DNA from: Agrobacterium salinitolerans
GTDB lineage: Bacteria > Pseudomonadota > Alphaproteobacteria > Rhizobiales > Rhizobiaceae
NCBI RefSeq assembly: GCF_002008225.1
Contig: NZ_MRDH01000002.1
Span: 62,001-126,000, forward strand
Direction of reading: 5' to 3'
DNA: 64,000 nucleotides
Within the stretch, counting starts at the first letter, position 1; every line of letters begins with the position of its first letter. Shown in pieces: positions 1 to 64,000 of this stretch. The notes under the pieces were generated by a model. It did not search any database. It was not told where the DNA came from and worked only from the letters and a program-made list of their open reading frames with translations. The position numbers and the translations under genes were made by a program.

Positions 1-873
1 GGCAACCATGATATTGGCCGACTGGCCGTCCACCTTCAGAATGCTCTGCAGGAAGAACAGGGCGTAAAACTGGCCCGTATACCAGACGACCGCCTGACCG
101 ATGACGGCGCCGACAAGCGCGATGAGCGCGATCTTGGCGTTTTTCCACTGGCCGAAGGCTTCGCTGAGCGGCGCCTTGGATGTCTTGCCTTCTTCCTTCA
201 TTTTCTTGAAGGCCGGAGATTCGTTCATTTTCAGGCGAATCCAGACCGATACGCCGAGCAGCAGAACGGAGACGAGGAAGGGAATGCGCCAGCCCCAGGC
301 GGCGAAGGCTTCCTTGCCGAGCGCGAACTGCACGCCGAGAATGACCACCAGCGACAGGAAAAGGCCGAGCGTCGCCGTCGTCTGGATCCACGAGGTGTAA
401 TAGCCCCTGCGGCCGTTCGGTGCATGTTCGGCAACATAGGTTGCGGCACCGCCATATTCACCGCCGAGCGCCAGGCCCTGCAGCATGCGCAGAACGATCA
501 GGATGATCGGAGCGGCAATGCCGATCTGCGATGCGCCGGGCAGGACGCCGACGAGGAAGGTCGAAACGCCCATGATGAGGATGGTGATGAGGAAGGTATA
601 TTTGCGGCCAACAATGTCGCCCAGACGGCCGAATACCAGCGCGCCGAAGGGGCGCACGAGGAAGCCGGCGGCGAAGGCAAGCAGCGCGAAGATGTTGCGC
701 GTCGTTTCCGGATATTGGCTGAAGAAGTTCGCGCCGATATAGATCGCGAGCGAGCCGTAGAGATAAAAATCATACCATTCGAAGACTGTTCCGAGAGAAG
801 AGGCGAAAATCACCTTCTTCTCTTCGCCCGTCATTGGACGGGCGGCGCCGCTCACGGCTGCAATATCTGCCAT
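1..873 (-). CDS. MHS-family MFS metabolite/proton symporter (C-terminal part cut off by window edge)
   Basis: The reading frame starts with ATG at 873 and stays open to the first base of the window, so about 291 N-terminal residues are seen. The product begins MADIAAVSGAARPMTGEEKK and continues with the typical metabolite:H+ symporter (ShiA/KgtP/ProP group) opening: a first helix containing SSLGTVFEWYDFYLYG, then a G-R-x-G-D-x-x-G-R-K loop (GRLGDIVGRK) between helices 2 and 3, and a GGEYGGAATYVAEH segment in helix 4. About seven membrane segments are visible. It is expected in the inner membrane, importing a small organic acid or osmolyte; the substrate cannot be told from sequence. It is divergent from asd and separated by about 500 bases. 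Confidence 0.9.
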   Translation of the reverse strand, partial: MADIAAVSGAARPMTGEEKKVIFASSLGTVFEWYDFYLYGSLAIYIGANFFSQYPETTRNIFALLAFAAGFLVRPFGALVFGRLGDIVGRKYTFLITILIMGVSTFLVGVLPGASQIGIAAPIILIVLRMLQGLALGGEYGGAATYVAEHAPNGRRGYYTSWIQTTATLGLFLSLVVILGVQFALGKEAFAAWGWRIPFLVSVLLLGVSVWIRLKMNESPAFKKMKEEGKTSKAPLSEAFGQWKNAKIALIALVGAVIGQAVVWYTGQFYALFFLQSILKVDGQSANIMVA

Positions 874-1088
874 TGTCTGTCCTCCACAGATGTCCCAATC
901 GACGCATTGCGGAGCCCAGCTCTCTCCTCTGGACTCAACCTTTCGGCTGCAATGCGCGGACCATGAGAGTGACAGAAAATTAACCCCAGTAAGAGCGATG
1001 CTTTCGGATTATGACTTTAGTCTAATATAGAGCGTCCCGAAAATGTCGCGGGGCTGATTACAGCTTGTTTGCGCAAGCGCCTTTTTTC

Positions 1089-1116
1089 TTGACACAACCG
1101 AGAAACCTTCTAATAG
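1089..1116 (+). promoter_or_regulatory. Candidate sigma-70 promoter for the asd leader
   Basis: TTGACA at 1089-1094 is followed after 16 bases by TAATAG at 1111-1116. It is the best promoter-like match in the 874-1371 gap. If used, it gives an asd mRNA with a leader of about 250 bases, which contains the small ORF described next. The rest of the gap (874-1088) shows no ORF I would support and presumably carries the promoter of the divergent MFS gene. Confidence 0.5.
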
Positions 1117-1141
1117 CTTCTCGCGAAGAAGGAGCATCACC

Positions 1142-1261
1142 TTGCGCATGCATGTTGCAGACATGTTCGTCATGGAAGGACCGGCACAATTGGCCGGCGA
1201 TGATCCGCGCCTTTCTCATTCTACCCGAATTACGGCCAAAACGACGATTAAAACCGTCTAA
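1142..1261 (+). CDS. Putative 39-codon leader peptide upstream of asd
   Basis: A short frame starts with TTG at 1142, seven bases after a strong Shine-Dalgarno AAGGAG (1129-1134), and stops with TAA at 1259-1261. An internal ATG at 1148 is an alternative start. The last 13 residues read STRITAKTTIKTV, with five Thr, two Lys and two Ile; these are end products of the pathway that Asd feeds. Regulatory residues clustered just before the stop are the hallmark of amino-acid attenuation leader peptides. A hairpin CCCCGG/CTGGGG follows at 1283-1299, and GGCC and ACG/CGT segments around 1232-1272 could pair alternatively. No T-run terminator is visible before asd, so classical termination is not shown. 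The frame could instead encode an ordinary small protein, or be chance. Confidence 0.45.
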   Translation: MRMHVADMFVMEGPAQLAGDDPRLSHSTRITAKTTIKTV

Positions 1262-1371
1262 CGTCTCTGGCCACCGCTCTCTCCCCGGTTTGGCTGGGGA
1301 TCGAGGAAGCCGCGATCTGATGCGGGTTCCCACCTCACCAAAAAGAGGAGAGACAGAAAGAGAGCTTGATC

Positions 1372-2406
1372 ATGGGTTTCAAAGTTGCAATTGCAGGCGC
1401 CACCGGCAACGTCGGTCGCGAAATGCTCAATATCCTGGCCGAACGCGGTTTCCCCGCCGATGAAGTCGTGCCGCTCGCTTCCGCCCGTTCGCAGGGCACG
1501 GAAGTCTCTTATGGCGACCGCACGCTGAAGGTCTCGAACCTCGAAAACTACGATTTTTCCGACACGGATATCTGCCTGATGTCAGCTGGCGGCGATGTGT
1601 CCAAGAAGTGGTCGCCGAAGATCGGCCAGCAGGGCTGCGTCGTCATCGACAACTCGTCCGCATGGCGCTACGATCAGGACGTTCCGCTGATCGTTCCGGA
1701 AGTGAACGCCGATGCGGTTGCAGGCTTCACCAAGAAGAACATCATCGCCAACCCCAATTGCTCCACGGCACAGCTGGTCGTTGCGCTGAAGCCGCTGCAT
1801 GACTTCGCCAAGATCAAGCGCGTCGTCGTCTCCACCTACCAGTCGGTTTCCGGCGCCGGCAAGGAAGGCATGGACGAACTGTTCCAGCAGACCCGCGCTG
1901 TCTTCGTGGCAGATCCGGTGGAAGCCAAGAAGTTCACCAAGCGCATCGCCTTTAACGTCATTCCGCATATCGACGTCTTCATGGAAGACGGCTACACCAA
2001 GGAAGAATGGAAGGTTCTGGCCGAAACCAAGAAGATGCTCGATCCGAGGATTAAGGTAACCTGCACGGCCGTGCGTGTTCCGGTCTTCATCGGCCATTCG
2101 GAATCGGTCAATATCGAGTTCGAAAACGAGATCACTGCCGATCAGGCGCGCGACATCCTGCGCGAAGCGCCGGGTTGCCTCGTCATCGACAAGCACGAAA
2201 ACGGCGGCTACATCACCCCGGTTGAATCCGCCGGCGAGGACGCGACCTATATCTCGCGCATCCGCGAAGATGCGACGGTCGAAAACGGCCTCAACCTGTG
2301 GGTCGTTTCCGACAATCTGCGCAAGGGTGCGGCTCTCAACGCTGTGCAGATCGCCGAACTCCTGATCAATCGTGGTCTCATCAAGCCCCGCAAGGCGGCA
2401 GCCTGA
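1372..2406 (+). CDS. asd: Aspartate-semialdehyde dehydrogenase
   Basis: This enzyme reduces beta-aspartyl phosphate to aspartate semialdehyde with NADPH, the shared step toward Lys/diaminopimelate, Met, Thr and Ile; it acts in the cytosol. The 344-residue protein has the N-terminal nucleotide-binding motif GATGNVGREML (residues 9-19), the active-site NPNCSTAQ with nucleophile Cys130, and the FIGHSESVNIEF segment of the dimerisation/catalytic domain. Length fits the family. The ATG at 1372 is preferred to a TTG two codons upstream because it sits after the purine-rich AAGAGGAGAGAC ribosome-binding region. It appears monocistronic, with a hairpin after the stop. The unusually long leader with a Thr/Lys/Ile-rich ORF suggests end-product control (inference). 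Confidence 0.97.
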   Translation: MGFKVAIAGATGNVGREMLNILAERGFPADEVVPLASARSQGTEVSYGDRTLKVSNLENYDFSDTDICLMSAGGDVSKKWSPKIGQQGCVVIDNSSAWRYDQDVPLIVPEVNADAVAGFTKKNIIANPNCSTAQLVVALKPLHDFAKIKRVVVSTYQSVSGAGKEGMDELFQQTRAVFVADPVEAKKFTKRIAFNVIPHIDVFMEDGYTKEEWKVLAETKKMLDPRIKVTCTAVRVPVFIGHSESVNIEFENEITADQARDILREAPGCLVIDKHENGGYITPVESAGEDATYISRIREDATVENGLNLWVVSDNLRKGAALNAVQIAELLINRGLIKPRKAAA

Positions 2407-2433
2407 TACGATTTTTTAAGGTTCGTTAAGTAT

Positions 2434-2465
2434 AACCCGTCTGTTCTGTGTGGGGCAGGCGGGTT
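2434..2465 (+). terminator. Probable terminator of asd
   Basis: A 10-bp stem starting AACCCG and ending CGGGTT (one T-G wobble) closes over a loop of about a dozen bases 27 bases after the asd stop and is followed by a short TT. The weak T-run makes it a moderate candidate. Confidence 0.55.
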
Positions 2466-2621
2466 TCATAATTGGCGACGATCACGGCCAGTTTATTTGC
2501 AGGCCTTGCTGCCGAAAGGCAATTTAGGCCGCCAAAAGACAGTTTTGGCACCTGAATCATACAGTATTGACGGTTTGGTTCTCGGGAAAAACTCCCCAAA
2601 GTATATCGAAGGCAGATTTTG

Positions 2622-3437
2622 ATGCGGGCAATGAAGGTAATTCTGGCTGGTGCGGCCATGGTTTCGGTTCTGGCAGCGGCGCCGGTGATGGCTGCGCAAT
2701 GCGGCAACACTTCGGCGGGCTTCGATGCCTGGGTCAGAGCCTTCAAGCAGGAAGCGACGGGCCGCGGCGTCAGCGCCTCGGTGCTCGACCGTGCTTTCTC
2801 CGGCGTCTCCTACAACCAGGCGACGATCCGCGCTGACCGCGGCCAGCACAGCTTCAAGCTGTCCTTCGAACAGTTCATGCAGAAGCGCGGCGGTCAGACG
2901 ATCATCTCGCGCGGCAAGACGATGAAGAAGAATAATGCTTCTCTCTTTGCGTCCATCGAGCGCGCCTATGGCGTGCCGGCCGGTCCGCTGCTCGCCATCT
3001 GGGGCATGGAAACCGGCTTTGGCGGCTTCCTTGGCAACCAGCATACGCTTTCCGCCGTGGCGACGCTGTCCTTCGATTGCCGTCGTTCGGATTATTTCAC
3101 CGAGCAGCTTTATGCGGCCCTCAAGCTCGTCGGCAGCGGTTCGCTGAACGTCAATGCCAAGGGTGCTGCCCATGGTGAAATCGGCCAGACGCAGTTCCTG
3201 CCGCTGAACGTCGTGCGTTACGGCGTCGATTTCGACCGCGACGGCCGGATCGATCTCGTCGGCTCGCGCGCCGACGCGCTGGCTTCCACCGCGAACTTCC
3301 TCGTCGGCCATGGCTGGCAGCGCGGTGCCGGTTATCAGCAGGGACAGGCCAATTACGCGGCCATCCAGGGCTGGAACGCCGCCAGCGTCTATCAGCAGGC
3401 GATTGCGTTTATCGGCAAGGCGATCGACGGCCAATAA
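2622..3437 (+). CDS. Secreted lytic murein transglycosylase (MltB-like, SLT_2 type)
   Basis: The product cleaves the MurNAc-GlcNAc bond of peptidoglycan in the periplasm to give 1,6-anhydro ends. The 271-residue protein starts with a Sec signal peptide (hydrophobic VILAGAAMVSVLAAAPVMAA, cleavage after AMA/AAQ near residue 25). The MltB/SLT_2 domain follows, with the catalytic Glu130 in IWGMETGFGGF, then QTQFLP and the Ca-site-like DFDRDGRIDL stretch typical of this family. There is no C-terminal peptidoglycan-binding domain and no lipobox, so it should be soluble rather than a lipoprotein. ATG 2622 and ATG 2631 are both possible starts. It stands alone between asd and a repeat-rich gap. Confidence 0.9.
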   Translation: MRAMKVILAGAAMVSVLAAAPVMAAQCGNTSAGFDAWVRAFKQEATGRGVSASVLDRAFSGVSYNQATIRADRGQHSFKLSFEQFMQKRGGQTIISRGKTMKKNNASLFASIERAYGVPAGPLLAIWGMETGFGGFLGNQHTLSAVATLSFDCRRSDYFTEQLYAALKLVGSGSLNVNAKGAAHGEIGQTQFLPLNVVRYGVDFDRDGRIDLVGSRADALASTANFLVGHGWQRGAGYQQGQANYAAIQGWNAASVYQQAIAFIGKAIDGQ

Positions 3438-3469
3438 GGCCGTTTTCTAACAGCCAAAGTTTCACTTCC

Positions 3470-3609
3470 GTCATGCCGGACTTGATCCGGCATCCAGCCA
3501 CGGCGTGTCTGACAGAGGTTCCCTGCATGATCGACGTCATCCTCGGGCTTGACCCGAGGATCCACAACCTGACGCGCAATGGATCCTCGGGTCAAGCCCG
3601 AGGATGACG
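3470..3609. repeat. Palindromic intergenic repeat cluster (TCGGGCTTGACCCGA type)
   Basis: A first imperfect palindrome, TGCCGGACTTGATCCGGCA, lies at 3474-3492. Then come two inverted 30-base arms, at 3534-3563 and 3580-3609, each containing CCTCGGGCTTGACCCGAGG or its complement, around a 17-base loop. Similar elements occur at 22405-22493, 23652-23741 and 41679-41710. They resemble rhizobial intergenic mosaic elements; no coding role is seen. Confidence 0.85.
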
Positions 3610-3665
3610 AAGGAGAGGTTGGTAGCCGAAGGAGAGTTTGGTGGCCGACGGAGAGGTTGGTAACC
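3609..3665. repeat. 19-bp minisatellite, three copies
   Basis: Three head-to-tail 19-base units (3609-3627, 3628-3646, 3647-3665) of the form GAAGGAGAGGTTGGTAGCC differ from each other at one to four positions. They directly abut the palindromic repeat. The remaining 55 bases to the carbonic anhydrase stop codon show nothing. Confidence 0.9.
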
Positions 3666-3720
3666 GTTGGTACTTGTGGCTGATACGACCTCGTCGCTCC
3701 TTTAACCTAAAACCTGTTTA

Positions 3721-4362
3721 TCACAGGTCTGGACGACGGAAATCGCCCGTTTTGCCGTCCATCACCCACAATTCGCCGGTTGAAATATCGAACCATGCGC
3801 CGTGCAGTTTCACCTTGCCGGCGGTTTCCTGCGCCTTGACAAAGGGGAAACCGCGCAGGTTTGCGATGGAATTACGGATTGAGACCCGTTCCAGCGCGGT
3901 CTGCCGCTCGGAAGCGGTCATGACGTCGTTGCTCTGGATTTGCGAGGCGGCGGACTTGACCATGTTCATCCACTTGCCGATGAAGTCGCCGGGAGACAGC
4001 GGCTCGAGATTGGGATCGAGCGCCGCCTGAATGCCGCCGCAGCGGCCGTGACCCATGACGACGATATCCTTCACCTTCAGAACCTGAACGGCGTATTCGA
4101 TGGCCGCCGAGGTGGCGTGGTACTGGCCGTCGGGCTCGAAAGGCGGCACCATGTTGGCGACGTTGCGGACGACAAAAAGCTCTCCCGGTCCGCAGTCGAA
4201 AATGGTTTCCGGCGCGGAGCGGGAGTCACAACAGGCAATGAACAGGGTCTGCGGTTTCTGTCCGGTATCTGCCAGAACGCGGTATCTTTCGCGCTCATCG
4301 GCGTAGCGGCCGCTCATGAAGCTCTTGTAGCCGTTGAGAAGGTTTTCCGGAAAATCTTTCAT
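3721..4362 (-). CDS. Beta-class carbonic anhydrase
   Basis: It interconverts CO2 and bicarbonate in the cytosol. The 213-residue product carries the beta-class zinc site: Cys44 and Asp46 in CCDSR with the Asp-Arg dyad partner Arg48, then His105 and Cys108 in GHGRCGG. The substrate-pocket segment VRNVANMVPP is also present. Length matches the bacterial and plant-like beta family. The ATG at 4362 follows an unremarkable leader. It reads toward the repeat cluster and is not obviously in an operon with pdxY, which lies 170 bases upstream in the same direction; that gap contains no ORF I support. Confidence 0.95.
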   Translation of the reverse strand: MKDFPENLLNGYKSFMSGRYADERERYRVLADTGQKPQTLFIACCDSRSAPETIFDCGPGELFVVRNVANMVPPFEPDGQYHATSAAIEYAVQVLKVKDIVVMGHGRCGGIQAALDPNLEPLSPGDFIGKWMNMVKSAASQIQSNDVMTASERQTALERVSIRNSIANLRGFPFVKAQETAGKVKLHGAWFDISTGELWVMDGKTGDFRRPDL

Positions 4363-4532
4363 CTATCGCATTACCGTTGTGGTTGGACCGAGATCAAGAG
4401 AAGAACTCGGTGCGTTGAAGACCAATCCTTTGGAGCATTCTCGCTGTTCTTCGAACCGCGATATTGCTCCAACTCCTTTTTGCCGCATTTCCTGACGGAA
4501 AACCGAGGTCCAGCCTGGAAATGCTCTAGCCG

Positions 4533-5408
4533 CTATTTGCGCTTGCTGCGCGAAGGATGCAAGAGATGACGCATCTGCACCATGGCCATGGGTGTGGAGA
4601 GGCTTGAAGAATCCGTTTCCAGCGTCAGTTCGTTCATGTCGCGTTTTTTGGTGCGGGCCAGAATTTCGAAGACGCTGGCGGTTGCGAGCTGCAGCGCCTT
4701 TTCGTCATCCACGCCTTCCAGCAGACGGGCGAGGAATAGCGCCGACATCAGGTCGCCGAGGCCGTTCGGCGCATTCTCGATGGCGCGATGTTCGGCAAGC
4801 AGTGCGTGGCGGCCGCTGAGATAAAGATTGCCGGTGCCGCCCGTCATCATCGGGACGGCTGAGGTGACCAGCATTTTCGGGGGGCCGAGTGCGAGCGCGG
4901 CATCCATGATGGCATTGTTGGTCTCAAGTTCCGCGCCGCTCATCCAGGCCAGTTCATAACGGTTTGGCGTGGCGACGGTGGCAAGCGGGATGAGGTGATC
5001 GCGGATGGCTTCCGCTGTTTCAAGCGGAATGTAAAGCCCGCCAAGATCGCCCATGACCGGGTCACAGGCATAAATCAGCGATGGGTTCTTTTCCTTCAGA
5101 TTGCGGATCAGCCTTGCGACGGAGCGCACCTGCGCCGCGCTGCCGAAATAACCGGTCAGGACAGCCTTGACCTCGCCGATCCATTTGGCGTTTTCGAGGT
5201 CGGTCATCGCCTTGTCGAAATCGTCGTCCTGAAAGCGCATCCGGGTGGAAGGGCCGTGGCCGGGATGCCAGGGCATGACGATGGTGGGCACCGCCCAAAC
5301 CGGATAACCGAGTGTCTCCAGCGCAAAGACAGCGGCACGATTGCCGACGGAGCCACGCATGACATGGCTGGAAATGACGATGACGGCGCCCTGTGTATTT
5401 TCCTGCAT
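4533..5408 (-). CDS. pdxY: Pyridoxal kinase (PdxY-type)
   Basis: It phosphorylates pyridoxal to PLP in B6 salvage, in the cytosol. From ATG 5408 the protein has 291 residues, close to E. coli PdxY. Features are the N-terminal ribokinase-fold strand VIVISSHVMRGSVGNRAAVF, the PDXK/PDXY motif VMPWHPGHG (lid/active-site region), CDPVMGD and the C-terminal anion-hole/catalytic segment NGLGDLMSALFLA, in which the Asp is the expected base. The frame extends upstream to 5474, but ATG 5408 is preceded by a good AAGAAGG ribosome-binding site and gives the family N-terminus. It is divergent from the phospholipase D-like gene. Confidence 0.93.
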   Translation of the reverse strand: MQENTQGAVIVISSHVMRGSVGNRAAVFALETLGYPVWAVPTIVMPWHPGHGPSTRMRFQDDDFDKAMTDLENAKWIGEVKAVLTGYFGSAAQVRSVARLIRNLKEKNPSLIYACDPVMGDLGGLYIPLETAEAIRDHLIPLATVATPNRYELAWMSGAELETNNAIMDAALALGPPKMLVTSAVPMMTGGTGNLYLSGRHALLAEHRAIENAPNGLGDLMSALFLARLLEGVDDEKALQLATASVFEILARTKKRDMNELTLETDSSSLSTPMAMVQMRHLLHPSRSKRK

Positions 5409-5632
5409 CACGGCCTTCTTGCTTTCAAACGAGGCAGAAAGCCCGCAAGTGCACCCCGCCTTGCCACTGCCCAAAGATCAAGATGCGCTCTCATGACATA
5501 TCGCAAGGCCGGTTTCCACCGTTAATCCCGCAAGGGTCTGTCCCGCAAAAGCATGGCGCTGTCAGGTTCTTGTCTCTGCCAGCACTACCTGCCTGTCATT
5601 GCGAGATTGCCGAAGTACTCTATAGTTGTACC

Positions 5633-7093
5633 ATGCTCGATCTCGTCATTGCCTATTGGCCGCATATCCTTGCCGTTCTCTCGATTTTGATGGGAACCGT
5701 GGCCGCCGTGCATGCCACGATGACGAAGGAGGAGGTCCGCTCCGCGCTCGGTTGGGTCGGGGTTATCGTGCTGTCGCCCATCGTCGGCGCGGTCATTTAT
5801 GCCATTGCCGGCATTAACCGCATTCGCCGGTCCAACATCACGCAGCAACGGTCCTTCATGCAGGACGAGATCATGGATCGTGTGGCGCGTCTGGACGCCA
5901 GTGGCGAGACGATAGCCGCGCGCTTCGGACGCCGTTTCGAGGCAATGAAGACGCTGGGTGACCGGGTAACCCGCCATGCGCTGACGACCGGTAACGGCAT
6001 AGAGCCGCTGGTCACGGGGGATGCCGCCTATGCCGCCATGCTGGAGGCCATTGGGGAAGCGAAGCGGTCGATCATTATCGAAACCTATATTTTCGACAAT
6101 GACCGGATCGGCGCGCGTTTTGTCGCCGCGCTCGAAAGGGCGAAGGTCCGTGGCGTGGAGGTGCGCGTGCTGGTGGACGCGGTGGGTGCGCGTTATTCCG
6201 TGCCGAGCATCCTGCCGACGCTCAGGGAAAAGGGCATCGTCTGCGATGTCTTCAACGGCAATGTCATCATGGGGTTGCGGCTGCCCTATGCCAATCTGCG
6301 TACCCACCGCAAGATTCTTGTGGTGGACGGTCGCATCGCGTTCAGCGGCGGCATGAATATCCGTGAGGGGTTCACAGAGGAATTCGGCGGAGAAAACCGG
6401 TCGCACGACACGCATTTCAAGATCACCGGGCCGGTTGTATCGGATTTTTTCTCCATCGCGGCGGAGGACTGGCGGTTCACGACAAGGGAGCTTCTGGATG
6501 CGCCAGTCTGGGATATCGCCATTCCCGACGGCGTGCCGGGTTCGCAAATCGTCGCCCGCGTCTGCTCCTCGGGGCCAGACAAAAGCATCGAGACCAGTCA
6601 CAAGATGCTGATGGGCGCGTTTTCCGTCGCCCGCTCCTCCATTCTCATCATGTCGCCCTATTTTCTCCCCGATAGGGAGCTTATTTCAGCGCTCATAACC
6701 GCAGCAAGGCGGGGAGTGGTGGTGGATATCATCGTGCCGAAAAGCAACAATCTGGTGCTTGTGGACAGGGCGATGACGGCGCAGTTCGACCAGATGCTGA
6801 GGAACTATTGCCGCATCTGGCGGGCGACGGGGACTTTCAATCACTCCAAGCTTCTGGTGATTGACGGGCGCTGGAGCTACATTGGCTCTTCCAATCTCGA
6901 TCCGCGTTCGCTGCGATTGAACTTTGAGATCGATCTCGAAGTTATGGATGAGGAATTCGCCGCGACAATCGGCGAGCGCATCCGGGATGCACGGGCAACC
7001 GCCTTGCCCGTGCGGCTCAGCGAACTGAATGCGCGGCCATTCGTTGTCCGTTTTGTGGAGCGTGTCCTGTGGCTCGCTTCGCCTTATCTTTAG
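5633..7093 (+). CDS. Cardiolipin synthase-like phospholipase D family protein
   Basis: It probably condenses phosphatidylglycerol into cardiolipin at the inner membrane. The 486-residue protein opens with two hydrophobic segments (about residues 5-22 and 36-55) as in ClsA, then has two PLD HxK motifs: HRKILVVDGR with His225/Lys227 and HSKLLVIDGR with His404/Lys406, each followed by the expected S-G-G or G-S-S-N residues. The open frame extends upstream to 5393, but that part overlaps pdxY on the other strand; ATG 5633 begins with a hydrophobic helix and is preferred. The next gene (EEP phosphodiesterase) starts 49 bases downstream and is probably cotranscribed. Another phosphatidyltransferase specificity cannot be excluded. 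Confidence 0.85.
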   Translation: MLDLVIAYWPHILAVLSILMGTVAAVHATMTKEEVRSALGWVGVIVLSPIVGAVIYAIAGINRIRRSNITQQRSFMQDEIMDRVARLDASGETIAARFGRRFEAMKTLGDRVTRHALTTGNGIEPLVTGDAAYAAMLEAIGEAKRSIIIETYIFDNDRIGARFVAALERAKVRGVEVRVLVDAVGARYSVPSILPTLREKGIVCDVFNGNVIMGLRLPYANLRTHRKILVVDGRIAFSGGMNIREGFTEEFGGENRSHDTHFKITGPVVSDFFSIAAEDWRFTTRELLDAPVWDIAIPDGVPGSQIVARVCSSGPDKSIETSHKMLMGAFSVARSSILIMSPYFLPDRELISALITAARRGVVVDIIVPKSNNLVLVDRAMTAQFDQMLRNYCRIWRATGTFNHSKLLVIDGRWSYIGSSNLDPRSLRLNFEIDLEVMDEEFAATIGERIRDARATALPVRLSELNARPFVVRFVERVLWLASPYL

Positions 7094-7142
7094 TGTGCGG
7101 TGCGTCCGGCAGGGCGCTGCGCGAGACCGGAGGCATAAACGC

Positions 7143-7988
7143 GTGAAAAAGAACGGTTTGCTGGATGATGAAAAAGCGGCCTTGACGAAAAACACCAGCC
7201 TGTCCGCCTTCGTCATGCAGTCGCTGCGCGACCGCCGCCAGCGCCAGAATGCGGCGCCAGCGACCAAAGATCATTCCTTTCCCGTCATCGCCTCCTACAA
7301 TGTGCATAAATGCGTCGGCCGCGACCGCAAGTTCGATCCCGACCGCACGAGCCGCGTCATTCAGGAAATCGGCGCTGACATCATCGCCCTTCAGGAAGCG
7401 GACAGCCGTTTCGGCGAGCGCACGGGCCTGCTCGATCTCGCCCGGCTGGAGCGGGAAAGCGGCCTTATTCCCGTGCCCGTGCAGGCCGGCGTGAAGGCCC
7501 ATGGCTGGCACGGTAATGTCGTGCTGTTCAAGGAAGGCGCGGTCAGGGATGTGCATACGCTGAAATTGCCGGGGCTGGAGCCGCGCGGTGCGCTCGTCGT
7601 GGAACTGGACCTGAAAAGCGGCGGCACGCTGAGGGTCATCGCCGCCCATTTCGGGCTTCTCAGACATTCCCGCGCTCAGCAGGCAAAAGCACTGATCAGC
7701 CTTCTCGAAGCGCGCAATGAATGCGCGACCGTCCTCATGGGAGACCTGAACGAATGGCGCCTCGGAAATGGTTCGTCGCTCAATACGTTCCGGGATGCTT
7801 TCGGCGCTTTGCCGCCGGCTGTGCCGAGTTTTCCGTCCAACCTGCCGGTGCTGGCGCTCGACAGGATCATCGCCAATCGTGAGGGGTTGATCGAGCAGGT
7901 GGAGGCGCATGACAGCGCGCTGGCGCGCATCGCCTCGGACCATCTGCCGCTGAAAGCGGCGATCCGGACCGACCTGTTTCCGGCCTGA
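7143..7988 (+). CDS. Endonuclease/exonuclease/phosphatase (EEP) family protein
   Basis: A Mg-dependent phosphodiesterase or nuclease of the EEP fold, 281 residues. The family motifs appear in order: ASYNVHKCVG, LQEAD (metal-binding Glu), GDLNEW and the C-terminal SDHLPL with catalytic Asp-His. I place the start at GTG 7143, which has GGAGG nine to ten bases upstream; an in-frame extension back to 7029 would overlap the preceding gene. There is no signal peptide from this start. EEP genes next to PLD/cardiolipin synthase-like genes recur in proteobacteria, so a lipid-related role is plausible, but the substrate is unknown. Confidence 0.85.
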   Translation: MKKNGLLDDEKAALTKNTSLSAFVMQSLRDRRQRQNAAPATKDHSFPVIASYNVHKCVGRDRKFDPDRTSRVIQEIGADIIALQEADSRFGERTGLLDLARLERESGLIPVPVQAGVKAHGWHGNVVLFKEGAVRDVHTLKLPGLEPRGALVVELDLKSGGTLRVIAAHFGLLRHSRAQQAKALISLLEARNECATVLMGDLNEWRLGNGSSLNTFRDAFGALPPAVPSFPSNLPVLALDRIIANREGLIEQVEAHDSALARIASDHLPLKAAIRTDLFPA

Positions 7989-8021
7989 GCCGCTACCGTA
8001 TCCGGCGCGACTGGCGGTCCT

Positions 8022-8219
8022 TCACGCCGTCGTCAACTGGCCGCTTCTCGAACGGGCTTCAAGCAGCGAGGTGCGGATGGCTTCCATCAGCCGCTCCCGG
8101 TTGCTCCGGGTTTTGCCCCTGTCGAGATTTTGCGCGGAAAGGGCGAGATCAAGCCCCTCATGCATCACAATCGAATAGGCAACGGTGGTTGCCCAGTTTT
8201 CGTAATCCTGCTCCATCAT
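8022..8219 (-). CDS. Small conserved-looking hypothetical protein (65 aa)
   Basis: The 65-residue product starts MMEQDYENWATTVAYSIVMH and is predicted helical and soluble with a basic middle (RGKTRSNRERLMEAIRTSLLEARSRS). An AGGGGCG ribosome-binding site precedes the ATGATG start at 8219/8216. It stands alone, convergent with the EEP gene. I do not recognise a family. The 220-base AT-rich stretch upstream (8220-8438) contains no other ORF and probably holds its promoter. Confidence 0.6.
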   Translation of the reverse strand: MMEQDYENWATTVAYSIVMHEGLDLALSAQNLDRGKTRSNRERLMEAIRTSLLEARSRSGQLTTA

Positions 8220-8438
8220 GTCGCCCCTGAACTAAATCATTTAGTCCGAATCACCCTGATTTCGAAAATTACCACAAAATATAAAGCATAAAATAGCATT
8301 GTTTCTTTCAGCGCCGGGTGACCCTTGCGGATATATTGCCTTTTGTCAGTTTTAATGCGGCGCAATATAAGTTTGATCTCTACTTAACTATTTGAAACAG
8401 ATTCTATTTCAGCGATGTCGCATGAACGCCCCAACCAT

Positions 8439-8470
8439 GAAAAACGCCGCGCATCTTGGGATGCGCGGCG
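8439..8470 (-). terminator. Rho-independent terminator of the RND efflux operon
   Basis: A perfect 10-bp stem CGCCGCGCAT/ATGCGCGGCG (8445-8454 with 8461-8470), followed on the minus strand by TTTTT, lies 38 bases past the permease stop codon. Confidence 0.85.
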
Positions 8471-8507
8471 GGCTTGCGTCGAAGGTTGCGGTGGATAGGT
8501 GTCGGCC

Positions 8508-11500
8508 TCAGCCGGCCTTTTCGAGCTTGTAGTCCGAATTGGCCGGTTCTTCTCGGCTGTGCTGGATGAGCGGACGGTTGCCCGCCAGTTTGCGCACCAG
8601 CACGTAGAAGACCGGTGTCATGAAGATGCCGAAGAACGTCACGCCGATCATGCCGGAGAAGACGGCGACGCCCATGGCGGCACGCATTTCCGCACCGGCA
8701 CCTGTCGAGACGACCAGCGGCACCACGCCCATGATGAAGGCGAGGGAGGTCATCAGGATCGGGCGCAGGCGAAGCCGGCTTGCCTCGATGGCCGCCTGAA
8801 GCGGTGTTCGTCCTTCGAATTCCAGCTCCCGGGCGAATTCCACGATCAGGATCGCGTTTTTCGCCGAGAGACCGACAAGGACGACAAGGCCGATCTGCGT
8901 AAAGATGTTGTTGTCCCCTCCCGTCAGCCAGACGCCCGTGAGGGCCGCAAGCACACCGAGCGGGACGATCAGGATGATCGCAATCGGCAAGGTGAGGCTT
9001 TCATATTGCGCGGCGAGCACGAGATAGACGAGCAGCAGCGCCAAGGGAAAGACCACGATGCTGGAGTTGCCTGCCAGGATTTGCTGGTAGGTCAGGTCGG
9101 TCCATTCGTAATCGATGCCGGCGGGCAGGTTCTCGGCAAGGATCTTCTCCATAGCCGCCTGAGCCTGTCCCGAGGAGAAGCCCGGTGCGGGACCGCCGTT
9201 GATATCGGCCGCAAGGAAGCCGTTATAACGGTTGGTGCGCTCCGGCCCCGTCGTTGCATCCACCTTCAGCAGCGTCGACAGCGGGATCATCTGGCCGGTC
9301 GCCGAGCGAACCTTCAGACGGCCGATGTCTTCGGCATGGGCGCGGAACTGCGAATCTGCCTGCACCCGCACGCTGTATGTGCGTCCGAAGGCGTTGAAGT
9401 CGTTCACATAGAGCGAGCCGAGATAGATCTGCAGCGTCTGGAAGACGTCGCTGACGGAGACGCCCAGCTGTTCCGCCTTGGCGCGGTCGAGATCGGCGAA
9501 GAGCTGCGGCACGTTGATCTGGTAGCTGGAGAAGATGCCTGCCAGCTCCGGGGTCTGATATGCCTTGGCGATCACGGCCTTCGCGGCTTCATCCAGCGTC
9601 TGGTAACCGTAACCGGCGCGGTCTTCGATCTGCAGCTTGAAGCCGCCTGTCTGGCCGAGACCGTTGACCGGCGGCGGCGGGAACATGGCGATGAAGGCAT
9701 CCTGAATGCCGGCGAACTTCTGGTTCAGCTGCATGGCGATGGCACCGCCGGAGAGTTCCGGTGTCTTGCGCTTTTCGAAATCATCGAGAACCGCAAAGAC
9801 GATGCCGGAATTGGAGCCGATGGTGAAGCCGTTGATCGACAGGCCGGGGAAGGCGATGGCGTGGCTGACACCGGGCGTTTCCATGGCGATCGCGCTCATC
9901 CGCTTGATCACACTTTCGGTGCGATCGAGCGTTGCGCCATCGGGAAGCTGGGCGAAACCGATCAGATACTGCTTGTCCTGCGCCGGCACGAAGCCGCTCG
10001 GAACTGTCGTGAACATGCCGTAGGTGGCGGCCACCAGCGCCATATAGACCATCATGACAAGGCTCTTGCGCGTCACCAGCCCGCCGACAGTTTTGCCGTA
10101 GCCGTTGGAGGCGGCACCGAAGGCGCGGTTGAAGCCGCGGAAGAACCAGCCGAAGATTTTGTCCATGAAACGGGTGAGCCAGTCTTTCGGGGCACCATGT
10201 TCCTTGAGCAGCAGGGCCGCAAGCGCGGGTGACAGCGTCAGCGAGTTGATGGCCGAAATGACGGTCGAGATGGCAATCGTCAGCGCGAACTGCCGGTAGA
10301 ACTGACCCGACAGGCCGGAAATGAAGGCAAGCGGCACGAAGACGGCGACCAGAACCAGCGCAATGGCGATGATCGGGCCGGAGACTTCACGCATGGCTTT
10401 ATAGGTGGCATCTCGCGGTGAGAGCCCGTTTTCGATGTTTCGCTCGACGTTTTCGACGACCACGATGGCGTCATCCACCACGATGCCGATGGCAAGCACA
10501 AGGCCGAACAGCGTCAAGGCGTTGATGGAGAAGCCGAAGGCATACATGACGGCGAAGGTGCCGATGATCGAGACCGGAACGGCGATCAGCGGAATGATCG
10601 AGGCGCGCCAGGTCTGAAGGAAGAGGATGACCACAAGCACCACGAGGCCAACGGCCTCGAGGAGTGTATCGACAACCTTCTCGATGGAGGAGCGCACGAA
10701 TTTCGTCGTATCGTAGACGATCTCGTATTTCACGCCATCGGGCATTGCCAATTGCAGATTATCCATGGTCGCGCGGACATTGTCGGCGATTTCGATGGCG
10801 TTGGAACCGGGGGCCTGAAGCACGGCGACAGCCACGGCGGGTTCGCCGTCGAGCAGCGAGCGCAGCGTATAGTCGGCAGCGCCAAGCTCGATGCGGGCGA
10901 CATCGCGCAGGCGGGTGATTTCGCCGTTCGCACCGCTCTTGACGATGATGTTGCCGAATTCTTCCGGCGTCGTCAGACGGCCTTGGGCATTGACGTTGAG
11001 CTGCAGGTCGACACCATTCGGGCTTGGGGAAGCGCCGATGACGCCGGCTGCGGCCTGCACGTTCTGCTGGCGGATGGCGTCGGAAACATCGCTTGCAGCC
11101 AGATCATGCTCGGCAACCTTCTGCGGGTCGAGCCATACGCGCATGGAATAGTCGCCTGCGCCGAAGACCTGCACCTGGCCGACACCTTCGATGCGGGCGA
11201 GGCGATCCTTGACGTTCAGCGTCGCATAGTTGCGCAGATAGGTGATGTCGTAGTCGTCGGTTTTCGAGACGAGGTTGACGACCATGATGAAGTCCGGCGA
11301 ACTTTTGACGGTGGTGATGCCGAGTGCGCGCACTTCCGCCGGCAGCCGCGGTTCGGCCTGCGACACGCGGTTCTGTACCAGCTGTTGCGCCTTGTCGGGG
11401 TCGGTGCCGAGCTTGAAGGTCACGGTCAGCGTCAGCACGCCGTCCGATGTCGCCTGGCTGCCCATATAGAGCATGTCCTCGACGCCGTTGATCTGTTCTT

Positions 11501-11702
11501 CCAGCGGTGTCGCGACGGTTTCAGCGATAACGGTCGGGTTCGCACCGGGATAGGTGGCGCGCACGACGACAGATGGCGGAACGACTTCGGGATATTCCGA
11601 AATCGGCAGGGCGCGCATGCCGAGAAGGCCTGCCACCACAATCAGGATCGACAACACGCCGGCGAATACCGGCCGGTCGACAAAAAATCTGGAAATATTC
11701 AT
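8508..11702 (-). CDS. RND multidrug efflux permease (HAE1 family, AcrB/MexF/BepE-like)
   Basis: Inner-membrane proton/drug antiporter, the pump of a tripartite efflux complex. From ATG 11702 the protein has 1064 residues, normal for HAE1. It begins MNISRFFVDRPVFAGVLSI, as in MexF/AcrB, and has twelve predicted membrane helices around two large periplasmic loops. The proton-relay Asp pair is in helix 4 (GIVVDDAIVVVENVE, about residues 410-411). The open frame runs 41 codons further upstream, but the family N-terminus and a GAGAGGGA ribosome-binding site point to 11702. It is the last gene of the operon hydrolase-MFP-permease, 132 bases after the adaptor gene. No outer-membrane factor gene is adjacent, so a TolC-type protein must come from elsewhere. 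Confidence 0.95.
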   Translation of the reverse strand: MNISRFFVDRPVFAGVLSILIVVAGLLGMRALPISEYPEVVPPSVVVRATYPGANPTVIAETVATPLEEQINGVEDMLYMGSQATSDGVLTLTVTFKLGTDPDKAQQLVQNRVSQAEPRLPAEVRALGITTVKSSPDFIMVVNLVSKTDDYDITYLRNYATLNVKDRLARIEGVGQVQVFGAGDYSMRVWLDPQKVAEHDLAASDVSDAIRQQNVQAAAGVIGASPSPNGVDLQLNVNAQGRLTTPEEFGNIIVKSGANGEITRLRDVARIELGAADYTLRSLLDGEPAVAVAVLQAPGSNAIEIADNVRATMDNLQLAMPDGVKYEIVYDTTKFVRSSIEKVVDTLLEAVGLVVLVVILFLQTWRASIIPLIAVPVSIIGTFAVMYAFGFSINALTLFGLVLAIGIVVDDAIVVVENVERNIENGLSPRDATYKAMREVSGPIIAIALVLVAVFVPLAFISGLSGQFYRQFALTIAISTVISAINSLTLSPALAALLLKEHGAPKDWLTRFMDKIFGWFFRGFNRAFGAASNGYGKTVGGLVTRKSLVMMVYMALVAATYGMFTTVPSGFVPAQDKQYLIGFAQLPDGATLDRTESVIKRMSAIAMETPGVSHAIAFPGLSINGFTIGSNSGIVFAVLDDFEKRKTPELSGGAIAMQLNQKFAGIQDAFIAMFPPPPVNGLGQTGGFKLQIEDRAGYGYQTLDEAAKAVIAKAYQTPELAGIFSSYQINVPQLFADLDRAKAEQLGVSVSDVFQTLQIYLGSLYVNDFNAFGRTYSVRVQADSQFRAHAEDIGRLKVRSATGQMIPLSTLLKVDATTGPERTNRYNGFLAADINGGPAPGFSSGQAQAAMEKILAENLPAGIDYEWTDLTYQQILAGNSSIVVFPLALLLVYLVLAAQYESLTLPIAIILIVPLGVLAALTGVWLTGGDNNIFTQIGLVVLVGLSAKNAILIVEFARELEFEGRTPLQAAIEASRLRLRPILMTSLAFIMGVVPLVVSTGAGAEMRAAMGVAVFSGMIGVTFFGIFMTPVFYVLVRKLAGNRPLIQHSREEPANSDYKLEKAG

Positions 11703-11834
11703 ATCCAGTCCCTCTCCGGGTCTTTGGGAATGCGAAGGCCGTTCCGGCGGCAATCCTGCCGCCGGTGAAGGCCGGTTCTGTCTAAAGGGGGCGTCTCGCG
11801 ACAGCGCGGGACGCCTGCTGATCAAAGGGGCGGG

Positions 11835-13025
11835 TTACTGCGAAGCAGCAACCTTGTCTTCCGTCTGCGGTGCGATGGTCGCGCCGGGGCGAATGCGTTG
11901 CAGACCGTTGACGACGATCGTATCGCCGGCGGCAAGGCCGCTTTCGATGATGCGCTGGCCGTCAGCCGGTGCGCCCGGCTTGATCTGGCGGTAGCTCACC
12001 TTGTTTTCGGCGTCCACCACGAAGACGAACCGCTTGTCCTGATCCGTGCCGATGGCCCGGTCGCTGATGACGATGCGGTTTTCCGGCTTCGGTTCACCCA
12101 TGCGTACCCGCACGAACTGGCCGGGGATCAGCCTGCCGTCCGGATTTTCAAAGACGGCGCGGACACCGATGGTGCCGCTTGCCGAATCCACCTGGTTGTC
12201 GATCAGGTGCAGCGTACCCTTGATCGGCGTACCCTCATCCGAAAGCGTGCCGATTTCCACCGGGATCTGTTCGAGGGCGGGCAGGGCGTCATCGGTTTTC
12301 GGCAGTTCGGCAAGCGCCCTGGCTACAACGCCTTCGCTGGCGTTGAAGCTGGCATAGATCGGGTTGACCGATACCAGCGTCGTGAGCGCCGGCGAGGTAG
12401 AGCCGGCAGCGACGAGGTTGCCGGCGGTGATTTCGATCCTGCCGACCCGGCCGGAAACCGGAGCGCGGATTTCGGTGTAACCGAGATCGAGCTCAGCCGT
12501 GGTGAGTGCTGCGCGGGCAGCGCGAAGCTGGGCTTGCGCATCCGCAAACGAGCTTTGCCGCTGGTCGAGATCGCTCTGGGAAATGGTGCGGTTGTCGGAA
12601 AGCCGGCGGCCACGCTCCAGTTCCGTTTTTGCAAGGCTTACCTTGGCTTCGGCGGAAGCGACCTGTCCCTCAGCACCGGCAACAGCGGCCTGATAAGGGG
12701 CCGGGTCGATGGTGAAGAGTGGGTCGCCTTCCTTGACGAGCGCACCTTCGCGGAAATGCACGGCCTTGATCTGGCCGGCGACGCGGGAGCGGATCTGCAC
12801 CCGGTCGACGGCTTCGAGACGGCCGGAAAATTCTTCCCAGCGCATCACGTCGCGGCTTTCCACCTTGGCGACGGTGACCGGGATTGCCGGTGTTTCAGCC
12901 GGCGTGGAAGCGGCCGTCGCGTCACGGCTGGTGGGGAGGTCGAAAAACAGTGCTGCGGCTGCAACGGACATGGCAAGCCCGATACCGGCGCCCGTCAGGG
13001 CCCGGCGCTTTGTGTTCAGCGTCAT
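11835..13025 (-). CDS. RND efflux periplasmic adaptor (membrane fusion protein)
   Basis: It links the RND pump to an outer-membrane channel. The 396-residue protein has an N-terminal hydrophobic anchor or signal (residues about 12-30, no lipobox Cys), a split biotinyl/lipoyl domain (GRLEAVDRVQIRSRVAGQIKAVHFREG ... LGYTEIRAPVSGRVGRIEIT), an alpha-helical hairpin between them, a beta-barrel domain and a membrane-proximal domain. It most resembles the MexE/BepF group. It starts 56 bases after the hydrolase stop, so one transcript is likely. The 132 bases to the permease contain a GCGTC...GACGC hairpin that might tune expression of the pump. Confidence 0.93.
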   Translation of the reverse strand: MTLNTKRRALTGAGIGLAMSVAAAALFFDLPTSRDATAASTPAETPAIPVTVAKVESRDVMRWEEFSGRLEAVDRVQIRSRVAGQIKAVHFREGALVKEGDPLFTIDPAPYQAAVAGAEGQVASAEAKVSLAKTELERGRRLSDNRTISQSDLDQRQSSFADAQAQLRAARAALTTAELDLGYTEIRAPVSGRVGRIEITAGNLVAAGSTSPALTTLVSVNPIYASFNASEGVVARALAELPKTDDALPALEQIPVEIGTLSDEGTPIKGTLHLIDNQVDSASGTIGVRAVFENPDGRLIPGQFVRVRMGEPKPENRIVISDRAIGTDQDKRFVFVVDAENKVSYRQIKPGAPADGQRIIESGLAAGDTIVVNGLQRIRPGATIAPQTEDKVAASQ

Positions 13026-13081
13026 GGGTATCTCCTTGGCCCCCGATCGGGAGCAGGTCGTTCATAAATAAATGCGAATTT

Positions 13082-13930
13082 TCAGTGTTTTAACTGGTCA
13101 ACGAAAGTCTTGAACTCCGAACAGACGGATGAGACCCATCCGCCGCCCTCTCCTTGATAAAGCCCCGTCCAGCCGATGCCGGCGGGGAAAACATGGCTCC
13201 GGACGCTGACACCCGAGGCGATGAGGCGGTCTCCATAATTGACCGTTTCGTCGCGCAGAGGGTCATCCTCGGCGGTAAAGATCAGCGCCGGCGCCACCCG
13301 GTTCAGCCGCGTGCACTGGCAGGGCGCGGCATAGGGGTGGAAAAACCCGCACGCCTTGGCAAGGTAATGGCTCCAGCCATCGGCCCAGCGCTGGCGCATG
13401 CCGATCCTGTCCGCGTTGCGGAAGGATTCCGTCGTCATCATCGGGTCGATCATAGGCGACAGAAGAATTTGGCCTGCGAGTTTGCCCGGCATGCGGTCAC
13501 GGGCCTTCAAGGCAAGCCCCGCCGCCACATTGCCGCCAGCCTCTTCGCCGGCCACGAACAGCAGCGATTTCGCGCCGCCATAATGTTTACGATCCCGGCT
13601 CAGATGATCGAGCGCCTCATAGGCGCAGTCGATAACCATCGGAAACTCGTTGCCGGACGGCTTGCTATAGTCGGCTTCCACGACCACCGCGCCGCTTTCC
13701 GCAAGCGCGCGGGCCACCGGAAGCTCGGGGCAATTACCGCCCGGCTCCAGACCGGGTTGCAAAAACGATCCGCCGCGCAGGTAAAGCACCACGGGCGGCT
13801 GGCTGCAAAGCTTTGCACCCTCATATCGGCGCACGGAAAGCTGGGATGCGAGGCCCCCGCAGCTTTTGATGTTTTCCCAGTGCGCGTTCATCTGATCCGG
13901 TCCCGTGCACCACCATGAGAGGCGCACCAT
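13082..13930 (-). CDS. Degenerate alpha/beta-hydrolase (HSL-type, catalytic Ser and His missing)
   Basis: The 282-residue protein has the shape of the hormone-sensitive-lipase/acetylesterase family but lacks its catalytic residues. The oxyanion motif HGGG is LRGGSF (51-56). The nucleophile elbow GDSAGG is GEEAGG (128-133), with Glu130 where Ser should be. The EDDPLRDE segment keeps the Asp (about 223), but the following HGF region reads PAGIGWTGL with no His. The fold elements around these sites are otherwise intact and no frameshift is seen. It is the first gene of the RND operon and divergent from a LysR gene 95 bases away. I infer a ligand-binding or regulatory pseudoenzyme rather than an esterase. 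ATG 13891 is an alternative start. Confidence 0.75.
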   Translation of the reverse strand: MVRLSWWCTGPDQMNAHWENIKSCGGLASQLSVRRYEGAKLCSQPPVVLYLRGGSFLQPGLEPGGNCPELPVARALAESGAVVVEADYSKPSGNEFPMVIDCAYEALDHLSRDRKHYGGAKSLLFVAGEEAGGNVAAGLALKARDRMPGKLAGQILLSPMIDPMMTTESFRNADRIGMRQRWADGWSHYLAKACGFFHPYAAPCQCTRLNRVAPALIFTAEDDPLRDETVNYGDRLIASGVSVRSHVFPAGIGWTGLYQGEGGGWVSSVCSEFKTFVDQLKH

Positions 13931-14025
13931 ATTTGCAAAATCTGAAATTCATATTATTGTTCGGAGAAAAACGATCAAGTGCTCTAAAATGAAAACACTA
14001 TTCCATAAAGACGGATAATCTCATC

Positions 14026-14925
14026 ATGGATCAGCTCTCCGCCATGCGGGTTTTTACGCGGGTCGTGGAAACCGGCAATTTCAGCCGCGCCGCGACAGCG
14101 CTGAATATGCCGAAGACCACCGTCACCAACATGGTGCAAGCGCTGGAGGCGCATTTGCACACCACACTTCTCAACCGCACCACGCGCCGGGTGATGCTGA
14201 CAACGGACGGCGCTCTCTATTATGAGCGGGCCTCACAGATTTTATCGGAAATCGAAGAACTTGACGGCAGCATGTCCAGCGCGCAGGTGCAGCCCTCCGG
14301 CCGGTTGCGGGTGGAAATGGCCGGTGTCTTCGCGGACTTGGTGGTTATCCCACATCTTTGCGAATTTTACCAGCGTTATCCGCAAATCCGCCTCGACCTC
14401 GGTGTCGGTGACCGTCTGGTCGATTATATAGCGGAGAATGTCGACTGTGCGCTGCGCGTCGGCGTGCTGCGCGATCAGTCGCTGATTGCCCGTAAAGTGG
14501 GCGAACTCCGGTTCGAGACATTCGCCTCGCCGTCCTACATCGAAAATTTCGGCATGCCGCAAGAGCCGGAGGATCTGGAGAAGGAGCATTATTCGGTGGG
14601 CTACCTCAATGCCACCACCGGTCAGATCATGCCGGCCTCCTTCGATAACGGTGTGCGCAGCGTCGAGTTGACCCCGAATTATGTCGTCTCGGTCAATGAC
14701 AGCCGTACCTATCTCAATGCCGCGCTGGCCGGCATGGGTATCGTGCAGCTTCCCGTCTTCATGGTAAAGGATGCGCTTTCGCGGGGAGAACTGGTGCCGG
14801 TGCTTTCCGAATGGCGACGGGAGGCGATGCCGATCTATGTGGTTTACCCGCAGACCCGGCATGTAACCAACAAGGTGCGCGTTTTTGTCGACTGGCTGGC
14901 CAAATTGGTGCATGGCCTGGTCTGA
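14026..14925 (+). CDS. LysR-family transcriptional regulator, likely controlling the RND operon
   Basis: A 299-residue regulator with an N-terminal winged helix-turn-helix (MDQLSAMRVFTRVVETGNFSRAATALNMPKTTVTNMVQALE, residues 1-41) and a LysR substrate-binding domain from about residue 90. It is divergent from the hydrolase-MFP-RND operon. The 95-base AT-rich gap between them (13931-14025) is the natural place for its operator and for both promoters. By the usual LysR arrangement it should activate or repress that operon in response to an efflux substrate; this is inference from position. No effector can be named. Confidence 0.92.
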   Translation: MDQLSAMRVFTRVVETGNFSRAATALNMPKTTVTNMVQALEAHLHTTLLNRTTRRVMLTTDGALYYERASQILSEIEELDGSMSSAQVQPSGRLRVEMAGVFADLVVIPHLCEFYQRYPQIRLDLGVGDRLVDYIAENVDCALRVGVLRDQSLIARKVGELRFETFASPSYIENFGMPQEPEDLEKEHYSVGYLNATTGQIMPASFDNGVRSVELTPNYVVSVNDSRTYLNAALAGMGIVQLPVFMVKDALSRGELVPVLSEWRREAMPIYVVYPQTRHVTNKVRVFVDWLAKLVHGLV

Positions 14926-14934
14926 GGCGGCCAG

Positions 14935-15834
14935 TCACCGCCCGACCCTTGCTGCGACAAAATCGATGAAGGCGCGAACGCGGGCGGCCAGGTGTTCATG
15001 ACCGGCATAAACCGCGTGGATCACTTCCATTTCCTCGGCATTGTAGTCTTCCAGAACCGGCACGAGCAGGCCCGCCTCGATATCCGGCTCGATATGAAAT
15101 TCGCCGACCCTTCCCAGCCCCAGGCCCGTCAGGCAGAGCCTTCGCATGGCCATGCCGCTGTTGACCGAGACGTTGCCCTTGACAGGCAGGCGGTAGACTT
15201 GCGCAGAGCCGGGGTTGCGAAACGGCCATTCGTTGAGGCTGCGGCTGAAATTGAAGCTGAAGCAATTGTGCCGCGCCAGATCCTGCGGTTTTTCCGGCAT
15301 GCCGTGTCGTTCGATATAGGCGGGGGAGGCGACGATGACGCGACGGACTTCCTTCAGCTTTCTCGCCTTCAGCGATGAATCTCCCATGGCGCCCGAGCGG
15401 ATGGCGATGTCCGTGCGTTCCTCGATCAGCCTGATGACGCCGTCGGTCAGGGAGATATCCAGCTCGATTTCCGGATAAAGCGACAAAAATTCCGGCGCAA
15501 GCGGCAGGAGATAACGTTCGCCGAAGCCGAGAGTGGCGTTAACGCGCAAAAGGCCTCGCGGCACCACCTTGCCGCCGCTCGCCACGATCTGCTCGGTCTC
15601 GGCTATGTCGGCGAGAATGCGCCTTGCCCGGGCCAGATAGACTTCACCTTCCGGTGTGAGCGTGACAAGCCGGGTGGAGCGGGCGAGTAGTCGGGTGCCG
15701 AGGCGGTCTTCGATGCGGGTGACGAGCTTGCTGACGGCGGACGGTGAAAGCTGCAGCCTGCGCCCGGCGGCGGAAAAGCTGCCGAGTTCGGCCGCCGCCA
15801 CGAAGACTTCCATTTCTCCGGCCCTGTTGTCCAT
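14935..15834 (-). CDS. LysR-family transcriptional regulator, likely controlling the MFS/AKR genes
   Basis: A 299-residue LysR protein: winged helix-turn-helix at residues 1-60 (MEVFVAAAELGSFSAAGRRLQLSPSAVSKLV) and an effector domain containing RLIEERTDIAIRSGAMGDSSL. It ends nine bases from the stop of the previous LysR gene (convergent). It is divergent from an MFS exporter and aldo/keto reductase; the 220-base gap contains three copies of a 17-base palindrome next to the MFS start. Control of those two genes is the simplest inference. Confidence 0.92.
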   Translation of the reverse strand: MDNRAGEMEVFVAAAELGSFSAAGRRLQLSPSAVSKLVTRIEDRLGTRLLARSTRLVTLTPEGEVYLARARRILADIAETEQIVASGGKVVPRGLLRVNATLGFGERYLLPLAPEFLSLYPEIELDISLTDGVIRLIEERTDIAIRSGAMGDSSLKARKLKEVRRVIVASPAYIERHGMPEKPQDLARHNCFSFNFSRSLNEWPFRNPGSAQVYRLPVKGNVSVNSGMAMRRLCLTGLGLGRVGEFHIEPDIEAGLLVPVLEDYNAEEMEVIHAVYAGHEHLAARVRAFIDFVAARVGR

Positions 15835-15937
15835 CGCCGCACCGCCTGTGAAATAAATTCAAAGGTATTTGTCCCACCTTGCCGATTATCATGCAAGTCC
15901 CCTTCGCCCATATTGCGTCCATAGATTTGATCCAACC

Positions 15938-16013
15938 GGACAGCATCGCTGTCCAAATGATCTAAACCACAGCATCGCTGTCCAAATGATCTAAACCGAC
16001 AGCGTTGCTGTCC
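15938..16013. repeat. Three phased copies of a 17-bp palindrome (candidate operators)
   Basis: The sequence GGACAGCATCGCTGTCC (15938-15954, perfect 7-3-7 inverted repeat) recurs as CCACAGCATCGCTGTCC (15967-15983) and CGACAGCGTTGCTGTCC (15997-16013). The centres are 29 and 30 bases apart and are separated by almost identical AAATGATCTAAACC spacers. The array ends 42 bases before the MFS start codon. The helically phased spacing (just under three turns) suits cooperative binding of a dimeric regulator, but a decayed tandem duplication is equally possible. Confidence 0.8.
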
Positions 16014-16054
16014 AGAACGCCCGCGATCTCGCTCCGGGCGAAGAGGTATTCGTC

Positions 16055-17236
16055 ATGCCATTGGCCATATTTGCCCTGACGATCGCGGCCTATGCGATCG
16101 GCACCACGGAGTTCGTGATTGTCGGTCTTCTGCCGACGGTCGCGACCGATCTTCACATCACCCTGCCGCTCGCCGGCCTCATTGTCAGCGTCTACGCGCT
16201 GGGCGTCACCTTCGGTGCGCCGATTCTGACGGCGCTGACGGGCAGGATCGAAAGAAAGCCGCTGCTGCTGGGCCTGATGGCCCTGTTCATCATAGGCAAC
16301 AGCGCTGCGGCCCTGTCGCCGAGCTATGAGATGCTGCTTGTCGCCCGCGTCATCGCCGCTTTCGCCCATGGCGTCTTTTTCTCGGTCGGTTCCACCATCG
16401 CCGCCGATCTCGTGCCGAAAAACCGTCGGGCTTCCGCCATTGCGATGATGTTCATGGGGCTCACGGTCGCCATCGTCACCGGCGTTCCGCTCGGCACCTA
16501 TATCGGGCAGGTCTTCGGCTGGCGCGCCACCTTCTGGGCCGTCACCGCCCTTGGCGTCATTGCTTTCCTGGGCATTGCCGCGCTTCTGCCAAGCACGCTC
16601 AAAAAGGCGCCGCCGGCGAGCCTCTTCGATCAGGTCCGGGTTCTCGGTTCCGGCCGGCTGCTCATCGTTTTCGCCATGACCGCGCTCGGCTACGGCGGCA
16701 CCTTCGTCGCCTTCACCTTCCTTGCTCCGATCCTGCAGGATGTGACCGGCTTTTCGGAAAAGAGCGTCAGCCTGATCCTCGTGCTTTATGGCGTCGCCAT
16801 TGCAGCCGGCAATATCGGCGGCGGCAGGATCGCCAACCATAACCCGGCCAAGGCGCTGATCGGTCTTTTCCTGGCGCAGGCCATCGTGCTGCTCGTCTTT
16901 TCCTTCACCGCCTTCTCGCCGATGCTGGCGCTCATCACGCTTGCGGCGCTTGGTTTCCTGTCCTTCGCCAATGTTCCCGGCCTGCAGCTTTATGTGGTGC
17001 AGCTTGCCAAGGAGCATCGCCCCGGTGCCGTCGATGTCGCCTCGGCGCTCAACATCGCCGCGTTCAACTTCGGCATCGCCATTGGCGCATGGCTTGGCGG
17101 TCTGGTGGTGGAATCGCCGATGGGTCTTGCCGCAACCCCCTGGGTTGGCGCCATCCTCGTCGCCGTCGCCCTGCTGCTCACCCTCTGGAGCAGCGCACTC
17201 GACCGCCGCGCCGCGCTGACGCTGAAAACCGCCTGA
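16055..17236 (+). CDS. MFS exporter of the DHA1 / AraJ-YdhP group
   Basis: A 393-residue twelve-helix inner-membrane transporter. It begins with PLAIFALTIAAYAIGTTEFVIVGLLPTVA, the characteristic opening of AraJ/YdhP/NepI-like drug or sugar efflux proteins (the TEF motif in helix 1), with the G-R-x-x-R-K-like TGRIERKPLL loop after helix 2 and the GVPLGTYIGQ antiporter motif C in helix 5. GAAGAGG precedes the ATG by about seven bases. An aldo/keto reductase starts 61 bases downstream and is probably cotranscribed; the divergent LysR gene is the likely regulator. The substrate is unknown. Confidence 0.9.
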   Translation: MPLAIFALTIAAYAIGTTEFVIVGLLPTVATDLHITLPLAGLIVSVYALGVTFGAPILTALTGRIERKPLLLGLMALFIIGNSAAALSPSYEMLLVARVIAAFAHGVFFSVGSTIAADLVPKNRRASAIAMMFMGLTVAIVTGVPLGTYIGQVFGWRATFWAVTALGVIAFLGIAALLPSTLKKAPPASLFDQVRVLGSGRLLIVFAMTALGYGGTFVAFTFLAPILQDVTGFSEKSVSLILVLYGVAIAAGNIGGGRIANHNPAKALIGLFLAQAIVLLVFSFTAFSPMLALITLAALGFLSFANVPGLQLYVVQLAKEHRPGAVDVASALNIAAFNFGIAIGAWLGGLVVESPMGLAATPWVGAILVAVALLLTLWSSALDRRAALTLKTA

Positions 17237-17297
17237 GCTTTCACAAGATTCCCGGCCATACCCCAAGCTGGCCGGATAACCCCAAAGGAGAAAATAT

Positions 17298-18131
17298 ATG
17301 TTTGATGTCACCGCGAATGGCGTTTCGATCCCGGCGCTCGGCTTCGGCACGTTTCGTATCCCCGGCGCCGATGTGCTGCGCATCGTTCCCCATGCGCTGA
17401 AGGCCGGCTTTCGCCATATCGATACCGCCCAGATCTACGGCAACGAAGCCGAGGTCGGCGAAGCCATTGCTGCTTCGGGCGTGGCGCGCAGCGAGGTGTT
17501 TCTCACCACCAAGGTCTGGGTCGAGAATTACAGGCACGATGCCTTCCTCGCCTCCGTGGATGAGAGCTTGAAAAAGCTGAAGACCGACTATGTCGACCTG
17601 CTGCTGCTGCATTGGCCGAATGAGGCGGTTTCGCTTGCCGAACAGATCGGCGCGCTGAACGCGGTGAGGCAGGCCGGCAAGGTTCGCCATATCGGCGTTT
17701 CCAATTTCAGCACGGCGCTGATGGCCGAGGCGGTGAAGCTGTCCAGGGCCCCGATCGTGACCAACCAGATCGAATACCACCCCTATATCGATCAGGATGT
17801 GGTTATCGCCGCGGCAAAGGCCGCCGGCATGTCGGTGACGGGGTATTACGGCATGGCCGATGGCAAGGTCTTCACCGATCCGGTGCTGAAAGAAATCGCC
17901 GCAGGCCGTGGCAAGTCGGTGGCGCAGGTGGTGCTGCGCTGGCTCGTGCAGCAGCCGGGTGTCGTCGCATTGTCGAAAACGGTCAGCGAAGCCCGCGTCG
18001 ATGAAAATCTCGCCATCTTCGACTTTGAACTTTCTGCCGATGAAATGGCGGCGATCCATGCGCTCGCCGGACCGGACGGCCGCATTGTTTCGCCGGACGG
18101 GCTTGCGCCTGTCTGGGACGAAGCTGCCTGA
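17298..18131 (+). CDS. Aldo/keto reductase (2,5-diketo-D-gluconate reductase-like)
   Basis: A cytosolic NADPH-dependent carbonyl reductase with a TIM-barrel fold, 277 residues. The catalytic tetrad is complete: Asp42 and Tyr47 in DTAQIYGNE, Lys72 in LTTKVW, His105 in LLLHWPN. The conserved VSNFS and NQIEYHPY segments and the C-terminal coenzyme-binding loop (VVALSKTVSEAR) are present; the usual P-K before the phosphate-binding loop is altered. AAAGGAG lies seven bases before the ATG. It follows the MFS exporter closely, suggesting reduction of a reactive carbonyl and export of it or a related compound. Confidence 0.93.
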   Translation: MFDVTANGVSIPALGFGTFRIPGADVLRIVPHALKAGFRHIDTAQIYGNEAEVGEAIAASGVARSEVFLTTKVWVENYRHDAFLASVDESLKKLKTDYVDLLLLHWPNEAVSLAEQIGALNAVRQAGKVRHIGVSNFSTALMAEAVKLSRAPIVTNQIEYHPYIDQDVVIAAAKAAGMSVTGYYGMADGKVFTDPVLKEIAAGRGKSVAQVVLRWLVQQPGVVALSKTVSEARVDENLAIFDFELSADEMAAIHALAGPDGRIVSPDGLAPVWDEAA

Positions 18132-18282
18132 CAATGAGAGCCGGGGAGGGAACGCCCTTCCCGGTTTTCTTAGTGTGAGAAATCTTCGCGCATTGCGCAT
18201 GGCGATGCGCATCACAGCCCATAGAAACGATGCATCTCACATCGGACGTGGTGACGATTTATCCGTCTTTTTTTTGGGAAAC

Positions 18283-18357
18283 TGGAGCGGGCGAAGGGAT
18301 TTGAACCCTCGACCCCAACCTTGGCAAGGTTGTGCTCTACCCCTGAGCTACACCCGC
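18283..18357 (-). tRNA. tRNA-Gly (anticodon GCC)
   Basis: On the minus strand the sequence folds as a standard tRNA: acceptor stem GCGGGTG/CGCCCGC (one T-G pair), D arm with TAGCTCAGGGGTAGAGC, anticodon arm with CTTGCCAAG, T arm GTTCAAATC, and an encoded CCA end. The anticodon GCC reads GGC and GGT glycine codons. The flanking stretches 18132-18282 and 18358-18741 show no ORF I support; the latter is AT-rich near its end and probably holds the promoter of the next gene. Confidence 0.97.
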
Positions 18358-18741
18358 TCAAATCCACCGGTCCGGGGTAGTTCGCTGAACCGTGGGCCGC
18401 CAAGTGGCGACGGGTGCTATATCGCTCAATCGTTTTTGGAATGCAATAGTTTCTTTTGCGGTTTCGGTGGAAATCCGCCTGTGTGCGGATTTATCCGAAA
18501 TCTGGCTGCCATTACGGGCGCAAGCGCAGGGAATTTCCGCTGAAGATGTTGTTTCAGTTGGTTTTTATCTCCCTGTGACGGGGGTGGCGGCCGGCGGGAA
18601 GGCCAGAAAATAACCTGTTTACATTTGGTTAAAATCTGATTCGACAAGTGATTCGTTCGGGTGTACAAATTGCCTGTCCACGAAAAATCCGAAACGATAT
18701 TGGGAACGATACTTGGCATATCATCATCGGGAGGATGAGCC

Positions 18742-18963
18742 TTGTCGTACGCAGCTTTTGAAAGAGTTGGCGCACAATTGTCGCCAGAGCAGATCACCGA
18801 TCTACAGAATATTTTCGATGGCGTATGTTTCGAGTGCCTTCAAGATCGCAGCAGCCATGTCGCCAATGAGTGCGCAGCGGTTTTGATCCGAAGCGCCCAG
18901 CGCGGCATTCTCGACCATGAAATGTTGCGCGATATAGGGCTTGCGGTCTTACGTCGGCATTGA
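18742..18963 (+). CDS. Small hypothetical protein (73 aa, TTG start)
   Basis: The product starts MSYAAFERVGAQLSPEQITD from a TTG codon supported by GGGAGGA seven bases upstream; no ATG is available nearby. It is soluble and helical with two Cys in VCFECL. A strong terminator follows 18 bases after the stop, and an AT-rich promoter-like region precedes it, so it looks like a complete single-gene transcription unit. I do not recognise a family. Confidence 0.65.
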   Translation: MSYAAFERVGAQLSPEQITDLQNIFDGVCFECLQDRSSHVANECAAVLIRSAQRGILDHEMLRDIGLAVLRRH

Positions 18964-18981
18964 TTGCGCCATTCCGTTAAA

Positions 18982-19008
18982 AAAGCGCCCGGGTATCTCG
19001 GGCGCTTT
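18982..19008. terminator. Bidirectional terminator between the small hypothetical gene and dps
   Basis: A perfect 10-bp stem AAAGCGCCCG/CGGGCGCTTT with a 7-base loop is flanked by T-rich sequence on both strands (TTTGCTGTTT on plus, CTTTTTTAAC on minus). It can end both convergent genes. Confidence 0.85.
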
Positions 19009-19039
19009 GCTGTTTGGGCAGGCGAGAGCCGTTTTCCGC

Positions 19040-19528
19040 TCAGCTTTTCTCCTGCACATGCGCTTCGAGAAACCAGAGCGACTTGTCGAGATCGCGCGAG
19101 GCGGCGGTGAAGATGTCGGCCGTCGTCGGATCACCGGCCTCGTCGGAATCGTCGATCGCCTTGCGGATCATGTTGGCCACATCGCCATAACGCTCGATCA
19201 GGGCGTCCAGATGGTCATGGATCTTGTAGATATCGGTCGGATAGGCCTTGAGCTTTGTCGTTGAGGAGACCGATTGCAGGCTGCCGAGCGCCGTGCCACC
19301 AAGCTGGACCACACGCTCGGCAATCGTGTCGCCGTGATTGTCGAGTTGGGCGCGGAACGTGTCGAGAAGTTCATGGACGGCGATGAATTGCGGGCCCTTG
19401 AGGTTCCAGTGCGCCTGCTTGGTGACGAGCGCAAGGTCGATGATGGAAGCGAGCGATTCATTGAGAATACCGATCACGGTCGACTTGGCGTTGGAAGGCA
19501 GGTCGTTCTTCGTCTTGTGCGTCTTCAT
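19040..19528 (-). CDS. dps: Dps-family DNA-protecting ferritin-like protein
   Basis: It forms a dodecamer that stores iron, uses H2O2 to oxidise Fe(II) and shields DNA in stationary phase or oxidative stress. The 162-residue protein has the complete intersubunit ferroxidase site in canonical spacing: His40 and His52 from one subunit, Asp56, Asp67 and Glu71 (HGDTIAERVVQLGG) from the other. The lysine-containing N-terminus (MKTHKTKNDLPSNAKS) could mediate DNA binding. ATG 19528 is preceded by AGGAGACATCG. It lies convergent to an unrelated small gene and 122 bases downstream of the siderophore ATPase gene, which fits the iron theme of this region. Confidence 0.94.
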   Translation of the reverse strand: MKTHKTKNDLPSNAKSTVIGILNESLASIIDLALVTKQAHWNLKGPQFIAVHELLDTFRAQLDNHGDTIAERVVQLGGTALGSLQSVSSTTKLKAYPTDIYKIHDHLDALIERYGDVANMIRKAIDDSDEAGDPTTADIFTAASRDLDKSLWFLEAHVQEKS

Positions 19529-19650
19529 CGATGTCTCCTGAAGTTGCGGACGGAATGCCGCTTTGGAAAAGTCCGTCGTTTAACGTCCGGGCCTGCGGCC
19601 GTGTTCCATGCCAGGCGCTGGGACAGCAAAAATCCTGCACAATCATCGTG

Positions 19651-20409
19651 TCATTCGTAAAACAGGCAGATGCGTCGGCCGTCTATCTCATTGACGCGGA
19701 TCGGCATGTCGTAGATGTCCTTGAGGACGTCCGGACGGATGATCTCGTTCGCCGGCCCCTGATGGCGGATGCGGCCTTCGCGCATGGCGATGATGGTGTC
19801 GGAATACCAGGAGGCGAAGTTGATGTCGTGCAGCACCAGAACCACGGTCTTCTTCAGCTCGTCAGCGGCGCGGCGCATGGTCTTCATCATGCTGGAGGCG
19901 TGTTTCATGTCGAGGTTGTTGAGCGGCTCGTCGAGCAGCACGTAATCCGTGTCCTGGCACAGCACCATGGCCACGAAGGCGCGCTGGCGCTGGCCGCCGG
20001 AAAGCTCGTCCAGAAACCGGCCGGCAAGGGCTTCGAGATTGAGATATTCCAGCGCCCGGTCGATATGGACCTTGTCTTCTATGGTGGGGCGGCCCTTGGA
20101 ATAGGGGTAACGGCCGAAACCGACGAGGTCTCGCACCGTCAGGCGCGAGGAGATGTGGTTGTCCTGCCGCAGGATAGAAAGCCGCTTCGCCAGCGTATCG
20201 GATGGGGTTTTGGTCACATCCAGACCGTCCACCGTCACCGTTCCGGCATCCATCGACATCAGCCTTGCGACGATGGAGAGCAGGGTCGATTTTCCCGCCC
20301 CGTTCGGCCCGATGATGGAGGTGACGCCGCCTGCCGGAATGGAGACGGAGACGCCATCGACGACGAGGCTGTCGCCATAGGATTTGCTGATCTGACTGGC
20401 GATGATCAT
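19651..20409 (-). CDS. Siderophore ABC importer, ATP-binding subunit (YclP/FatE-like)
   Basis: The cytosolic ATPase that powers ferric-siderophore uptake. The 252-residue protein has Walker A GPNGAGKST (about 34-42), Q-loop RQDNH, signature LSGGQRQR, Walker B DYVLLDEP and the switch His in LVLHD. The RQDNHISSRLTVRDLVGFGRYPYSKGR segment is typical of FepC-type ATPases. Its start overlaps the stop of the permease gene by four bases (ATGA), which indicates translational coupling. It is the last gene of the operon binding protein - permease - permease - ATPase. Confidence 0.94.
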   Translation of the reverse strand: MIIASQISKSYGDSLVVDGVSVSIPAGGVTSIIGPNGAGKSTLLSIVARLMSMDAGTVTVDGLDVTKTPSDTLAKRLSILRQDNHISSRLTVRDLVGFGRYPYSKGRPTIEDKVHIDRALEYLNLEALAGRFLDELSGGQRQRAFVAMVLCQDTDYVLLDEPLNNLDMKHASSMMKTMRRAADELKKTVVLVLHDINFASWYSDTIIAMREGRIRHQGPANEIIRPDVLKDIYDMPIRVNEIDGRRICLFYE

Positions 20410-21374
20410 CGCGCACCCCGTTTCAAAATTAGACCGATAAAGACGATACCGCCGAGAAATTCGATGATGATCGAGAGCGCCGTATCGAAGGCGAAAACCC
20501 GCTCCAGTACCACCTGGCCGCCCACCAGACAGATTACGGCGATGAGGATTGCCGCGGGCAGCACATAGGCGTGTTTGCCGTTGCCGGTAAGATAATGGGC
20601 AAGGGCCGCGACCAGCAGGCCGAAGAACATGACGGGGCCGACCAGCGCTGTGGAGACGGCGACCAGCACGGAGACCAGCACGAGGATGATAGTGACCGTG
20701 CGCTTATATTCGACGCCGAGGCTGATGGCCGTCGCGCGGCCGAGCGAGAGGACGTCGAGCGTGTGCGTGAGCCTGAGCCCGATGATGGTCACCACGCCGA
20801 TGATGACGGCGGAGACGGCAAGAAGCGTGGGATCGATGGAATTGAAGCTGGCAAACAGCACATCCTGCAGCACGGTATATTCATTGGGGTCGAGCACGCG
20901 CTGCATGAAACCCGAGAGGCTGCGGAAGAAGACGCCAAAAACGATGCCGACCAGCACCAGCAGATGCAGGCTGCGTTCCGCACCGACAAAAAGCCAGCGA
21001 TAGAGCAGGGCGGAAAAAGCGACGAGCAGGCTGGTTTCAGCGAGAAATTTCAGTTGCGGATCGATCATGACGACCGTTGCCGAGCCGAAAACGAAGATCA
21101 GCCCGGTCTGCATCAACACGTAAAGCGAATCGAAACCCATTACCGAAGGAGTGAGGATGCGGTTGTTGGTCACCGTCTGGAACAGCACGGTGGAGACCGC
21201 GATGGCATAGGCCACCAGCAAGAGCGACAGAAGCTTGATGCCGCGAAACGGCAACACGAAGCTCCAGCTCCCTTTTGCGCCGAGCGTCATGAAGGCGGCC
21301 ATGGAGAGGAGTGCGAATGCCGCAAGCACGATGAGAGCGGTTTTTGCACGCCGGTCGGGATGTCTCTCACGCAT
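20406..21374 (-). CDS. Siderophore ABC importer, second permease (FecCD family)
   Basis: A 322-residue inner-membrane protein with about nine or ten hydrophobic helices and the FecCD/BtuC-type cytoplasmic coupling segment (THTLDVLSLGRATAISLGVEYKR, shortened here) that contacts the ATPase. GPVMFFGLLVAALAHYLTG replaces the usual GFVGLIVPH-type motif, as in the YclO-like branch. It overlaps its neighbours on both sides (8 bases with the first permease, 4 with the ATPase). Together the two permeases form the transmembrane heterodimer. Confidence 0.92.
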   Translation of the reverse strand: MRERHPDRRAKTALIVLAAFALLSMAAFMTLGAKGSWSFVLPFRGIKLLSLLLVAYAIAVSTVLFQTVTNNRILTPSVMGFDSLYVLMQTGLIFVFGSATVVMIDPQLKFLAETSLLVAFSALLYRWLFVGAERSLHLLVLVGIVFGVFFRSLSGFMQRVLDPNEYTVLQDVLFASFNSIDPTLLAVSAVIIGVVTIIGLRLTHTLDVLSLGRATAISLGVEYKRTVTIILVLVSVLVAVSTALVGPVMFFGLLVAALAHYLTGNGKHAYVLPAAILIAVICLVGGQVVLERVFAFDTALSIIIEFLGGIVFIGLILKRGAR

Positions 21375-22332
21375 GGTGGCGTTTCCGCAGCAGGAGATAG
21401 AGGAAGAGCGCGCTGCCGATGACGCCGACCACGGTTCCGATGGGTATTTCGTAAGGTGCGCGCACGGTGCGGCCGATGATATCGCAGGAAAGTACGAAGA
21501 CCGCGCCGAGCGTTGCCACCCAGGGCACGGAGCGGCGCATATTGTCGCCGATCATCAGGCTGACGACATTCGGAACGATCAGGCCTAAAAAGGGGATCAT
21601 GCCGACCGTGACGACGACGACAGCGCTCACCAGCGACACGATGGTGAGGCCGAGCGCCATGACGCGGCGGTAGTTCAGACCGAGATTGGTGGTGAAATCG
21701 CGGCCCATGCCTGCCACGGTGAAACGGTCGGCCGCGAGATAGGCGGCGATGGCGAAAAGGAAGCCGACCCACAGCAGTTCGTAACGGCCGCGCAGCACGC
21801 CGGAAAAATCCCCTGTCATCCATGCGCCCAGCGATTGCAGGAGATCGAAACGATAGGCAAAGAAGGTGGTGACGGCGGCAATGACGCCGCCCAGCATGAT
21901 GCCGATCAGCGGCACCAGCAGCACGTCGCGCAAAGGCACCTGCCTCAGGATACGCAGGAAAAGAGCCGTACCGGCGAGCGCGAAAACGGCGGCCACCAGC
22001 ATCTTGCCGAAGATCGGCGTGTCCGGGGCCAGCAGGGTGACGGTGAGCAGGCCGAGGCCGGCGGATTCGGTGGTGCCCGCCGTCGAAGGCTCCACGAAGC
22101 GGTTGCGCACCAGCATCTGCATGATGAGCCCGGCAATCGCCATCGAGCTTCCGGCGAGTATCAGCGCCAGCGTGCGCGGAATGCGGCTGACGAACAGCAC
22201 GCGCAGGGCGTCCGCGCTCGTATCCGGTGCGAAGAGCGTGGCGAGCGAGACATTGCTGACGCCGACGAACAGGCTGGTGATGGCGAGCGTCAGAGCCAGA
22301 AGAAGGGCTGATATGAGGGGTAAGGATTTCAC
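21367..22332 (-). CDS. Siderophore ABC importer, first permease (FecCD family)
   Basis: A 321-residue polytopic FecCD protein. Diagnostic segments are RIPRTLALILAGSSMAIAGLIMQ, FVEPSTAGTTESAGLGLL and VTVGMIPFLGLIVPNVVSLMIGDNMRR, the last being the conserved G-x-I-x-F-x-G-L-x-x-P-x-hydrophobic motif next to the coupling helix. It resembles the YclN/FatD branch. About 200 bases containing a palindromic repeat separate it from the binding-protein gene upstream; whether that repeat lowers permease relative to binding-protein expression is an open possibility. Confidence 0.93.
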   Translation of the reverse strand: MKSLPLISALLLALTLAITSLFVGVSNVSLATLFAPDTSADALRVLFVSRIPRTLALILAGSSMAIAGLIMQMLVRNRFVEPSTAGTTESAGLGLLTVTLLAPDTPIFGKMLVAAVFALAGTALFLRILRQVPLRDVLLVPLIGIMLGGVIAAVTTFFAYRFDLLQSLGAWMTGDFSGVLRGRYELLWVGFLFAIAAYLAADRFTVAGMGRDFTTNLGLNYRRVMALGLTIVSLVSAVVVVTVGMIPFLGLIVPNVVSLMIGDNMRRSVPWVATLGAVFVLSCDIIGRTVRAPYEIPIGTVVGVIGSALFLYLLLRKRHHA

Positions 22333-22404
22333 GTCGATGGTGTTTCGAAAATGGTAAAAGTTCAGGCGGCCTCGCAGGGTGCTGAGAAGGCGTAAACCTT
22401 TCCT

Positions 22405-22493
22405 CCGTCATCCTCGGGCTTGTCCCGAGGATCTGCAACCCATTGATTTAACGATACCTTGGTAGATCCTCGGGTCAAGCCCGAGGATGACGT
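22405..22493. repeat. Inverted palindromic repeat inside the siderophore operon
   Basis: Two inverted arms, 22405-22434 (GTCATCCTCGGGCTTGTCCC...) and 22464-22493, enclose a 29-base loop and can form a long hairpin in the mRNA between the binding-protein gene and the first permease gene. It belongs to the same family as 3534-3609. Confidence 0.85.
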
Positions 22494-22533
22494 CGAGTGT
22501 GGCGCAGCCTTTAGGAGCAAGCGTGCACGGTGC

Positions 22534-23472
22534 TTAAGACTTCTTCTCGGACACGGCCTCGTAGACCTGATCAAGCAGGGTGGTGAGCGCCGTATAACCG
22601 CTGCTGACGATATAGGCGGCCTGCGGGTCGAGATAAACGATCTGTTTTTTCTTCCAGGCATTGGTCTGGTGCACCAGCTCGTTGTCCAGCACCTGTGCGG
22701 CCGCCTTGCCGGGGTCGGTCGCACGGCCGATGCCGGCGTCGCGGTCGATCACGAACAGCCATTCGGGATTGACCTCGGCCAGATATTCGAAGGAGACGAC
22801 GTCGCCGCGGTCGAAACGGTCGTCGATGTCGGCTGCGACTGGCTTGAAGCCGATTTCGGTGTGCAGCCAGCCGGTGCGCGAACTGGGGCCATAAACGCCG
22901 ACCTTTCCGGCATTGGTGACGAGGATCATCGCCGTGCCGGAATTGGGTGCGATCTCCTTCAGCTTCGCTACCTTTTCATCGATCATGGCATCGAGCTTCT
23001 TGGCTTCTTCCTGCTTGCCGAAGATATTGCCGAGCTTGGTGATGTTGGCTTTCACGCTGCCGATGAATTCCTTGGAATCCACCGACATGTCGATGGCGGG
23101 CGTGATCTTCGCAACGTCCGGATATTTCGCCCGCGAACGGCCGCCGACGATGACGAGATCGGCCTCGGCCGCATTGATCGCCTCGTAATCGGGCTCAAAC
23201 AGCGTGCCGACCTTCAGATATTTTCCGTCGGCATATTTCTGCAGATAGACAGGCAGGTTGGAGCCGACGACACCCGTTGGATCGACGCCGAGCGCATCGA
23301 GATTGTCGAGCGAGGGAATATCGAGAACCAGAACTTTCTTCGGGGCCGCTTTCAGCACGGTCTCGCCCTGGGCGTGCTTGATCGTCATGTCTTCGGCATT
23401 TGCCGTGATTGCGCCGAGGCTGAAGGCCGCTGCCGCCAGCAGCCGAACGGGGAAGGTGAAGTTGATGGCCAC
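22534..23472 (-). CDS. Siderophore ABC importer, periplasmic binding protein (FatB/YclQ/CeuE-like)
   Basis: It captures a ferric siderophore in the periplasm. The 312-residue protein has a Sec signal peptide (MAINFTFPVRLLAAAAFSLGAITANA, cleaved before EDMTIKH), then a class III binding-protein fold with KVLVLDIPSLDNLDALGVD opening the first lobe, a long linking helix around TKLGNIFGKQEEAKKLDAMIDEKVAK, and the Arg-containing SSRTGWLHTEIGF segment. The best family guess is the FatB/YclQ group that binds catecholate or mixed carboxylate siderophores. No lipobox is present, as expected for a Gram-negative. It is the first gene of the operon. Confidence 0.92.
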   Translation of the reverse strand: MAINFTFPVRLLAAAAFSLGAITANAEDMTIKHAQGETVLKAAPKKVLVLDIPSLDNLDALGVDPTGVVGSNLPVYLQKYADGKYLKVGTLFEPDYEAINAAEADLVIVGGRSRAKYPDVAKITPAIDMSVDSKEFIGSVKANITKLGNIFGKQEEAKKLDAMIDEKVAKLKEIAPNSGTAMILVTNAGKVGVYGPSSRTGWLHTEIGFKPVAADIDDRFDRGDVVSFEYLAEVNPEWLFVIDRDAGIGRATDPGKAAAQVLDNELVHQTNAWKKKQIVYLDPQAAYIVSSGYTALTTLLDQVYEAVSEKKS

Positions 23473-23581
23473 TTATATGTCCCTTGCACTATGTTCCGAG
23501 CCGGCGGAAACGATCCCACCAGGTTAACTTGATGTTGGCGATCAGCTTTATTGGCAAGGTCGGCGGAAATCAAAATTATGT

Positions 23582-23598
23582 TTTAGAACGATTCTGAA
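23582..23598 (-). promoter_or_regulatory. Candidate Irr (ICE-type) iron-response box
   Basis: TTTAGAACGATTCTGAA is a 7-3-7 palindrome with one mismatch and closely resembles the alphaproteobacterial Irr/ICE operator, built from TTTAGAA and TTCTAAA half-sites. It lies 110 bases upstream of the siderophore-binding-protein start. Regulation by Irr is inferred from this match. Confidence 0.6.
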
Positions 23599-23651
23599 TT
23601 GCGGTGAGCGGGAAATGTGCGGGTGGAAAAGCACGGCCTGCAATCTGTCCG

Positions 23652-23741
23652 GACGTCATCCTCGGCCTTGTGCCGAGGATCTAATCACGTTGAACAAAAT
23701 CGACAGGCCGCAGATCCTCGGCACAAGGCCGAGGATGACGG
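23652..23741. repeat. Inverted palindromic repeat (TCCTCGGCCTTGTGCCGAGGA type)
   Basis: Two inverted arms, 23652-23682 and 23712-23741, differ from the 3534 and 22405 elements in the arm core (CTCGGCCTTGTGCCGAG) but keep the flanking GTCAT and GATGAC ends. The compensated changes within the stem show that pairing, not primary sequence, is preserved. Confidence 0.85.
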
Positions 23742-23752
23742 AAGCACCGTTC

Positions 23753-24010
23753 TCAATCCGGCGGCCAGTCGCCGACGATTGCGCGCCTTTCAAGTTTCAG
23801 GGACCGGTCCGGCTGCACCCGATAAGTCTCAATCGCCAGCCGTCCGTCACCCATCACGAATTCGTTGCTGAGCGTGCTGCCGATGGGGGACTTGGTCAGT
23901 TTGGTTCGCGGCTGTCCGCCATAGGTGATGCTGCCGGGAATGGGCTCGACATCGGGGGCGGTGGTGCAGCCGGCAAGCGCCAGAACCATCATGATCGCAA
24001 TAGTGCGCAT
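23753..24010 (-). CDS. Small lipoprotein of unknown function (85 aa)
   Basis: From ATG 24010, with GGAG nine bases upstream, the product starts MRTIAIMMVLALAGCTTAPD: a short lipoprotein signal with lipobox LAGC (Cys15). The remaining 70 residues, including GSITYGGQPRTKLTKSPIGS and SLKLERRAIVGDWPPD, suggest a small beta-rich periplasmic domain. No known family was recognised. It lies between two transport loci and is probably a single-gene unit. Confidence 0.7.
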   Translation of the reverse strand: MRTIAIMMVLALAGCTTAPDVEPIPGSITYGGQPRTKLTKSPIGSTLSNEFVMGDGRLAIETYRVQPDRSLKLERRAIVGDWPPD

Positions 24011-24078
24011 GTCTTTCTCCTGCGGTTGGCGCAAGTCTATCATGGGCGTGTGCGCATGACACATCCCGTTGGCGTGAA

Positions 24079-24111
24079 TAAAAAAGGCCCCGCATCCGGA
24101 GATACGGGGCC
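24079..24111 (-). terminator. Rho-independent terminator of the tct operon
   Basis: Stem GGCCCCG/CGGGGCC (24086-24092 with 24105-24111) followed on the minus strand by a TTTTTTA run, 27 bases after the tctA stop codon. Confidence 0.88.
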
Positions 24112-24137
24112 AGTTGCCTTGGGAGGCTCGTTGGTTC

Positions 24138-25655
24138 TCAGTCCTCGTTGGCGGCAAGCTGCGTCAGCACGTCGCCACGGCCGCGGATACGCATGATGAG
24201 CGGGATGATGAAGGCTGCGGCTGCCACGATGAAGAGGCCAATGGCGATCGGCGAGGTGAACAGCACCGTCGGGTCGCCCTGGCCGATGGCGAGCGCGCGG
24301 CGCAGCTGCTGTTCGGCAAGCGGGCCGAGGATGAGGCCGACGACCGCAGGCGCGATCGGATAACCGAAGATGCGCATGATGTAACCGAGAATGCCGAAGG
24401 CGAGCAGCATGCCGAGTTCGAAGACCGATGGGTTGGCGCCGATGGTGCCGAGCGTCGCAAACAGCAGGATGCCGGCGTAAAGCCATGGCTTCGGGATGGT
24501 CAGCAGCTTCACCCAGAGACCGACGAGCGGCAGGTTCAGAACCAGCAGCATCAGGTTGGCGATGAACAGGCTGGCGATCAGGCCCCAGACGAGCTGCGGA
24601 TTGGTGGCGAACAGCAGCGGACCGGGTTGCAGGCCATATTGCTGGAAGCCGGCGAGCATGATGGCGGCGGTTGCGGTGGTCGGCAGGCCGAGCGTCAAGA
24701 GCGGCACCAGCGTACCGGCGGCGGACGCATTGTTGGCGGCTTCCGGACCGGCCACGCCTTCGATGGCGCCTTCACCGAATTCTTCCGGATATTTGGTCAG
24801 CTTCTTTTCGGTGGCATAGGAGAGGAAAGTGCCGATTTCAGCACCGCCCGCCGGCATGGCGCCGATGGGGAAGCCGATCAGCGTGCCGCGCAGCCAGGCT
24901 TTCCAGGAGCGCGACCAGTCCTGCGCGCTCATCCAGACCGAGCCCTTGACGGCCTCGACCTTGTCGGGGCCGCTCTGGCCTTGGGCCACGATGAACAGCG
25001 TTTCGCCGATAGCGAACATCGCAACAGCAAGCGTCGTCACTTCCACGCCGTCGAGCAGGTCGGGAATGCCAAAGCTCATGCGGGTCTGGCCGGTCAGCTG
25101 GTCGATACCGACGATGGCAAGGGCAAAGCCGATGAATAGCGAGGTGAGGCCGCGTAGCGCCGAGTCCCCGAAAGCGGAAGAAACGGTGACGAAGGCGAGC
25201 ACCATCAGCGCAAAATATTCACGCGGGCCGAAAACCAGCGCCAGCTTGACGATATAGGGCGCGATAAAGGCGAGCGCGATGGTGGCGATGAGGCCGGCGA
25301 CGAAGGAACCGATGGCGGCGGTGGCCAGCGCCGGACCGCCTCTGCCCTTGCGGGCCATCTTGTTGCCTTCGAGCGCGGTCACGATCGAGGCGCTCTCGCC
25401 CGGTGTGTTGAGCAGGATTGAGGTGGTCGAGCCGCCATACATGCCGCCGTAATAGATGCCGGCGAACATGATGAGCGAACCGGCGGGATCGAGCCTATAG
25501 GTAACGGGCAGAAGCAACGCCACGGTCAGCGCAGGGCCGATGCCGGGCAGAACGCCGACGGCGGTGCCGAGCGTGACGCCGATCAGCGCATAGAGCAGGT
25601 TCATGGGTTGGGCGGCAACCTCAAGACCGTGCAGCAGGAATTCAAAGGTACTCAT
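24138..25655 (-). CDS. tctA: Tripartite tricarboxylate transporter large permease
   Basis: The large membrane subunit of a TctCBA solute importer (citrate-like tricarboxylates or other carboxylates). From ATG 25655 the protein has 505 residues, the usual TctA size, with about eleven or twelve hydrophobic segments. Family signatures are [40 protein letters not shown] and [19 protein letters not shown]. The frame stays open upstream to 26138, but that portion is antisense-like noise over tctB; GGGGGAC precedes ATG 25655. The 106-base gap to tctB has no ORF. It is the last gene of tctCBA. Confidence 0.95.
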
Positions 25656-25761
25656 GGGCAGATGTCCCCCAAGTCGAGCAAATGAGCGGGCGGAACGGCT
25701 GGCTTTTGCGTCATTGCGCGCCAGCTGTTCCCGTGATCTCGAATTTTGGTCGGAATGGCTG

Positions 25762-26256
25762 TCAGAAGAACAGCCGCTCCAGAGGCCCGGCAGGCAGCGA
25801 AAGCTGCAGCAGCCGCGCGAAGATGAACCAGATGAAGAAGCTGAGCGCGATGCCGATGGGGATCGAATACCAGAGCTTGCGTTTGCCGAAGGCACGCGCC
25901 GTAAAGGCAAAAAGCAGGCCGGTGGCAATGGAGAACCCCGCGACGTTGAGCAGCAACATCTGCGCGGCAAGGCCAGCGACGACCCAGATAACCGGGGCGA
26001 TTTCCTGTTTGTCGCGCGCGGGGAAATCACCGCGCCAGGCCTCGATGGCTGTCCACAGCGCCAGGCCGACAAGACAGAAGCCGATGGCGTAAGGCACCGT
26101 CGCCGGGCCGACCGGCGAATAACCGGTGACACTTGCAAGACGGGCGCTGTCCCAGAAGATCACGCAGGCGATGATGACGAGGAAGACGGCGATCGCCAGC
26201 GCCGCCCAGTCAGGGCGGCGCTTTTGATGCTGCGAAGGGTTGGAACCCTGGCTCAT
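25762..26256 (-). CDS. tctB: Tripartite tricarboxylate transporter small permease
   Basis: A 164-residue inner-membrane protein with four hydrophobic helices (starting about residues 17, 52, 86 and 130), the standard TctB architecture, including [28 protein letters not shown]. It overlaps the end of tctC by four bases (ATGA), indicating coupling. It partners TctA to form the translocation unit. Confidence 0.92.
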
Positions 26257-27197
26257 TTTACCAGTCCGATGTCTTTGAGAATGGTTTCGGTGGCGGCGGT
26301 ATCCTTGGCGAGCTGTTCCTTGAAAGCGTCACCAGCGAGATAGGTGTCCATCCAGCCCTTGGTCTTCAGGGTTTCCTGCCATTTTTCGGATTTTGCCAGC
26401 TTCTCGATGTCGGCATTCACCGCCTTTTCCTGATCGGCGGAAAGGCCGGCAGGAGCCGCCACCATGCGCCAGTTCTGCACGACGACGTCGAGGCCGCTTT
26501 CCTTCAGCGTCGGCGCGTCCACGCCGTCCAGACGGTTTTCGCTGGTGACCGCGAGCAGACGCAGCGTGCCCGCCTTGATCTGGCCTTCGAATTCGCCGTA
26601 GCCGGAAACGCCGGCCGTCACCTGCGAGCCGAGGATCGAAGCAAGCGCTTCGCCGCCGCCGGAATAGGCGATGTAGTTGATCTTGGTCGGATCGACACCG
26701 GCCGCCTTGGCGATCAGGCCAACGGCGATATGGTCGGTGCCGCCGGCGGAGCCGCCGCCCCAGGACACGCTGCCGGGATCCTTCTTGAGCTGGTCGACGA
26801 GGTCGCCAACGGTCTTCAGCGGTGAGGACGCCGGAACGACGATGGCTTCATATTCACCGGTCAGACGCGCGATCGGCGTCACTTCCTTGAGGGTGACGGG
26901 CGCGTTGTTGGTGAGAATAGCGCCGACCATCACGTAACCGCCGACGATGAGGGCGTTAGGGTTGCCCTTTTGCTGGCTGGCGAACTGCGCGAGACCGATG
27001 GTACCGCCGGCGCCCGGTACGTTCTGCACCTGCACGCTCTTGGAAATGCCTTCTTCCTGCAGCACGGTCTGCATGGAGCGCGCGGTCTGGTCCCAGCCGC
27101 CGCCGGGGTTGGCCGGCGCGATGATGGTGTAATCCGCTGCCGCTGCCGGAAGGGCGATCACGCCCGCCAGAAATGTGCCGATAAGAAAATGCTTCAC
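26253..27197 (-). CDS. tctC: Tripartite tricarboxylate transporter periplasmic binding protein
   Basis: The periplasmic receptor of the TctCBA system (Bug family). The 314-residue precursor has a Sec signal peptide ([21 protein letters not shown]), followed by the Bug opening [18 protein letters not shown] and [15 protein letters not shown], the two loops that hold carboxylate ligands through water molecules. The middle segment [13 protein letters not shown] is also typical. It is the first gene of tctCBA. The TctDE-like two-component system 2.4 kb away is its likely regulator (inference from family association). Confidence 0.94.
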
Positions 27198-27379
27198 TTG
27201 AAAACCCTCCTCAGGATGCCCTTTTGGGCGTCGTTTTTCGTTTATGCGGGGGGCTTTTTAGACACGCGTGCGCCAGCGCTGAATGCTCAGCGTGGTGACC
27301 TGGCAACCGTCCTGAATTTCCTCCCGCATCTTCTTCCGCCTCCACGGAATGAAGAAGGATTGCAGAGCATCACAAAAAG

Positions 27380-27397
27380 CTGTCATCTAACTGACGC
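27380..27397. promoter_or_regulatory. Weak PhoB-box-like direct repeat in the tctC upstream region
   Basis: CTGTCAT-CTAA-CTGACGC has the 11-base period of a Pho box, with a perfect first half and five of seven matches in the second. It lies about 185 bases upstream of tctC and 290 upstream of the YbaY-META gene. The remainder of the 27198-27689 gap shows only a palindromic repeat at 27496-27526. Confidence 0.25.
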
Positions 27398-27495
27398 TAC
27401 GCAAGTCCTTGCGCATTTACTCTCTATTAATTTGTATCGGACGTCTACTGTGGCGTGTGGGATGGCTTTGCTTTGTGCTTTCGATGCTTGTTCCG

Positions 27496-27526
27496 CCCTC
27501 ATTCCTGCGACAAGCACAGGGATGAG
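27496..27526. repeat. Palindromic intergenic repeat (CTCATTCCTGT...ACAGGGATGAG type)
   Basis: CCTCATTCCTG and CAGGGATGAGG form an imperfect hairpin around CGACAAGCA. Relatives occur at 32857-32881 (half copy) and 58859-58895. Confidence 0.75.
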
Positions 27527-27689
27527 GCTATGGGGACGCGCCGGACACAACTCTCACAATCGCGCCCGCCACCATCCGGGCTGATCTCGCCCTCTGCACA
27601 CGACTGAAATATCCACGGTTCATCGCCCGTTCAGTGCCGTTTTCTATCATCCGTTCAAATTCAAACGGCACCAGCACGGAGCAAGCACC

Positions 27690-28466
27690 ATGACCGACCG
27701 CCACTCTCTTCTTTCGCGCCGCAGTTTTGCCGGTCTCCTGGCTCTCGCCCCGCTTTTTGCAGCGGGCGGCGCGGCTGCCGCACCGGCAAGCCTGCGCGGC
27801 AGCGTCTCCTATCGCGAGCGCATCGCGCTACCGCCGGGCGCGACCGTCACCGTGCGCCTGATCGATGTTTCGCTAGCGGATGCGCCGTCGCAGACAATTG
27901 CCGAAACCACCATCCGCCCGCGCGGTCAGGTGCCCGTGCCCTTCGTGCTGCGTTATGACGACCGCGACATCAGGGGCCGCCGTTCCTATGCGCTGAGCGC
28001 CGAAATCCGCGACCGCGACCGGCTGCTCTTCACCACCACGCAGCGTTACTCGGTGCTGACCGGCGGTCGCGACGATACCGACCTCGTGCTGGAGCGTGTG
28101 GGCGCTGGTCCCGGCAGACCCGAGCCGGAAGCAAGCATCGACGGGCGCTGGCTGGTGCAGGAGATCCGCGGCGAACGGGTTCGCGGCCGCCGTCAGGCGA
28201 CGCTGGAAATTACCCGCGAGGGCCGCGTTTCGGGCAATGCCGGCTGCAACGGCATCGGCGGCGAGGTGAAAATCCGCCGCAACCGTGTCGATTTCGGCCG
28301 GATGATTTCCACCCAGATGGCCTGCGCCCCGGACATCATGCGCCAGGAACGGCAGTTCATCGAAGCCCTGGAACAGGCCCGCTCCTTTAGGCTGGAGCCG
28401 CGTCGCGGTACGCTGGAACTGATCGACGGCCGCGGCCGTACGGCGATGCGTCTGCGCCGCGCCTGA
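27690..28466 (+). CDS. Exported YbaY-META two-domain protein
   Basis: The 258-residue precursor has a signal region with a twin-arginine-like SRRSFAG followed by a hydrophobic stretch (LLALAPLFAAGGAAAA). Residues about 35-130 match the YbaY/lipoprotein beta-sandwich (GSVSYRERIALPPGATVTVRLIDVS ... IPFVLRYD-like PVPFVLRYDDRDI). Residues about 145-258 are a META/HslJ-like domain (GRWLVQEIRGE ... GNAGCNGIGGEVKI ... FGRMISTQMACAPDIMRQERQFIEAL), including the paired Cys at GC-N and MAC-A. This fold is associated with envelope stress and heat-shock lipoproteins, but its function is unknown. The ATG is preceded by GGAGCAAGCACC. It appears monocistronic. Confidence 0.85.
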   Translation: MTDRHSLLSRRSFAGLLALAPLFAAGGAAAAPASLRGSVSYRERIALPPGATVTVRLIDVSLADAPSQTIAETTIRPRGQVPVPFVLRYDDRDIRGRRSYALSAEIRDRDRLLFTTTQRYSVLTGGRDDTDLVLERVGAGPGRPEPEASIDGRWLVQEIRGERVRGRRQATLEITREGRVSGNAGCNGIGGEVKIRRNRVDFGRMISTQMACAPDIMRQERQFIEALEQARSFRLEPRRGTLELIDGRGRTAMRLRRA

Positions 28467-28500
28467 GGCCGACAACCTGCCGAAACACGCTGCGTCGCCG

Positions 28501-28538
28501 TGCTGGCCCAAACTGTGCTGGCCCAACTGTGCTGGCCA
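28501..28538. repeat. Short tandem repeat TGCTGGCCCAACTG, 2.6 copies
   Basis: Units at 28501-28515 (15 bases) and 28516-28529 (14 bases) plus a partial third lie between the YbaY-META and purU genes. No other feature is seen in this 232-base gap. Confidence 0.8.
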
Positions 28539-28698
28539 TGGAACATTCCATGTCGCTTCCGGCACGGCGCGCTGCCCTTTCCCGCCCTATGACTTTGGCT
28601 GCGTTCGTCTCGACGCTTTGCACCGCCGCAGAGCTGCGCTATGGAACGCGCTGAACTGTGCCGGCTGATGCCGACGCCAAGTCTGTGAGGGAAAACGA

Positions 28699-29583
28699 AT
28701 GACATCCTATGTTCTGACCGTAGCCTGCAAATCGACCCGTGGCATTGTGGCCGCGATTTCCGGTTATCTGGCGGAAAAAGGCTGCAACATCGTCGATAGT
28801 TCGCAGTTCGACGACCTCGAGACCGGCAAGTTCTTCATGCGCGTCTCCTTCATCTCCGAAGAGGGCGCCTCGCTTGAGGCCATTACCGAAGGCTTCCAGG
28901 CGGTGGCGAAAAAGTTTGGCATGGATGCGGATATCTACCCGGACGGCCAGCGCATGAAAGCGATGCTGATGGTGTCGCGTTTCGGCCATTGCCTCAACGA
29001 CCTGCTCTACCGCTGGAAGATCGGCGCGCTGCCTATCGATATCGTCGGCGTCGTCTCCAACCACTTCGATTATCAGAAGGTCGTCGTCAACCACGACATT
29101 CCCTTCCACCACATCAAGGTGACGAAGGAGAATAAACCAAAGGCCGAAGCGCAGCTGATGGAGCTGATCGAGGTCAGCGGAACCGAACTGGTGGTATTGG
29201 CGCGTTACATGCAGGTGCTCTCGGATGACCTGTGCCGGAAGATGTCTGGCAAAATCATCAACATCCACCACTCCTTCCTGCCGAGCTTCAAGGGCGCCAA
29301 CCCTTACAAGCAGGCCTATGAGCGCGGCGTGAAGCTGATTGGCGCCACGGCCCATTACGTCACCGCCGATCTCGACGAAGGCCCGATCATCGAGCAGGAC
29401 ACGGTGCGCATCACCCACGCGCAATCGGCCGACGATTATGTCTCGCTTGGTCGCGATGTCGAAAGCCAGGTGCTGGCCCGCGCCATCCACGCCCATATCC
29501 ACCACCGCACCTTCATCAACGGCAACCGCACGGTCGTCTTCCCGCCGAGCCCGGGAAGTTATGCTTCCGAGCGGATGGGGTGA
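28699..29583 (+). CDS. purU: Formyltetrahydrofolate deformylase
   Basis: It hydrolyses 10-formyl-tetrahydrofolate to formate and THF, balancing one-carbon pools and supplying formate to PurT. The 294-residue protein has an N-terminal ACT domain (SYVLTVACKSTRGIVAAISGYLAEKGCNI, residues 2-80) and a formyltransferase-like domain. The catalytic Asn-His-Asp residues lie in INIHHSFLPSFKGANPY and GATAHYVTADLDEGPII. Length fits PurU. The ATG follows GAGGGAAAACGA. It is convergent with the tctE-like gene. Confidence 0.95.
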   Translation: MTSYVLTVACKSTRGIVAAISGYLAEKGCNIVDSSQFDDLETGKFFMRVSFISEEGASLEAITEGFQAVAKKFGMDADIYPDGQRMKAMLMVSRFGHCLNDLLYRWKIGALPIDIVGVVSNHFDYQKVVVNHDIPFHHIKVTKENKPKAEAQLMELIEVSGTELVVLARYMQVLSDDLCRKMSGKIINIHHSFLPSFKGANPYKQAYERGVKLIGATAHYVTADLDEGPIIEQDTVRITHAQSADDYVSLGRDVESQVLARAIHAHIHHRTFINGNRTVVFPPSPGSYASERMG

Positions 29584-29609
29584 TAACGGCTGCCTGACAA
29601 GGCGCCCTG

Positions 29610-31004
29610 CTACGCCGCTCTTTCCGGACCACCAAACACCACCCGCGCCCTCAGCCCACGCCCGTCCGTGCCATCCTCCAGCGTAAGCCGCCCGCCGAAC
29701 AGCCCGGCAATCTCCTCGATGATGGCGAGGCCGAGACCGGCGCCGGGGGCGGCGTTGGCTTCGCCGCGTGCAAAACGCTGGCGCACCATGGCGCGCTTTT
29801 CGTGTGGGATGCCGGGGCCGTTATCTTCCACTTCCAGCCAGACGGCGCCCGTTTGCCTGCCGACCCGCACGGTGACTTCCGCGCCGCGTCCGGCATAATT
29901 GATGGCATTGGAGACGAGATTACCGATCAGCTCGCCGATGAGCAGCGGCTCAGCCAGAATTGTCGCCTCGCCTTCGCCTTCGAAACCGAGATCGATACCC
30001 GCCTCTGCGGCGCGCGGCACGAAATCGGCCGTCACGTTCTGCGCCACAGCCACGAGGTCGATCGCGGAAAAATCGTGTTTCTCACTGGAGCCGGCGGCAT
30101 CGATATTGGCCATGCGCAGCAGCTGGGCGAGGATATGTTCGGCATGGGCCACCGATGCCCCGCCCTTCAGCGCCGCCGCCTGCGCCTCCTCAAGGCTTGC
30201 AGCGCGGGCGGAAAGCGCGAGCTGGGTGCTGATGATGGCAAGCGGCGTGCGCAGCTGGTGGCTGGCATTGCCGGTGAAATGCCGGAGCGCATCGAGCGCC
30301 GATTGCAGCCGCACCATGAAGGAATTGACCGTTTCCACCAGGTTTTCCACCTCCACCGGCACGGATTGACGGATGGGGTGCAGGTCGTTCGGGCTGCGCT
30401 CGGCAATGGCTTCGCTGAGCCGGTAAAGCGGCCTGAGCGAAATCGTCACCGCGATCCAGACGATGATCGCCGCCCCCACGATCATCAAAAGCAGGCGCAG
30501 CGCAGATCGCAGGATGATCGCCTGCGCAAGCTGGCTGCGGGCAATGGTGGTTTCGGCAACCGTGACGGAAAAGGGCACGGAATTGATGCCGGTGGACGCA
30601 AACCGTCTGATGGCGGCGACGCGGATCGGCTCATCGCGGAACACCGCATCGCGATAGGCGGGCGTATCGCCATTTTTGTTCTCCACCGTCGGCAGGTTCT
30701 GGTAACCGGTGAGGAATTGCCCGTTCGGCCCGTCGACACGGTAAAATACCCGGTCCTGCGCGGCCGATGTCAGCATTTCCAGCGCGACATAGGGAATGTC
30801 CACTTCCAGCGAGCCGTCCTCGGCCACAACCACCCGCTCGGCGATGGCAAGTGCGGAACCGGAAAGCACGCGGTCGGAAACGACATTGGCGGTATTGACC
30901 GCCTCGCGCCAGGTATCGGTGAGCGCCACGCAACCGATGATGGCGGTTGAAATAAGAAGCCAGCCTAAAAGTCGCCGCCTGAGCGAATAGCCGGCCTGTC
31001 TCAT
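29610..31004 (-). CDS. tctE: TctE-type sensor histidine kinase
   Basis: A membrane sensor kinase of 464 residues: first membrane helix at about 14-30, a periplasmic 2CSK_N sensor region to about 165, second helix at about 167-190 (LLLMIVGAAIIVWIAVTI), HAMP, an H-box FTGNASHQLRTPLA with phosphorylated His249, and a HATPase_c domain with N-box LIGNLVSNAINYAG and G-box VEDNGPGIP. It matches TctE, which with TctD controls tricarboxylate carriers. The start overlaps the response-regulator stop by four bases, so the two are coupled. The proximity to tctCBA supports the name, but the inducer is unknown. Confidence 0.85.
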   Translation of the reverse strand: MRQAGYSLRRRLLGWLLISTAIIGCVALTDTWREAVNTANVVSDRVLSGSALAIAERVVVAEDGSLEVDIPYVALEMLTSAAQDRVFYRVDGPNGQFLTGYQNLPTVENKNGDTPAYRDAVFRDEPIRVAAIRRFASTGINSVPFSVTVAETTIARSQLAQAIILRSALRLLLMIVGAAIIVWIAVTISLRPLYRLSEAIAERSPNDLHPIRQSVPVEVENLVETVNSFMVRLQSALDALRHFTGNASHQLRTPLAIISTQLALSARAASLEEAQAAALKGGASVAHAEHILAQLLRMANIDAAGSSEKHDFSAIDLVAVAQNVTADFVPRAAEAGIDLGFEGEGEATILAEPLLIGELIGNLVSNAINYAGRGAEVTVRVGRQTGAVWLEVEDNGPGIPHEKRAMVRQRFARGEANAAPGAGLGLAIIEEIAGLFGGRLTLEDGTDGRGLRARVVFGGPERAA

Positions 31005-31699
31005 TCAGCCATCTCCGGCAGCTTTTCCAGATAATAGCCGATGCCGCGCGCCGTCTTCACCGTCAGCCCGTGGGGGGCGAGCCGCTTGCGCAGGCGACTG
31101 ACATATTGCTCGATGGCATTGGCGGAAATATCGTCGTCGAAGCCGGTCAGCGACTGCACGATGGCCTCCTTGGCGACGACCTTGCCGGCCCGCATGAACA
31201 GCACTTCAAGCAGCGCCACCTCGCGCGCCGGAATATCGAGCGGGCGCCCATCGGCCGAAAAGGTGCGGGAATTGAGATCGAACAGCACCTTGCCGAAACT
31301 CAGCGCCGAGGAGCGCAGCCCGGCGTTGCGGCGCAGGAGCACCCGCACTCGCGCCTCGAATTCGGTGATGTCGAAAGGCTTGATCATGTAGTCGTCAGCG
31401 CCGAGATCGAGCCCCTTGACCTTTTCCTCCGGCGTGCCGCGCGCCGTCAGAATCAGCACCGCCGCCTTGTCCTGACGTGAACGCATGGAGCGCAGCACCT
31501 CAATGCCGTCCATTTCCGGCAGGTTGAGATCGAGAATGACGAGATCGAAACTTTCCGCCGCAATCGCCGCATCGGCGGAAGCGCCGTCGGATACCACATC
31601 CACGGCATAACCGCTGCCGCGCAGAAGCGCCGACAACCCCTCCGACAGCACCTGATTGTCCTCGACCAGCAAAATGCGCAAATTTTCCTCCCACAGCAT
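31001..31699 (-). CDS. tctD: TctD-type OmpR-family response regulator
   Basis: A 232-residue regulator with a receiver domain (acidic EDN at 13-15, phosphoacceptor Asp57 in VILDLNLPEMDG, Lys in DDYMIKPF) and a C-terminal winged-helix DNA-binding domain (residues about 130-225, ending VKTARGIGYYL). It is the partner of the overlapping tctE-like kinase and probably activates the nearby tctCBA operon and the divergent binding-protein gene, whose start is 62 bases away. TTG codons a few residues in could also serve as the start. Confidence 0.87.
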   Translation of the reverse strand: MLWEENLRILLVEDNQVLSEGLSALLRGSGYAVDVVSDGASADAAIAAESFDLVILDLNLPEMDGIEVLRSMRSRQDKAAVLILTARGTPEEKVKGLDLGADDYMIKPFDITEFEARVRVLLRRNAGLRSSALSFGKVLFDLNSRTFSADGRPLDIPAREVALLEVLFMRAGKVVAKEAIVQSLTGFDDDISANAIEQYVSRLRKRLAPHGLTVKTARGIGYYLEKLPEMAE

Positions 31700-31761
31700 T
31701 GCCGAGTTTAACCAGACCCTCAGCGCTTGTGAATGGCCGCCGCCTGCGGCATGATCTTTTC

Positions 31762-32829
31762 ATGCGTATCCGCCTTCTTCTCTGCCTCTGTCTTTGCATG
31801 GCCTCGCCGGCGCTTGCCCAGGTCGCCATCTTTCCGGCGCCGTCAGGCAAGGCGGATGCCGAAACGCTGGTCGTCTATTCCTCGCTGGACGAGCCGTTGG
31901 CGACGCCGATGATCGAGGGTTTCCAGAAGGCCAATCCCGATATCGCCGTCCATTACGAGGATATGCTGACCGGCGAGATTTACGACCGCATCGTGAAAGA
32001 AACCGATGCGGGGAAAAAGACCGCCGATTTCGCCTTCTCCTCCGCCATGGATTTGCAGGTGAAGCTGAGCAATGACGGTTACGCCCAGCGCTCGGATCTG
32101 GCCATGAGCGCCCGCTGGCCCGCCTGGGCGAACTGGCGCAACACCGCTTACGCGCTAACCTTCGAGCCGGCGGTTTTCGTTTATCACAAGCCGAGCTTCA
32201 CCACCGAAAAACCGCCTGCAACCCGCGCCGAATTCGTCGATTATCTCGAACGCCATGCGAAAGAAGTGCATGGCCGTATCGCGACTTACGACATCGAGCG
32301 CTCCGGCGTCGGCTTCCTCTTCATGTCGCGCGACCAGGAGCAGTTCGGCGATATATGGAGCGTCATCAAGGCCATGGGCGCGGCGGGCGTGAAGGTCTAT
32401 TCCACCTCGTCCGCCATTCTGGAGCGTGTCTCGGACGGTCGCTTCGTGATGGGTTACAACATTCTCGGCTCCTATGCGGCGGACTGGGCCTCGCGCCACC
32501 CGGATGTCGGCATCGTGCTGCCGAAAGACTATACCGTAGTCATGTCACGCATCGGGCTCGTGCCGGAAGCCGCCGCCAACCCGGCGCTCGGCCGCCGTTA
32601 TCTGGAATTCTTCATGTCGAAGGAAGGTCAGACGATCATGGCCCGGCAGTTGCAGATCCCCGCCGTCAGCCCGGAAGTGGCGGGCGAAAACACCGCCAAC
32701 ACCATGCAGGCCATCCACGGCGCGCAACTGCGCCCGGTCCCGGTCAGCCCCGGCCTGATGGTCTATCTGGATCAGGTCAAGCGCAGCCGCCTGATCGAGC
32801 GCTGGAACGAGGCCTTGCGGTCGCAGTAA
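31762..32829 (+). CDS. Periplasmic solute-binding protein (ABC/Fe3+-type) linked to tctDE
   Basis: From ATG 31762 the 355-residue precursor has a Cys-rich Sec signal (MRIRLLLCLCLCMASPALAQ) and a class II periplasmic-binding fold of the SBP_bac_6/FutA-like group: VVYSSLDEPLATPMIEGFQKANPDI opens lobe 1, then YEDMLTGEIYDRI and SSAMDLQVKLSNDGY. It has no permease or ATPase neighbour. It is divergent from the TctDE-type system, an arrangement that recurs in rhizobia and suggests that it presents a ligand to the sensor or serves an orphan uptake system. The frame upstream to 31699 overlaps the tctD start and is not used. Confidence 0.8.
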   Translation: MRIRLLLCLCLCMASPALAQVAIFPAPSGKADAETLVVYSSLDEPLATPMIEGFQKANPDIAVHYEDMLTGEIYDRIVKETDAGKKTADFAFSSAMDLQVKLSNDGYAQRSDLAMSARWPAWANWRNTAYALTFEPAVFVYHKPSFTTEKPPATRAEFVDYLERHAKEVHGRIATYDIERSGVGFLFMSRDQEQFGDIWSVIKAMGAAGVKVYSTSSAILERVSDGRFVMGYNILGSYAADWASRHPDVGIVLPKDYTVVMSRIGLVPEAAANPALGRRYLEFFMSKEGQTIMARQLQIPAVSPEVAGENTANTMQAIHGAQLRPVPVSPGLMVYLDQVKRSRLIERWNEALRSQ

Positions 32830-32856
32830 GCGTGGAGAATGGCGAATGCTGGAATT

Positions 32857-32881
32857 CCCCTCATCCTGTGCTTGTCACAGG
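32857..32881. repeat. Half copy of the CTCATCCTGTGCTTGTCACAGG palindromic repeat
   Basis: CCTGTGCTTGTCACAGG forms a compact hairpin just downstream of the binding-protein gene and could act as a transcript-end stabiliser. It is related to 27496-27526 and 58859-58895. Confidence 0.65.
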
Positions 32882-32919
32882 AGGCTGGGAGAGGCGGGGC
32901 AGCCTCTCCTCCCAGGGTC

Positions 32920-33444
32920 TCAGCCGCGGAAACCGTCCCGCAGCGCTTCGAACCTCGCCAGCTGCTCCGGGCGCAACTCCTTGTTCTCGTCACGGCGGAC
33001 AAAAATCTTGAACATGGCGCTGCCGGCGGCGTTCATGAACCAGACGGAACAGGAGCGGCGGCCATGGAAGCCGCGATCGACGAAGGTGATGCCGGCACAA
33101 TTGTCCTTCTTGATGTGACCGCCGATGGGGCTGTCCCCATGGATGTTGAACCAGCCGTGGCTTTCGTTGCCTTCCGGCAGGTGGCCCGGCACTTCGAACA
33201 CGATGTCGCCGGTTTGCACGATCATCAGGACCTCACCCCAGCCGCGCATCTCGTTCCAGATCGTGTCGAACCGGTCGGCGGCAGCGGAAACGGCGGCGCC
33301 TTGCGGCAGGATCGCCAGAATTTCGGCTGGCGTCACCTCGGCCTTGGCGGCGATGGCCTCCACGACGCCGTCAGGCTTTTCGGCGAGTGCAGCGGCGGCG
33401 CGGGCCCGCCTGTCGTCGTCGGTCTTTTGGGCTGCAATGCTCAT
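32920..33444 (-). CDS. hutX: Heme utilisation cytosolic carrier (HutX/HugX-like)
   Basis: A 174-residue cytosolic protein of the HutX/HuvX family that binds heme after import and delivers it to a heme-degrading enzyme. Characteristic segments are VLMIVQTGDIVFEVPGHLPEG, GHGWFN-like SHGWFNIHGDSPIGGHIKKDNCAGITFVDR and SVWFMNAAGSAMFKIFVRRDENKEL. It starts nine bases after the stop of the IsdG-type heme monooxygenase gene, so the two form an operon that is divergent from hmuTUV. HutX and HugZ/HmuS-type proteins substitute for each other in different species, so this may replace HmuS here. Confidence 0.87.
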   Translation of the reverse strand: MSIAAQKTDDDRRARAAAALAEKPDGVVEAIAAKAEVTPAEILAILPQGAAVSAAADRFDTIWNEMRGWGEVLMIVQTGDIVFEVPGHLPEGNESHGWFNIHGDSPIGGHIKKDNCAGITFVDRGFHGRRSCSVWFMNAAGSAMFKIFVRRDENKELRPEQLARFEALRDGFRG

Positions 33445-33453
33445 CGGGCGGCC

Positions 33454-33801
33454 TCAGGCCGCAATCGAACGGCGTTCGCCATTCTTGTCTTCATGGATGA
33501 TGACGTCGAAACCTTCGAAATGCGGGCCGGAAAGATATTCAACCTTGCCGCGGTTTTCGCCGGCCTTGGCATGGGCGGCGCGGAACTGTTCGGATTTCGT
33601 CCAGGCAAGGAAATCGTCCTTGGTGGCCCAGACGGTGTGCGAGGCATAAAGCGTGTGGTCGTCCGCCTTCGGGCCTTTCAGCATGTGAAATTCGATATAG
33701 CCCGGCAATTCGCTGAGGTGCGATTTGCGCTCGCGCCAGATGGATTCGAAGGTTTCTTCATAACCCGGCACCACGCGAAAGCGGTTCATTGCGATAAACA
33801 T
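33454..33801 (-). CDS. IsdG/HmuQ-type heme-degrading monooxygenase
   Basis: A 115-residue ferredoxin-like (ABM) protein. The three residues required in IsdG-family heme oxygenases are present at canonical positions: Asn6 (MNRFRV), Trp67 (FLAWTKS) and His77 (RAAHAK). It should open the heme macrocycle in the cytosol and release iron, as HmuQ/HmuD do in Bradyrhizobium. It is the first gene of the pair with the HutX-like protein and is divergent from hmuT; the shared 186-base gap (33802-33987) must contain both promoters, but I could not identify a convincing RirA or Irr box there. Confidence 0.88.
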   Translation of the reverse strand: MFIAMNRFRVVPGYEETFESIWRERKSHLSELPGYIEFHMLKGPKADDHTLYASHTVWATKDDFLAWTKSEQFRAAHAKAGENRGKVEYLSGPHFEGFDVIIHEDKNGERRSIAA

Positions 33802-33987
33802 GAAAGTCTCCCTTTAAGTTTCCAGTTTGAGTCAGGATATCCAGCCGAGGGGAGGTTGGGAAGGGGGTCACGACAAAGCAAACAAAAATACTCCACTTAT
33901 CGATTGCGCCGTCCATAAACATGTGCAAAGAACTCAAGATTAAGTGACGCGGCAAAGCCGTGCCGGGTCGTATTTCAGGATAGCGCC

Positions 33988-34881
33988 ATGTTGAATTCCC
34001 GCCTTCGTTCCTTCGTTTTCGCCGCCCTCGTGCCCGTCGCAATCGCCTTTGCCGCGCCGGCTGCCATGGCTTCGGACAAAGGTAATCCGGAGGCGAAGCG
34101 CATCGTTGCGGTGGGCGGCACGGTGACGGAAATCCTTTATGCGCTGGGTGCGCAGGACCGTATCGTGGCGCGTGACAGCACCAGCAGCTACCCGGCTGAC
34201 GCCTTGACCAAGCCTGACATCGGTTACATGCGGGCGCTTTCTTCGGAGGGCATCCTGTCGCAGAAGCCCGATCTCATCCTCTCCGAAGACGGTTCCGGCC
34301 CGGCCGATGTCATCGCCATCCTGAAGGCAAGCGCCGTGCCTTTCGTCACCGTCGATACGCCGCCGAGCGGTAATGCCATCCCCAAAAAGATCGAGGATGT
34401 CGGCGCGGCCGTGGGGCTGTCGGACAGGGCGAAGGCACTGGCAGCCGAGACCAAAGCCGGGCTCGACACGCTCGCCAAAGATGTTTCGGCTGTGCCGGAA
34501 AAGGGCAGAAAGCGCGTTCTCTTCGTGCTTTCCACGGCTGGCGGCCGCATCATGGCGGCGGGCAAGGATACTGAAGCGGCGGCGATCATCGAAATGGCAG
34601 GCGGCATCAATGCGGCGCAGGAGATCACGGGTTATAAACCACTGACGGACGAGGCGGTCATTGCCGCAGCACCCGATGTGGTGCTGACCATGGCGCGCGG
34701 CGACCATGCCGCCAAGGCAGAAGAGATTTTCGCGTTGCCGGCCTTCCAGTCCACGCCTGCCGCCGCAAGCAAGGCGCTCATCAGCATGGATGGGCTTTAT
34801 CTCATCGGTTTTGGCCCGCGCACGCCCGCTGCGGGCCGCGAGCTGGCAGCTAAGCTCTATCCCGACGTGGTGAAGCCGTGA
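33988..34881 (+). CDS. hmuT: Hemin ABC importer, periplasmic binding protein
   Basis: The periplasmic heme receptor of HmuTUV. The 297-residue precursor has a Sec signal (hydrophobic core VFAALVPVAIAFAAPAAMA, cleavage before SDKG), then the class III binding-protein opening RIVAVGGTVTEILYALGAQDRIVARD and KPDIGYMRALSSEGILSQKPDLIL; the Tyr near residue 79 is in the position of the HmuT heme ligand. AGGA lies nine bases upstream of the ATG. The stop overlaps the GTG start of hmuU. Confidence 0.92.
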   Translation: MLNSRLRSFVFAALVPVAIAFAAPAAMASDKGNPEAKRIVAVGGTVTEILYALGAQDRIVARDSTSSYPADALTKPDIGYMRALSSEGILSQKPDLILSEDGSGPADVIAILKASAVPFVTVDTPPSGNAIPKKIEDVGAAVGLSDRAKALAAETKAGLDTLAKDVSAVPEKGRKRVLFVLSTAGGRIMAAGKDTEAAAIIEMAGGINAAQEITGYKPLTDEAVIAAAPDVVLTMARGDHAAKAEEIFALPAFQSTPAAASKALISMDGLYLIGFGPRTPAAGRELAAKLYPDVVKP

Positions 34882-35966
34882 GCCTTGCCGCCTTGAGTTC
34901 CGCTGAAGGCAGGGTTGCGGGCGACAGATCCCGCCAGGGGGTCGTCACCCTTGCCGTGCTCGTCGGCATCCTGCTGTTTGCCTGTGGCGTGTCGCTGGTC
35001 AGCGGACCCACGGGTGTCGGCATGTCCGAACTCTGGGCTTATTTCACGGGCGGCGCGGATCAACTCGATGCGCGCGACAGGGTCATTCTCGAGGCGGTGC
35101 GCCTGCCGCGTACGGCGCTCGGCATGTTGATCGGTGCGGGACTTGCCGTTTCGGGGGCGATGATGCAGGGTCTGTTCCGCAATCCGCTGGCCGATCCCGG
35201 CATTGTCGGCGTCACCTCGGGTGCGGCGCTGTTTGCGGTTGCGGCGATTTCGCTGGGGGAAGGCGCGCTCGCCACGGTTGCCGTGTTTTTCGGCCCGCAT
35301 TTCCTGCCGCTCATGGCGTTTTTCGGCGGGCTGTTGAATACTTGGGTGCTTTACCTGATCGCCACCAAGGACGGCGCGACCTCCACCACCACGCTCATTC
35401 TCGCCGGCATTGCGGTTGCGGCGATCAGCGGCGCGCTGACCGGGCTGATGATCTTCGTGGCGGATGACCGGGCGCTGCGCGACATCACCTTCTGGTCGCT
35501 CGGGTCGCTCGGCGGGGCCACGCCCGCCAAGGTGCTCGCCACCCTGCCATTCATCATTGTCGTTCTCGCCATCATTCCCTTCGTTGCCCGCGGGCTCGAT
35601 GCGCTCATTCTCGGCGATGCCGCCGCCTTTCACATGGGCATTCCGGTGCAGCGGCTGAAACGGATCGTCATTCTCGCCGTTGCCGCCGCCTGCGGCGCAA
35701 GCGTGGCGGCGGCCGGTTCCATCGGTTTTGTCGGTATCGTCGTGCCGCATCTGCTTCGCCTCGCCATCGGTCCGTCGCACCGCTTCCTGCTGCCGGCCTC
35801 CGCACTTGGCGGGGCGGCACTTCTGCTTCTGGCCGATAGTTTCGCCCGCACCGTTGCGTCACCGGCGGAACTGCCCATCGGCGTCGTCACGGCGCTCATC
35901 GGCGCGCCGGTCTTCCTGTTCCTGCTCTTGGGACGCGGCGGGTTTTCCATGCGGAACATGTCATGA
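34878..35966 (+). CDS. hmuU: Hemin ABC importer, permease
   Basis: A 362-residue FecCD-family inner-membrane protein. The GTG start at 34878 overlaps the hmuT stop (GTGA). Signatures are VRLPRTALGMLIGAGLAVSGAMMQGLFRNPLADPGIVGVTSGAAL, followed by the GSIGFVGIVVPHLLRLAIGPSHR coupling region for the ATPase. About ten hydrophobic helices are visible. It works as a homodimer with HmuV. Its stop overlaps the hmuV start by four bases. Confidence 0.94.
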   Translation: MSLAALSSAEGRVAGDRSRQGVVTLAVLVGILLFACGVSLVSGPTGVGMSELWAYFTGGADQLDARDRVILEAVRLPRTALGMLIGAGLAVSGAMMQGLFRNPLADPGIVGVTSGAALFAVAAISLGEGALATVAVFFGPHFLPLMAFFGGLLNTWVLYLIATKDGATSTTTLILAGIAVAAISGALTGLMIFVADDRALRDITFWSLGSLGGATPAKVLATLPFIIVVLAIIPFVARGLDALILGDAAAFHMGIPVQRLKRIVILAVAAACGASVAAAGSIGFVGIVVPHLLRLAIGPSHRFLLPASALGGAALLLLADSFARTVASPAELPIGVVTALIGAPVFLFLLLGRGGFSMRNMS

Positions 35967-36745
35967 TCCGGGCTGAAAACATCACCCTCATCCGCTCCGG
36001 CCGCAGGCTTCTCGATGCGGTCAGCGTCGATCTGAAGCCCGGCAAGGTCAATGTCATCATCGGCCCCAACGGTGCTGGCAAATCCACGCTGATGAAGGTT
36101 CTCTCGGGTGAGATGCGCCCTGAGGCCGGGTCGGTGACCTATAACGATGTCGATCTGCCGGCCTTCACGCCGCTCCAGCTTGCCCGTCTCAGGGCCGTAC
36201 TGCCGCAGAGCATCCAGCTGGCGTTTCCTTTCACGGCGCTCGAAATCGTGCGCATGGGAGCGGTTGCACAGGGGGCTCGTACGCCGGAGGAACAGGCCCG
36301 CCGGGCGCTCGCCAAGGCCGGGCTGCGCGGTTTTGAGCAGCGGTCCTACAACCTGCTCTCCGGCGGCGAGCAGCAGCGGGTGCAGTTTGCCCGGGCGCTG
36401 GCACAGGTGCCAAACCCGATGGAAAACGGCGAGGCGCGGGCGCTCTTTCTCGACGAGCCCACCGCAAGTCTCGATATCGGCCACCAGATCGCCGTGCTGG
36501 AAACGGCGCGTGACTTTGCAAGCGGCGGCGGGCTGGTGCTCGCCATTCTGCACGACCTCAATCTTGCGGCGGAATTTGCCGATCAACTCATCGTCATGCA
36601 TGGCGGCCGCGTGACGGCGAGCGGCCCCTCGCTGGAAACGATCAGCGACGAGACGATTGCGCGTGTCTATGGCATCGGCGGTGTCGTCGGCCGGTTGCCG
36701 GCGCGGCATATTCCTTACGTGCTGCCGCAGTCGCGCCACCGTTAA
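35963..36745 (+). CDS. hmuV: Hemin ABC importer, ATP-binding subunit
   Basis: A 260-residue ATPase with Walker A GPNGAGKST (about 34-42), signature LSGGEQQR, Walker B ALFLDEPTASLD and switch His in ILHDLNLA. The FTALEIVRMGA segment is typical of HmuV/BhuV. The ATGA overlap with hmuU shows tight coupling. It is the last gene of hmuTUV. No hmuS (hemin-degrading factor) is found in the operon; the divergent HutX/IsdG-type pair probably takes that role. Confidence 0.95.
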   Translation: MIRAENITLIRSGRRLLDAVSVDLKPGKVNVIIGPNGAGKSTLMKVLSGEMRPEAGSVTYNDVDLPAFTPLQLARLRAVLPQSIQLAFPFTALEIVRMGAVAQGARTPEEQARRALAKAGLRGFEQRSYNLLSGGEQQRVQFARALAQVPNPMENGEARALFLDEPTASLDIGHQIAVLETARDFASGGGLVLAILHDLNLAAEFADQLIVMHGGRVTASGPSLETISDETIARVYGIGGVVGRLPARHIPYVLPQSRHR

Positions 36746-36761
36746 GGGCCTGTCCTTCGCT

Positions 36762-37118
36762 TCAGCTTTCCGGACGGGTGGCGATGAAGAGCGCGGAACC
36801 CAGCATGACGACGGCGACGATTGTCGCCCGCAGCGGCGGCGGCTCGCTTAGAAACCAGAAGGCGGCGTAACTGACGGACATGGCAGAAAGTGCTGCGACC
36901 TTGGCATTGCGGGCAATTGCGCCGCGTTCACGCCAGCGCCGCAGCGAAGGGCCGAATCGGGGGTGGGCCAGAAGCCATGCCTCGAGTTTTGGCGAGGAGC
37001 GGGAAAAACACCAGAGCGCCAGAAGCAGGAACGGCGTGGTGGGCAAAACGGGAAGAAACGCGCCGACAATGCCGGTCGCGACCATCACCCAGCCAAGACA
37101 GAGGTATAAAAGGCGCAT
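36762..37118 (-). CDS. DUF454 (YbaN-like) inner-membrane protein
   Basis: A 118-residue protein with helices at about 5-38, 72-90 and 95-112 and the DUF454 signature GWVMVATGIVGAFLPVLPTTPFLLLALWCFSRSSPKLEAWLLAHPRFGP (shown in part in other members). Its function is unknown; DUF454 genes are often near heme or iron transport genes. It is convergent with hmuV, with 16 bases between the stops. The ribosome-binding site is weak. The 253 bases upstream (37119-37371) show no further ORF. Confidence 0.85.
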   Translation of the reverse strand: MRLLYLCLGWVMVATGIVGAFLPVLPTTPFLLLALWCFSRSSPKLEAWLLAHPRFGPSLRRWRERGAIARNAKVAALSAMSVSYAAFWFLSEPPPLRATIVAVVMLGSALFIATRPES

Positions 37119-37371
37119 GCCTAGCCGGTATCATGAGTTCGTCACTCAGGATAGAGCGGCGGGCTCAAAACCATGCGGTCCCGTTGCCGCATGCCCCGGC
37201 CACACCACAAAAAATCAGGGGTTTCCGCTATCACATTTGCCGTGATCTGGCCGCTAGGTCCTGTCGCAGACCGCCTTTAGGGTTGAAAGCGTGACGCTCA
37301 ATCCTTATTCCCTTGGGCCGCGATGCACGGAGCATAACCGGGCCGTCAACAGGAAGAAGAAGGAAAACACC

Positions 37372-37767
37372 ATGGCCAAGCTGATCCACTCGATGGTCCG
37401 GGTGCTGGACGAAAAGCGTTCGGTGGAATTTTACAGGCAGGCTTTCGACCTTGAGATCGCGGAACGCGCCGAGTTCGAGAATTTCACGTTGATCTATCTC
37501 AGCAATGCAGAGGGTGATTTCGAGCTGGAACTGACCGTCAATCGCGGCCGCGAAGTGCCCTATGCGCTGGGCGACGGTTACGGCCACCTTGCCGTCAGCG
37601 TTGCCGATGTGGACGCCGAACACCAACGTTTCATCGACATGGGGCTTTCTCCGGGCAAGATCATCGAAGCCGATTATAAGGGCCAGCCCTTCGCGAAATA
37701 CTTTTTCATCTGCGATCCGGACGGTTACAAGATCGAAGTGCTGCAACGCGGCAACCGGTTCAAATAA
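37372..37767 (+). CDS. gloA: Glyoxalase I-like VOC protein (lactoylglutathione lyase)
   Basis: It probably isomerises the methylglyoxal-glutathione hemithioacetal to S-lactoylglutathione. The 131-residue protein starts MAKLIHSMVRVLDEKRSVEFYRQAFDLE. Candidate metal ligands are His6, Glu in FELELT, His in GYGHLAVSV and Glu in YKIEVLQ. The longer frame back to 37291 is not used; AAGAAGGAAA precedes ATG 37372. An ung gene starts 18 bases after the stop, so the two are probably cotranscribed. Specificity within the VOC family is inferred. Confidence 0.85.
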   Translation: MAKLIHSMVRVLDEKRSVEFYRQAFDLEIAERAEFENFTLIYLSNAEGDFELELTVNRGREVPYALGDGYGHLAVSVADVDAEHQRFIDMGLSPGKIIEADYKGQPFAKYFFICDPDGYKIEVLQRGNRFK

Positions 37768-37785
37768 GCTCGAATGGAGACAGGC

Positions 37786-38499
37786 ATGGCGGAGGCAGGC
37801 GTGAAACTCGAGGATAGCTGGAAGCGCGTTCTTTCCGGTGAATTCGCCAGCCCCTATATGCTCAAGCTGAAGGAGTTCCTGCTTGCCGAAAAGACCGCCG
37901 GCAAGCGCATCTTCCCGAAGGGCGCGGACTATTTCCGGGCGCTGGATCTCACGCCTCTCGATGAGGTCAAGGTCGTCATTTTAGGCCAGGACCCCTATCA
38001 CGGGTTCGGCCAAGCGCATGGGCTGTGCTTTTCCGTCCAGCCCGGCGTGCGCATTCCGCCCTCGCTCGTCAATATCTACAAGGAATTGCAGAGCGACCTC
38101 GGCATTCGCCCGGTCGGTCACGGCTTTCTGGAAAGCTGGGCGAAACAGGGCGTGCTTTTGCTCAACAGTGTGCTGACGGTGGAAGAGTCCCGCGCCGCCT
38201 CGCATCAGGGGCAGGGCTGGGAAAAATTCACCGACGCCGTCATCCGCGCCGTCAACGACGAGTGCGACCCTGTCGTCTTTCTGCTCTGGGGCTCCTATGC
38301 CCAGAAGAAGGCGGCCTTCGTGGACCAGCGCAAGCACCTCGTGCTGCGTTCGCCGCATCCGTCTCCGCTTTCGGCCCATAACGGCTTTTTCGGCAATGGC
38401 CATTTTTCCAAGGCAAACGCCTTTCTCGTGTCCCATGGCCGCCAGCCGATCGACTGGCAATTGCCGGAAACGGTGGGAAGCGACAAAAACCTTCTCTAG
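37786..38499 (+). CDS. ung: Uracil-DNA glycosylase (family 1)
   Basis: It removes uracil from DNA to start base excision repair. The 237-residue protein has the water-activating motif ILGQDPYHG (Asp69), the uracil-binding Phe in [19 protein letters not shown] and the [13 protein letters not shown] active-site loop with the catalytic His. ATG 37786, six bases after GGAGA, is preferred to ATG 37774. Length fits Ung. It follows the glyoxalase gene. Confidence 0.96.
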
Positions 38500-38570
38500 A
38501 CACTCATAAAATACCTTTACGCTTCGCGGTTGTCGGGATTAAAGATAACCGGACTATGAAGTGAAGGATT

Positions 38571-39647
38571 ATGCCCGTGTCTCTCCTGTCTGCCGAAACC
38601 TCCGTCTCGCTGTCCGATCCGCTGTCGATCGTCGATGCTTTCGAGGATCATTTTTCCGAGCATATGGAGATGGAACGCGAAGGTGCGACGGTGCGGTTCA
38701 AGACCGAATATGGCCATGGCAGCTTCAGCGCCGAGAGCGGCCGTTTCGCCGCAAGGGTCAGCTGCATTTCCGAACATATATTGATGTCGGTAAAGGCGAT
38801 GGTGGCCGAGCATATCGTCGAATTCTCCGGCCAGACGGGGCTGGATTTCCGCTGGAGCGGCCATGGCGCCGAGCAGCGTGAACTGCCCAATCTTTTCGTC
38901 GGCAAGGTTGCCCGCGCCTATAATCTGACGCCGCATATGCGCCGGCTGGTGGTTTCCGTCGAAAGCGGCATCGAAAGGCTGCTGACCGGCGGCATGCATG
39001 TGCGCCTGCTTCTGGTGCCGGATCAGGCCCGTGCGCCGGTCTGGCCTTATCTTGCGCCCACCGGGGCGATCGTCTGGCCGGCGGGCGACGATCTTCTCAC
39101 ACGGCGTGTCTACACCATTCGTTCCGGGGATATCGCGCGCGGTGAAGTCGATATCGATTTCGTCATGCATGAGGGTGAGAACATGCCGGGCGCGACCTTC
39201 GGCGCGACGGCGAAGCCCGGCGATGTTCTCGGCATCATCGGCCCGAGCGGTGTTTGCCCGGAAGCCGAGCGTTATGTCTTTGCCGGTGACGAGACGGCGT
39301 TGCCGGTGATGCTGCGCATGGCGGCCGAAATGCCGGCCGGGAAAAAGCTCAGCGTCTACGCCGAAATCGATGACGAAGCCGAGCGGCAGGAGATCGTCTG
39401 CGCGGCCGATGTCGAGTGGACATGGCTTTATCGCCGCGGCAAGCCCGCCGGCACCGCCGGCCTCATCGAAAAGGCGCTGCGCGACCATGGCTGGAGCGCG
39501 GATCATGACGGTCTGCATGTCTTTGTCGCCTGCGAAAAATCCGAGGCGAGGGCGGCAAAATCCTTCCTCACCGACGAGATAGCTTTCCCGAAAGCATCGC
39601 TGCGCGCCGTCGGTTACTGGACTTTGGGCGCTGCCGACGACCATTGA
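38571..39647 (+). CDS. DUF2218-siderophore-interacting FAD-dependent ferric reductase
   Basis: A 358-residue cytosolic protein with two parts. The N-terminal ~95 residues (DAFEDHFSEHMEMEREGATVRFKTEYGHGSF...) match DUF2218. The rest is a SIP/ViuB-type ferredoxin-reductase domain with RVYTIRS for FAD binding, GDVLGIIGPSGV, FAGDETALPVMLRM for NAD(P)H, and ending RAVGYWTLG. Such enzymes reduce Fe(III) in imported siderophores. The location between the heme importer and 16 kb from the siderophore importer fits an iron-release role. It is probably a single transcription unit. Confidence 0.88.
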   Translation: MPVSLLSAETSVSLSDPLSIVDAFEDHFSEHMEMEREGATVRFKTEYGHGSFSAESGRFAARVSCISEHILMSVKAMVAEHIVEFSGQTGLDFRWSGHGAEQRELPNLFVGKVARAYNLTPHMRRLVVSVESGIERLLTGGMHVRLLLVPDQARAPVWPYLAPTGAIVWPAGDDLLTRRVYTIRSGDIARGEVDIDFVMHEGENMPGATFGATAKPGDVLGIIGPSGVCPEAERYVFAGDETALPVMLRMAAEMPAGKKLSVYAEIDDEAERQEIVCAADVEWTWLYRRGKPAGTAGLIEKALRDHGWSADHDGLHVFVACEKSEARAAKSFLTDEIAFPKASLRAVGYWTLGAADDH

Positions 39648-39695
39648 GGCTGCCTTATCGGGCTCGTTGAACAGTCGAATTTATCGTTCATCATT

Positions 39696-39714
39696 CGGGA
39701 ACAATCCGTTCCCG
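39696..39714. promoter_or_regulatory. Perfect 7-5-7 palindrome upstream of the MhqO-like gene (candidate operator)
   Basis: CGGGAACAATCCGTTCCCG lies 98 bases upstream of the dioxygenase start in a 164-base gap. No T-run follows, so a terminator is unlikely. It may bind a quinone- or electrophile-responsive regulator encoded elsewhere (inference). Confidence 0.45.
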
Positions 39715-39811
39715 TTGCCCACTCTATGCGCAAGAGCGCTCTTACCCCATCTTTACCCCATGAACAGGGCAGGCCCCAACCGTGAGGCCCGCCAGGCAAA
39801 AGGGGTTTATC

Positions 39812-40756
39812 ATGCTCAACCAAATCAAGGGCCTGCACCACGTCACGTCCATGGCGGCGAGCGCGCGCCAGAACAACAATTTTTTCACCGATACGCTCGG
39901 CCTGCGCCGGGTGAAGAAGACGGTCAATTTCGACGCGCCTGACGTCTATCATCTCTATTATGGCGATGAGGTCGGCACGCCCGGCTCGGTCATGACCTAC
40001 TTTCCGTTCCCGCACATCGCCCGTGGCCGTCCCGGCACCGGTGAGGTGGGCACGACGCTGTTTTCCGTCCCGGAAGGATCGCTCGGCTACTGGCAGGATC
40101 GTCTTTCGAAGGCTGGCGTGGACGGCCTGAAGGGTGATGAAGCCTTCGGCAACAAGCGCCTGCATTTCGCAGGTCCCGATGGAGACGGTTTCGCGCTGGT
40201 CGAGGTCAGGGACGACAACCGTGCGCAATGGATCGGCAACGGTGTCGGCGCGGATCAGGCGATCCATGGTTTTCAGGGTGCGTCGCTGCGCCTTCGCGAT
40301 GAAGGTACGACGGCCGAGCTTTTGAAATTCATGGGCTATCAGGAAGTGGATCGTCAGGATGGCGTACTGCGCCTCGGCATTCCCGGCGGCAACGGCGCCG
40401 ACTTCATCGACATCGAGACCATGCCGAATATTTCTGGCGCGCGGCTGGGTGCGGGGTCTGTGCACCACATCGCCTTTGCGGTCGAAAACCGTGAAAAGCA
40501 GCTGGAGGTGCGCAAGGCGCTGATGGATACCGGTTATCAGGTGACGCCGGTGATCGACCGCGATTATTTCTGGGCGATCTATTTCCGCACGCCGGGCGGT
40601 GTGCTGTTCGAAGTGGCCACCAACGAACCTGGTTTCGACCGCGACGAGGACACCGCCCATCTCGGCGAGGCGCTGAAACTGCCGACCCAGCACGCGCATC
40701 TGCGCTCCGTGCTGGAAGAGCAGCTGGAACCGCTTGGGGATGAAAAGACGGTTTGA
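39812..40756 (+). CDS. Ring-cleaving dioxygenase / double-VOC protein (MhqO-like)
   Basis: A 314-residue two-module vicinal-oxygen-chelate protein. The first module opens NQIKGLHHVTSMAASARQNNNFFTDTLGLRRVKKTVNF, with candidate metal ligand His9 or His10, and the second contains VHHIAFAV and the C-terminal Glu in GGVLFEVAT. This arrangement is typical of MhqO/MhqA (YdfO/YkcA) proteins that act on hydroquinones. ATG 39812 is preferred over a start ten codons upstream because AGGGG precedes it. A carboxylesterase of the MhqD type lies 240 bases downstream, as in the Bacillus mhq loci, supporting quinone detoxification. Confidence 0.85.
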   Translation: MLNQIKGLHHVTSMAASARQNNNFFTDTLGLRRVKKTVNFDAPDVYHLYYGDEVGTPGSVMTYFPFPHIARGRPGTGEVGTTLFSVPEGSLGYWQDRLSKAGVDGLKGDEAFGNKRLHFAGPDGDGFALVEVRDDNRAQWIGNGVGADQAIHGFQGASLRLRDEGTTAELLKFMGYQEVDRQDGVLRLGIPGGNGADFIDIETMPNISGARLGAGSVHHIAFAVENREKQLEVRKALMDTGYQVTPVIDRDYFWAIYFRTPGGVLFEVATNEPGFDRDEDTAHLGEALKLPTQHAHLRSVLEEQLEPLGDEKTV

Positions 40757-40772
40757 TTGTCAGGGACTTGGC

Positions 40773-40908
40773 CGCCCGTTTCTTCTCCCCGCCGGGGAGA
40801 AGGTGGCCCGAAGGGTCGGATGAGGGGGCACTGATGCCGTATCTCACCGCCCTTGCCCCCTCATCCCGCTGCCGCGGACTTCTCCCCGGCGGGGAGAAGA
40901 AACGGGCG
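40773..40908. repeat. 136-bp inverted repeat element (TTCTCCCCGCCGGGGAGAAG family)
   Basis: Terminal segments GCCCGTTTCTTCTCCCC and GGGGAGAAGAAACGGGC are exact inverted repeats, with inner CCGCTGCCGCGG-type and GGTGGCCCGAAGGG-type segments. Copies of the same element lie at 54931-55056 and 61114-61239. It resembles a RIME-like miniature mosaic element. It occupies most of the gap between the MhqO- and MhqD-like genes. Confidence 0.9.
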
Positions 40909-40996
40909 CCACCCGCTCGCTCCCCATGATTGCTCCGCTTGGCTGAAGAAGCCGCGTGTATCGTTGAACCTTCTTCCTTCCAGAAAGGATTCTCCC

Positions 40997-41611
40997 ATGA
41001 CCAGGGACAGCTATTTCCACAAATCCCGCGCCGGCGTTGCCGGTGCACCGCTGTTCGTTTTGCTGCACGGCACCGGCGGCGATGAAAACCAGTTCTTCGA
41101 TTTCGGCTCGCGCCTGCTGCCTGAGGCGACCATTCTCTCACCCGTCGGCGATGTCTCCGAACACGGTGCGGCGCGGTTTTTCCGGCGCACGGGAGAGGGC
41201 GTCTACGACATGGCCGACCTTCAACGGGCGACCGTCAAGATGGCGGATTTCATCAAGGCGAACCGGGAGCATTACCAGGCGGGTCCGGTCATCGGCCTCG
41301 GTTTTTCCAATGGTGCGAATATTCTCGCCAATGTGCTGATCGAAGAACCCGGACTTTTCGATGCGGCGGTGCTGATGCATCCGCTCATCCCGTTCGAGCC
41401 GAAGATTTCTCCCGCCAAGGCCTCGCGCCGGGTGCTGATTACGGCCGGCGAGCGCGATCCAATCTGCCCGGTGCCGCTGACGAAGGCGCTGGAACAGAGC
41501 CTCAAGGCACAGGGCGGCACGGTGGAAACCGTATGGCATCCGGGCGGGCATGAAATCCGCGCCGGCGAGATCGATGCGGTCAGGGGTTTTCTGGCGGCTT
41601 ATGGGGAATAG
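40997..41611 (+). CDS. Carboxylesterase (MhqD-like alpha/beta-hydrolase)
   Basis: A 204-residue cytosolic esterase of the phospholipase/carboxylesterase family. The catalytic triad is intact: Ser104 in GLGFSNGAN, Asp154 in GERDPICP, His185 in PGGHEI; FVLLHGTGGDENQF supplies the oxyanion region. From ATG 40997 (GAAAGGA upstream) the length matches MhqD/YodD. Paired with the MhqO-like dioxygenase upstream, it probably helps degrade quinone ring-cleavage products. In contrast to the hydrolase at 13082-13930, nothing catalytic is missing. Confidence 0.88.
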   Translation: MTRDSYFHKSRAGVAGAPLFVLLHGTGGDENQFFDFGSRLLPEATILSPVGDVSEHGAARFFRRTGEGVYDMADLQRATVKMADFIKANREHYQAGPVIGLGFSNGANILANVLIEEPGLFDAAVLMHPLIPFEPKISPAKASRRVLITAGERDPICPVPLTKALEQSLKAQGGTVETVWHPGGHEIRAGEIDAVRGFLAAYGE

Positions 41612-41678
41612 GCGTGTGGCTGCACAGGCGTTCTCCGTCTGGCGCGACCATTCCGGCACCATGCCGCTCCCGACAAAA

Positions 41679-41710
41679 CGTCATCCTCGGGCTTGACCCG
41701 AGGATGACGG
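41679..41710. repeat. Compact copy of the TCGGGCTTGACCCGA palindromic repeat
   Basis: A single 32-base palindrome (CGTCATCCTCGG...CCGAGGATGACGG) with both GTCAT and ATGAC ends, lying between the convergent carboxylesterase and transglycosylase genes. It is the minimal form of the family seen at 3534, 22405 and 23652. Confidence 0.88.
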
Positions 41711-41762
41711 AGGAGGTTGCTACTCCGTCCCTTGTTCTCAAGTGAACTTGTCCAGTCTCGCC

Positions 41763-42347
41763 TCAGCGATATCCGCATTGCTGCAACTGCGCCTCGTAAC
41801 GCATCGCCATGTTGGCGGAGCGGCGGGCGGCCTTTTGGACCGCGGAATTGTTGCGCCAGCTGCCCTTCGCATAACCGGCATGGCCGGAATAATAAGCGAG
41901 GTAGAGATTATAGGGGTCGTTCAGCGCAATGCCGTTTTCGCGTCGGCTCTTGGCGTGGTACCAGCCGACGAAATGGATCGCATCGGTGAAATCGGTGCGG
42001 CTTGCCGACCAGCGGCCGGTTTCGCGCTGGTAAACGCTCCATGTGCCGTCCAGCGCCTGTGCATAACCATAGGCGCTCGACTGGCGTTTCCAGGGAATGA
42101 AGCCCAAGAGTTTGGTGCGCGGCGGCCGTGCATAGGGGCGGAAGGCGGATTCGGTGTAGATCGTCGCCATCATGACCGGCACGGGCACGCCGAATTCGCG
42201 CTCGGCCGCCTTGGCATCACGCCGCCAGTTGTTGAAGATGCCGTTCCGCTGCTCGAAAATCGCACAGGCATTGGTGACCTGCGACGGTGCGGTGGCGCAG
42301 CCGGCCAGGACGAGCATCAGAAAAACAACGGCAGATACGCCACGCAT
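41763..42347 (-). CDS. SLT-domain lipoprotein (putative lytic transglycosylase)
   Basis: From ATG 42347 the 194-residue product has a lipoprotein signal (MRGVSAVVFLMLVLAGCATA, lipobox LAGC, Cys17) and a small SLT-like domain with the catalytic Glu66 in ATIYTESAFRPYARPP and AYGYAQALDGTW. It should be anchored in the outer membrane and cut peptidoglycan. A longer frame from 42389 exists but would bury the signal. It is convergent with the carboxylesterase gene. Confidence 0.85.
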   Translation of the reverse strand: MRGVSAVVFLMLVLAGCATAPSQVTNACAIFEQRNGIFNNWRRDAKAAEREFGVPVPVMMATIYTESAFRPYARPPRTKLLGFIPWKRQSSAYGYAQALDGTWSVYQRETGRWSASRTDFTDAIHFVGWYHAKSRRENGIALNDPYNLYLAYYSGHAGYAKGSWRNNSAVQKAARRSANMAMRYEAQLQQCGYR

Positions 42348-43022
42348 AACGGAACCCTTTCGTTCCGTTATTCTTAAATTGCTAACCATTAACGTCGGGT
42401 TTTAAGACAAGGTTAATTCAAATGCCTGACATCGCGCGGCCGTTAACCCGCTGAAAATTCCTGTGGCGGGGATGGGGCAAAACCAGCCGCGCATCGTCGC
42501 TTCCTGTCATCTTTCGACTTTTTTCTTCCCCGTGCATCCCCGGTGTCTACCTGCGCGGTAGGCTTGTCTCCATACCGGTCATCAAACGTGCGCGCGGCGC
42601 GAGATGGGCGGGGCAGGCGGCCGAGACTGGGGAGTTTCCCAATGTCACGGTTGAGGCGGCCGGCATGTGACCTCCTTCCAAACAGGAACCGGTTTGGCGG
42701 GTGCGTTACAGGTTAAAATATCGGAGCCGGGCCGCATCGTCTGCAAACCCTCCAATACCAATCCATGCCCCGCAGCGATGCGGCCCTTTCTCTCCCGCCA
42801 CGTTGCCGCGACTGTCGCGGCGACGGCATCGACGCATGTCTGAAAATGTGCTCGGTGTCCCAAAAATCAAAACCGATAAAATTGTAGCAATCGGCTTAAA
42901 GCGCCTGAAAACAGTGCTGTGCCATTGTGGGATCACAGACGGAGAGCGGCCCTTGCAAGAGGCGCTCCACAAAACAGAAATCGAGACCGGCACAAGCCGG
43001 CGGATCGCAAACGGGGTATGAA
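42348..43022. other. 675-bp gap with hairpins but no supported ORF
   Basis: The longest frames here are low-complexity shadows. GCCGCATCG (42732-42740) can pair with CGATGCGGC (42777-42785), the latter followed by CCTTTCTCTC, giving a structure like the 3' end of a small RNA on the plus strand. The AT-rich stretch 42843-42900 probably holds the promoter of the next gene. Nothing here matched a known RNA family that I can recognise. Confidence 0.4.
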
Positions 43023-43556
43023 ATGCTGAAGAAGATTATTGCTGCCGCCATCTGCGGGATTGCCGTTGCTTCCATGTCCAACCATGCCGACGCTGCTGGC
43101 GCTGCCGGTTTTGCCCGCGGTTTCGCCGCCGTCGAGAAGTCCGCCGTGACGCAGATCGGTGTTTCCGCGCCTGATGGTTTCGACGGCTGCGTTCTTTCAG
43201 CCGGCCAGTGCGTCTCTGCCATCGCTGCGCCGCTGACGGTCGAGCGCCGTGAGGAACTGCTGCGCGTCAACCGCGACGTGAACGCCACAATGGGCGCGCT
43301 CGACGATTATGTCTCCGGTTTTGCAACCGATGTTCCGGCAACGCCGTCTTTGAGCCTTGGCGATTGCGGTGATTGCGCCGCCATCAAGCGCACGGCCCTT
43401 GCCGGCGCCGGCTGGTCCTCCAGCGCGCTGCGCCTCGCCTTTTCGCTGAACAATGACGGATCGCTCGAAAAAGTGCTGATCGTTACCACCGACAAGGGCG
43501 ATATCGTCCTTGGCAATGCCGTCTTTTCTCCGGCAGAGCGCGAAACCGCGCTTTGA
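43023..43556 (+). CDS. Secreted degenerate C93-type (BTLCP) cysteine-peptidase homologue
   Basis: The 177-residue precursor has a Sec signal (MLKKIIAAAICGIAVASMSNHADA). The mature part follows the bacterial transglutaminase-like cysteine peptidase pattern: DGCVLSAGQC, RREELLRVNRDVNATM, SLGDCGDCAAIKR (family GDCEDY-hydrophobic-KR, Cys115 kept) and VLIVTTDKGDIVLGN. In active members the last block reads GHAVL...VLDN; here the His is Glu149 and the Asp is Gly164, and the usual C-terminal tail is missing. It is probably catalytically inactive. A strong terminator follows. The longer upstream frame from 42927 is not used. Confidence 0.72.
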   Translation: MLKKIIAAAICGIAVASMSNHADAAGAAGFARGFAAVEKSAVTQIGVSAPDGFDGCVLSAGQCVSAIAAPLTVERREELLRVNRDVNATMGALDDYVSGFATDVPATPSLSLGDCGDCAAIKRTALAGAGWSSSALRLAFSLNNDGSLEKVLIVTTDKGDIVLGNAVFSPAERETAL

Positions 43557-43622
43557 CCTCTGGTTCGAGCATCGGAAACAGTTTGCGATCCGATGCTCCA
43601 TTCTTTCATGCCTGCCAGACTG

Positions 43623-43669
43623 CGCCGGTTTTCCTGACCCTGTTGGTTCAGGAAGCCGGCGATTTTTTT
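43623..43669. terminator. Strong hairpin terminator between convergent genes
   Basis: GCCGG-TTTTCCTGACC pairs with GGTTCAGGAA-GCCGGC around a short loop, followed on the plus strand by a seven-T run. The stop codon of the EamA gene (43648) lies inside the hairpin. Confidence 0.85.
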
Positions 43670-44535
43670 CGTTCCGCGACGGCAATGCCCGCCAGCGCCA
43701 TGATGAGTGCGGCTATCTGATACGTGTGCAGCGTTTCGCTGAGCACGAAGACGGACAGCAGCGTGCCGAAGACAGGCACAAGGTTGATGAAGAGGCCGGC
43801 GCGGTTGGCGCCGATCTGTTCCACGCCCTTGATGTACAGGATCTGCGCGACGAGTGAGGCAAAAATGCCGGCATAGACCACCAGCACCCAACCCTTCTGA
43901 TCCGGCCAGACGACGCTGTTGCGGGAGATTTCCCAGAAGACCAGCGGCACCGAGGTGAGGAGCGCGAAGAAGGCGGGGATGGCCATCAGCGTGCGCCAGT
44001 CGACGGCCGGTTTCCAGCGCAGAATGACGGTGTAGATCGCATAAACAAGCACGGCGAGCAGCATGACGGCGTCGCCGACATTCATTTCCAGTTGCAGCAG
44101 CGAAACCGGATCGCCATGCGAGGCGAGCAGCGCCACACCGGCGATGGTGAGGCAGAAGCCGGCGATCTGGCCGAACAGCACGCGGGTGCGGAACAGTATG
44201 AAGTTCAGGACGAAGATGACCATGGGAATGCCGGCCTGGATGACGGCGGCATTGATGGCCGAGGTGTGTTGCAGGGCCGTGTAGAGAAACACGTTAAAGG
44301 CGGTATAACCGACACTGCCGAGCACGAAGAAATAGGGCAGGCGCTGTTTCACCACCGGCCAGTCCTTGATGAGTTGCGGCACGGAAATGGCGAAGATGAT
44401 GGCGACGGCGAAGACCCAGCGCAGGAAGGTGAAGGCCATGGGGCTGATGTGGCCGACGGCCAGCTTTCCGGCAACGGTGTTGCCGCCCCAGCAGAGCGTG
44501 GCGATGATGAGGGCGATATAGGCTTTCGAAGGCAC
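43648..44535 (-). CDS. DMT-superfamily transporter (two EamA domains)
   Basis: An inner-membrane exporter with ten predicted helices forming two EamA repeats (IALIIATLCWGGNTVAGKLAV at the start of the first; GDAVMLLAVLVYAIYTVILRW at the start of the second). I place the start at GTG 44535 (VPSKAYIALI), giving 295 residues as usual for the family. The open frame continues to 44670 but adds a basic, unlikely N-terminus. Substrates of such proteins are typically amino acids or other metabolites; none can be named. It is divergent from purA, with a 240-base gap. Confidence 0.85.
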   Translation of the reverse strand: MPSKAYIALIIATLCWGGNTVAGKLAVGHISPMAFTFLRWVFAVAIIFAISVPQLIKDWPVVKQRLPYFFVLGSVGYTAFNVFLYTALQHTSAINAAVIQAGIPMVIFVLNFILFRTRVLFGQIAGFCLTIAGVALLASHGDPVSLLQLEMNVGDAVMLLAVLVYAIYTVILRWKPAVDWRTLMAIPAFFALLTSVPLVFWEISRNSVVWPDQKGWVLVVYAGIFASLVAQILYIKGVEQIGANRAGLFINLVPVFGTLLSVFVLSETLHTYQIAALIMALAGIAVAERKKSPAS

Positions 44536-44775
44536 GCTGATGTTTCGCTTCTTCAATGGGTGGGAAAACGGAGAGGGGTGGATGGCGGCCTTGCGCCCGC
44601 GCTTGGCCCCCACGGGGCGAGATAATGCGGGAAATCCGCGTCTTGTCACGGAAAAAGCAAAATTCTCCATAAGAAACAGGGTCGCTTTCCGTAAAACAAC
44701 GCAGTATACATTCGCGGGTTTGGGTTTCCCATCGGGTTATCGGGCGTGCAAGCGCCATGAGCAGGAAAGCAAGAA

Positions 44776-46074
44776 ATGACGAATGTTGTGGTGGTCGGCT
44801 CGCAATGGGGCGACGAAGGCAAAGGCAAGATTGTCGACTGGCTGTCCGAGCGGGCAGATGTCGTCGTGCGGTATCAGGGCGGCCATAATGCCGGCCATAC
44901 GCTTGTCATCGATGGCATCAGCTACAAGCTTTCGCTCCTGCCGTCCGGCGTCGTGCGTCCCGGCAAGCTTGCCGTCATCGGCAATGGCGTCGTGGTCGAT
45001 CCGCATGCCCTGATTGCCGAAATCGGCCGTCTGGAAGCACAGGGCGTCAAGGTCACGCCGGAAAACCTGCGCATTGCCGACAATGCCACGCTCATTCTTT
45101 CGCTGCATCGCGAACTGGACGGCATGCGCGAAGACGCGGCCTCCAACAGCGGCACCAAGATCGGCACCACACGCCGCGGCATCGGCCCGGCCTATGAAGA
45201 CAAGGTCGGCCGCCGCGCCATCCGCGTCATGGATCTCGCCGACATGGAGGCGCTTTCCGCCAAGGTCGACCGCATCCTCACGCATCACAATGCGCTTCGT
45301 CGCGGTTTCGGCGCGGCTGAAGTGGCGCATGAGACGATCATGGAAGAACTGGGCTCGATTGCCGAACGCATCCTGCCGTTCAGCGAAACCGTGTGGCTGC
45401 TGCTCGACAAGAAGCGCCGCGCCGGTGCGCGCATTCTGTTCGAAGGCGCTCAAGGGTCGCTGCTCGATATCGACCACGGCACCTATCCTTACGTGACCTC
45501 TTCCAACACGGTTGCCGGTCAGGCCGCTGCCGGTTCGGGCATGGGTCCGGGTTCCCTGGGTTACATTCTCGGCATCACCAAGGCCTACACCACCCGTGTT
45601 GGCGAAGGTCCGTTCCCGACCGAGCTGAACGACGAGATCGGCCAGTTCCTGGGCGAAAAGGGTCATGAATTCGGCACCGTCACCGGCCGCAAGCGCCGCT
45701 GCGGCTGGTTCGATGCCGCACTGGTGCGCCAGTCGGTCGCCACCAACGGTATTACCGGCATCGCGCTCACCAAGCTCGATGTTCTCGACGGTCTCGACGA
45801 GCTGAAAATCTGCGTCGGTTACAAGCTGGACGGGCAGGAAATCGATCATCTTCCGGCAAGCCAGGGCGCGCAGGCGCGGGTCGAGCCGATCTACGTCACA
45901 CTGGAAGGCTGGAAGGAATCTACCGTCGGTGCCCGAAAATGGGCGGATTTGCCTGCTCAGGCAATCAAATATGTCCGTCAGGTCGAGGAATTGATCGGGG
46001 CGCCTGTCGCGCTTCTGTCGACAAGTCCGGAGCGTGACGACACCATACTTGTGACTGATCCGTTTGAGGATTAA
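44776..46074 (+). CDS. purA: Adenylosuccinate synthetase
   Basis: It converts IMP and aspartate to adenylosuccinate with GTP, the first committed AMP step. The 432-residue protein has the GTP-binding [16 protein letters not shown] (residues 8-23; catalytic Asp13), QGGHNAGHT with the catalytic His, the IMP-site [14 protein letters not shown], and GPFPTE. Length and motifs fit the family exactly. AGGAAAGCAAGAA precedes the ATG. Confidence 0.98.
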
Positions 46075-46144
46075 TGTCCTCGGCGATCTAGATTCATAAA
46101 CCATATCGGGCCGGTACGTCGCCGGTCACGACGAGAAAGTGCTT

Positions 46145-48451
46145 ATGGCGGATTTTGTAGCAGTCATTCGCAAGGCCGTGGATGGCTTGGCGAACAATAC
46201 TCCCGAAAACCGGGCGAAGGTTTACGACAAGGCGCGCAGTGCTGTTGTGCGCCAGCTCGAGAATATGAAGCCACGTCCGCCGGAAGAATTGTTGCGCCGG
46301 CAGATCGCCAAGCTGGACGCCGCAATTGCCGAGGTGGACAGCGAATATGCAGAGGCGCTTCCGGCGCTGGAGGAAGATGACGCTGTCTCTCCCGCTGCGG
46401 AAGAGACGGCGGCGTCCTATTACCAGCAGGATTCCGTCGACGAAGACGACGCCCGCGCCGCCGAGCCGGCGGAGGATGCAGACCGGGAAGAGGCGCGGCA
46501 CGAGCCGGTCTACGAAGAACCGGCAGCCGCTGAACCCGCGCAATCCGAGCCGGTTTACGAAGAAGCGGTCGAAGAGGAAGAGCCCCGGCACGCTGACACC
46601 GCTGCCGATGAGGAGCCGCATCACGGCGGCCGCGAGCCGGAAGAGCTTTATGATGCGCCGGAAACGGCTCATGCCGCTCACGCTCCGGCACACGGCTCCG
46701 ACGAAGCCGTCGGCACCTATTTCGTCCGTACGGAAGAAGAGCCGGCTCACCAGCCGCAGGATGACTATGTGGAGCCTGAAACGGCGTCCGCTCCTGCTGA
46801 TGATTCCGTTCCGTCCCATTGGGCGCAGCCGGTGGATGAGGACGACTGGCGCAAGCTCGAGGACGCGCAGGACGACGATGTGCGTCCGGCCGGAGAGGAA
46901 TATGAAGAGGTTCGTAACGAGACCGACGAAGGTCCGCTCGTTGCCGGTTATGCCGCTCAGCATTACCAGGAACCGGAGGTAAGCTTCGAGCCGGCCCCTT
47001 ACGACGAGCATGAGCGTCGCGAGGCGGACGACCATTTCGGCCCCGCCGCCGTGGAGCACGCGCCCGCCTTTGGTGGCCGGCACGATTTCGACGAACATCG
47101 CCAGACGGAAGAGCAGGCCCCGAAAAAGGCAGCCGTGGTCGAGGATTTTTCGTCCTATTTCCAGGATGCGGATATCGCCATTCCGCCGAAGGACGCGCCA
47201 GCGCTGCCGCGCGCCGATAACGATCTCTTCGGCGATCAGGCAGCGGCAAAGGACAATAAGGAACGCACGCCCTGGGACGATCTGGACGAGTTGATCGGTT
47301 ATGACGGCGCGTCGTCCTCCACCAGTCAGGCTCCGGGCGACCCGAATGGTGTGGGCGCTGCCGCCGCGACGCCCGCCTATATGGTCAAGAAGAAGCCGCG
47401 CCGCAATTATGCGTCGGTGGTGCTTGCCCTTGCCGGCGTGGCGCTGCTAGCCGGCGGCGGTTATGCCGTGTGGATGAACCGCGATGCGCTGAACGATATG
47501 GTCGGCGGGCTGGTCAGCTCCGCACAGAACGGCGGCTCAAGCGAGACGGCTTCGAATGGGACGGGTGAGGCGCAGACCTCGACACCGCCGGCGACCCAGC
47601 AGCCGCCCGCCACGGGGCAGCAGTCGACGTCCCCGACCAACCAACAGACGCCGGCCCATGGCGATGACGGCTCCGTCACCGGCACCAAGTTCACCCAGCG
47701 GCTTCTGGCCGACGGCACAGAGCGTGACGAGGGACCTGCGCCGGGCGCGAACGGCCAGCCCGTTACCGCCGAAGGCCAGTCGGTCTATGAGCAGAATGTC
47801 GCGCCGCCGGCTGCGGGCGAGGCTCCGGCCAATAATGCCGGTGCGCCAGCCGGAACGCCTGCCGGCACGCCGGCGCAGCAGCCCGCCGCCGCCGCCGGCG
47901 ACCGCATGTTCCTTTATGAGGAAGTGCTGGGTCAGACGGTGCCGACCGCCATTCAGGGCAGCGTTTCCTGGTCGCTGCAGCAGGAAAATGACGGCGATGG
48001 CAAACCTTCGCCCACCGTGCAGGGTCAGATCAACGTTCCCGGCCGTGGCCTCAGCGCACTGATCACCTTCAAGCGCAATACCGACCCGTCGCTGCCGGCC
48101 AGCCATCTGATCGAGATCGTCTTCTCGGTATCGCCCGGCTTCGAAGGCGGCGCTATCGACAGCGTCCAGCGCATCGCGATGAAGAGCACCGAGCAGGATC
48201 GCGGCAACGCCCTGATTGCGGTTCCGGCCAAGATCACCGACGATTTCCACATGATTGCGCTCAACGATTTCCCGGATGCGATGAAGACCAATCTGGAGCT
48301 TCTGAAGAGCCGCAACTGGATCGACATTCCGGTTTCCTATCGCAATGGCCGGCGTGCGCTGCTGACCCTGCAAAAGGGCAATGACGGCATCGCCGCCTTC
48401 GACAAGGCGCTCAGCGAATGGGCGGCGGCAACGCCGGCGACCGGTCAGTAA
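46145..48451 (+). CDS. Large acidic single-pass membrane protein of unknown function (768 aa)
   Basis: The protein has four parts. Residues 1-80 are helical and charged (ADFVAVIRKAVDGLANN...). Residues about 80-400 are very rich in Glu, Asp, Pro and Ala with repeated E-E/E-P motifs and are probably disordered. There is one hydrophobic helix at about 419-444 (YASVVLALAGVALLAGGGYAVWM), preceded by KKKPRRN, so the N-terminal half should be cytoplasmic. A Thr/Pro/Gln/Gly-rich linker to about 580 precedes a folded periplasmic domain of about 190 residues (MFLYEEVLGQTVPTAIQGSV ... FSVSPGFEGGAIDSVQRI). It appears monocistronic after purA. No function is known to me; the topology resembles polar or divisome scaffold proteins, which is only an analogy. 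Confidence 0.85.
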   Translation: MADFVAVIRKAVDGLANNTPENRAKVYDKARSAVVRQLENMKPRPPEELLRRQIAKLDAAIAEVDSEYAEALPALEEDDAVSPAAEETAASYYQQDSVDEDDARAAEPAEDADREEARHEPVYEEPAAAEPAQSEPVYEEAVEEEEPRHADTAADEEPHHGGREPEELYDAPETAHAAHAPAHGSDEAVGTYFVRTEEEPAHQPQDDYVEPETASAPADDSVPSHWAQPVDEDDWRKLEDAQDDDVRPAGEEYEEVRNETDEGPLVAGYAAQHYQEPEVSFEPAPYDEHERREADDHFGPAAVEHAPAFGGRHDFDEHRQTEEQAPKKAAVVEDFSSYFQDADIAIPPKDAPALPRADNDLFGDQAAAKDNKERTPWDDLDELIGYDGASSSTSQAPGDPNGVGAAAATPAYMVKKKPRRNYASVVLALAGVALLAGGGYAVWMNRDALNDMVGGLVSSAQNGGSSETASNGTGEAQTSTPPATQQPPATGQQSTSPTNQQTPAHGDDGSVTGTKFTQRLLADGTERDEGPAPGANGQPVTAEGQSVYEQNVAPPAAGEAPANNAGAPAGTPAGTPAQQPAAAAGDRMFLYEEVLGQTVPTAIQGSVSWSLQQENDGDGKPSPTVQGQINVPGRGLSALITFKRNTDPSLPASHLIEIVFSVSPGFEGGAIDSVQRIAMKSTEQDRGNALIAVPAKITDDFHMIALNDFPDAMKTNLELLKSRNWIDIPVSYRNGRRALLTLQKGNDGIAAFDKALSEWAAATPATGQ

Positions 48452-48457
48452 TGATTT

Positions 48458-48485
48458 AAGGGCGGCTCAGGCCGCCCTTTTCGTT
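48458..48485 (+). terminator. Rho-independent terminator of the 768-aa protein gene
   Basis: Perfect 9-bp stem AAGGGCGGC/GCCGCCCTT with TCAG loop, followed by TTTCGTT, six bases after the stop codon. Confidence 0.92.
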
Positions 48486-48555
48486 ATATGGCTGCGGCGG
48501 CGTTTTTGCGTTGGCGGGTGATGGGTGGGTTAGTTGGTGCTGGTGGGTGTGGCTT

Positions 48556-48726
48556 GCCCCCCTCTGCCCTGCCGGGCATCTCCCCCACAGGTGGGGAGAT
48601 CGATATGCCGCGAGGTCGCGGCCAACTCAACGGTCAAGGATGAAGCGGCGGTAGAGCGTCTTGCCGATCTCCCTCCTTGTGGGGGAGATGCCGACAGGGC
48701 AGAGGGGGTAAGCGGCATACTCCGAA
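48556..48726. repeat. Inverted repeat element (CTGCCGGGCATCTCCCCC family), copy 1
   Basis: The ends CCCCTCTGCCCTGCCGGGCATCTCCCCC and its complement enclose an inner part that contains GATATGCCGCGAGGTCGCGGCC. Related elements lie at 53361-53543 and 63380-63570. The remaining part of this 425-base gap holds only the rpoH terminator. Confidence 0.88.
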
Positions 48727-48811
48727 ATGCGGATATTTTCCCTACCGCTTTTCCTCCAGAACAATCACGGGTCTCAGAGACAGAGCATTTCCCCGCCCGC
48801 CTTTTACAAAC

Positions 48812-48838
48812 AAAAAATCCCCGGCCGAAGGCCGAGGA
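48812..48838 (-). terminator. Rho-independent terminator of rpoH
   Basis: On the minus strand, CCTCGGCC-TTC-GGCCGGGG (one T-G pair) is followed by ATTTTTTG, 40 bases after the rpoH stop codon. Confidence 0.88.
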
Positions 48839-48877
48839 TGATTCATGGTCAGCGCATTGGCGTCGGCGCGTGTCGCC

Positions 48878-49780
48878 TTACGCATCCACCACGCGCAAGG
48901 CGCGCGCAGCTTCCAGCGCTTCCTTCTGCACCGCTTCCTGCACCTTCTCGAAGGCGCGAACCTCGATCTGGCGCACGCGTTCGCGGCTGATGTCGAACTC
49001 GGAAGAGAGTTCCTCCAGCGTCACCGGGTCTTCGGCAAGCCGGCGGGCTTCGAAGATGCGGCGTTCGCGGTCGTTCAGCACGCCCATGGCTTTCGCCAGC
49101 ATGCGGCGGCGGGTTTCCAGCTCGTCCTGTTCGATCAGCACGTCTTCCTGGCTGTCATGGTCGTCCACCAGCCAGTCCTGCCATTGGCCGGACTCGCCTT
49201 CGGAGGCCTTGATCGGCGCATTCAGCGAGGCGTCGCCATGCAGGCGGCGGTTCATCGAGATGACTTCTTCTTCCGACACCTGAAGCTTCGTCGCGATTTC
49301 CTTGACGTGCTCCGGCTTCAGATCGCCATCGTCGATTGCCTGGATGCGGCCTTTCAGCCGGCGCAGGTTGAAGAACAGACGCTTCTGGTTGGCGGTCGTG
49401 CCCATCTTCACCAGCGACCAGGAGCGCAGGATATATTCCTGGATCGAGGCCTTGATCCACCACATGGCGTAGGTGGCCAGACGGAAACCGCGCTCCGGAT
49501 CGAACTTCTTCACCGCCTGCATCAGGCCGACATTGCCTTCGGAGACGACTTCGCCGATTGGCAGGCCGTAACCGCGGTAACCCATGGCGATCTTGGCGAC
49601 GAGACGCAGATGGCTGGTGACGAGTTTATGCGCGGCGTCGCGGTCGCCATGCTCGGCATAACGCTTGCCAAGCATGTACTCTTCCTGCGGCTCCAGCATC
49701 GGAAATTTACGGATTTCGTCGAGATATCTATTGAGACCGGCTTCGCCGGCTGTAATCGTAGGCAAACTATTGCGGGCCAT
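48878..49780 (-). CDS. rpoH: RNA polymerase sigma-32 (heat shock) factor
   Basis: It directs transcription of heat-shock genes. The 300-residue protein has region 1.2/2.1 from about residue 15, region 2 with the core-binding and -10 recognition segment FDPERGFRLATYAMWWIKASIQEYILRSWSLVKMGTT, the RpoH box TANQKRLFFNLRRLK between regions 2 and 3, and region 4.2 ISRERVRQIEVRAFEKVQEAV for -35 recognition. The upstream region contains a heat-shock-type promoter, so autoregulation is likely. Confidence 0.97.
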   Translation of the reverse strand: MARNSLPTITAGEAGLNRYLDEIRKFPMLEPQEEYMLGKRYAEHGDRDAAHKLVTSHLRLVAKIAMGYRGYGLPIGEVVSEGNVGLMQAVKKFDPERGFRLATYAMWWIKASIQEYILRSWSLVKMGTTANQKRLFFNLRRLKGRIQAIDDGDLKPEHVKEIATKLQVSEEEVISMNRRLHGDASLNAPIKASEGESGQWQDWLVDDHDSQEDVLIEQDELETRRRMLAKAMGVLNDRERRIFEARRLAEDPVTLEELSSEFDISRERVRQIEVRAFEKVQEAVQKEALEAARALRVVDA

Positions 49781-49895
49781 AAAGCACCCCCTTATCTATG
49801 GTCTGGAACGGCACCCTCTTTGGCGTGGCAAATCACCCGCCCGAGGCACACCGTAAGCTGCGGGTCGTTACCGACCCCGCACGAACCCATGTGAC

Positions 49896-49924
49896 AAATA
49901 TGTACGCGCCCGCCGCGTTTCAAG
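49896..49924 (-). promoter_or_regulatory. Heat-shock (sigma-32) type promoter upstream of rpoH
   Basis: On the minus strand CTTGAAA (-35, 49918-49924) is followed by CATATTT (-10, 49896-49902). With 18 bases after CTTG it fits the alphaproteobacterial consensus CTTG-N17/18-CYTATNT apart from one base. It lies about 115 bases upstream of the rpoH start. Confidence 0.7.
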
Positions 49925-49947
49925 CGAACGCTGCGTTCACACATACG

Positions 49948-50772
49948 TTATATTCCAGTCACACCTTCCTTGATCTGTTTAACTTTCGAACGGTAGATTC
50001 GTTCCGAGAAGCCACCAAGGCCGGAGCGCACCATCAGTTCATACATCACCCGTCTGCGCATGGGATTGTGCAGGCGCACCACCTTCGAGCCGAGGAACTG
50101 CGTTTCGACATGGGAAAGCGCCTGCAGATCGTGATCGGCGGCGATGGCAGCAGCATAGGTGGCGTGAAATTCCCGGTGACAGACATAGGTCTTGTATTTC
50201 GTCATGCCGAAGCAGACGAGGCTATGGCCATGGGTGCGCAGAAAATCGGCGACGCCCACCGTCACTTCCGGCCAGGCGGGGTTGAAAGTGTCGTCGAAGA
50301 CGATGACGCCATGCGGTGCGATCACCTCCATGGCCAGTTTCGCATCGGCCAGCACATGGTGCAGGGTGTGGCCGCCATCAATGCTGAAGAAGCGGGCGGG
50401 GCCGATGCGGGAGGTGATATCGGCGGGCGCCAGCCGGGTGCTGTCGCCCTTGATGATGAGGTTCTCGTCCATTGGAAAGTCCAGCCGGCGACCGTTTTCC
50501 ATAAGGCGCTCATATTGGTCGAGGCTGCCGTCTTCCGGCGGGTCGAGATCGAACAAGTCGACGCCCAGAACCTTTTCCTGCGGCTGCGCGAATTTGCGCA
50601 GCAGAAAATAGGATCGGCCGTAATAAACGCCGATTTCCGCCAGGCCGCCATGGAGGCCGCTTTTCGTCTGGGCCTGCAACAGCGCTTTGAAGACGAGCGC
50701 ATCGGGCGGGTCGATATAACCTTCGACGCTGCGCAACTCCTGAAATATAAACCGGCGGTCTTCGATATTCAT
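49948..50772 (-). CDS. Class I SAM-dependent methyltransferase (Methyltransf_24-like)
   Basis: A 274-residue protein with a Rossmann methyltransferase core: motif I LAEIGVYYGRSYFLL (about 44-58), acidic VLGVDLFDLD after strand 2, and FFSIDGGHTLHHVLADAKLAM with VIVFDDTFNPAWPEV, as in TylF/CmcI/Methyltransf_24 enzymes. The C-terminal ~70 residues are unusual and basic. The methyl acceptor is unknown; such enzymes modify sugars, small metabolites or cell-surface polymers. It is upstream of rpoH in the same direction but separated by the rpoH promoter. The 270 bases on its 5' side (50773-51043) contain only a hairpin. Confidence 0.82.
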   Translation of the reverse strand: MNIEDRRFIFQELRSVEGYIDPPDALVFKALLQAQTKSGLHGGLAEIGVYYGRSYFLLRKFAQPQEKVLGVDLFDLDPPEDGSLDQYERLMENGRRLDFPMDENLIIKGDSTRLAPADITSRIGPARFFSIDGGHTLHHVLADAKLAMEVIAPHGVIVFDDTFNPAWPEVTVGVADFLRTHGHSLVCFGMTKYKTYVCHREFHATYAAAIAADHDLQALSHVETQFLGSKVVRLHNPMRRRVMYELMVRSGLGGFSERIYRSKVKQIKEGVTGI

Positions 50773-51007
50773 GCGATAGATCCCGTCATCATGCCGGTTC
50801 CGTTCGGGGCGGATCGAACGAATGGCGTCTTTGCGCTTTATTTGGCAGGCTTGAAATCGTCACGGTTTAATGGCCGCGATTTCAGGCGTTGCGGGGCCGA
50901 GGAGGTGTGACGATTGAAGCGAAATTGGGGCGGTCTATAAAAAGGACCGACTGCGGAATATCGCTATCCGCTAATCTTTTTTTATTATCCGGGGCTTCCG
51001 GCGAAAT

Positions 51008-51038
51008 GCATGGCGCGGTTTTTTGACCGTGCCATGCA
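51008..51038 (-). terminator. Hairpin downstream of the pseudouridine synthase gene
   Basis: GCATGGC-G-CGGT pairs with ACCG-T-GCCATGC around a T-rich loop, six bases past the stop. No T-run follows on the minus strand, so it may stabilise the 3' end rather than terminate. Confidence 0.5.
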
Positions 51039-51043
51039 GGTTT

Positions 51044-52066
51044 TCAGCCACGCAATGCGGCGGTCAGCGCTTCCATGTCGTCGGGCAGGTCGGTTTCGAA
51101 TTCCATCACCTCGCCGGTGCGCGGATGTTCGAAAGCGAGCAGATAGGCATGCAGAGCCTGGCGCGGAAAGCCGCGGACGGTGCTTTTGGCCGGTTCTTCG
51201 AGAAGGTTCGCCTTGGTGCGGAAGGCCGCGCCATATTCGGGATCGCCGATCAGCGGATGGCCGATATGGGCCATGTGCACGCGGATCTGGTGGGTGCGGC
51301 CGGTTTCCAGACGGCATTCCACCATCGAGGCGAGGCAGGTGGCGTCCGGCCGCTCATGGTAGCGTTCCATCACCTCGTAATGGGTGATCGCCTCGCGGGC
51401 ATCGTCGGCATCCTCGTGTTTGACGGCGCGTTTGGTACGGTCGGCGCTGCGGCCGAGTGCTGCGTCGATGGTGCCGCGCAGGGTTCGCGGGCGGCCCCAG
51501 ACGACGGCCTTGTAGGCGCGCTCCAGCGGCCCGGTGCGGCCATGATCGGCAAATTGTGCGGCGAGGTGACGGTGGGCATTGTCGTTCTTCGCCACGACCA
51601 TGACACCGGAGGTTTCCTTGTCCAGCCGGTGCACGATGCCCGGCCGCCTGACGCCGCCAATGCCGGACAGGCTGTCGCCGCAATGGTGGATAAGGGCGTT
51701 CACCAGCGTGCCGGTCCAGTTGCCTGCGCCCGGATGCACAACGAGACCGGCCGGTTTGACCAGCACGATCAGGTCTTCATCCTCATATTCCACGTCGAGC
51801 GGAATGTCCTCGCCCTTGGGTTCCGGGTCTTCCGGCTCGGGCATGATGATTTCGATACGGTCGCCGGGATGCACCTTCTTCTTCGGCTCCGTCACCGGCT
51901 GGCCGTTGAGGGAAACCGCGCCCTGTTCGATCAGCGCCTTCAGGCGGCTGCGGGAGAAGTCGCCGCCCACCTCGCCTGCCAGCCATGAATCGAGGCGGCC
52001 TTCGGCATCTTCCCCGGCAATCAGGACTTTCCTTGCGTCTCCGCCTTGTTTAAAGGGGTCGTTCAT
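51044..52066 (-). CDS. rluD: RluA/RluD-family 23S rRNA pseudouridine synthase
   Basis: It isomerises uridine to pseudouridine, probably in helix 69 of 23S rRNA. The 340-residue protein has an N-terminal S4 RNA-binding domain (RLDSWLAGEVGGDFSRSRLKALIEQGAVSLNG, residues 24-55), and a catalytic domain with GIVHRLDKETSGVMVVAK (nucleophile Asp149) and GRTHQIRVHMAHIGHPLIGDPEYG. The exact RluC/RluD assignment rests on length and domain order. It is divergent from a DUF6476 gene 38 bases away. Confidence 0.93.
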   Translation of the reverse strand: MNDPFKQGGDARKVLIAGEDAEGRLDSWLAGEVGGDFSRSRLKALIEQGAVSLNGQPVTEPKKKVHPGDRIEIIMPEPEDPEPKGEDIPLDVEYEDEDLIVLVKPAGLVVHPGAGNWTGTLVNALIHHCGDSLSGIGGVRRPGIVHRLDKETSGVMVVAKNDNAHRHLAAQFADHGRTGPLERAYKAVVWGRPRTLRGTIDAALGRSADRTKRAVKHEDADDAREAITHYEVMERYHERPDATCLASMVECRLETGRTHQIRVHMAHIGHPLIGDPEYGAAFRTKANLLEEPAKSTVRGFPRQALHAYLLAFEHPRTGEVMEFETDLPDDMEALTAALRG

Positions 52067-52104
52067 TCTTATTTTTCCGATCCATCAGCATTTCAGGGAA
52101 CCCG

Positions 52105-52497
52105 ATGACGCAGATCGAGCAAGACGAACAGGAAGACAAGCCGCTTGATCCGGCCATGGAAAAAGTTCGCCGCAAGATGATCCGTTTGCAGATCGTGTCG
52201 GGCTCCGTGATGTTTATCAGCCTTATGGCTGTCTTCGGTGCGGTTGTCTACAAGGCGATGGGGCCGTCGAAGGCGGTTCAGACACAGGCGGAAGCGCCAA
52301 TCCTTGCCGTTCCCACCGGCAGTGGCCCGATGGCGGTCACCGCCAGCCTGCCGCAGGGCTTCACGATCGACAACGTCAGCTATTCCGGCGGCGACATGCT
52401 GTTTTATGGCCGGCTTTCCAATGGCACCCGCAAGGCGCTGGTCTTCAATGTTGCGACCGGCCGGTTCCTCGCCGATGTGACGGTCGATGGCCAGTGA
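52105..52497 (+). CDS. DUF6476-like single-pass membrane protein
   Basis: A 130-residue protein with an acidic cytoplasmic N-terminus (MTQIEQDEQEDKPLDPAMEKV), one membrane helix at about 32-50 (VSGSVMFISLMAVFGAVVY) and a periplasmic domain with SYSGGDMLFYGRLSNGTRKALVFNVATGRFLADV. It matches a small rhizobial family (DUF6476) of unknown role. Its end overlaps the start of the RNA methyltransferase gene by 11 bases, so the two are translationally coupled. Confidence 0.85.
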   Translation: MTQIEQDEQEDKPLDPAMEKVRRKMIRLQIVSGSVMFISLMAVFGAVVYKAMGPSKAVQTQAEAPILAVPTGSGPMAVTASLPQGFTIDNVSYSGGDMLFYGRLSNGTRKALVFNVATGRFLADVTVDGQ

Positions 52498-53341
52498 GGC
52501 CAATAACCTGCTGGAGGGGCGACCGCTGATCCCGGTCGAGGATCCCGCCGATCCGCGCATCGCCGCGTTTCGCGATATTCGCGAGCGTGATCTCACCGGC
52601 CGTCAAGGTCGGTTCATTGCGGAAGGCACGGTGGTGCTGCGCATGCTGGCCGCCGCCCATAAAGCGGGCGGTGCCTTTGCAGCCGAGAGCATCCTGATCC
52701 TGCGCAACCGCCTTTCCGGCGTTGCGGATATCCTTGCGGATTTCCCGCCGGATGTGCCGGTCTATGTGGCGGAAGCGCCGGTGCTGGACGGCATCGCCGG
52801 TTTTCACCTGCATCGCGGCATTCTGGCGCTCGGGCGGCGGGTTCAGGATCGCGGACTGGAAGAAATGACGGCGGCACTTCCCGCATCTTCCCTGGTGCTT
52901 GTCGGCTGCGGCATTTCCAACCACGATAATCTCGGCGCGATGTTCCGCAATGCGGCGGCCTTTTACGCCGATGCGGTGCTGCTGGACGAGACGTGTTGCG
53001 ACCCGCTTTATCGCAAGGCGCTCAGGGTTTCCGTGGGCTCGGTGCTGTCGGTTCCCTATCATCGCGGTGGTGGGGCGGTGGACATGCTGGAGCGGCTTTC
53101 CGAGGCGGGGTTTGCTATCTGGAGCCTGTCTCCGAATGGCGAGACGGAGATACGCGATATTCCCCGATCACAGCGCATGGCGCTGGTGATCGGCACAGAA
53201 GGCGAGGGGTTGCCGCAATCGGTGCTCTCGCGGTTTCATACCGCGCGGATTGCGCAGTCGCCGCAGCTGGATAGCCTGAATGCGGGGACGGCTTCGGGGC
53301 TGGCGCTTTATCAGATGGCGGGGGTGATGGGGCGGGTGTAG
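52487..53341 (+). CDS. SpoU/TrmH-family RNA methyltransferase
   Basis: It methylates a ribose 2'-OH in rRNA or tRNA. The 284-residue protein has an N-terminal substrate-binding region (RQGRFIAEGTVVLRMLAAA, like the L30e-type SpoU_sub_bind) and the SPOUT trefoil-knot motifs: 1 NHDNLGAMFRNAAAF, 2 LVIGTEGEGLPQ, 3 LNAGTASGLALYQMAG. The target nucleotide cannot be told. The ATG overlaps the preceding DUF6476 gene. Confidence 0.92.
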   Translation: MASEANNLLEGRPLIPVEDPADPRIAAFRDIRERDLTGRQGRFIAEGTVVLRMLAAAHKAGGAFAAESILILRNRLSGVADILADFPPDVPVYVAEAPVLDGIAGFHLHRGILALGRRVQDRGLEEMTAALPASSLVLVGCGISNHDNLGAMFRNAAAFYADAVLLDETCCDPLYRKALRVSVGSVLSVPYHRGGGAVDMLERLSEAGFAIWSLSPNGETEIRDIPRSQRMALVIGTEGEGLPQSVLSRFHTARIAQSPQLDSLNAGTASGLALYQMAGVMGRV

Positions 53342-53360
53342 ATCAGAGCCGCTTTAGCAC

Positions 53361-53543
53361 TTCGGCGTATGCGGCTCACCCCCCTCTGTCCTGCCGGACA
53401 TCTCCCCCTCAAGGGGGAGATCGACTCGTGGTGAGGCCTCGCCCCTCTCAACGTTTGCGAATGAAGCGGTGGTCGCGCCTCCTGCCGATCTCCCCCCTTG
53501 AGGGGGAGATGCCCGGCAGGGCAGAGGGGGGGTGAGCCGCACA
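53361..53543. repeat. Inverted repeat element (CTGCCGGGCATCTCCCCC family), copy 2
   Basis: TTCGGCGTATGCGGCTCACCCCCCTCTG and GCAGAGGGGGGGTGAGCCGC form the ends; the inner part has GATCGACTCGTGGTGAGGC, as in copy 3 at 63380-63570. It separates the convergent RNA methyltransferase and coiled-coil genes. Confidence 0.9.
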
Positions 53544-53577
53544 CTCAACGTTGAGGTAAACCAGACCCTCGGCGAAC

Positions 53578-54804
53578 CTAGCGTTCCCGCTTCTCCATCA
53601 CCACCTTCGCCCGCGTCGCAAGGCTCTCCCGCCCTGACGAACCGGAGGCCTTGGCCAGCAACCCCGGAATAGGCGAGGCCTCACCCTCCTGCGCGGCGGT
53701 GAGCGCGATCATCTCGGCGGCGATCCTTGCGATTTCGCGGCGGATGGGTTCGTCATTGCCGGCGCCGCGCACATTCAGCAGGCGTTCGGTGAGCGCGGCG
53801 CCCTGATTACGGATATCCTCGATTTCCTGCTCCAGGCCTTGCGACGCCGCTGGCTCGGTCGATACCGGGGGGGCTGGTTCCTCTGCGGCGGCAGCCGGTA
53901 TCGCCTCTTCGGCGGCGGGTGCGGGTTCAAGCGCGGCGGCTGGGGCAGGGGCCGTCGGTTGCGATGGGTTGACCGTTTTGTCGTCCGAGACGGCGGGGTT
54001 CGGCAGACGGATGATCATGTCGTTGCTGCGGCCGCCGGTTGCCGCAAGCTGTTCCTTAAGCCGGGCGACTTCCTGGTTGCGCAGTGTCAGCATCGTGTCG
54101 AGATCGGCGTTTTTCGCCATGACGGTCGCGACCTGCTCCTCGAGCCGTGTGACCTTGCGGCTTTCGCGCGCAACCGCCGTCATCGCCTCCTTGTTGCGGG
54201 CCGCCACATCCTGCAATTCGCGGGTGGCGGTCTCGCCCTCCTTGCGGAAACGCGTGGCGCTCTGCTTGGCCTGTTCGGCTTCCAGATCGCGGGTGGCGGC
54301 GAGGATTTTCGAATCATCCAGCTCGCGCGTCAGATGGGTGAGGCGGGCGGTGAGATCGGACATCTGGCCGGCGCGCTCGTTGGCGGCCTGCTCCTGTTGC
54401 GCGAGGTTCGCCTGTAGGGCACCGGCGTGTTCTTCGGCGGCATCGAGGGCCGCGCGCAGTTCGCCGATTTCCAGCGTCAGCTCCTCGATTTTCAGGGAGA
54501 AACCGCGGTTCTGCTCGCCAAGGCGGTAGGCATCGCTGGAGGCGGCCTCGTTGGCGAGGCGCAGGGAGGTGTTTTTTTCCCGTTCCGTATCCAGCTCCTG
54601 GCGGATCTTGGCGTTTTCTGCGGCGTAAAGCGCACGCGCCATGTCCTTCTGGGCGCGAACTTCCTGCGGGCTGATGGGCATCGTCGCGCGTATGCGATTT
54701 TCCGTATAGGCGACGATGCGGCGGTGGATCGCGGGTGCGATCAACAGGGCCAGCAGGGTTGCGGTGAGAAAACCCAATCCGAAAAGAATGGCATATTCGA
54801 TCAC
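53578..54804 (-). CDS. Membrane-anchored coiled-coil protein of unknown function (408 aa)
   Basis: From GTG 54804 (GGAGA ten bases upstream) the product begins VIEYAILFGLGFLTATLLALLIAP, an N-terminal membrane anchor. It continues as a long heptad-rich coiled coil at about residues 40-270 (KIRQELDTEREKNTSLRLAN..., VARESRKVTRLEEQVATVMAKNADLDTM), an Ala/Pro/Glu-rich linker at about 285-345, and a short helical C-terminus. The upstream frame to 54981 runs through a repeat and is not used. It lies next to eipA and the chpT-ctrA cluster; an envelope-organising role is possible but unproven. Confidence 0.8.
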   Translation of the reverse strand: MIEYAILFGLGFLTATLLALLIAPAIHRRIVAYTENRIRATMPISPQEVRAQKDMARALYAAENAKIRQELDTEREKNTSLRLANEAASSDAYRLGEQNRGFSLKIEELTLEIGELRAALDAAEEHAGALQANLAQQEQAANERAGQMSDLTARLTHLTRELDDSKILAATRDLEAEQAKQSATRFRKEGETATRELQDVAARNKEAMTAVARESRKVTRLEEQVATVMAKNADLDTMLTLRNQEVARLKEQLAATGGRSNDMIIRLPNPAVSDDKTVNPSQPTAPAPAAALEPAPAAEEAIPAAAAEEPAPPVSTEPAASQGLEQEIEDIRNQGAALTERLLNVRGAGNDEPIRREIARIAAEMIALTAAQEGEASPIPGLLAKASGSSGRESLATRAKVVMEKRER

Positions 54805-54930
54805 GCGGGACAGTCTCCGAAACTCAGATACGCGCGCATTCGGAAAGAGGGCGCGAAAGCACGTTACGCTATTATTGCAACCGTGGGGAGGGGGCTCCCC
54901 TAGGCAGTTAGCGGGCGGGACGTTGCCACT

Positions 54931-55056
54931 TGTTTCTTCCCCCTGCCGGGAGAAATCCGCGGCAGCGGGATGAGGGGGCAAGGGTTATGAGATACGGCAA
55001 CGTTGCCCCCTCATCCGGCCCTTCGGGCCACCTTCTCCCCCTTGGGGAGAAGAAAC
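54931..55056. repeat. Inverted repeat element (TTCTCCCCGCCGGGGAGAAG family), copy 2
   Basis: Ends TGTTTCTTCCCCCTGCCGGG and CCCTTGGGGAGAAGAAAC; shares the CCGCGGCAGCGGGATGAGGG and CCGGCCCTTCGGGCCACC blocks with copies at 40773-40908 and 61114-61239. Confidence 0.9.
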
Positions 55057-55075
55057 CTGCAGGCCCCTCATATCA

Positions 55076-55672
55076 TCAGAAGGGGTTCCAGGTCGGCTGC
55101 TGGGTGAGCTTCAGGTAACCGACATTGATGCCGAGGCGCGCGCCGATGCCGGTGCGGATGGGGGCAAGCGTGACGTCGCTGCTCTTCAGATAGGTCATGC
55201 CGACGCCGGCGACGATGAAAGCGGAGCCGCTCACACCACCGTAACGGCGGTAAAGCGCATCGACCGAAGGCAGGTTGTAGACCAGCATCATGGCGCGGGT
55301 TCCCTGGCCGCCGTAATCGAGGCCGAGGGAGGGGCCCTGCCAGAAGACGGGGTGCTGGCCGGCGTTCTTGGTGTAAAGCGTACCTTCGCCATAGGTGAGG
55401 CCCGCGACGAAGGCGCCGGAGCCTTCCTGGCCGAGAATGTAACCGTTCGGAAGACCGTATTGCTGGAAGGCGCGCTCCACCACCTTGGCAAGGCCGCCGG
55501 TGGTTTCACCGAAGAATCCGTGGCCCGCATCAATGACTTCCTGGAAAGAATATTGATCGCTGTTCTGGGCTGCGGCCGGTGCGGCCCATAACAGGAGGCT
55601 CGCAAGGAGCGCGACAATCTTTCCCAGTTCCAGGCGTGCAATGGTGCGGGTTTTCGTAAGGCGCATCGTCAT
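55076..55672 (-). CDS. eipA: Envelope integrity protein EipA (DUF1134)
   Basis: A periplasmic small beta-barrel protein needed for envelope integrity in Brucella. The 198-residue precursor has a signal peptide (ALLASLLLWAAPAAA, cleavage before QNSDQY) and the DUF1134 domain (QEVIDAGHGFFGETTGGLAKVVERAFQQYGLPNGYILG ... GVGMTYLKS). The Gly/Tyr-rich pattern and length match EipA. It is divergent from chpT, as in Brucella where eipA, chpT and ctrA are neighbours. The shared 248-base gap contains a CtrA-like box, in line with CtrA control of eipA. Confidence 0.9.
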   Translation of the reverse strand: MTMRLTKTRTIARLELGKIVALLASLLLWAAPAAAQNSDQYSFQEVIDAGHGFFGETTGGLAKVVERAFQQYGLPNGYILGQEGSGAFVAGLTYGEGTLYTKNAGQHPVFWQGPSLGLDYGGQGTRAMMLVYNLPSVDALYRRYGGVSGSAFIVAGVGMTYLKSSDVTLAPIRTGIGARLGINVGYLKLTQQPTWNPF

Positions 55673-55834
55673 GTCCGTCCGTCTGTTTCGTTAGCGCACC
55701 AGCCCGAAATCCGAATCGGCTTTCTTGAGGACTGGCGTGCAGAAAAAATTCTACAGCATATTTCGCGCATCCTTGCGGATACACATGGCTCCAGTGTGGC
55801 CTGTTAAGCCATTTGGCATTTTGAAACCATCCTA

Positions 55835-55850
55835 TTAACAATCGGTTTAC
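55835..55850. promoter_or_regulatory. CtrA-type box in the eipA-chpT divergent region
   Basis: TTAA-CAATCGG-TTTAC fits the TTAA-N7-TTAAC CtrA consensus with one mismatch, 71 bases before chpT and 163 before eipA. A GANTC methylation site (GAATC, 55713-55717) lies nearer eipA. Confidence 0.5.
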
Positions 55851-55920
55851 CAAATATGGTGTCATTATGGCTTAACAATTTCCACACCGTCCGCGCCTCC
55901 CTTGCGCAGGAGAGAATTTT

Positions 55921-56568
55921 ATGACCAGCAAACTCAATATCACGCTGTCCGGTCCCGATCTGGCGGCTCTTCTGTGCAGCCGTGTGTGCCATGATGTGAT
56001 TTCTCCTGTCGGCGCCATCAATAACGGCCTCGAACTGTTGGACGAGGGCGGCACGGATGACGATGCGCTCGATCTCATCCGCACGTCAGCCCTTAACGCA
56101 TCCGTGCGGCTCAAGTTCGCCCGCCTTGCTTTCGGCGCTTCCGGTTCGGCCGGCGCCTCCATCGACACCGGTGAGGCCGAAAAAGCCGCCCAGGATTTCG
56201 CTGCCGCCGAAAAGAAGGCGGAAGTGAGCTGGAACGGCCCGCGCGCCATCGTTGCGAAGAATCGTGTCAAACTTCTGCTCAACCTCTTCCTCGTCGCTTA
56301 CGGCTCCATTCCGCGCGGCGGCAATGTGGACGTGCTGCTGGAAAACCCCGACGGCGACGCCAGGTTCGAAATCACCGTCAAGGGCCGGATGATGCGGGTG
56401 CCGGCCAAGTTCGTGGAAATTTACGAGGGCAGGCTGGAAGAGGCGGTCGACGCCCATTCCGTGCAGCCCTACTACACGCTGCTTCTGGCCGAGGAGGCCA
56501 ATATGGCGGTGGAATACAAGGTGCATGACGACCGCATCGTGTTTACCGCCAAGACGATTACGGCGTGA
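55921..56568 (+). CDS. chpT: Histidine phosphotransferase ChpT
   Basis: It relays phosphate from the CckA kinase to CtrA and CpdR in the alphaproteobacterial cell-cycle pathway. The 215-residue protein has the DHp-like helix with phosphorylated His24 in LCSRVCHDVISPVGAINNGLELL, and a degenerate ATPase-like domain (RVKLLLNLFLVAYGSIPRGGNVDV) without nucleotide-binding residues, as in the family. GGAGAG precedes the ATG. CtrA itself is encoded 2.5 kb away on the opposite strand; four accessory genes lie between them. Confidence 0.93.
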   Translation: MTSKLNITLSGPDLAALLCSRVCHDVISPVGAINNGLELLDEGGTDDDALDLIRTSALNASVRLKFARLAFGASGSAGASIDTGEAEKAAQDFAAAEKKAEVSWNGPRAIVAKNRVKLLLNLFLVAYGSIPRGGNVDVLLENPDGDARFEITVKGRMMRVPAKFVEIYEGRLEEAVDAHSVQPYYTLLLAEEANMAVEYKVHDDRIVFTAKTITA

Positions 56569-56654
56569 TCGTTTCAATGCGACAAGGATGCCACCAGGGT
56601 TGGGTGCGGCTTTAGCCTGCGCCCGGCCTTTTTCTTTTCCGAGGAGAAGGTCTC

Positions 56655-57182
56655 ATGATCCGTGTCGAAACCGCGCGTCTTGTGCTGCGGCCTCACGCCA
56701 TTGAGGACGAAGCACTTTATTGCTCCTTCTGGGGCGCGGATGTTCGTCCGATACCAGGGGTGAGCTCAATCGCGCCGCTCGATCCCGAACTCGCCTTTGC
56801 GCGGCTCCTGCGCTTCATCGGTCACTGGTCCGTCTTCGGCTTCGGCCCCTTCGTGGTTGAGGAGGCTGCCACGGGACGAATCGTCGGCGAGGTCGGTCTT
56901 GCCCATATGCGCCGTGGACATGGCGCGGATTTCGACACCGCTCCGGAGGCCATGTGGAAGATCGACAGGGATTTGACAGGCAAAGGCGCGGCCAGCGAGG
57001 CCGTGCAAGCCGCGCTCGGCTGGTTTGACACCGCGGGCATATCGAGCCGTGTCGTCTGCATGATCGATCCGCTGAATACGCCCTCTCTCGCAATCGCCGC
57101 CCGCTTCGGCTTCCGTCCTTTCCGGGAGACGACGTTCCGGGAAAGCCCGGTGCGGCTTTTCGAAAGACTTATGGGAACATAA
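56655..57182 (+). CDS. GNAT-family N-acetyltransferase (RimJ-like)
   Basis: A 175-residue Acetyltransf_3-type protein: VETARLVLRPHAIEDEALYCSFWG opening, acyl-CoA loop region WKIDRDLTGKGAASEAVQAALGWF and C-terminal NTPSLAIAARFGFRPFRETTFR. GAGGAGAAGG precedes the ATG. The substrate is unknown. It is the first of four genes inserted between chpT and ctrA. Confidence 0.88.
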   Translation: MIRVETARLVLRPHAIEDEALYCSFWGADVRPIPGVSSIAPLDPELAFARLLRFIGHWSVFGFGPFVVEEAATGRIVGEVGLAHMRRGHGADFDTAPEAMWKIDRDLTGKGAASEAVQAALGWFDTAGISSRVVCMIDPLNTPSLAIAARFGFRPFRETTFRESPVRLFERLMGT

Positions 57183-57216
57183 ATCTGCGGGGGCAGGGGC
57201 CAAGGAATAAAAGGGT

Positions 57217-57248
57217 TGACGGATAGTAAGGCGGCATACTATATGCCG
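57217..57248 (+). promoter_or_regulatory. Candidate promoter and palindromic operator of the marR gene
   Basis: TTGACG (57217-57222) is followed 18 bases later by TATATG (57241-57246). The perfect inverted repeat GGCATA-CTA-TATGCC (57234-57248) covers that -10 region, the usual position of a MarR operator. The ATG at 57253 lies at about the expected transcription start and no Shine-Dalgarno is visible. Confidence 0.5.
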
Positions 57249-57252
57249 GCTT

Positions 57253-57804
57253 ATGATGCTGGAAAAGAAATATGAAGCGCTGTTGGCGCGCACATTGCAA
57301 TCGGGCGTTTCTGAACCGGGAAGGCCCCTAACAAACGAAATCACCGCAGAGCCCGGCGGGATCAGGCTTTGTTTCGAGCTTCTGTCGCTTGCTGCGGCTA
57401 TTGACCGGGATTGCGCCGCGCGGCTCTCGCCGCACCGTCTGTCGGAAGGGAAATTTCTGCTTCTTGTACTCTTGCGAGACAGGGCGGAGGGCCTTTCGCC
57501 GCATGAACTTGCCGACGCTTCCGGCGTCACGCGCGCCACCATTACCGGCCTGCTTGACGGGCTGGAGAAGGATGGGCTCGTGACGCGCCGACCCGCTTAT
57601 GACGACCGCCGCAAGCTTCTGGTCTCCCTGACTGTCAGCGGCAAGACGCTGGTGGAGACATTGTTTGTTGAACATGCCGAATGGATATCCTCGCTGCTTT
57701 CCGGTCTCGACCAAAGCGAGCGCTGTTTGTTGAGCAAGCTTCTTGTGAAGGTGCGGACAAAGACGGGCGCGGCCACTGTTTCGGCCCGCCTTCCCGACAA
57801 TTGA
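57253..57804 (+). CDS. MarR-family transcriptional regulator
   Basis: A 183-residue regulator with a winged helix-turn-helix at about residues 75-130 (LSPHELADASGVTRATITGLLDGLEKDGLVTRRPAYDDRRKLLVSLT) and flanking dimerisation helices. The start is ATG 57253 or 57256. A palindrome overlapping its likely -10 suggests autorepression, and the next gene (DUF6616) begins 23 bases downstream, so it is the probable co-regulated target. Confidence 0.9.
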   Translation: MMLEKKYEALLARTLQSGVSEPGRPLTNEITAEPGGIRLCFELLSLAAAIDRDCAARLSPHRLSEGKFLLLVLLRDRAEGLSPHELADASGVTRATITGLLDGLEKDGLVTRRPAYDDRRKLLVSLTVSGKTLVETLFVEHAEWISSLLSGLDQSERCLLSKLLVKVRTKTGAATVSARLPDN

Positions 57805-57827
57805 TTCCAAATATGGAGACTGATGAC

Positions 57828-58166
57828 ATGTCTTATTTTCTCGCTGAACTTTATTCGGCCAAACCAAGCTGGAAGGCCTTGAGCGGCGAGGCGCGGGCAG
57901 CTTTTTTTGCCCGGATCGGCGCGGGCATGAGCGCGCTTTCTCAGGCGGGTATCGAGGTGATCACAACGGGCGCGGTCGATACCTCGCTGGGCCACGCATC
58001 CCCCCATGAATTCTTTGCGCTGTGGCGTTGCCGTGACCGGCAGGCCCTTTCTCTTCTGGTGGAGGCAATCGCTGACAGCGGATGGCATGACTATTTCGAC
58101 ACGGTGAATGCGGGCGGGGAGGGTGCCGGCATGGCAAACCATCTCCAGCAGCTTGCAGCGGTCTGA
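57828..58166 (+). CDS. DUF6616-like small protein (112 aa)
   Basis: From ATG 57828 (ATGGAGAC upstream) the product begins MSYFLAELYSAKPSWKALSG and ends with SGWHDYFDTVNAGGEGAGMANHLQQLAAV. It looks like a ferredoxin-like alpha/beta-barrel domain (ABM/EthD-like size) and matches the pattern I associate with DUF6616. Its function is unknown. It is cotranscribed with the marR gene. Confidence 0.75.
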   Translation: MSYFLAELYSAKPSWKALSGEARAAFFARIGAGMSALSQAGIEVITTGAVDTSLGHASPHEFFALWRCRDRQALSLLVEAIADSGWHDYFDTVNAGGEGAGMANHLQQLAAV

Positions 58167-58305
58167 TCCGCCGCCTGATCGAGGCTGCCGCCGTGGCGGT
58201 CTCGATCGCGATCGAGAACGACTGTGAACACGTTCGAGGTCTGCTAAGCGTTGCCATATGTTTCGGGACCCGTCGTGACCGGGATGATCCTGAGGTGTTC
58301 CTCTT

Positions 58306-58821
58306 TCAAACGGCGTTTGCCGAATGGTGCCGATAAACGAGGTCTTCGGGATCTGAACGGGGCGCTTTCGGATCGAGCATGCCGCCGATTCGCTCGGCAA
58401 CGGCTGCAGATTTCCGATTGTGCGGCGAGACGTAGCTGACAAGCGAAGGCAGGTTCAGGGTCTTGAAGGCCCAGTCGCGCAGCGCCGAGGCGGCTTCCGC
58501 CGCATAGCCGTATCCTTCATGGCCTTCGTAAAGCAGCCAGCCCAGTTCCTTTTCCGGAAACAGCGGACCGTGATTGATGCCGACCTGGCCGACACATTGT
58601 CCCGTTGCGTCAAGCTCGATCATTAGTGCGCCATGGCCGAAAAAGTACCAGTTGGCCTGATCGTGGCAGAACACACCCCATGTCGAGGGCAGGTCGTAAG
58701 GCCCGCCCACACCGATAGAGCGCAATGACATCATGAAATCCCGATAGGCCGGAAAATCTGTGATCATCAGCGGGCGCAGCGTCAGGCGTTCGGTCCTGAG
58801 GATGGGGATAGGGTGGTTCAT
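58306..58821 (-). CDS. GNAT-family N-acetyltransferase
   Basis: A 171-residue Acetyltransf_3-type protein: ILRTERLTLRPLMITDFPAY opening, CVGQVGINHGPLFPEKELGWLLYEGHEGYGYAAEAASAL acetyl-CoA region and NRKSAAVAERIGG. AAGGATG precedes the ATG. It is convergent with the DUF6616 gene. The target is unknown. Confidence 0.88.
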   Translation of the reverse strand: MNHPIPILRTERLTLRPLMITDFPAYRDFMMSLRSIGVGGPYDLPSTWGVFCHDQANWYFFGHGALMIELDATGQCVGQVGINHGPLFPEKELGWLLYEGHEGYGYAAEAASALRDWAFKTLNLPSLVSYVSPHNRKSAAVAERIGGMLDPKAPRSDPEDLVYRHHSANAV

Positions 58822-58858
58822 GCGCCATCATCCTTTTGCGGCGCATAGCCCAGCTCTT

Positions 58859-58895
58859 CTTCCCTCATTCCTGTACAAGCACAGGAAAGAGGGAG
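58859..58895. repeat. Palindromic intergenic repeat (CTCATTCCTGT...ACAGGAA...GAG type)
   Basis: TTCCCTCATTCCTGT and ACAGGAAAGAGGGAG enclose ACAAGC. Same family as 27496-27526. Confidence 0.75.
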
Positions 58896-58969
58896 TATCC
58901 ATGCGCCGGAATATGATCGTGTGTCGTAATATGCCAATGACACCGTTACCTGCGACCTTCAAATCACAA

Positions 58970-58996
58970 CAAAAAACCCGCCGTTTCCAGCGGGTC
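58970..58996 (-). terminator. Rho-independent terminator of ctrA
   Basis: Stem ACCCGC/GCGGGT around an 8-base loop, with a six-T run on the minus strand, 30 bases after the ctrA stop. Confidence 0.85.
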
Positions 58997-59025
58997 TTTT
59001 AAAAACTGCCCTGTCCCGGAATGGA

Positions 59026-59730
59026 TCAGGCGGTTTCGAGGAATTCCGTCGCGCCATCTGGCTCGCGCAGAACATAGCCGCGGCCCCAGACGGTTTCGAT
59101 GTAGTTTGCGCCGCCGGCGGCGTTTGCGAGCTTCTTGCGCAGCTTGCAGATGAAGACGTCGATGATCTTCAGTTCCGGCTCGTCCATGCCGCCATAAAGG
59201 TGGTTCAGGAACATTTCCTTGGTCAGCGTCGTGCCCTTGCGCAGCGAAAGCAGCTCGAGCATCTGATATTCCTTGCCGGTCAGGTGAACGCGCTGGCCAC
59301 CCACTTCAACCGTCTTGGCATCGAGATTGACGATGAGTTCGCCGGTGGAGATGACCGACTGCGCATGGCCCTTGGAACGGCGGACGATGGCGTGAATGCG
59401 GGCAACAAGCTCATCCTTGTGGAACGGCTTCGTCATGTAGTCGTCTGCGCCGAAGCCCAGGCCGCGCACCTTGTCCTCGATGCCGGCCATGCCGGACAGG
59501 ATGAGGATCGGCGTCTTGACCTTGGAGAGGCGAAGCGTTCTCAGAACCTCGTAACCCGACATGTCGGGCAGGTTGAGGTCGAGAAGAATAATGTCGTAGT
59601 CGTAGAGCTTGCCCAGATCCACGCCTTCCTCACCGAGGTCGGTCGTGTAAACGTTAAAGCTTTCCGACTTAAGCATCAGTTCAATGCTCTGCGCTGTCGC
59701 GCTGTCGTCTTCAATAAGTAGAACCCGCAT
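59026..59730 (-). CDS. ctrA: Cell-cycle master response regulator CtrA
   Basis: An OmpR-family regulator that silences replication origins or controls division, motility and envelope genes in alphaproteobacteria. The 234-residue sequence is highly typical: [23 protein letters not shown], phosphoacceptor Asp51 in [26 protein letters not shown], and the winged-helix [29 protein letters not shown]. The C-terminus ends in hydrophobic plus Ala (FLETA), consistent with ClpXP-dependent turnover. The 480-base upstream region contains four GANTC sites and a TTAACCAT CtrA half-site. Confidence 0.98.
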
Positions 59731-59819
59731 AATTATCCCCTTTGCCGCCCGCGAACCGGTAAATCATTGCCTCGCGCGATGCGGATCCAGACGTTGCCTG
59801 ATTTGCAGGCTGCCACCAA

Positions 59820-59965
59820 ATGGTTAACAAATTCTAATTGCCTTTGGCAAGGTGTATCGAATTTATTAAGCAAAGTAGGCATTTCGCTGTTTTTGCACGT
59901 GAATCCACCATCGCCAAAATTGAAGCTTAACGTGAGGAAATCCCGTTAAGTGATTCAATCGACTC
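59820..59965. promoter_or_regulatory. ctrA upstream region with CtrA half-site and clustered GANTC sites
   Basis: TTAACCAT (minus strand, 59820-59827) is a CtrA half-site 90 bases upstream of ctrA. GAATC (59901-59905), GATTC (59952-59956) and GACTC (59961-59965) are CcrM sites, and a fourth lies at 60096-60100. The two at 59952 and 59961 are only nine bases apart. The whole gap 59731-60210 is AT-rich and holds no ORF. Confidence 0.55.
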
Positions 59966-60210
59966 TTACATCGTCGGGTCCATTTTTTTGGACCTGGCAT
60001 TTACCGACCCTTAAATGATCGTGTTTATCATTAACGATGCCCGTAAACGAAAGGTTAACGGCGGCGGTTTTTTATTAACGCCGGGTAACTTTTGGGAATC
60101 ATTCCGGGACAGGGGGCAACCCTTGCGGAAAAACGGGCGGGTTAAACGGGCCGATCAGGGTGGCATAGTGCCTTTTTGATCCGGGTCTCGCTATCCATGG
60201 AGTATTGCGT

Positions 60211-60561
60211 ATGAAGTCGCGTGACAGCCTGGTTCGCCTGAAGGAATTTCAGGTCAATGAAAAACGCCGGCAGCTTAACCAGCTGCAGCAGATGATGTCC
60301 GAGTTCGAGCGGATGGCAAAGGAACTGGTGCATCAGATATCTCTGGAAGAAAGCAAGTCGGGCATTACCGATCCGACGCATTTCGCCTATCCGACCTTCG
60401 CCAAGGCCGCGCGCCAGCGGGCGGATAATCTTCAGGTCTCGATCCGTGAGCTGAAGGCCCAACAGGAAGCCGCCGAAGCTTCGCTGGAAGAGGTGCAGGC
60501 CGAATATGAAAAGGCCGCTGCCCTCGAAAACCGCGACGGAGCCATCCGCGCCCGCGCCTGA
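60211..60561 (+). CDS. FliJ-like coiled-coil protein next to ctrA
   Basis: A 116-residue helical protein (KSRDSLVRLKEFQVNEKRRQLNQLQQMMSEFERMAKELVHQIS...) with heptad pattern throughout, of the size and charge of FliJ-type export chaperones. ATG 60211 with TGGAG upstream is preferred over a TTG two codons earlier. It is divergent from ctrA, which would fit CtrA control. It may be a flagellar export component or a diverged cell-cycle partner; no flagellar genes are adjacent. Confidence 0.75.
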   Translation: MKSRDSLVRLKEFQVNEKRRQLNQLQQMMSEFERMAKELVHQISLEESKSGITDPTHFAYPTFAKAARQRADNLQVSIRELKAQQEAAEASLEEVQAEYEKAAALENRDGAIRARA

Positions 60562-60657
60562 CCTATAGGCGCAGGAAGTTACGAGGATCGTCCTCATTGA
60601 CGGCTGCCGGTGGATCAGGAGGCGGCTTTCAATGACGGGACGCCATGCATTTTTTCG

Positions 60658-60690
60658 AAAGGCCGCTCGTTCAGGGCGGCCTTTTGTTTT
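60658..60690 (+). terminator. Rho-independent terminator of the FliJ-like gene
   Basis: Perfect 9-bp stem AAAGGCCGC/GCGGCCTTT with a T-rich tail (TGTTTTG), about 100 bases past the stop. The rest of the 60562-60848 gap holds nothing else. Confidence 0.88.
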
Positions 60691-60848
60691 GCCGCGTCGC
60701 CGGTGTTTTCCGCCGGGACGGTCGGGCCTGATTTCGATTGTCCCGACCTGGGGAAAGGCGTATTTTACGGAGGTTCCGACCGTGAGCCGGAGGCTTTTAC
60801 GCGCACGCGCCCCGTGCGGGTGCGGGCGGCACTTGCAGGGAGGAAAAA

Positions 60849-61052
60849 ATGGCCCGCCAATATATAGATTGCCGCGAATTCCCCAGTGACAGCAGATGCA
60901 CCGTTGCCATCTCCGCCGATTCTCCGGAGGAGCTTATGGAAGCGGCCGTGCAACATGCCGTGGCTGTGCATGGCGCAAAGGATACGCCTGAATTTCGCGA
61001 GGAAGTCCGTCACAGCATGCATGCGGGAACACCGCCGCTGAAGGTGGCGTGA
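60849..61052 (+). CDS. DUF1059 family small protein (67 aa)
   Basis: A 67-residue soluble protein with the DUF1059 pattern: YIDCREFPSDSRCTVAISADSPEELMEAAVQHAVAVHG. Two Cys (residues 8 and 17) are conserved in the family and might bind a metal. It has a textbook GGAGGAAAAA ribosome-binding site. The role is unknown. Confidence 0.85.
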   Translation: MARQYIDCREFPSDSRCTVAISADSPEELMEAAVQHAVAVHGAKDTPEFREEVRHSMHAGTPPLKVA

Positions 61053-61113
61053 CGTCCTTTTATGAATAACGCGATATCTGGAACGGTTGTTGAGGGATCA
61101 GGTGTAAACCGCT

Positions 61114-61239
61114 TGTTTCTTCTCCCCGGCGGGGAGAAGTCCGCGGCAGCGGGATGAGGGGGCGACGGTGGAGATATACGGAGAGCTAGCCCCCTCATCC
61201 GACCCTTCGGGCCACCTTCTCCCCGGCGGGGAGAAGAAA
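61114..61239. repeat. Inverted repeat element (TTCTCCCCGCCGGGGAGAAG family), copy 3
   Basis: Ends TGTTTCTTCTCCCCGGCGGG and CCCGGCGGGGAGAAGAAA, with the same internal GCGGCAGCGGGATGAGGGGG and GACCCTTCGGGCCACC blocks as 40773-40908 and 54931-55056. Confidence 0.9.
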
Positions 61240-61271
61240 GACGCGGCGACGCTTGTGACTATCCTGCCGGG

Positions 61272-61553
61272 TTACCCCTGGATAACATCCGCCCATTCGG
61301 CATGGCGCAACGTCTGGGCCTTGAAGAAGGGGCAGAGTGGAATGATTTTCCAGCCGCCCTTGCGGGCTTCATCGATCGCATGGGCGGCGAGCGCCTGGCC
61401 GACGCCTTTACCGCGCAGCGCATCGGGCACGCCGGTATGGTCGATGATGATGAGGGAAGGGGAAGTGCGCGAATAGGTCATCTCCGCCTTGTGGCCGTCG
61501 ATGGTTGCCGAATATTCGCCGTGCGATCCGGTTTCGGTTGTCTTGATGTCCAT
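61272..61553 (-). CDS. Small GNAT N-acetyltransferase (YjdJ-like)
   Basis: From ATG 61553 a 93-residue single-domain GNAT of the YjdJ type: YSATIDGHKAEMTYSRTSPSLIIIDHTGV, acetyl-CoA loop ALRGKGVGQALAAHAIDEARKGGWKIIPLCPF. The short length is normal for this subgroup. The frame upstream to 61643 is not used. Its substrate is unknown. Confidence 0.85.
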   Translation of the reverse strand: MDIKTTETGSHGEYSATIDGHKAEMTYSRTSPSLIIIDHTGVPDALRGKGVGQALAAHAIDEARKGGWKIIPLCPFFKAQTLRHAEWADVIQG

Positions 61554-61777
61554 GATGAGCGCCTTCCGCATTGCTGTTCGTTGTCGCCACTGTACCGGCT
61601 TCAGCCTGAATTGAAACAGCGCGATAGCAAACGCAGCGGACACAAACTGGCGACAATCACCGGCTCTGTGGCGCAGTTCTCAGATGGACATCCGAAATTA
61701 GACCGAAAACCCCGTCGATAATCCGGCGGGGCGTTCTCTACACTCGGTCTGGGCGCGTTGCCGCGCCGGCGCACTGT

Positions 61778-62053
61778 TTAGTGGCGATATTGCTGGATGC
61801 GCGTGGTGCGCAGGCCGGCAAGGCCATGATCGGAGATCGAGGACTGCCAGGACAGGAATTCTTCGACGGTGAGCGTATAACGCTCGCAGGCTTCCTCGAG
61901 GCTCAGCAGTCCTCCGCGTACGGCGGCAACCACCTCGGCCTTTCTGCGAATGACCCAACGACGGGTATTGGCAGGCGGAAGATCCGCAATCGTCAGAGGG
62001 CTGCCATCGGGGCCGATGACATATTTAACTCGTGGGCGTATCATTTCGGTCAT
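61778..62053 (-). CDS. sciP: SciP, CtrA inhibitory protein (DUF1153)
   Basis: A 91-residue helix-turn-helix protein that binds CtrA and prevents activation of its targets in G1. The DUF1153 sequence is clear: RVKYVIGPDGSPLTIADLPPANTRRWVIRRKAEVVAAVRGGLLSLEEACERYTLTVEEFLSW. Its presence 2 kb from ctrA and 6 kb from chpT makes a compact regulatory cluster. A CtrA-like box lies 55-69 bases upstream. Confidence 0.95.
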   Translation of the reverse strand: MTEMIRPRVKYVIGPDGSPLTIADLPPANTRRWVIRRKAEVVAAVRGGLLSLEEACERYTLTVEEFLSWQSSISDHGLAGLRTTRIQQYRH

Positions 62054-62107
62054 TGGACACTCTATACAAACTCAAGACCATATGACGGGAACTCTATCCC
62101 GGTACCT

Positions 62108-62122
62108 TTAAAAATTGCCTAA
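62108..62122. promoter_or_regulatory. CtrA-type box upstream of sciP
   Basis: TTAA-AAATTGC-CTAA fits TTAA-N7-TTAA with one mismatch, 55 bases before sciP. A GANTC site (GAGTC) is at 62175-62179. The 190-base gap between sciP and the DUF2793 gene holds no ORF. Confidence 0.45.
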
Positions 62123-62244
62123 GCAGCTCGTGACAATTTATTAAGAATTTGAACGGTTTCGCCTGATTTGTTCGAGTCGCCTTATTTTGCCGGGAAAAAA
62201 TTTTTCCAAAAATCGCAATTTTTCTCTCTCACCGGTTGTTTCCA

Positions 62245-63285
62245 TCAAAGTGCCGCAAGCGAAAGGCACGTTTTCCCATCGCCCTGGGTAAATTCCGCCG
62301 TTCCCTCATGCTGCAGCCGCAGGCGGTCGCCGGCATCGAGCGGAAGAATGGATGTGGCCGACTGCTGGGTGCCGGTGGCGGAGACGTTGCCGGCGATGCT
62401 GAAGCTGGTCGCCGCGCCATTGATAAAAAGCGTCACCCGGTGGCCGGAAGAGGAGACCACGGCGAGCGTCAGGGCCGCCAGATAAAGGCCCTTTGCCGGA
62501 ACGACGAGTTCACGTCCGCCACCGCTCACCGCATCGCCGAGCGTAAATCCGCCCTCGGCGATGGAGAGCACGGAAAAACCTGCCGCCGTGCCATTGGCGG
62601 GTTTCGTCGTGCCCGCCGGCAGGCCGGCAACAGTGAGCGCGCGGTTGGGCATCGAGACCCGGCCATCGCCGCTGCAGAGAAGTGCGGTGTGCCATGAGGC
62701 ACCATCCTTGCTGGTCTTGATCGAAAAGCCGTCATTGCCGGCAAGGCCCATTTCCGCCCGGCCGCTCCAGCCGGACTGGAACACCAGCGAGGCGGTATCG
62801 GTTTTGCCTGCCTTGTTGACCGTCATGCGGTGGCTGCCGTCTTCCGGCCCATGGGTGAAGAGGCTGGCGGGGGAGGCGAGCGCCATGCGGTTGGCGGCGT
62901 CTGCCTCCGTGCCGATGCCCAGCTTTTCCAGCCGACCGCTTGCCGGCAGCGGCAAGTCGCGCCAGTTTCCGTCCTGCAGGACTCGGTATCTGCTTTCGGC
63001 CGCGAACCATGCCGTCCAGCCGGGCTGCGGCGTGATCGAAAGCCATGCGCCATCCTGCCGGAAGGCGAGTCTGCCGCCCTTGCCGGCCCAGTCGCCGGTG
63101 GCGCCGGCGGAGAGAAGGAAGCAGTCTCCTTCCGCTGCATCTTCGGGCGGTGTCGCGACGGTGGCCCTGACGACGAGCTGCACGATCGCATCCAGCCTTT
63201 GCAGGGCTTCGTTGTGGGTGACGTGCTTCTGGGCCTGCGAGGGCAGGATGTAGGGAAGCCGAAGTCTTGCCGTCTGTTCCGTCAT
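62245..63285 (-). CDS. DUF2793 phage-like protein with a C1q-like C-terminal domain
   Basis: From ATG 63285 (GGAAGGC upstream) a 346-residue protein opening TEQTARLRLPYILPSQAQKHVTHNEALQRLDAIVQL, the DUF2793 signature found in tail-associated proteins of phages and gene-transfer agents. The last ~100 residues (VVPAKGLYLAALTLAVVSSSGHRVTLFINGAATSFSI ... LPLDAGDRLRLQHEGTAEFTQGDGKTCLSLAAL) have the strand pattern and end of a C1q/TNF-like jelly roll. No signal peptide and no phage genes are adjacent, so it is an orphan, perhaps a phage remnant kept for another use. Confidence 0.8.
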   Translation of the reverse strand: MTEQTARLRLPYILPSQAQKHVTHNEALQRLDAIVQLVVRATVATPPEDAAEGDCFLLSAGATGDWAGKGGRLAFRQDGAWLSITPQPGWTAWFAAESRYRVLQDGNWRDLPLPASGRLEKLGIGTEADAANRMALASPASLFTHGPEDGSHRMTVNKAGKTDTASLVFQSGWSGRAEMGLAGNDGFSIKTSKDGASWHTALLCSGDGRVSMPNRALTVAGLPAGTTKPANGTAAGFSVLSIAEGGFTLGDAVSGGGRELVVPAKGLYLAALTLAVVSSSGHRVTLFINGAATSFSIAGNVSATGTQQSATSILPLDAGDRLRLQHEGTAEFTQGDGKTCLSLAAL

Positions 63286-63379
63286 GGTGTGCCTTCCGCG
63301 CTGCGGTGTTTCGTTGCGGGGCATTGTGGGGCGGTGGCGTGGGGTGGGGATGAGCGGGGATGGATTATTTTTTGGAGGC

Positions 63380-63570
63380 TTCGGCGTATGCCGCTTCACC
63401 CCCTCTGCCCTGCCGGGCATCTCCCCCTCAAGGGGGGAGATCGACTCGTGGATAGGTCTCGCCTATCACGACGTTTACGAATGAAGCGGTGGTAGCGCCT
63501 CCTGCCGATCTCCCCCCTTGAGGGGGAGATGCCCGGCAGGGCAGAGGGGGGTGAAGCGGCATACGCCGAA
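63380..63570. repeat. Inverted repeat element (CTGCCGGGCATCTCCCCC family), copy 3
   Basis: A 191-base element with exact inverted ends TTCGGCGTATGCCGCTTCACCCCC and its complement at 63547-63570. Internal CTCAAGGGGGGAGATCGACTCG and CCCCCCTTGAGGGGG blocks match copy 2. Confidence 0.92.
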
Positions 63571-63632
63571 GCTCACCAAGGCAGAAATCCGATCCACCCG
63601 TTGCAGTAGCCGCAGGAGACGGCAAGCGGGTA

Positions 63633-64000
63633 TTACCCCGCCTGTTCCACCGCCATCGCCCCTTCGGCAATGAAATCCGGATTGGCCAGCGCATCCTCGC
63701 CGTCACCCCTCACCGCATAGGCAAGCGGCTTACCCTCGCAATCGAGCGTCCTGCCGCCGGCGGCGCGCAGCACGGCGTCGCCGGCGGCCGTGTCCCACAT
63801 CATGGTGCGGCTGAAGCGAGGATAGATATCGGCGGCGCCCTCCGCCAGCATGCAGAATTTCAGCGAGGAGCCGACGGAAATACAGTCCTTCAGCCCGTGT
63901 TCGGCCACGAAGGCTTCCGTTTTTGCCGTACAGTGGGAGCGGCTGATCAGCGCTACGGGGGAAGCGCCGCGCCGGCGCGCGCGGATGGGGCGGCGCGAAA
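63633..64000 (-). CDS. cysQ: CysQ-like 3'(2'),5'-bisphosphate nucleotidase (N-terminal part beyond window)
   Basis: The frame stays open to the right edge; about 122 C-terminal residues are seen. They include SPVALISRSHCTAKTEAFVAEHG, VGSSLKFCMLAEGAADIYPRF and the inositol-phosphatase signature WDTAAGDAVLRAAGG with its metal/substrate Asp. CysQ removes phosphate from PAP/PAPS during sulfate assimilation; other IMPase-family roles are possible. The ATG-like start seen inside the window is only an internal codon. A palindromic element separates its end from the DUF2793 gene. Confidence 0.88.
   Translation of the reverse strand, partial: SRRPIRARRRGASPVALISRSHCTAKTEAFVAEHGLKDCISVGSSLKFCMLAEGAADIYPRFSRTMMWDTAAGDAVLRAAGGRTLDCEGKPLAYAVRGDGEDALANPDFIAEGAMAVEQAG

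Follow-up and report, generated by a model that had tools for sequence, protein, structure and literature searches.

A probable Thr/Lys-rich leader peptide conserved ahead of asd in Agrobacterium and its relatives, and a candidate translational attenuator

Aspartate-semialdehyde dehydrogenase (Asd) makes the shared precursor of Lys, Thr, Ile, and Met and of the cell wall building block diaminopimelate. In the stretch of DNA analyzed here (the window; 64,000 nucleotides of an Agrobacterium salinitolerans contig), a small open reading frame (ORF) with a cluster of Thr, Lys, and Ile codons ends 110 nt before the ATG (position 1372) of a gene whose product we take, following an earlier sequence-only reading, to be Asd. 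The question raised by this locus is whether the small ORF encodes a leader peptide through which the supply of these amino acids controls asd. The closest named relatives of the Asd protein are Agrobacterium records with 96 to 99% identity, and a relative is present in 193 of 199 genomes of the order (Hyphomicrobiales, from the placement of Agrobacterium). Because a long ORF at positions 1 to 873 lies on the opposite strand and points away from asd, asd has a promoter region of its own. The promoter, the spacing of the ribosome-binding box, the TTG-initiated ORF, and the 110-base gap described in the sequence-only reading were all found where it placed them:

1089..1116, plus strand: asd promoter, with a -35 box TTGACA at 1089-1094, a 16-nt spacer, and a -10 box TAATAG at 1111-1116
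1129..1134, plus strand: leader Shine-Dalgarno (SD) box AAGGAG, from the sequence, 7 nt 5' of the TTG at 1142
1142..1261, plus strand: leader ORF of 39 codons with a TTG start and a TAA stop, from the sequence and comparison with relatives
1181..1197, plus strand: possible weak hairpin inside the leader, CCGGC-n7-GCCGG
1372..2406, plus strand: asd, presumed aspartate-semialdehyde dehydrogenase of 344 amino acids, the regulated gene in the proposal

The Thr/Lys/Ile codon cluster of the leader ORF occupies 1223-1255. In the ORF translation, TRITAKTTIKTV forms the 3' end of the frame, directly before the stop; the last residues are STRITAKTTIKTV, followed by TAA, and the last 12 codons include five Thr, two Lys, and two Ile. 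Codon 3, an in-frame ATG, is a possible alternative start in the window and would give a 37-codon form; loci L004 and L005 have no ATG at this place, yet they retain both the SD box and the TTG.

For comparison, we used 190 asd upstream regions (L002 to L191) from Rhizobiaceae and relatives, 182 of them distinct; L001 and L192, which are the window locus, were dropped. In each region, the ORF richest in Thr plus Lys over its last 12 codons and ending 20 to 300 nt before asd was taken, and controls were treated alike. At least six of the last 12 codons were Thr or Lys in 175 of the 182 distinct regions, against 2 of 910 shuffles and 0 of 182 reverse strands, and at least seven in 160 of 182, against 0 of 910 shuffles; these counts overstate the number of separate events because related loci are not independent. 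In the window's own upstream region, an ORF with at least seven Thr/Lys codons among its last 12 arose in 1 of 5000 shuffles. The enrichment is confined to the end of the leader, with Thr and Lys making up 44.0% and 25.2% of the last 12 codons, against 2.1% and 0.5% in the rest. Structural work retained 188 of the 190 loci (L155 and L183 have fewer than four Thr/Lys codons), of which 178 are distinct; groups A (the group of the window), B, C, D, and X are bins defined by regular expressions, not by phylogeny. The leader frame is open across 33 codons in 159 of 159 leaders of groups A and B, against 80 and 102 in the shifted frames. SD-like boxes 5' of the leader start are seen in relatives as well, both by eye and in the score used to choose starts, and the starts assigned to the 116 group A leaders were ATG in 106 and TTG in 10.

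Matches to window positions 1000-1420 occur in at least 170 of 247 family genomes. Among the matches listed, the stronger ones outside the genus start at about 1232, in the Thr/Lys codons, and extend past the stop to asd, and many weaker ones cover the asd start alone. The leaders of L002 to L031 (n = 30) have 38 to 40 codons, counted from a start preceded by an SD-like box, and 29 of the 30 share a core motif, the exception being L029, which ends in TKTAKKTTKTV. The frame and the Thr/Lys run on which the sequence-only reading had staked its proposal are thus conserved in close relatives. Its expectation of synonymous-biased change was borne out in one part of the leader and not in the other. 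Among nine Agrobacterium leaders, codons 1 to 27 have 106 non-synonymous and 104 synonymous pair differences, where 3.50 to 1 would be expected, and the leader peptide is under some constraint; the last 12 codons have 14 non-synonymous and 0 synonymous pair differences, as expected if RNA pairing holds the DNA letters. The CCGGC-n7-GCCGG motif is present in 54 of 116 group A leaders, against 13 of 1160 shuffles; this hairpin might lie behind the PA..AG motif in group A peptides and is perhaps a pause site.

The final codons, KTTTKTV, are highly conserved within group A. Among 115 group A leaders, codon -9 is Thr, Lys, or Met in 100 (ACG in 44, AAG in 41, and ATG in 12), and Thr occupies codon -4 in 98 leaders and codon -10 in 83, where Ile occurs in 11 and 15, respectively. 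Positions -11 to -9 together with -7 to -2 in the same 115 leaders hold 90 residues that are neither Thr nor Lys; 46 of these are Met or Ile, and the other 44 include, for example, Ala, Arg, Ser, and Val. In distant groups the peptide differs and the Thr/Lys/Ile codon content is kept, as in Roseibium (KTTKTTKTTA, L092), a Brucella relative (TKTTTKTV, L101), Hoeflea (MRTTIKTKTTI, L100), the 11-codon leader MRTMIKKTTTI of L104 and L158, and the Aurantimonas form MTVRSQTSKTSIS (L110). Sensing of Thr, Ile, or Lys, as the sequence-only reading had it, can therefore be refined: the general signal is Thr plus Lys, Ile is prominent in Agrobacterium and among the short group C leaders, and Met is found mainly at one position in group A.

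A consensus promoter scan of positions 900-1500 called no site; it misses the asd promoter because TAATAG lacks the final T that the scan demands. Of 178 loci, 165 have a TTGAC box followed after 16 to 18 nt by a -10-like site 5' of the leader (shuffles, 58 of 1780), and this placement, which agrees with the promoter lying upstream of 1142 in the window, holds in every group (A, 109 of 116; B, 37 of 43; C, 9 of 9; D, 4 of 4; X, 6 of 6; shuffles, 43 of 1160, 9 of 430, 3 of 90, 1 of 40, and 2 of 60, respectively). In the window, transcription would start near 1122-1124. The TTGAC box of group A lies mostly 164 to 171 nt upstream of the leader stop. The very short leaders of groups C and D (L104, L158, L100, L110, and relatives) have 11 to 13 codons from the last ATG, and the commonest TTGAC-to-stop distances in these groups are only 69 to 75 nt, so that their transcripts may start near the leader's own start codon. 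These short leaders are possibly leaderless, resembling in this the trpL leader of Sinorhizobium, which begins near its transcription start according to the available part of one source (PMC10117765).

Other elements lie upstream of the promoter. A terminator-like hairpin with a T-run occupies window positions 1063-1088 on the plus strand, just 5' of the asd promoter, and the preceding gene runs in the opposite direction. A second conserved element, ATGCTTTCGGATTATGACTTTAGTCTAA, at window positions 998-1025, is separated from the asd -35 box by about 60 nt and includes GACTTTAGTC, a GACT/AGTC inverted repeat; its core is single copy in the genome. A related form was seen in 39 of the 116 loci of group A, against 0 of 62 others, among loci that do not all span the full 600 nt, and in 32 of these 39 it lies 222 to 285 nt upstream of the leader stop. 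A regulator of asd, or of the divergent gene, may bind this element.

Taken with the codon and frame comparisons, the promoter comparison strongly backs the claim that the ORF is a leader peptide with regulatory Thr/Lys codons, and we consider this very likely. Its distribution extends beyond the family. In a sample of 64 loci from 40 of the 51 other families of the order, at least six Thr/Lys among the last 12 codons were found in 35 loci and 19 families, against 1 of 1280 shuffles; the other 21 of the 40 families fell below this mark, five of them with a score of 5. At the class level, 3 of 48 loci outside the order reached six (L266, L273, and L309), against 0 of 960 shuffles, and 45 of the 48 fell below. 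These three loci belong to alphaproteobacterial genomes, and old origin, transfer, or convergence are options for them. The loci outside the family were scored with a stricter placement, the stop lying 60 to 180 nt upstream of asd; scored in this way too, 183 of the 190 closer loci have at least six Thr/Lys codons, L124 scores 5, and the four group D loci score 4; among the 190, no such leader was found in L155, from a 1.5-Mb genome, or in L183. The leader stops of L106, L154, L185, and L086 lie 165, 165, 169, and 125 nt before asd rather than about 110 nt, with extra sequence, perhaps a further hairpin, between the purine-rich box and the asd start.

How might such a leader act on asd? The hairpin-forming sequence noted after the leader in the sequence-only reading is borne out by folding: window positions 1228-1374 fold at -53.2 kcal/mol (z = -3.14; 2 of 200 shuffles were equally good). 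The segments concerned are these:

1234..1238, plus strand: segment 1 (GGCCA), within the codons ACG GCC AAA; pairs with 1268-1272
1263..1272, plus strand: segment 2 (GUCUCUGGCC), just 3' of the leader stop; partner is segment 1 or segment 3
1276..1282, plus strand: anti-SD segment P2 (GCUCUCU); partner in the closed state is 1359-1365; lies in the loop of helix 2:3
1283..1299, plus strand: hairpin H2 (CCCCGGU/GCUGGGG), from folding; adjoins the closed-state helix
1292..1301, plus strand: segment 3 (GGCUGGGGAU); partner is segment 2 under the proposed stalling
1305..1330, plus strand: hairpin H3 (GGAA.CCGC / GCGG.UUCC), from folding of the window; its counterpart is counted in alignment A1
1347..1365, plus strand: purine-rich asd ribosome-binding region, with GGAGAGA at 1347-1353 and AGAGAGC at 1359-1365

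In group A, the GGAG at 1347-1350 is the strongest SD-like box, and its distance of 21 nt from the ATG makes it uncertain which box loads the asd ribosome.

We propose that the leader ORF (1142-1261) encodes the leader peptide of a ribosome-mediated asd attenuator, the last codons of which would require charged tRNA-Thr and tRNA-Lys and, in Agrobacterium, also tRNA-Ile. With ample amino acids, the ribosome would finish the leader and depart, and segment 1 would pair with segment 2; segment 3 would then go into H2, P2 would pair with the asd ribosome-binding region, and the closed region would be poorly translated. When amino acids are scarce, the ribosome would stall over segment 1, and segments 2 and 3 would pair once segment 3 has been made; P2 would be kept in the loop, the binding region would stay open, and asd would be translated.

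Structure was compared in two alignments, A1 (34 of the 43 group B loci) and A2 (43 of the 116 group A loci). L086, L106, and L185, which have other spacing before asd, were omitted first, similar loci were thinned to 35 and 49, and loci that appeared wrongly grouped or badly alignable were then left out (L096 from A1; L111, L142, L143, L153, L168, and L180 from A2). The consensus fold of group A contains 1:2 and H2 when the leader end is included and the asd start is not, 2:3 when the leader end is removed, and H2 plus a helix closing the asd ribosome-binding region in the full RNA. In group B, the fragment folds into 2:3 with or without the leader end, and not into 1:2 even with it; in the full RNA, H2 and H3 are accompanied by the closing helix. 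Mutually exclusive helices, one of them involving leader codons, are thus clear in group A and partial in group B.

Helix 2:3 can pair in 98.4% of 430 cells in A2 (slid controls, 32 to 65.3%; two double-change cells) and in 94.1% of 270 cells in A1 (slid controls, 26 to 74.5%), and the nine double-change cells of the latter were matched by 0 of 500 shuffles, a comparison that ignores relatedness. The closed-state helices of A1 pair in 90.4% of 750 cells (slid controls, 37 to 59%), with 20 double-change cells, again matched by 0 of 500 shuffles with relatedness ignored; ten of these fall in a single H3 pair and seven in the SD helix. Helix 1:2 of A1 is weaker, with 80.7% of 202 cells and two double-change cells. 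The closed helix and H2 of A2 pair in 98.2% of 559 cells without any change on both sides and give no test of covariation because they are nearly invariant. The number of pairs with changes on both sides was unexceptional, being matched in 234 (A1 2:3), 26 (A1 closed state), 151 (A1 1:2), and 55 (A2 2:3) of 500 shuffles. In fixed windows, the duplex scores of helix 1:2 outperformed shuffles in group A, and those of helix 2:3 did so in groups A, B, and X. Neither helix was supported by these scores in groups C and D, for which the offsets may be wrong, nor was 1:2 in group X; scores of cognate against non-cognate duplexes were mostly uninformative for the SD helix. As far as sequence goes, then, the ORF, its codon cluster, their conservation, and the potential for pairing are accompanied by some compensatory changes, and the helix over the asd ribosome-binding region is conserved with some covariation in group B and is almost invariant in group A.

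In RNAs truncated at the 5' end and folded to full-length equilibrium, the SD region did not open in the 178 loci, with positions -20 to -6 unpaired at a mean of about 0.45 whether the ribosome was stalled or not. Because this result counts against a simple thermodynamic switch, growing transcripts were folded. This was possible for 101 of the 116 group A loci (15 had no exact landmarks), of which 100 have a 2:3 helix, with the 5' end set at stop-5 for a stalled ribosome. With the stalled end in group A, most of segment 2 stays in 2:3 up to the emergence of the asd binding region; at equilibrium 2:3 then yields to the closed helix (0.84 at the asd start). Without a ribosome, 1:2 and H2 form and 2:3 reaches at most 0.20, and with the ribosome at the stop codon, 2:3 is about zero and the closed state forms. 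When 2:3 was enforced in group A, the SD box AAGAGAG was unpaired at a mean of 0.57, against 0.30 without a ribosome; 96 of 100 loci showed a more open box, and in 47 the gain exceeded 0.3. Keeping 2:3 in group A costs about 4.3 kcal/mol relative to equilibrium, and because the closed helix wins at full-length equilibrium by this amount, the open state must be held kinetically; the model would need a 2:3 lifetime long enough for ribosomes to load on asd.

The corresponding test in group B used the 34 loci of A1. Just after segment 3, 2:3 was at 0.25 without a ribosome and 0.55 with a stalled one, and just before the binding region the values were 0.23 and 0.31; 2:3 was higher when stalled in 22 of the 34 loci, by more than 0.2 in 10. 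In these folding models the effect of stalling is clear in group A and weak in group B, which may work less sharply or differently. The weak group B effect slightly lowered our confidence in the translational three-state switch as described, which we still favor with modest confidence. That the asd leader is a ribosome-mediated attenuator sensing Thr and Lys, here together with Ile, and acting most likely on asd translation, we regard as likely. From these comparisons we infer that the ribosome stalls, that stalling raises asd expression, and that control acts on translation rather than through Rho.

The level of control is where the alternatives differ most. In classical transcription attenuation, the helices would decide the fate of an intrinsic terminator, and the logic of the segments does resemble that of classical attenuators; however, the T-run scan found no terminator-like site 3' of the leader in the window, and between stop+25 and asd, TTTT is present in 20 and TTTTT in 2 of the 178 loci, so that the absence of a T-run terminator remarked on in the sequence-only reading extends to nearly all loci and makes this reading highly improbable. 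The same lack of a U-run agrees with termination by Rho, in which the leader and its sensing would be as proposed here, C-rich RNA after the stop would recruit Rho when no stalled ribosome is present, and pairing at the asd start would be secondary. Pyrimidine-rich stretches 3' of the leader stop and 3' of H3, as well as the weak three-state folding switch in group B, fit this explanation, and leader ORFs of Mycobacterium cys operons, with Rho control suggested in the available part of the report (PMC1262725), offer a precedent. Rho loading would have no need, however, of the pairing opposite the asd ribosome-binding region, which is kept in group B via some compensatory changes, and we consider Rho-dependent control fairly unlikely. 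Of the two outputs that the sequence-only reading had left open in place of an intrinsic terminator, the evidence leans toward translation, less strongly in group B.

Two further explanations would do without sensing. If the ORF were a chance frame or an unrelated small protein, the conserved DNA would be a riboswitch or a protein site; the hairpin may account for part of the conservation in the middle of the leader, and in Agrobacterium it is the DNA letters themselves that are fixed in the last codons. Against this stand the codon statistics and the open frame, the Ribo-seq and Western blot evidence for the Sinorhizobium form in the accessible part of its report (PMC10117765), and the Rfam search of window positions 800-1600, where only two snoRNA models appeared up to an E value of 10, far below their gathering scores. 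No Rfam family reached its gathering score in the leader region, the sole match at that level in the window being a tRNA gene at 18286-18357, and a chance frame or an unrelated small protein is barely credible. An upstream ORF whose Thr/Lys run causes a nascent-chain or slow-codon pause independent of amino acid supply would account for the high conservation of the final KTTTKTV codons in group A, but in distant groups (KTTKTTKTTA, MRTMIKKTTTI, MTVRSQTSKTSIS) the peptide varies and the Thr/Lys/Ile codons persist, and Thr and Lys are rare in the remainder of the leader; we judge such a pause improbable.

An attenuator that senses Thr and Lys and acts on asd translation can be set beside known systems. 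The thrL leader of the Escherichia coli thr operon has codons for Thr and Ile, regulates thrABC, and carries an intrinsic terminator at its end. The asd leader shares with thrL the alternative RNA helices and a cluster of codons for amino acids in which the aspartate pathway ends; it differs in the predominance of Thr and Lys and in its target, asd, and no terminator was found for it. T-boxes bind tRNA directly, and L-boxes (lysine riboswitches) control lysine pathway genes in other bacteria; the asd leader region, as searched in the window, has no covariance model match at gathering level to either or to other Rfam families. Vitreschak et al. 2004 reportedly dealt with attenuators in proteobacteria. 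Corbino et al. (2005; PMC1273637) describe five other RNA motifs, and the word asd is absent from the accessible part of their text. Among actinobacterial leaders of amino acid genes, the translational T-box of ileS and the LEU element of leuA may close an SD box; the LEU element likewise has a leader ORF, with Leu codons, and differs in forming a pseudoknot and in that its authors, in the part of the paper available, deemed classical attenuation via leucine codons unlikely (PMC1262725). The trpL/peTrpL system of Sinorhizobium is also a rhizobial leader-peptide attenuator and differs in that it acts by transcription attenuation with a released small RNA and concerns another amino acid and another gene, according to the accessible parts of two sources (PMC10117765 and PMC7298713).

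The closest precedent is SEP5 of Sinorhizobium meliloti 2011, which is translated, as seen by Ribo-seq and by Western blotting of a tagged copy (Hadjeras et al. 2023; PMC10117765). In the available part of that paper, SEP5 carries six Thr and three Lys codons toward the end of its frame, lies in the 5' untranslated region (5'-UTR) of an "aspartate dehydrogenase-encoding" gene, and is suggested to be a leader peptide conserved only in Sinorhizobium (PMC10117765). The Sinorhizobium loci L060, L076, and L080 have the same count, six Thr and three Lys, in their last 12 codons, and SEP5 is very probably the same element as the asd leader, matched by description and codon count. The two are alike as small Thr/Lys-rich ORFs in a 5'-UTR, and they differ in that no RNA structure or mechanism is described for SEP5 in the accessible text (PMC10117765); the TTG start and the Ile codons are features of the Agrobacterium leader. 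SEP5 aside, our search of the Alphaproteobacteria literature, made mostly among papers outside subscription, returned no report of a wide distribution of the asd leader or of its switch. Leader peptides are a known kind, and the asd form was already proposed in print for the one genus Sinorhizobium; what is added here is the wide spread, the joint reading of Thr plus Lys (with Ile or Met), and a predicted terminator-free switch closing the asd ribosome-binding region.

Put together, and more tentatively than any of its parts, the leader codons may read several aspartate family tRNAs (Thr and Lys and, in some lineages, Ile and Met) as a joint signal of shortage for the branch-point enzyme Asd, a signal that would be passed to translation initiation by a cotranscriptional, terminator-free switch of three helices; such a device would be old in the Hyphomicrobiales and often respelled, with its codon content kept. 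We hold this combined reading to be possible, a little short of probable. Because Asd makes the shared precursor, its control sets the flux of the whole amino acid family in plant symbionts and pathogens. If the reading is true, the asd leader would represent a widespread terminator-free amino acid switch that is in print, as far as we found, for one genus only.
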